A program made the position numbers and the translations under genes. 11,446 nucleotides of DNA, from assembly GCA_027604005.1 (NCBI GenBank), contig JADGJT010000574.1, positions 1 through 11,446 on the forward strand. The letters are read 5' to 3'. Below, piece after piece: positions 1 through 11,446 of this stretch. Position 1 is the stretch's first letter. Each line of letters starts with the position of its first letter. The stretch is from Dinochytrium kinnereticum. Its lineage: Eukaryota > Chytridiomycota > Chytridiomycetes > Chytridiales > Chytridiaceae. A model generated the notes under the pieces. It did no database searches and was not told where the DNA came from. It was given only the letters and a program-made list of their open reading frames with translations.

Positions 1-430
1 TTTGTTTTTTGTTTTTGTTTTTTTTTTTTGTGTGTGTGTTTTTGGTTCTTTTCTGTTCAAGTTTATGTTTTTTTTCTCTTTTTTTTCTTTTTCTTTTTCT
101 TTTGTTTTTCTCTCTCTTTTTCTCTCTCTTTTTTTTTTTCTTTTTTGCCTGGTTGGGGGTTTCTAACACATACTCTTCTGGTTCAGTGGAAGGTTGAGAG
201 AGAGATTTATACATTTACATTATTACATTATTTCAAACCCCCTGAGATTTTTGGACCCTTTTTTTGTTTGTTTTTACAATTGAATCGCGGCGAGATGGGT
301 AATAAATGAATGAATTGCTTAAGCTGCATTTCATTTTTTTCCCTTCAAGAGCGGTGGATTTGAGTTGTGGTTGGATGAAGCGCGGTTCGTGTTGATGTGA
401 TTGAAAGGACATATTATTGTCAACGAAACG
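1..430. repeat. T/C-rich low-complexity flank
   Basis: The first 150 bases are almost pure T with some C and G. They include a short TG dinucleotide run near 29-39 and TC runs near 110-130. The rest, up to the end of the F-box gene at 431, is ordinary AT-rich sequence. It is the 3' flank of that minus-strand gene. I saw no clear AATAAA signal on the minus strand. The open frames here are only strings of Phe and Leu codons produced by the poly-T composition, so I do not call a gene. Confidence 0.8.
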
Positions 431-2161
431 TCACAGAACCGCCGTCCAGGTCTCGTCCTTGGACCCCCTTGTCAGCACCAAAACTTCATCACCCACCCAG
501 TCCACCTCTCCAGCATTCCTCATCTCCCTCACATCAAACCTAAGATTCAACGCCTTCCTCCCCAACACCTCCTCCATCATCCTCCGACGGGTGGTCTCAT
601 CTGGCTTGGCAAAAGGTGGTGTCGTTTTGCATCGTGGTCTCTGACGACGCCGTGAGGCGGTGATGATTTGAAGGGTCATGCGGGTTAATGATGGATGCGT
701 CAGGAGGGGGGCGATGATGGTCTTGATGAGGGTTTGGAGGGGGAGAGGTGTTTGAGGATCGTAGGCTGTTATGTGGAGGGTTTGGAGACGTGGTGAGTTG
801 GTGGTGAGGGTTTGGATTGGGTGTAGGTTGCTGGGGTGAGTGTATTCTAGGGTTAACTCCTTTAGGGATTGTTTGTTCATCGCTTCCACGTTGGGTTGGA
901 AAAGTGGGATGTTGAGGCTCAATGATTGTAAACACGTCGAGGAGGTGATGTTGTTGAAGATGTCGTTCAAGCCCTTCACCGAGATGCGCAGCGAGGAATC
1001 CAGCACACGTAACCTCAGACGTTTGAGCCTTTCACACCCTCTTATGAAGGAGCTCACGGGCCAAAGATCCAGGTGGGGGACCAAAAAATCAATCTCCTCC
1101 ATCGTTTCGTTCCTCCAATCCTCCGCCGCGATGTCGGCGCGAGATGACACCAGGACCGACACGTGAACCTTCATCACCAATCTCCTCAGAGGAATCCCAC
1201 GCCCACACGCCAACGCAACATCCTGAAGAACCGTCACCATGATCCCGGTCGTGCAAGCCCCGAGATCAAGATCCGTGAGGTTTGGCCAGGCGTTGCCCAA
1301 CAGCGATCTTTGGATGGGCTCCCAGTCGCTTGGAGATGTGAACTTGCGGTCAAGATGGTACAGAGTGAGACTGGGGCTGTGGATGGGGACTGGGATGTCA
1401 AAGAGGGGTCTTGACGCGAGGATACTTGCGGACTTGAGGGTGGTGAGATTGGCGATGTGGGCGTCCAGGAGGATGGTTGGGTGGGGCGTGATGGGGTGGG
1501 GGTATGTGATGCTTAGATTCAGTCTCTTGACCCGTCGCTGTCTTTCAATCAACGTGCAGAGCGTCTTCACACCCGATTCGCTTTGGACGGAGCAGTCAAG
1601 TGAGAGCTCGACAAGCTTGTCGGATGGTAACCCCTGACAAAGGGCATCGAAGAACTCAACAGCGTTCCTGGCTCGCTTGGTGCCTGACGTGGGTCCCAAG
1701 AACCCCCTGTGTATTGACAGGGACTTGAGTCGATCCATTTGAAGGATGGAAAGGGCAAGGTGTCTCGTCGCAAAACATTCAACGTCACGAAGGTCAAGAT
1801 GCGTGAGGTTTCGACACATCCCCAACGCCTCCACCCGAACTCGAGACCCCGAAACCTGACAGGATGACAGGAACCGTCCGACGATTCTCAAAACCCCCAG
1901 CGCATCCTCTTGGGTTTTTTTTTCAAACCTCACTGTCATCGACCGCACGTTCCTGCAGTGCCTCTCGGTGGGACCTTTGAAGGCGTTGAGGAATTTTTGA
2001 CACGCGGTTCGGTGCGTGAAGGTTGGGGATTTGAGGAGGATGGGGAGGAGGAGTTGGTGAAGACGGTGGTTTTGGAAGCATAGGTTTGTGAGGTCTTTGT
2101 GGGATAGGTGGGGTGCCAGATGGTATGTCAAGATCTCGTCTGGGAGGTTTGTCAGAGGCAT
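431..2161 (-). CDS. F-box protein with leucine-rich repeats
   Basis: This is an unspliced 576-residue protein. Residues 3-43 form an F-box: NLPDEIL at the start, then a Leu-rich helical stretch ending LLLPILL. In this family the F-box binds Skp1 in an SCF ubiquitin ligase, and the remainder selects the substrate. From about residue 105 to 500 there are irregular leucine-rich repeats, such as LTHLDLRDVECF (119-130), LVELSLDC (183-190), VKRLNLS (211-217), LTDLDLG (295-301), LKRLRLR (379-385), LQSLSLN (411-417) and LKELTLEY (433-440). A basic patch RRRQRPR lies at 504-510. The ATG at 2161 has A/C-rich bases before it and places the F-box at the extreme N-terminus, as is usual. The substrate cannot be inferred. 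The fold is clear by eye, but there is no match to one named protein. Confidence 0.86.
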   Translation of the reverse strand: MPLTNLPDEILTYHLAPHLSHKDLTNLCFQNHRLHQLLLPILLKSPTFTHRTACQKFLNAFKGPTERHCRNVRSMTVRFEKKTQEDALGVLRIVGRFLSSCQVSGSRVRVEALGMCRNLTHLDLRDVECFATRHLALSILQMDRLKSLSIHRGFLGPTSGTKRARNAVEFFDALCQGLPSDKLVELSLDCSVQSESGVKTLCTLIERQRRVKRLNLSITYPHPITPHPTILLDAHIANLTTLKSASILASRPLFDIPVPIHSPSLTLYHLDRKFTSPSDWEPIQRSLLGNAWPNLTDLDLGACTTGIMVTVLQDVALACGRGIPLRRLVMKVHVSVLVSSRADIAAEDWRNETMEEIDFLVPHLDLWPVSSFIRGCERLKRLRLRVLDSSLRISVKGLNDIFNNITSSTCLQSLSLNIPLFQPNVEAMNKQSLKELTLEYTHPSNLHPIQTLTTNSPRLQTLHITAYDPQTPLPLQTLIKTIIAPLLTHPSLTRMTLQIITASRRRQRPRCKTTPPFAKPDETTRRRMMEEVLGRKALNLRFDVREMRNAGEVDWVGDEVLVLTRGSKDETWTAVL

Positions 2162-3369
2162 GGTTGTTTTTTTTTTGGTGAGGTGAAAGGGAATAATGGT
2201 GGTCAGTTTGAACTTTTATATTGGCGGTGAAGAGAGCACGTTATGGATGGTGGGAGATGTCTTGCTGATGGTACGCGATCAATTGATTCTTGAGGTTCTA
2301 CGTATCAATGGCTCTGATGGAACCTGCTCTTGTGATTCACAGGTGATGGAAAAAGGGCGGGGGGGGGGACCGACATTGTTGCATTGATAAGATGCACTGG
2401 GAATAGATATCCACTTTAAACGTCGTTCGTTGTCGGATACCAGTAGTGATGTATAAATGGCCATCTGGAAGTGAGGAGGAACTCGAGCACTTTTGTGGTG
2501 AAAGCTTTGTTGTGCACGGCGTAAAGTTTTTCAATCTTCTCTTCTTATTATGGTTCAGGGGACATCATCAACAATTAACCAAGTCGAGATGCCAAAAAAG
2601 GACGTTCAGAATGAACAGTGGAGACTTTGCTCCCTCTTACCATTTTATTACTCGACAAAAGCAAGAACTGATGGAACAAGAGAAGAAGAACTAGAAAAAA
2701 AAAAAGATACAGGGGGCACAGAATAGGTAAAAAGAAACGGCAACGTTAAAAAAAAAGAATGGCAGAGAACAAATAAAAGAAGCAACAGACCCAAAATACA
2801 ATTCAACATACAAAAATAAAACATGAAAAACAAAAAAAAAAAAAAAGAAAAAGCTGGTTAGGACACCAACATTACGAAAAAAAAAGGATGAGGGGAAAAC
2901 AAAAGGTGGTCTTCTTCTTTTATGGAAAAAAGAAAACAGGCAATGAAGATTCCCATACTCAACGCTGAAAAAGATAACGAATGCTTTTTCAAGTCTCGCA
3001 CCCCACAGCAAGAAACATACATGGGAAACTATACACTAACTATAAACGAAAATAACAAGGCATGAACCAGAAAAAAGGCAGTAAAAACACGGAAAAAAGA
3101 ACTGATATGCTCAACTGTAAAAACAAAAAATGATGAAAGAAGATAATAATAACGGAACCAGAAAAGCAAAAAAAAGAGAAGACAGTGTAAAACGGCAAAG
3201 AGAAAAGAAGAAGAAGAAAAAAAAAAGAAACAGAATCTAACATATTTTCCCTTCATACATCCACATGAACACCAAAAAGAAAGTGCCATCATTCCATCCA
3301 CGCCGCCCTCTAGTAAGATGGGTAGCATTGTCGCTCCTACTGTTTCACCTAATCAAATTTACAGACTTC
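2162..3369. other. intergenic region, A/G-rich block
   Basis: This stretch separates the start of the F-box gene from the end of the PH-domain gene. Positions about 2690-3240 are strongly A-rich on the plus strand. They include a run of 14 A at 2832-2845 and a 34-base all-purine run at 3197-3230 that contains GAA repeats. A run of 10 G lies at 2359-2368. On the minus strand the block reads as a pyrimidine-rich promoter-like tract for the F-box gene. Two minus-strand open frames of about 100 codons (2691-3011 and 3029-3328) are mostly Phe, Leu and Ser from the composition and do not look like proteins. I see no gene here. Confidence 0.7.
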
Positions 3370-5399
3370 TTAAACTGATTGTCCACCCCCTACCCTTCCC
3401 ATCCCAGTCCCAGCCCCTCTTCTCCCCTCTTCAACCCCGGAGCCGACAGAACTAGTTCCACCCCACCCAAAAATACTCCCAGCACTGTTCTGGGATCGAT
3501 AGGAGTTTCGGATCTCAAACGACATCTCTGTGAATGGTGTCAAGGCGACTGCAGGAGGTGGAGCCCTTTGCTGAATCTCCATCTGGTCCAGTAATGCTAA
3601 AACGGGTTCAAGCGATGCGACGGGGTTCTGGTTGCGAGGTTTGGCGGTTCGAGTTGTCGCGGATCGCTTTGACGCGGAACGAGCATTGGCAATCGACAGG
3701 GGATCCGTGCCTGCGTAGTTGGGGTAGCCGGGACCTGAGGAGGCTTCTGGCTGGTACTGACCGTACTTGGTGGGCGGGCTGGATGTAGACTGGGCTGCCA
3801 TAGCTTTGACGTAGCCGATGGTCTTTTTAAAGTGTCCAAGCCATTCCACCATATCATCCCTTGAGGCGCATTGCAGAGTCCAGGTTCGGAACACGGGCTG
3901 GTTGTCCTCATCCAGAAGCTGCTCCTTGCTGTCATGCGGGTTCATCAGGGCCGTCCTAACCTCCACCACCCAAAGCCCATGCTCACAGACAAATGCCTGA
4001 GACGAATCATCGAGCACTAGCCTGCCAATAGAAGGCTCGTTATGGTTGTCACCTGATCGGAATGCATAGACCGCATCGACGGACAGGACGATGAATCGCT
4101 TCTTCCAAAATGGAAGGCCCGTGGAATCACTTGAGGAGAGCTTGCCGAGGTACCCGCTGGCGATGGCGGATGTTCTGAGGAGCGTTGAAATGGTGATGGT
4201 CGCGGGTTGTTGCATCTGTTGGGCTGGTTGACGAGGAGGATGGGAATGGGAGCAGAAGGGAGATGCGGTTAGGGTTCGAAAAGCAGGGAATGAAGACGGC
4301 AGAGACGTTCGATATGGGAACGAGCACCAGCAGGGGCTCATAGGTTGCAAGCGTGTGGGGATGAAGGCATCATTGGCGACGCAATGAAGGCTCCCGCCCA
4401 TGCAAATGCCCCAGTGGAAACCACGGCGGTTTCTACCGTGAAGACAGGGAGCAAGCCCTCATCAAGAAGCCTCAGGTGAGACCAGAGCACAAGAAAAATT
4501 GCCGTCGCACAGAGCAATGCACCAATTATTGCAGCCATATGTTCGAGCCAAGGTCTGGTTTCTACTGCACTCACCCAGATTGACAAGCGACGCGCTGCTC
4601 AACGACGACACCATTGACGCCTCGTACGGCTGCTGCGGGAACTGCTGCGTCTGATGGTGCTGCTGCTGCTGGAGTTGGTGGTGGACAAACTGCTGCTGGT
4701 GCTGGTGCTGCTGCCATCGCCCTCCGCCTTCTCCTGCTTGCGGGCATGTGTTAGCAAAGAAAAGACGGAATGGAATGAATGGCAAAGCTCACCTTGCATC
4801 GCCCCGCCTCGCCTCAGGTGTTCCTCCTCCTCCTCCCAGTAGGACTCGAGAACATCATATACCTCGTGTGCATTCCTATCCATTCGCTGTCCCTGCTGCT
4901 GCTGGATGTCATAATCTCTGAAACCGTGCTGCACCGAGAGATGAACTGGCGACGCTGGGGAGTAGAGTGTGCGATCCTCGTCTTCGTCCTGCATGTTTCC
5001 GTTGGAGATAAAGGGCGGCGGAGTGCTGGATGAAGTCATGATGCTGGGTGAGCTCGGGTGCAGGTGGGGAGAATGCTGGGGCATCATCATTCGCTGATGT
5101 TGGATGTGGTTGTTCGGGGGAGATGGGTAGGCAAGGGGATGAGGACGTTGCTGTTGAGCAGTGATTGGGAGAGGAGGGGGGGCGGATGATCCAGCATCGA
5201 AACTCCTTTTGGGATCAGATCCAGCATCCAGAGACTTTTTTCTTCCATGGTTGTTGATAGGTGTGGCGTTGAGCTGCTTCTTGCCCAGCTTTTGGTCCTC
5301 CTTCGTCTTCTTGCCCTTGAAGGGTGAGTCGTCGTCGACGGATGAGACGGGCTTTTTCTTTTCGGGCGCCCTCGCGACGGGGACGTATGGCGGCAGCAT
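3370..5399 (-). CDS. disordered N-terminal half plus PH-domain protein (3 exons)
   Basis: The model joins exons 5399-4793, 4733-4575 and 4223-3370, giving 1620 nt and 539 residues with all phases consistent. Residues 1-255 are low complexity: Lys/Pro-rich at the start, two similar motifs LDAGSD and FDAGSS, a Met/His/Pro/Ser-rich stretch, a run of five Glu just before the first intron, then Gln/His-rich sequence. Residues about 276-393 form a pleckstrin homology domain: SGYLGKL start, FWKKRFIVLS strand, and a C-terminal helix DMVEWLGHFKKTI carrying the hallmark Trp. PH domains bind phosphoinositides or proteins at membranes, so a signalling or scaffold role is likely, but no catalytic domain is present. 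The C-terminal 145 residues are Ser/Gly/Arg-rich. The start at MLPPYVP is the first ATG; the frame is open upstream without one. Exon joins are my inference. Confidence 0.8.
4224..4574 (-). other. intron 2 of the PH-domain gene
   Basis: The donor is CTGG|GTGAGT. The acceptor is CAACCAG|CC, preceded by CCCTAACCG as branch point and about 40 bases rich in C and T. The phase (one base before, two after) restores an Ala codon and leads straight into the PH exon. At 351 nt it is longer than the other introns. Retention would add about 38 codons and stop at 4462, removing the PH domain. A small extra exon inside cannot be excluded by eye. Confidence 0.72.
4734..4792 (-). other. intron 1 of the PH-domain gene, tandem acceptor
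   Basis: On the minus strand the donor is CAAG|GTGAGC, a GCTAACAC branch-point match lies about 15 bases before the acceptor, and the intron is 59 nt. The acceptor reads AAGCAG, two AG sites three bases apart. Both keep the frame (intron ends at 4734 or 4737), so the two products would differ by one residue, GEGGG or AGEGGG, after MQ. I chose the CAG site because CAG acceptors are normally preferred over AAG. Confidence 0.85.
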
Positions 5400-6625
5400 C
5401 TGACTGAGCGTAGTGTTGTTGGGTGGATGAGGATGGATGGAGTCAAAGTAGAAAAGCAGACTGGAGTTGTGGCATAAGGAGAAGTGTGCGGTTTGTGGTT
5501 TGATAAGGTTGTCTTTGTGAGGGGCACCAAAACACAAACACGCGCATTTTTTACTTCCGGTCCGCTTCGAAATTAAAAAAATATTTAATTCTATGAAGTC
5601 CCCCGCAACACAACCTGATAACGGCAGGGAGGATCACCATTACGTACGTACGAGATGGATGGATCTGGGATGCACCTCCAGCGATGCGTCTTCCTGTCGT
5701 CCGCAGGCAGCCATCGCCCCATCAACCGTCGTCCTCATCTCCTCTCGCCTCCGACCAACCGTCGGGACACTGTCATTTGATTGTTTCATTGTGCTTTCAG
5801 TTTCAAACAACACACATCACCTCGAAACATAAGAAGGCACTTTGTGCCCCCCGAGAAAAATCATGGAAAATTGAATGACACAACCCGCCATTCAAGTGCT
5901 TGGAGTATCAAATGTCCTGCAAATGGCAGCCCCACCTCAGAATGCTAGGTGCCCCACCTTCAGGTCAAAAACAGTAAAAAGTTCGAAGCCTCCCAAGATG
6001 GAGAATTCAAACCCTCTCTTGGCGAACCCTGCCCAGCTAACTCTTTTGAATCCCTGCTGTTAATCATCTCTGACAGTCGAAAAACGAGACGGAGACAACA
6101 AGCGTGTGATCACTTCGGACGCTCCTCTCAGAGCTAGCGCACAATTTCATGGTAGCAGTTACGTGCAACAGACGGTTCAAAAAAAAGATAAAAAAAAGTA
6201 TATCACAAAACCAAAATGCATATTTCCAAAACTCGAAGAGACAAAAAGGATAAAAAGTAAGTAAAGAATTCAAATCAGAGAGTTTGTAAAAACATCAGCA
6301 AAAACAAAATCAAGTAAAAAACAAAAGATGAAAACACTAGCACTCCGCTTTCTCGGTACGTCATTTCTGTGAGTGACTTCGCCACTAATCATCTGCTTCT
6401 ACTGAGATGTTTGAGAGCGACAACCCTTCAACCCCTGATCCTTCTACAAGATTTCTTGAAAGATCTAAGGTACCGCTTTATAGACCTCGCAATCACTCGG
6501 AATCCGAATCTTGGGAAAGTTCAACGTATTCGTGTTTCTTGGCTTAATGAGAGGAAGTCGCAAAGGAATCAGAATTAAACGAATGACACTAACAATAAAC
6601 GAATCACTCGGGTTCTTATTCGGCC
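5400..6625. other. intergenic region, no gene seen
   Basis: This is the promoter side of the PH-domain gene and the 3' flank of the secreted Arg/Ser protein gene. An AT-only stretch with partial dyad symmetry (ATTAAA ... TTTAAT) lies at 5571-5590, about 170-190 bases upstream of the PH gene ATG; it could serve as a TATA-like element. Next to it the minus strand reads ACCGGAAGT. A short TACG tandem lies near 5640-5651. Small open frames on both strands, the longest about 80 codons, have no recognisable protein features. Positions about 6180-6340 are A-rich. Confidence 0.6.
5571..5590 (-). promoter_or_regulatory. possible TATA-like AT element of the PH-domain gene
   Basis: Twenty consecutive A/T bases stand out from GC-balanced surroundings. 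They lie in the region expected for the core promoter of the minus-strand PH-domain gene. The call rests on composition and position only. Confidence 0.3.
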
Positions 6626-7982
6626 TTAAAAAAATGCCAGAAGAAACGAGAAACGCCCGACATGGAATGAGAACCTACTTTGCCCAGACTGAGTCTGCCT
6701 CTTTATTCCTCTCGCCACACCCACCACACCAGCCTCCTTGAACACGGCGTGTCGGAGCACATTCTTCAGGTGGTGCATACGTTCAGTTGGCTCCCCTTTT
6801 TTCCAGGACTTGGGCAAGCCTGCATTTGCAGCCTATAACATCGTCGAATGGTAAGTGCAACAATGAGGTTAAGTAAGAAAAAAGGTAAAAAGATGAAAAA
6901 AAGTAAGCCAGATTGGGTTAGAAAAAAATAATGCTATCGTTTCTTCTCAGGGGAAAAGCTTAAGAAATACCTACCTTATTGATAACTATTCCTGCTGCGG
7001 TCGATTCAGGGCCCATAGCCCAGCCAGCAGCACTGGTCGCACTGTTGAAAGCCGTCTTGCCCGCAGTTGGAGGGCCGCTGCTTGTCCTTTCACCGGCACC
7101 GGGGCGTCTTTCATGTGCGCTGTCATATCCATCTGCGCCAGCAGTCAATTTAAAGTAGCCGCCCAATTTCCTTCCAGCTCTCTTCAACTTCTCTCGTTTA
7201 CTGTTGGCATCTCTCACGTCTTTATGGCGAGCGAGAGGGTCGACTGGAGGATTCCTCTTCTTGTCCACGAATCCACGAACAGCGTTAGCTGTTATTTTCA
7301 ACGGGTTTTTTGTTCTTCGAGAATCGGCTTTCCCCCAGTTGCGTTGGCCGGGGGGCTTGGGGGCACGATCGACAACACCACGAACAGCCGTCCCAACTGC
7401 CTTAAATTTGGAACGGACACCATTCTTTCTATTTCGTTCGAGAACTGCCGGGCTCGGGCTCCTATCTCGACCTCCAACGACTGGGATGCTGGATGACCGG
7501 CCCCGAGATGGTGAACGCGAAGGTGATCTTGACGACGATCTTGAAGATGACCTGGAGGATCTGGAAGAGGACTTCCTGAGCAAAGGTGTCCTTGAGTCTG
7601 AACGTCCACGGGGAGACTTTTTGAGGAGGCCTCCGACGGCCCTACCAGTGTTCTTAATCCGGTTACCGGTCCGCCAGGCTTTGTCCTTGGCCAGCGTGAT
7701 CTTCTTCTTGGCACCATTCCTGATACGCACCCTTATTCCTCCACCCGCAACGGCCCTAGATGGAGAGATGCGCCTGGGTGGTGTTGCAGGACGGCCCTGT
7801 CGACCCCTCGGGCTGGCACTGCTGCCCCTGGGAGTTCGGCTTCTTCCCCTAGGACTGCTGCTCCTTGAAACTCGGCTACCAGTTGAAGAGGATCGACCGC
7901 GGACCGGTGCAGCAGCAACTAACACAATCGAGAGGGAGAGCATGACGACAAGCGCCAGCCTGATCCAAGAGGCAATCCTCAT
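6626..7982 (-). CDS. secreted Arg/Ser-rich basic protein with repeated module (2 exons)
   Basis: Exons 7982-6975 and 6832-6626 join in phase 0 to give 404 residues. Residues 1-25 are a classic signal peptide: positive MRIASWIR, a hydrophobic core LALVVMLSLSIVLVA, and a likely cleavage after AAA. The ATG at 7982 has an in-frame TAA 15 bases upstream. The mature protein is extremely basic. Residues 28-76 are rich in SPRGR-like repeats and 137-165 form an RS tract (SRSSSRSPSRSP style). Four related modules of about 12 residues occur at 110, 194, 229 and 267, with the pattern K-x2-G/A-x-A-V-R/G-G-hydrophobic2-D/K. There are only a few acidic patches and no Cys in exon 1. Exon 2 adds a helical, Lys/His/Arg-rich tail and ends FSFLLAFF. 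I do not recognise the family. Cell-wall or extracellular polyanion binding, or an effector role, are guesses. Confidence 0.74.
6833..6974 (-). other. intron of the secreted Arg/Ser protein gene
   Basis: The donor AATAAG|GTAGGT is near consensus. The acceptor is TGTTATAG|GCT, preceded by T/C-rich sequence and by candidate branch points CTAACCC and TTAACC. It is 142 nt long and joins in phase 0, replacing a five-codon read-through tail (VGIS then stop) with 68 further residues. A second AG (TGCAG) 12 bases downstream would put the second exon in another frame. A further possible intron in exon 2 starts at a GTAGGTTC site near 6683, so the last 16 residues are uncertain. Confidence 0.7.
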
Positions 7983-8657
7983 GGCTCGTACAGCTTATCC
8001 GCAGAAGAGCAGGTTAGATGGTCTTGAGGAACGGGGGCAAAACGCTGGAGACTCGTGATTCTGTCCTTCGGCGGCTAGACCTCGAGCTCGCCGTTCTGAC
8101 GGTGGTGATGGGGAAGGAGGGAAGCAAGTGTGATGTCTGAGTGGAACCCACTGAACATTCTGTGGGTTGACCAGAACTGGCTGGACCAGACCACTTACCG
8201 CATATTTTTTCCATTTGAGCTGCAGGAGACAACCTTACTTCTTTTTTAAACTCAGAAAGCAGACACACTTGGAGTCATGATTTCATTGGCTGGCTGTTCC
8301 ACTCTGAATTGTCATGTATGGAAGACAGACACGCAAAACTCTACCGAGGTGCTGTGTCTTTTGCTGATGCGGCGGACGGTGCCCGTGCCGTGTGCACCAC
8401 GACTCAGTGGCGCCAAGTGGCGCGCCCCCGAGGGCCCTAGAAAGCGGCGCGCTCAAGCGCCATGTGTGATATGAGAATCGGTCTTGAACAATAAAGTTGC
8501 CATAAAGCCGCTTTTACTCCTCTCTTTCAGCGCCAGTGATGTTTATTCTAGCTCTCCGTCTCTTCTCCCTCCAATGACCCCTCTCAGGTTATGAATGTTT
8601 GGACTCAGTGTCATCAATCGGCGAATTTCCAAGGTACAAAAGGGAGGGAGGTGACAC
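7983..8657. other. upstream region of the secreted-protein gene, no gene seen
   Basis: On the minus strand this is the 5' side of the secreted Arg/Ser protein gene. A GTAAGT donor-like site at 8198 and a CTAAC with an AAG acceptor at 7994 could mark an intron in the 5' part of that transcript. On the plus strand there is a GC-rich patch at about 8371-8462 and an AATAAA at 8490-8495. Neither can be tied to a gene. The small plus frame 8277-8474 has no recognisable protein character. Confidence 0.55.
8371..8462. other. GC-rich patch with repeated GGCGC words
   Basis: About 90 bases are much richer in G and C than their surroundings. They contain two near-identical words, CAGTGGCGC and AAGTGGCGC, the palindrome GGCGCGCC, and a possible small hairpin GGCGC-gctcaa-GCGCC near 8445-8461. 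No coding or RNA-gene identity could be assigned. Confidence 0.5.
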
Positions 8658-8689
8658 AGTAGTTTTCAATATCTCTGTTGAAAACTACT
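8658..8689. repeat. perfect 12-bp inverted repeat (hairpin)
   Basis: The arms AGTAGTTTTCAA (8658-8669) and TTGAAAACTACT (8678-8689) are exact reverse complements, separated by the 8-base loop TATCTCTG. It lies about 280 bases upstream of the retroelement start codon. Confidence 0.9.
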
Positions 8690-8760
8690 AGGTATGCGAG
8701 CAGTTTGTAATAGCGAAAAGGTTGAATAAAGCTCACCATATCTCTGTTGAAAACTACTAG
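8669..8760. repeat. 23-bp perfect direct repeat, 69 bp apart
   Basis: The same 23 bases occur at 8669-8691 and 8738-8760, starting ATATCTCTGTTG and ending AACTACTAG. The first copy includes the right arm of the hairpin. The TGTTGAAAAC start inside the repeat resembles the TGTTG ends of many copia LTRs. A second inverted pair, TGAATAAAGCT (8723-8733) and AGCTTTATTCA (8797-8807), overlaps the region and carries an AATAAA on the plus strand. Confidence 0.88.
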
Positions 8761-8918
8761 ATTAAGAGTCTTGGCGCTCTCTTGACCGTCAGCTATAGCT
8801 TTATTCATCAAAACAAGGAGTCATCAAAAGCCTCACTTGGATCGAAGACACCGTCACAGAAAACACCGTCACCCAGAGGGTATCTGCCAAGCCGCCCAAG
8901 AGTCCTACTGACCTGACG

Positions 8919-8945
8919 ACCTAACCGACCTAACTGATCTAACAA
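8919..8945 (+). repeat. three 9-bp tandem repeats in the retroelement leader
   Basis: The units ACCTAACCG, ACCTAACTG and ATCTAACAA follow each other directly, preceded by a related ACCTGACG. They end 21 bases before the Gag ATG. Other short duplications sit nearby in the leader: TCATCAAAA at 8805 and 8821, and ACACCGTCAC at 8848 and 8863. Confidence 0.8.
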
Positions 8946-8966
8946 GATCGCCCTACCGGACCTACC

Positions 8967-11446
8967 ATGGGCAAGAGCAGCAAGAGCAGCAAAATCGCTG
9001 CGCCTAAAGTTTCCAGGACCATGAGCTCTGAAGACTTCATTCGTTTCGACAAGCTCCTCGCCATCAAGCTCAACTACGAGGACATGCCAAAGGAGTACTA
9101 CGCAATCTCCAAGATCTCAGAGCAGATGTACGGAGAGGTCAAGAAGCCAGAGCAGGCAGATTTTGTCAAGGATGTTACCATCGGCAACGCCGTCACCCGA
9201 GTACCTGATCAGGAGGCCTTCATGAAAATTCTCATCAAATGGGAAAAGGTCGAGAACATCATCAAGAAGGTCATCAGAGAGCTTGTCCCAGATCCTGAGC
9301 TGGTGGAGGCCTTTGAAGGCGAATCGTCATGCTACCTAGGCTGGAAGGCTTTTCAGAATGAGTTCAGCTTCTGCAGGAGCCGTGATCTTACCACAAGCAT
9401 GGACGCCATTGACAGCATCAGACAGGAGGGAGAAACCGTTCTTGCCTACGCCGATCGGCTCAATAGCGTGGTCCTACGTCTCAAGACCCTAGGGTACCCA
9501 CCAACGAACAAGCGAGACATCGCTGAGGAATTCGAAAACAAAGTCGCTCGCAAGTTCATCAATGGTATGACTCCTAGGAACAGAAGGATTTGGAATCCTA
9601 TGTTCGTCGGCATGAAAATCAACGAGGACTTCAAGAGGATGCGGGCTTTCGTCGCCAAGGAGGCCCAAGACGAGAAAGCCTCCAAGATTCAGAGGAACGA
9701 TCGGTCTGACTCAGATGAGGAAGACGACGGCAAGGCTCTCATGGGCAAATCATCCAAGCCCAAGAAGTACGACAAACCCAAAAGCAAGAGTCGAGGATCA
9801 TCAGGCAAGAGCACGGGATCAGAGCCTTCAATCTTCGTCGGGAACCTACCGTTCTCAGCCACTAATGACTCCCTGGTCAAATACTTCGAGGAGTCGGGGG
9901 CCATCAGTGGGTACGTCGTTCAGGACGGCGGACGCTCTGCGGGTTATGGGTTCGTCGCGTTTAAGACCAAGGGGGAAGCCGAATCAGCAGTCAGTAGGCA
10001 TGACGGGAAAGAGTTCAGCGGCCGTACCCTTCGCGTCGACCTATCCAAGGGCTCCAAGGGTCAGAAAAAGGGTAGCGACTCAGGCAAGGCTATGCGAGCT
10101 AAGCGTGATCAAGAATCGGACTCCTCTTCGGAAGACGAGGAAGAAGACGAGGACGAACTACCTGCTGGCTATGCGCTTTGTGCTACCTTGTTAGCTGATG
10201 TACCCTCGGACGAGGAAGATACTGAAGAGATTTCCCTCATCAACGCTTACCCATTTTGTGCCATGATGTCCAAAAGACAGGGAGGGGAGGAGAAAGTGAA
10301 ATATGGAACTACCTGGGGGTACATGGACTCTGGGTGCACCTCGCACCTCACCCCGACACTTGAGGGTATGACAAACTTGTCAACCTCGTTGACCAAACCG
10401 AGATTTCTAGTTGCTAGTGGGAACTGCATTGAAGGAAGTGGGGAGAAGGGAGACCTGGTTGGAACCGACGAGCACGGGCGTCATCTGGAGGTAAAGGGAA
10501 TTCACCACGTCCCAAGCGCCGAATGCACTCTCTTTTCGGTTTGGCAATTCCTCAAGGAAGGGAAGGATGTTTGGTTTAACCACAAAGACATGAGCGTTAA
10601 CATTGGAACGCTCTGGGGATCGGATCATCGGGTGGACGCCTCTGGGAAAGGAAAGAAAGGGATGTTCAAGCTGGTGCTCGATACGAAGGACTCAGAGCAT
10701 GCCAAGCTGGGTCTCGGACTGCCTGGAAATAAGGACACAGAATTATGGCACAGTCGGTTCATGCACGCCGCGTATCCGCAGATTCGACGGACCCTCGAAG
10801 CGGAGGCTGTACACGGGCTCAAGATAAAGGGAGACATACCGACAGACCCTTACTGCGAAGCCTGTGTAAAAGGGAAGATGCATAACTTCCCCTACCCAAC
10901 TGCCCCAACCAACCACTCTGCTGTCGGATGGACTGTGTCACTGGATATTCTCGTCATGAAGAAGGACTCTCTCTCGCTGGAGGGTCATAGATACTTCCTC
11001 GGCTTCTCGGTGAGAGAGACAGGCCTCAAGTTCGGATATGCACTGAAGCTGCGCTCTGAAGTCAAACGTTTTATAACGTTCGCCCGGCTATGGCTCGAGA
11101 AACAATCAGGAAAGCCCATCCTCCGATGGCACCTGGATAAAGCAGGGGAGCATAGAGATGGGAAACTTGTCCGCTCCTGCGAGGAACTTGGGATCGTGCT
11201 TGATTACACCAATACTGAAGCTCATGAACAGAACGGTGTGATTGAGCGCTGGTTCCGCACCGCTCTGGAGCGGGTTCGCTGCAACATTCTGGAAACCGGG
11301 GCACCGATCACACTTTGGGCGGAGGGGCTGCAAAACGCCTGCTATACGTACAACCGGCTGGTCCAAAGTGGCAGCACGATCACGCCATATGAGAAGACCT
11401 TCGGCCGCAAGCCAACAGTCACTGACCTTCGGGTTCTCTTTTGTGT
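8967..11446 (+). CDS. copia Gag-Pol polyprotein with RRM in Gag (partial at 3' end)
   Basis: Single open frame, 826 codons to the window edge. Residues 20-240 are a Gag capsid region, recognisable by YLGWKAFQ (123-130), a helix-rich stretch, QEGETVLAYADRL (153-165) and FINGM (197-201). Residues 288-361 form an RRM with RNP2 IFVGNL (289-294) and RNP1 AGYGFVAF (325-332). No CCHC zinc knuckle exists; the only Cys before the protease are isolated (122, 136, 405, 431). Acidic tracts lie at 247-254 and 383-397. The aspartic protease active site is MDSGCTSH (453-460), which processes the polyprotein. The integrase zinc site is H595, H600, C630 and C633. Its catalytic triad is D660, D724 and E760, with exactly 35 residues between the last two; the EQNGVIER block is typical of copia. 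The ATG at 8967 has a CCTACC-ATGG context. Gag and Pol are fused in one frame, as in many copia elements. Confidence 0.95.
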   Translation, partial: MGKSSKSSKIAAPKVSRTMSSEDFIRFDKLLAIKLNYEDMPKEYYAISKISEQMYGEVKKPEQADFVKDVTIGNAVTRVPDQEAFMKILIKWEKVENIIKKVIRELVPDPELVEAFEGESSCYLGWKAFQNEFSFCRSRDLTTSMDAIDSIRQEGETVLAYADRLNSVVLRLKTLGYPPTNKRDIAEEFENKVARKFINGMTPRNRRIWNPMFVGMKINEDFKRMRAFVAKEAQDEKASKIQRNDRSDSDEEDDGKALMGKSSKPKKYDKPKSKSRGSSGKSTGSEPSIFVGNLPFSATNDSLVKYFEESGAISGYVVQDGGRSAGYGFVAFKTKGEAESAVSRHDGKEFSGRTLRVDLSKGSKGQKKGSDSGKAMRAKRDQESDSSSEDEEEDEDELPAGYALCATLLADVPSDEEDTEEISLINAYPFCAMMSKRQGGEEKVKYGTTWGYMDSGCTSHLTPTLEGMTNLSTSLTKPRFLVASGNCIEGSGEKGDLVGTDEHGRHLEVKGIHHVPSAECTLFSVWQFLKEGKDVWFNHKDMSVNIGTLWGSDHRVDASGKGKKGMFKLVLDTKDSEHAKLGLGLPGNKDTELWHSRFMHAAYPQIRRTLEAEAVHGLKIKGDIPTDPYCEACVKGKMHNFPYPTAPTNHSAVGWTVSLDILVMKKDSLSLEGHRYFLGFSVRETGLKFGYALKLRSEVKRFITFARLWLEKQSGKPILRWHLDKAGEHRDGKLVRSCEELGIVLDYTNTEAHEQNGVIERWFRTALERVRCNILETGAPITLWAEGLQNACYTYNRLVQSGSTITPYEKTFGRKPTVTDLRVLFC
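9828..10049 (+). other. RNA recognition motif inside Gag
   Basis: About 74 residues follow the RRM pattern: beta1 SIFVGNLPF, helix 1 TNDSLVKYFEESG, beta2 ISGYVVQ, beta3 AGYGFVAF, helix 2 KGEAESAVSRHDG, and a final GRTLRVDLSKG. The aromatic residues that stack on RNA are present (F290 in RNP2, Y327 and F329 in RNP1). It sits where the nucleocapsid zinc knuckle is normally found, between capsid and protease. It is expected to bind the element's genomic RNA. Confidence 0.93.
10308..10571 (+). other. retroviral-type aspartic protease domain
   Basis: Residues about 448-535 hold the catalytic D454-S-G motif followed by CTSHL. About 60 residues later comes the strand IHHVPSAECTLFSVWQFLKEG in two parts, matching the copia pattern of a VP strand followed by LxSV. 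It acts as a homodimer that cuts the polyprotein in the particle. Confidence 0.88.
10749..11336 (+). other. integrase: HHCC zinc site and DD35E core
   Basis: The region starts with WHSRFMH (H595 and H600) and CEAC (C630 and C633), then SLD with D660, HLDKAGEH with D724, and EQNGVIER with E760. The D724-E760 spacing is the canonical DD35E. Around D724 the usual copia words D-N-G-G-E are replaced by D-K-A-G-E. The catalytic residues are all present. The domain joins reverse-transcribed DNA to the host chromosome. Confidence 0.9.

Follow-up and report, generated by a model that had tools for sequence, protein, structure and literature searches.

A Ty1/copia lineage of the chytrid Dinochytrium kinnereticum that probably carries an RRM in place of the CCHC nucleocapsid of Gag

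A CCHC nucleocapsid is the usual means by which LTR elements and retroviruses choose and chaperone their RNA. How a copia element might handle its RNA when Gag holds an RRM instead is the question raised by an 11,446 nt stretch of Dinochytrium kinnereticum DNA (the window), which is the entire contig C533 of a genome that was searched over 22.4 Mb in 558 contigs. A first-pass annotation, made from the sequence of the window, had described a full RRM between capsid and protease and a Gag without CCHC. We consider it probable that the window holds the 5' part of a fungal Ty1/copia-superfamily LTR retrotransposon, and that this element is a member of a separate clade whose Gag has a canonical cellular-type RRM in the nucleocapsid position, where it would be the RNA-binding and packaging part.

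The element is represented by a copia Gag-Pol open frame of 826 codons (8967..11444, + strand). The frame is uninterrupted to the contig end, which truncates it within the integrase; the reverse transcriptase (RT), RNase H and 3' LTR fall beyond the window. The encoded protein consists of a capsid, a lysine-rich linker, the RRM, a linker that is first basic and then acidic, a protease and an integrase, in that order. The capsid region (residues ~20-245, 9024..9701, + strand) was recognised by a profile-profile match to the capsids of CCHC-copia elements (probability 97.6 over 170 columns). Pfam makes no capsid call on the window protein, its best match being Retrotrans_gag with E 0.065, under the cut-off, and nothing matched when the capsid was compared with PDB sequences. 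By composition, the lysine-rich linker preceding the RRM lies at 9729..9827 (+ strand), and an acidic stretch in the RRM-protease interval, seen in the translation and its composition, at 10110..10163 (+ strand). The protease region includes the motif DSGCTSHLTP and a Pfam Pol_BBD match (residues 452-532, 10320..10562, + strand), and is followed by a GAG-pre-integrase domain (gag_pre-integrs, residues 588-638, 10728..10880, + strand; Pfam and alignment) and then by integrase up to the contig end. The complete domain order is visible in a relative on contig C493, where Pfam finds Pol_BBD at 469-550, gag_pre-integrs at 603-652, SH3 at 826-906 and RVT_2 at 1183-1418. This is the Ty1/copia order, with the integrase 5' of an RVT_2-type RT; the window stops in the integrase.

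A Pfam search of the translated frame, the check proposed in the first-pass annotation, located RRM_1 at residues 289-356 (9831..10034, + strand), inside the range of 9828-10049 given there. The match has an E of 4.5e-16, scores 58.9 bits where the curated cut-off is 20.7, and covers positions 1-70 of the 70 in the profile. Counted on the translation, RNP2 (IFVGNL) corresponds to 9831-9848 and RNP1 (AGYGFVAF) to 9939-9962. In a PDB sequence search the window RRM matched the RRMs of nucleolin, PABP, CstF64 and hnRNP proteins, with a best E of 1.1e-25, and when a Gag profile was compared with PDB chains the RRM part was responsible for the best 60 of 501 matches. The description of Gag as free of CCHC also holds, as the pattern C..C....H....C is absent from residues 1-450 of the window protein and the only cysteines through residue 440 are at positions 122, 136, 405 and 431.

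The window polyprotein finds relatives in the same genome on contigs C493 (45% identity, with a 1719-aa open frame), C464 (44%), C90, C173, C303 and C93, and at weaker places. The RRM is kept in five of the six copies that span the slot, the window counted, although two of the five are decayed. RRM_1 is intact in C493 and C464, in a slot identical to that of the window; C173 has an RRM above the Pfam cut-off with a stop codon inside the match, and the decayed C93 a partial RRM, also with a stop, that is still above the cut-off. In C90 the match jumps from about capsid residue 86 almost directly to the protease, indicating that the RRM was deleted together with much of the capsid. The contig end of C303 comes just past the capsid, so the slot lies outside. 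Copies of the same family lacking the RRM or having a CCHC motif had been named beforehand as evidence against the proposal; what was found is four further copies with the RRM and one loss by deletion. The supposition that the lineage is real and multi-copy fared less evenly. A DNA search with the 5' region of the window returned only the window itself and no further copy in the assembly, and DNA-level comparison of the window with the loci compared gave short matches alone, in C493 and C90, the families being far apart. The window's own family is therefore single in the assembly, and the lineage is multi-copy only via diverged families, which do carry the RRM.

Searches with the protease-integrase region retrieved at least 11 close polyproteins or fragments, in addition to P0040, a partial protein of Dinochytrium kinnereticum. 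The members of the clade come from a fungal genome and environmental DNA. P0040 is the nearest named match, with at most 86% identity over short pieces to copies in the window's genome. Each protein search scored only the ~8000 candidates with the most words in common with the query, and in one of them the best 120 of 139 matches were listed, making the size of the clade a lower bound. Among the matches listed, nine close relatives extend over the slot and every one of them has an RRM in it, in line with conservation of the RRM, which the first-pass annotation had proposed to check. It is above the Pfam cut-off in seven (P0002, P0003, P0033, P0034, P0035, P0037 and P0056), of which P0003 begins inside the RRM, and divergent, with weak profile matches, in P0004 (DbpA, E 0.0037) and P0005 (RRM_1, E 0.031). 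A clade RRM profile also matches these two, but they were included in building it and the match is not independent. P0036 and P0038 begin 3' of the slot. A CCHC-like motif occurs in the first 450 residues of none of the at least 12 clade proteins, three of which are without Gag. Outside the clade, a CCHC-type motif is present in the first 600 residues of 79 of 90 other matches of at least 1200 aa among the matches listed. The other 11 have no knuckle by the pattern used, so a Gag without CCHC is not in itself unusual. No clade element was found in scans of viral contigs and genome contigs, and a Gag-only database search gave a single match, a Hammondia RRM protein, which was of no use.

A Pol tree built from 48 rows places the window and its relatives in one clade of 14 rows (support 100/99; 200 of 200 bootstrap trees, the bootstrap being not fully settled). 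The tree sampled 39 of the 142 database proteins P0002-P0143, namely 11 clade members and 28 hand-picked others, together with rows from the genome itself; L016_1 was omitted for having too few columns, P0040 is absent, and P0036 and P0038 carry the RRM label by kinship only. The next branch is C503, from the same genome, whose frame begins in the RT at a contig end, which leaves its Gag unseen. The RT motif of the clade reads HxDD (HTDD, HADD or HSDD) instead of YxDD in all nine listed rows that reach it (C493, locus L009; P0002, P0003, P0004, P0005, P0033, P0034, P0035 and P0036), and also in L031 and L033. Outside the clade the first position is Y in 64 of 76 pattern matches, the remainder being partly chance; HVDD also occurs in P0069 and in a C303 fragment, and C503, the sister of the clade, has YVDD. 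CCHC Ty1/copia elements with a Retrotran_gag_2 capsid, such as P0006, share with the window clade the protease-integrase-RT order, Pol_BBD, gag_pre-integrs, SH3_retrovirus, RVT_2 and a homologous capsid. They differ in having CCHC and YVDD, whereas the window clade has the RRM and HxDD and stands apart as a separate clade.

The claim that the RRM replaces a CCHC nucleocapsid is supported by outgroup comparison. The capsid match quoted above was obtained with hhalign from nine clade rows against the first 40 of 74 eligible CCHC rows, and has an E of 4.6e-12, while an RT control scored 0.1. Furthermore, an element on contig C118 of the same genome (L016 3855-5267) has the CCHC sequence CQTCLYRGHTAPNC between capsid and protease and no RRM. 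Its capsid matches that of the RRM clade with a probability of 97.3 and the general CCHC set with 5.8. The contig ends in the protease, so the Pol of this element has no place in the tree. With its related capsid, the same primer site and a CCHC in lieu of the RRM, C118 makes a module swap the simplest reading. As CCHC is widespread in copia elements other than those of the clade, the simplest history is one in which CCHC was lost and the RRM gained, presumably in that direction. We infer that an ancestor bearing CCHC lost it and gained the RRM from a host RNA-binding protein.

The simplest history would also have a single RRM capture before the clade spread. It is possible, if not favoured, that there were instead several captures or exchanges within the clade. 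The RRM tree does not bring the element RRMs together but mixes them with host RRMs, requiring 5 changes, and a single element group appears in 0 of 200 bootstrap trees. Yet this tree rests on 72 columns with most forks open, and the AU test of a single group (p 0.11) leaves it unrejected, so that a single capture is neither shown nor rejected. Against repeated capture, the slot is identical in every covered member and Pol forms one clade. Several captures would not compete with the main functional reading.

Purifying selection on the RRM, also among the proposed checks, is evident from a codon comparison of two copies. Between C493 and C464, the RRM has a pN/pS of 0.25, the capsid 0.21 and protease-integrase 0.23, against 0.39 and 0.56 for the linkers flanking the RRM, with synonymous sites saturated (pS 0.74-0.85). 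In this pair the RRM is constrained about as strongly as the capsid and protease-integrase, and more strongly than both linkers. The values for the window against C493 (RRM 0.66, capsid 0.58, protease-integrase 0.38, linker 0.82) are less informative because both site classes are near saturation. As read from the alignment, the RNP2 aromatic is present in 11 of 11 aligned RRMs and the first and second RNP1 aromatics in 9 of 11 each; in P0035, P0056 and P0005 one or two of the RNP1 aromatics are gone.

The 5' LTR of the window element was placed at 8635..8760 (+ strand) from its repeats and comparison with other elements. Its start, at the TATA-like TACAAAAG, is approximate, and its borders are deduced, the LTR being single-copy. 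Comparison with other elements also placed two hairpin arms in it (8658-8669 and 8678-8689, + strand), and a repeat search found a near-identical pair, X1 (8669-8691) and X2 (8738-8760), on the same strand. The spacer between them (8692-8737, + strand) is intron-like, beginning with GTATGC and containing AATAAA at 8725-8730. The primer-binding site AGATTAAGAGTCTTG (8759..8773, + strand) is the complement of nt 28-42 in the host tRNA-Lys(CTT), a complementarity for which 0 cases are expected from 200 shuffles; a gene for this tRNA was found in 2 of 20 loci scanned. The site is common to the window, C493, C464, C303 and C118, and in C414 it is on the opposite strand. It pairs with the anticodon arm, as if the 5' half of tRNA-Lys(CTT) were the primer. 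Drosophila copia, which has a CCHC Gag, is primed by an internal, anticodon-side part of tRNA-iMet. The window element resembles it in that its primer site also pairs with an internal tRNA segment on the anticodon side, but differs in the tRNA, tRNA-Lys(CTT), and in its RRM. Both LTRs are complete in no copy here; C493 retains its 3' LTR but only the final 27 nt of the 5' one. The stop codon of pol in C493 (L009 ~4710-4740, minus strand) is part of a TATAAG right behind the purine run GGGAAGGGG, and U3 is therefore seemingly only ~30 nt.

The same LTR plan recurs in other loci. A scan for exact repeats (at least 18 nt, within ~150 nt) in 25 sequences (~172 kb), which were chosen for copia, RVT_2 or RRM matches and give no genome-wide rate, found ten pairs, in the window and in L009, L010, L011, L016, L017, L024, L026, L031 and L032. 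AG|GT can be read after the first copy in each, and AATAAA is present in eight of the ten spacers, the exceptions being L024 and L031. The strand of the pair agrees with the neighbouring copia in 8/10; in L024 the nearest RT match lies on the other strand, and L032 is ambiguous. X differs between elements and is near-identical within each. Eight X fragments, picked by eye and folded without a shuffled control, form hairpins whose stems pair with different letters. The plan is not universal, as some primer sites have no exact X pair upstream, several of them nevertheless being preceded by CAG; nor is it a mark of the RRM clade, since the CCHC element C118 has it as well.

The segment between X1 and X2, with AG|GT at its start, AATAAA within and X2 ending in AG, has the look of an intron flanked on both sides by a copy of the terminal repeat. 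The element RNA would start before X1 and end in the X2 of the 3' LTR, and the segment from GT to the AG of X2 would be spliced out of its 5' end. At the proposed GT...AG borders, splicing would join X1 directly to ATTAAGAGTC; R would then abut the primer site and the early AATAAA would be removed. Reverse transcription would keep X1 and X2 alike.

With regard to function, the RRM and its lysine-rich flank are proposed to be the RNA-binding part of Gag. A packaging role is suggested by the location of the RRM in the nucleocapsid place, the interval between capsid and protease, by its basic flanks and by the ability of RRMs to bind single-stranded RNA. Gag would use the RRM to select and package the element RNA, and the RRM would assist primer annealing and strand transfer, the work of the CCHC nucleocapsid elsewhere. 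It is unlikely, in our view, that the RRM is real and selected yet serves the element RNA otherwise, in its splicing, export, translation or localisation, or binds a host RNA, with the lysine-rich linkers acting as nucleocapsid. Some Gags without CCHC, such as that of Ty1, rely on basic tails, and K and R are abundant in the linkers next to the RRM, making up 13 of the 49 residues before it; moreover, the LTRs look as though the element RNA were spliced. However, the linkers are the least constrained parts, and the intron-like LTR of the CCHC element C118 indicates that this feature needs no RRM. Returning to the RRM as packaging module, a more elaborate version is speculative and rather improbable as a whole: that an old copia lineage swapped its zinc knuckle for a host-type RRM and packages an RNA whose first R has been spliced to the tRNA-Lys primer site, the RRM reading the terminal R hairpin as packaging signal.

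That RRMs are known from LINE ORF1 proteins, as the first-pass annotation stated, agrees with PMC4120745 and PMC3905857. They are common there (L1, Jockey, Tad1 and others), and a LINE ORF1 protein could have been the source of the RRM instead of a host gene. We regard this origin as quite improbable, as the best sequence matches are to cellular RRMs of the nucleolin, PABP and hnRNP types, in a search of PDB sequences. Compared by domain content, both systems have a protein encoded by a retroelement and equipped with an RRM that is thought to bind the element's RNA; the LINE proteins, from a different class of element, are without the Gag capsid, aspartic protease and integrase, all present in the window clade. 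An assembly join at the RRM borders, or a host exon that a single copy picked up by accident, has a negligible chance of being correct and is refuted by independent copies, for although the contig end truncates the window element, whose 5' region is single-copy, the layout is repeated in C493, C464, C173, C93 and nine database proteins from other sources.

A literature search found no description of an RRM-bearing copia Gag; most subscription papers were beyond reach, so absence from print is not implied. The accessible part of the main text of a survey of LTR elements in fungi (PMC3248453) has no mention of RRM, and RRM_1 in the accessible part of PMC10691877 concerns host genes. The analysis suggests that a copia lineage handles its own RNA with a borrowed part. 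If this is true, the clade would be a natural swap experiment, showing that an RNA-binding fold of unrelated type can be fitted into the Gag scaffold and offering a case in which a well-understood domain might read the packaging specificity, and the RRM Gag would parallel the RRMs of LINE ORF1 proteins.

Two minor observations concern the surroundings of the elements. In C464 (L010 6622-6889) the element breaks off in the integrase straight into TTAGGG telomere-type repeats at the contig end, and this junction is close to the codon at which the window contig ends, a coincidence. Elsewhere in the window, a frame at 3370-4401 (- strand) has a PH-domain match of 25.0 bits, against a Pfam cut-off of 25.1, and is probably an ordinary host gene.
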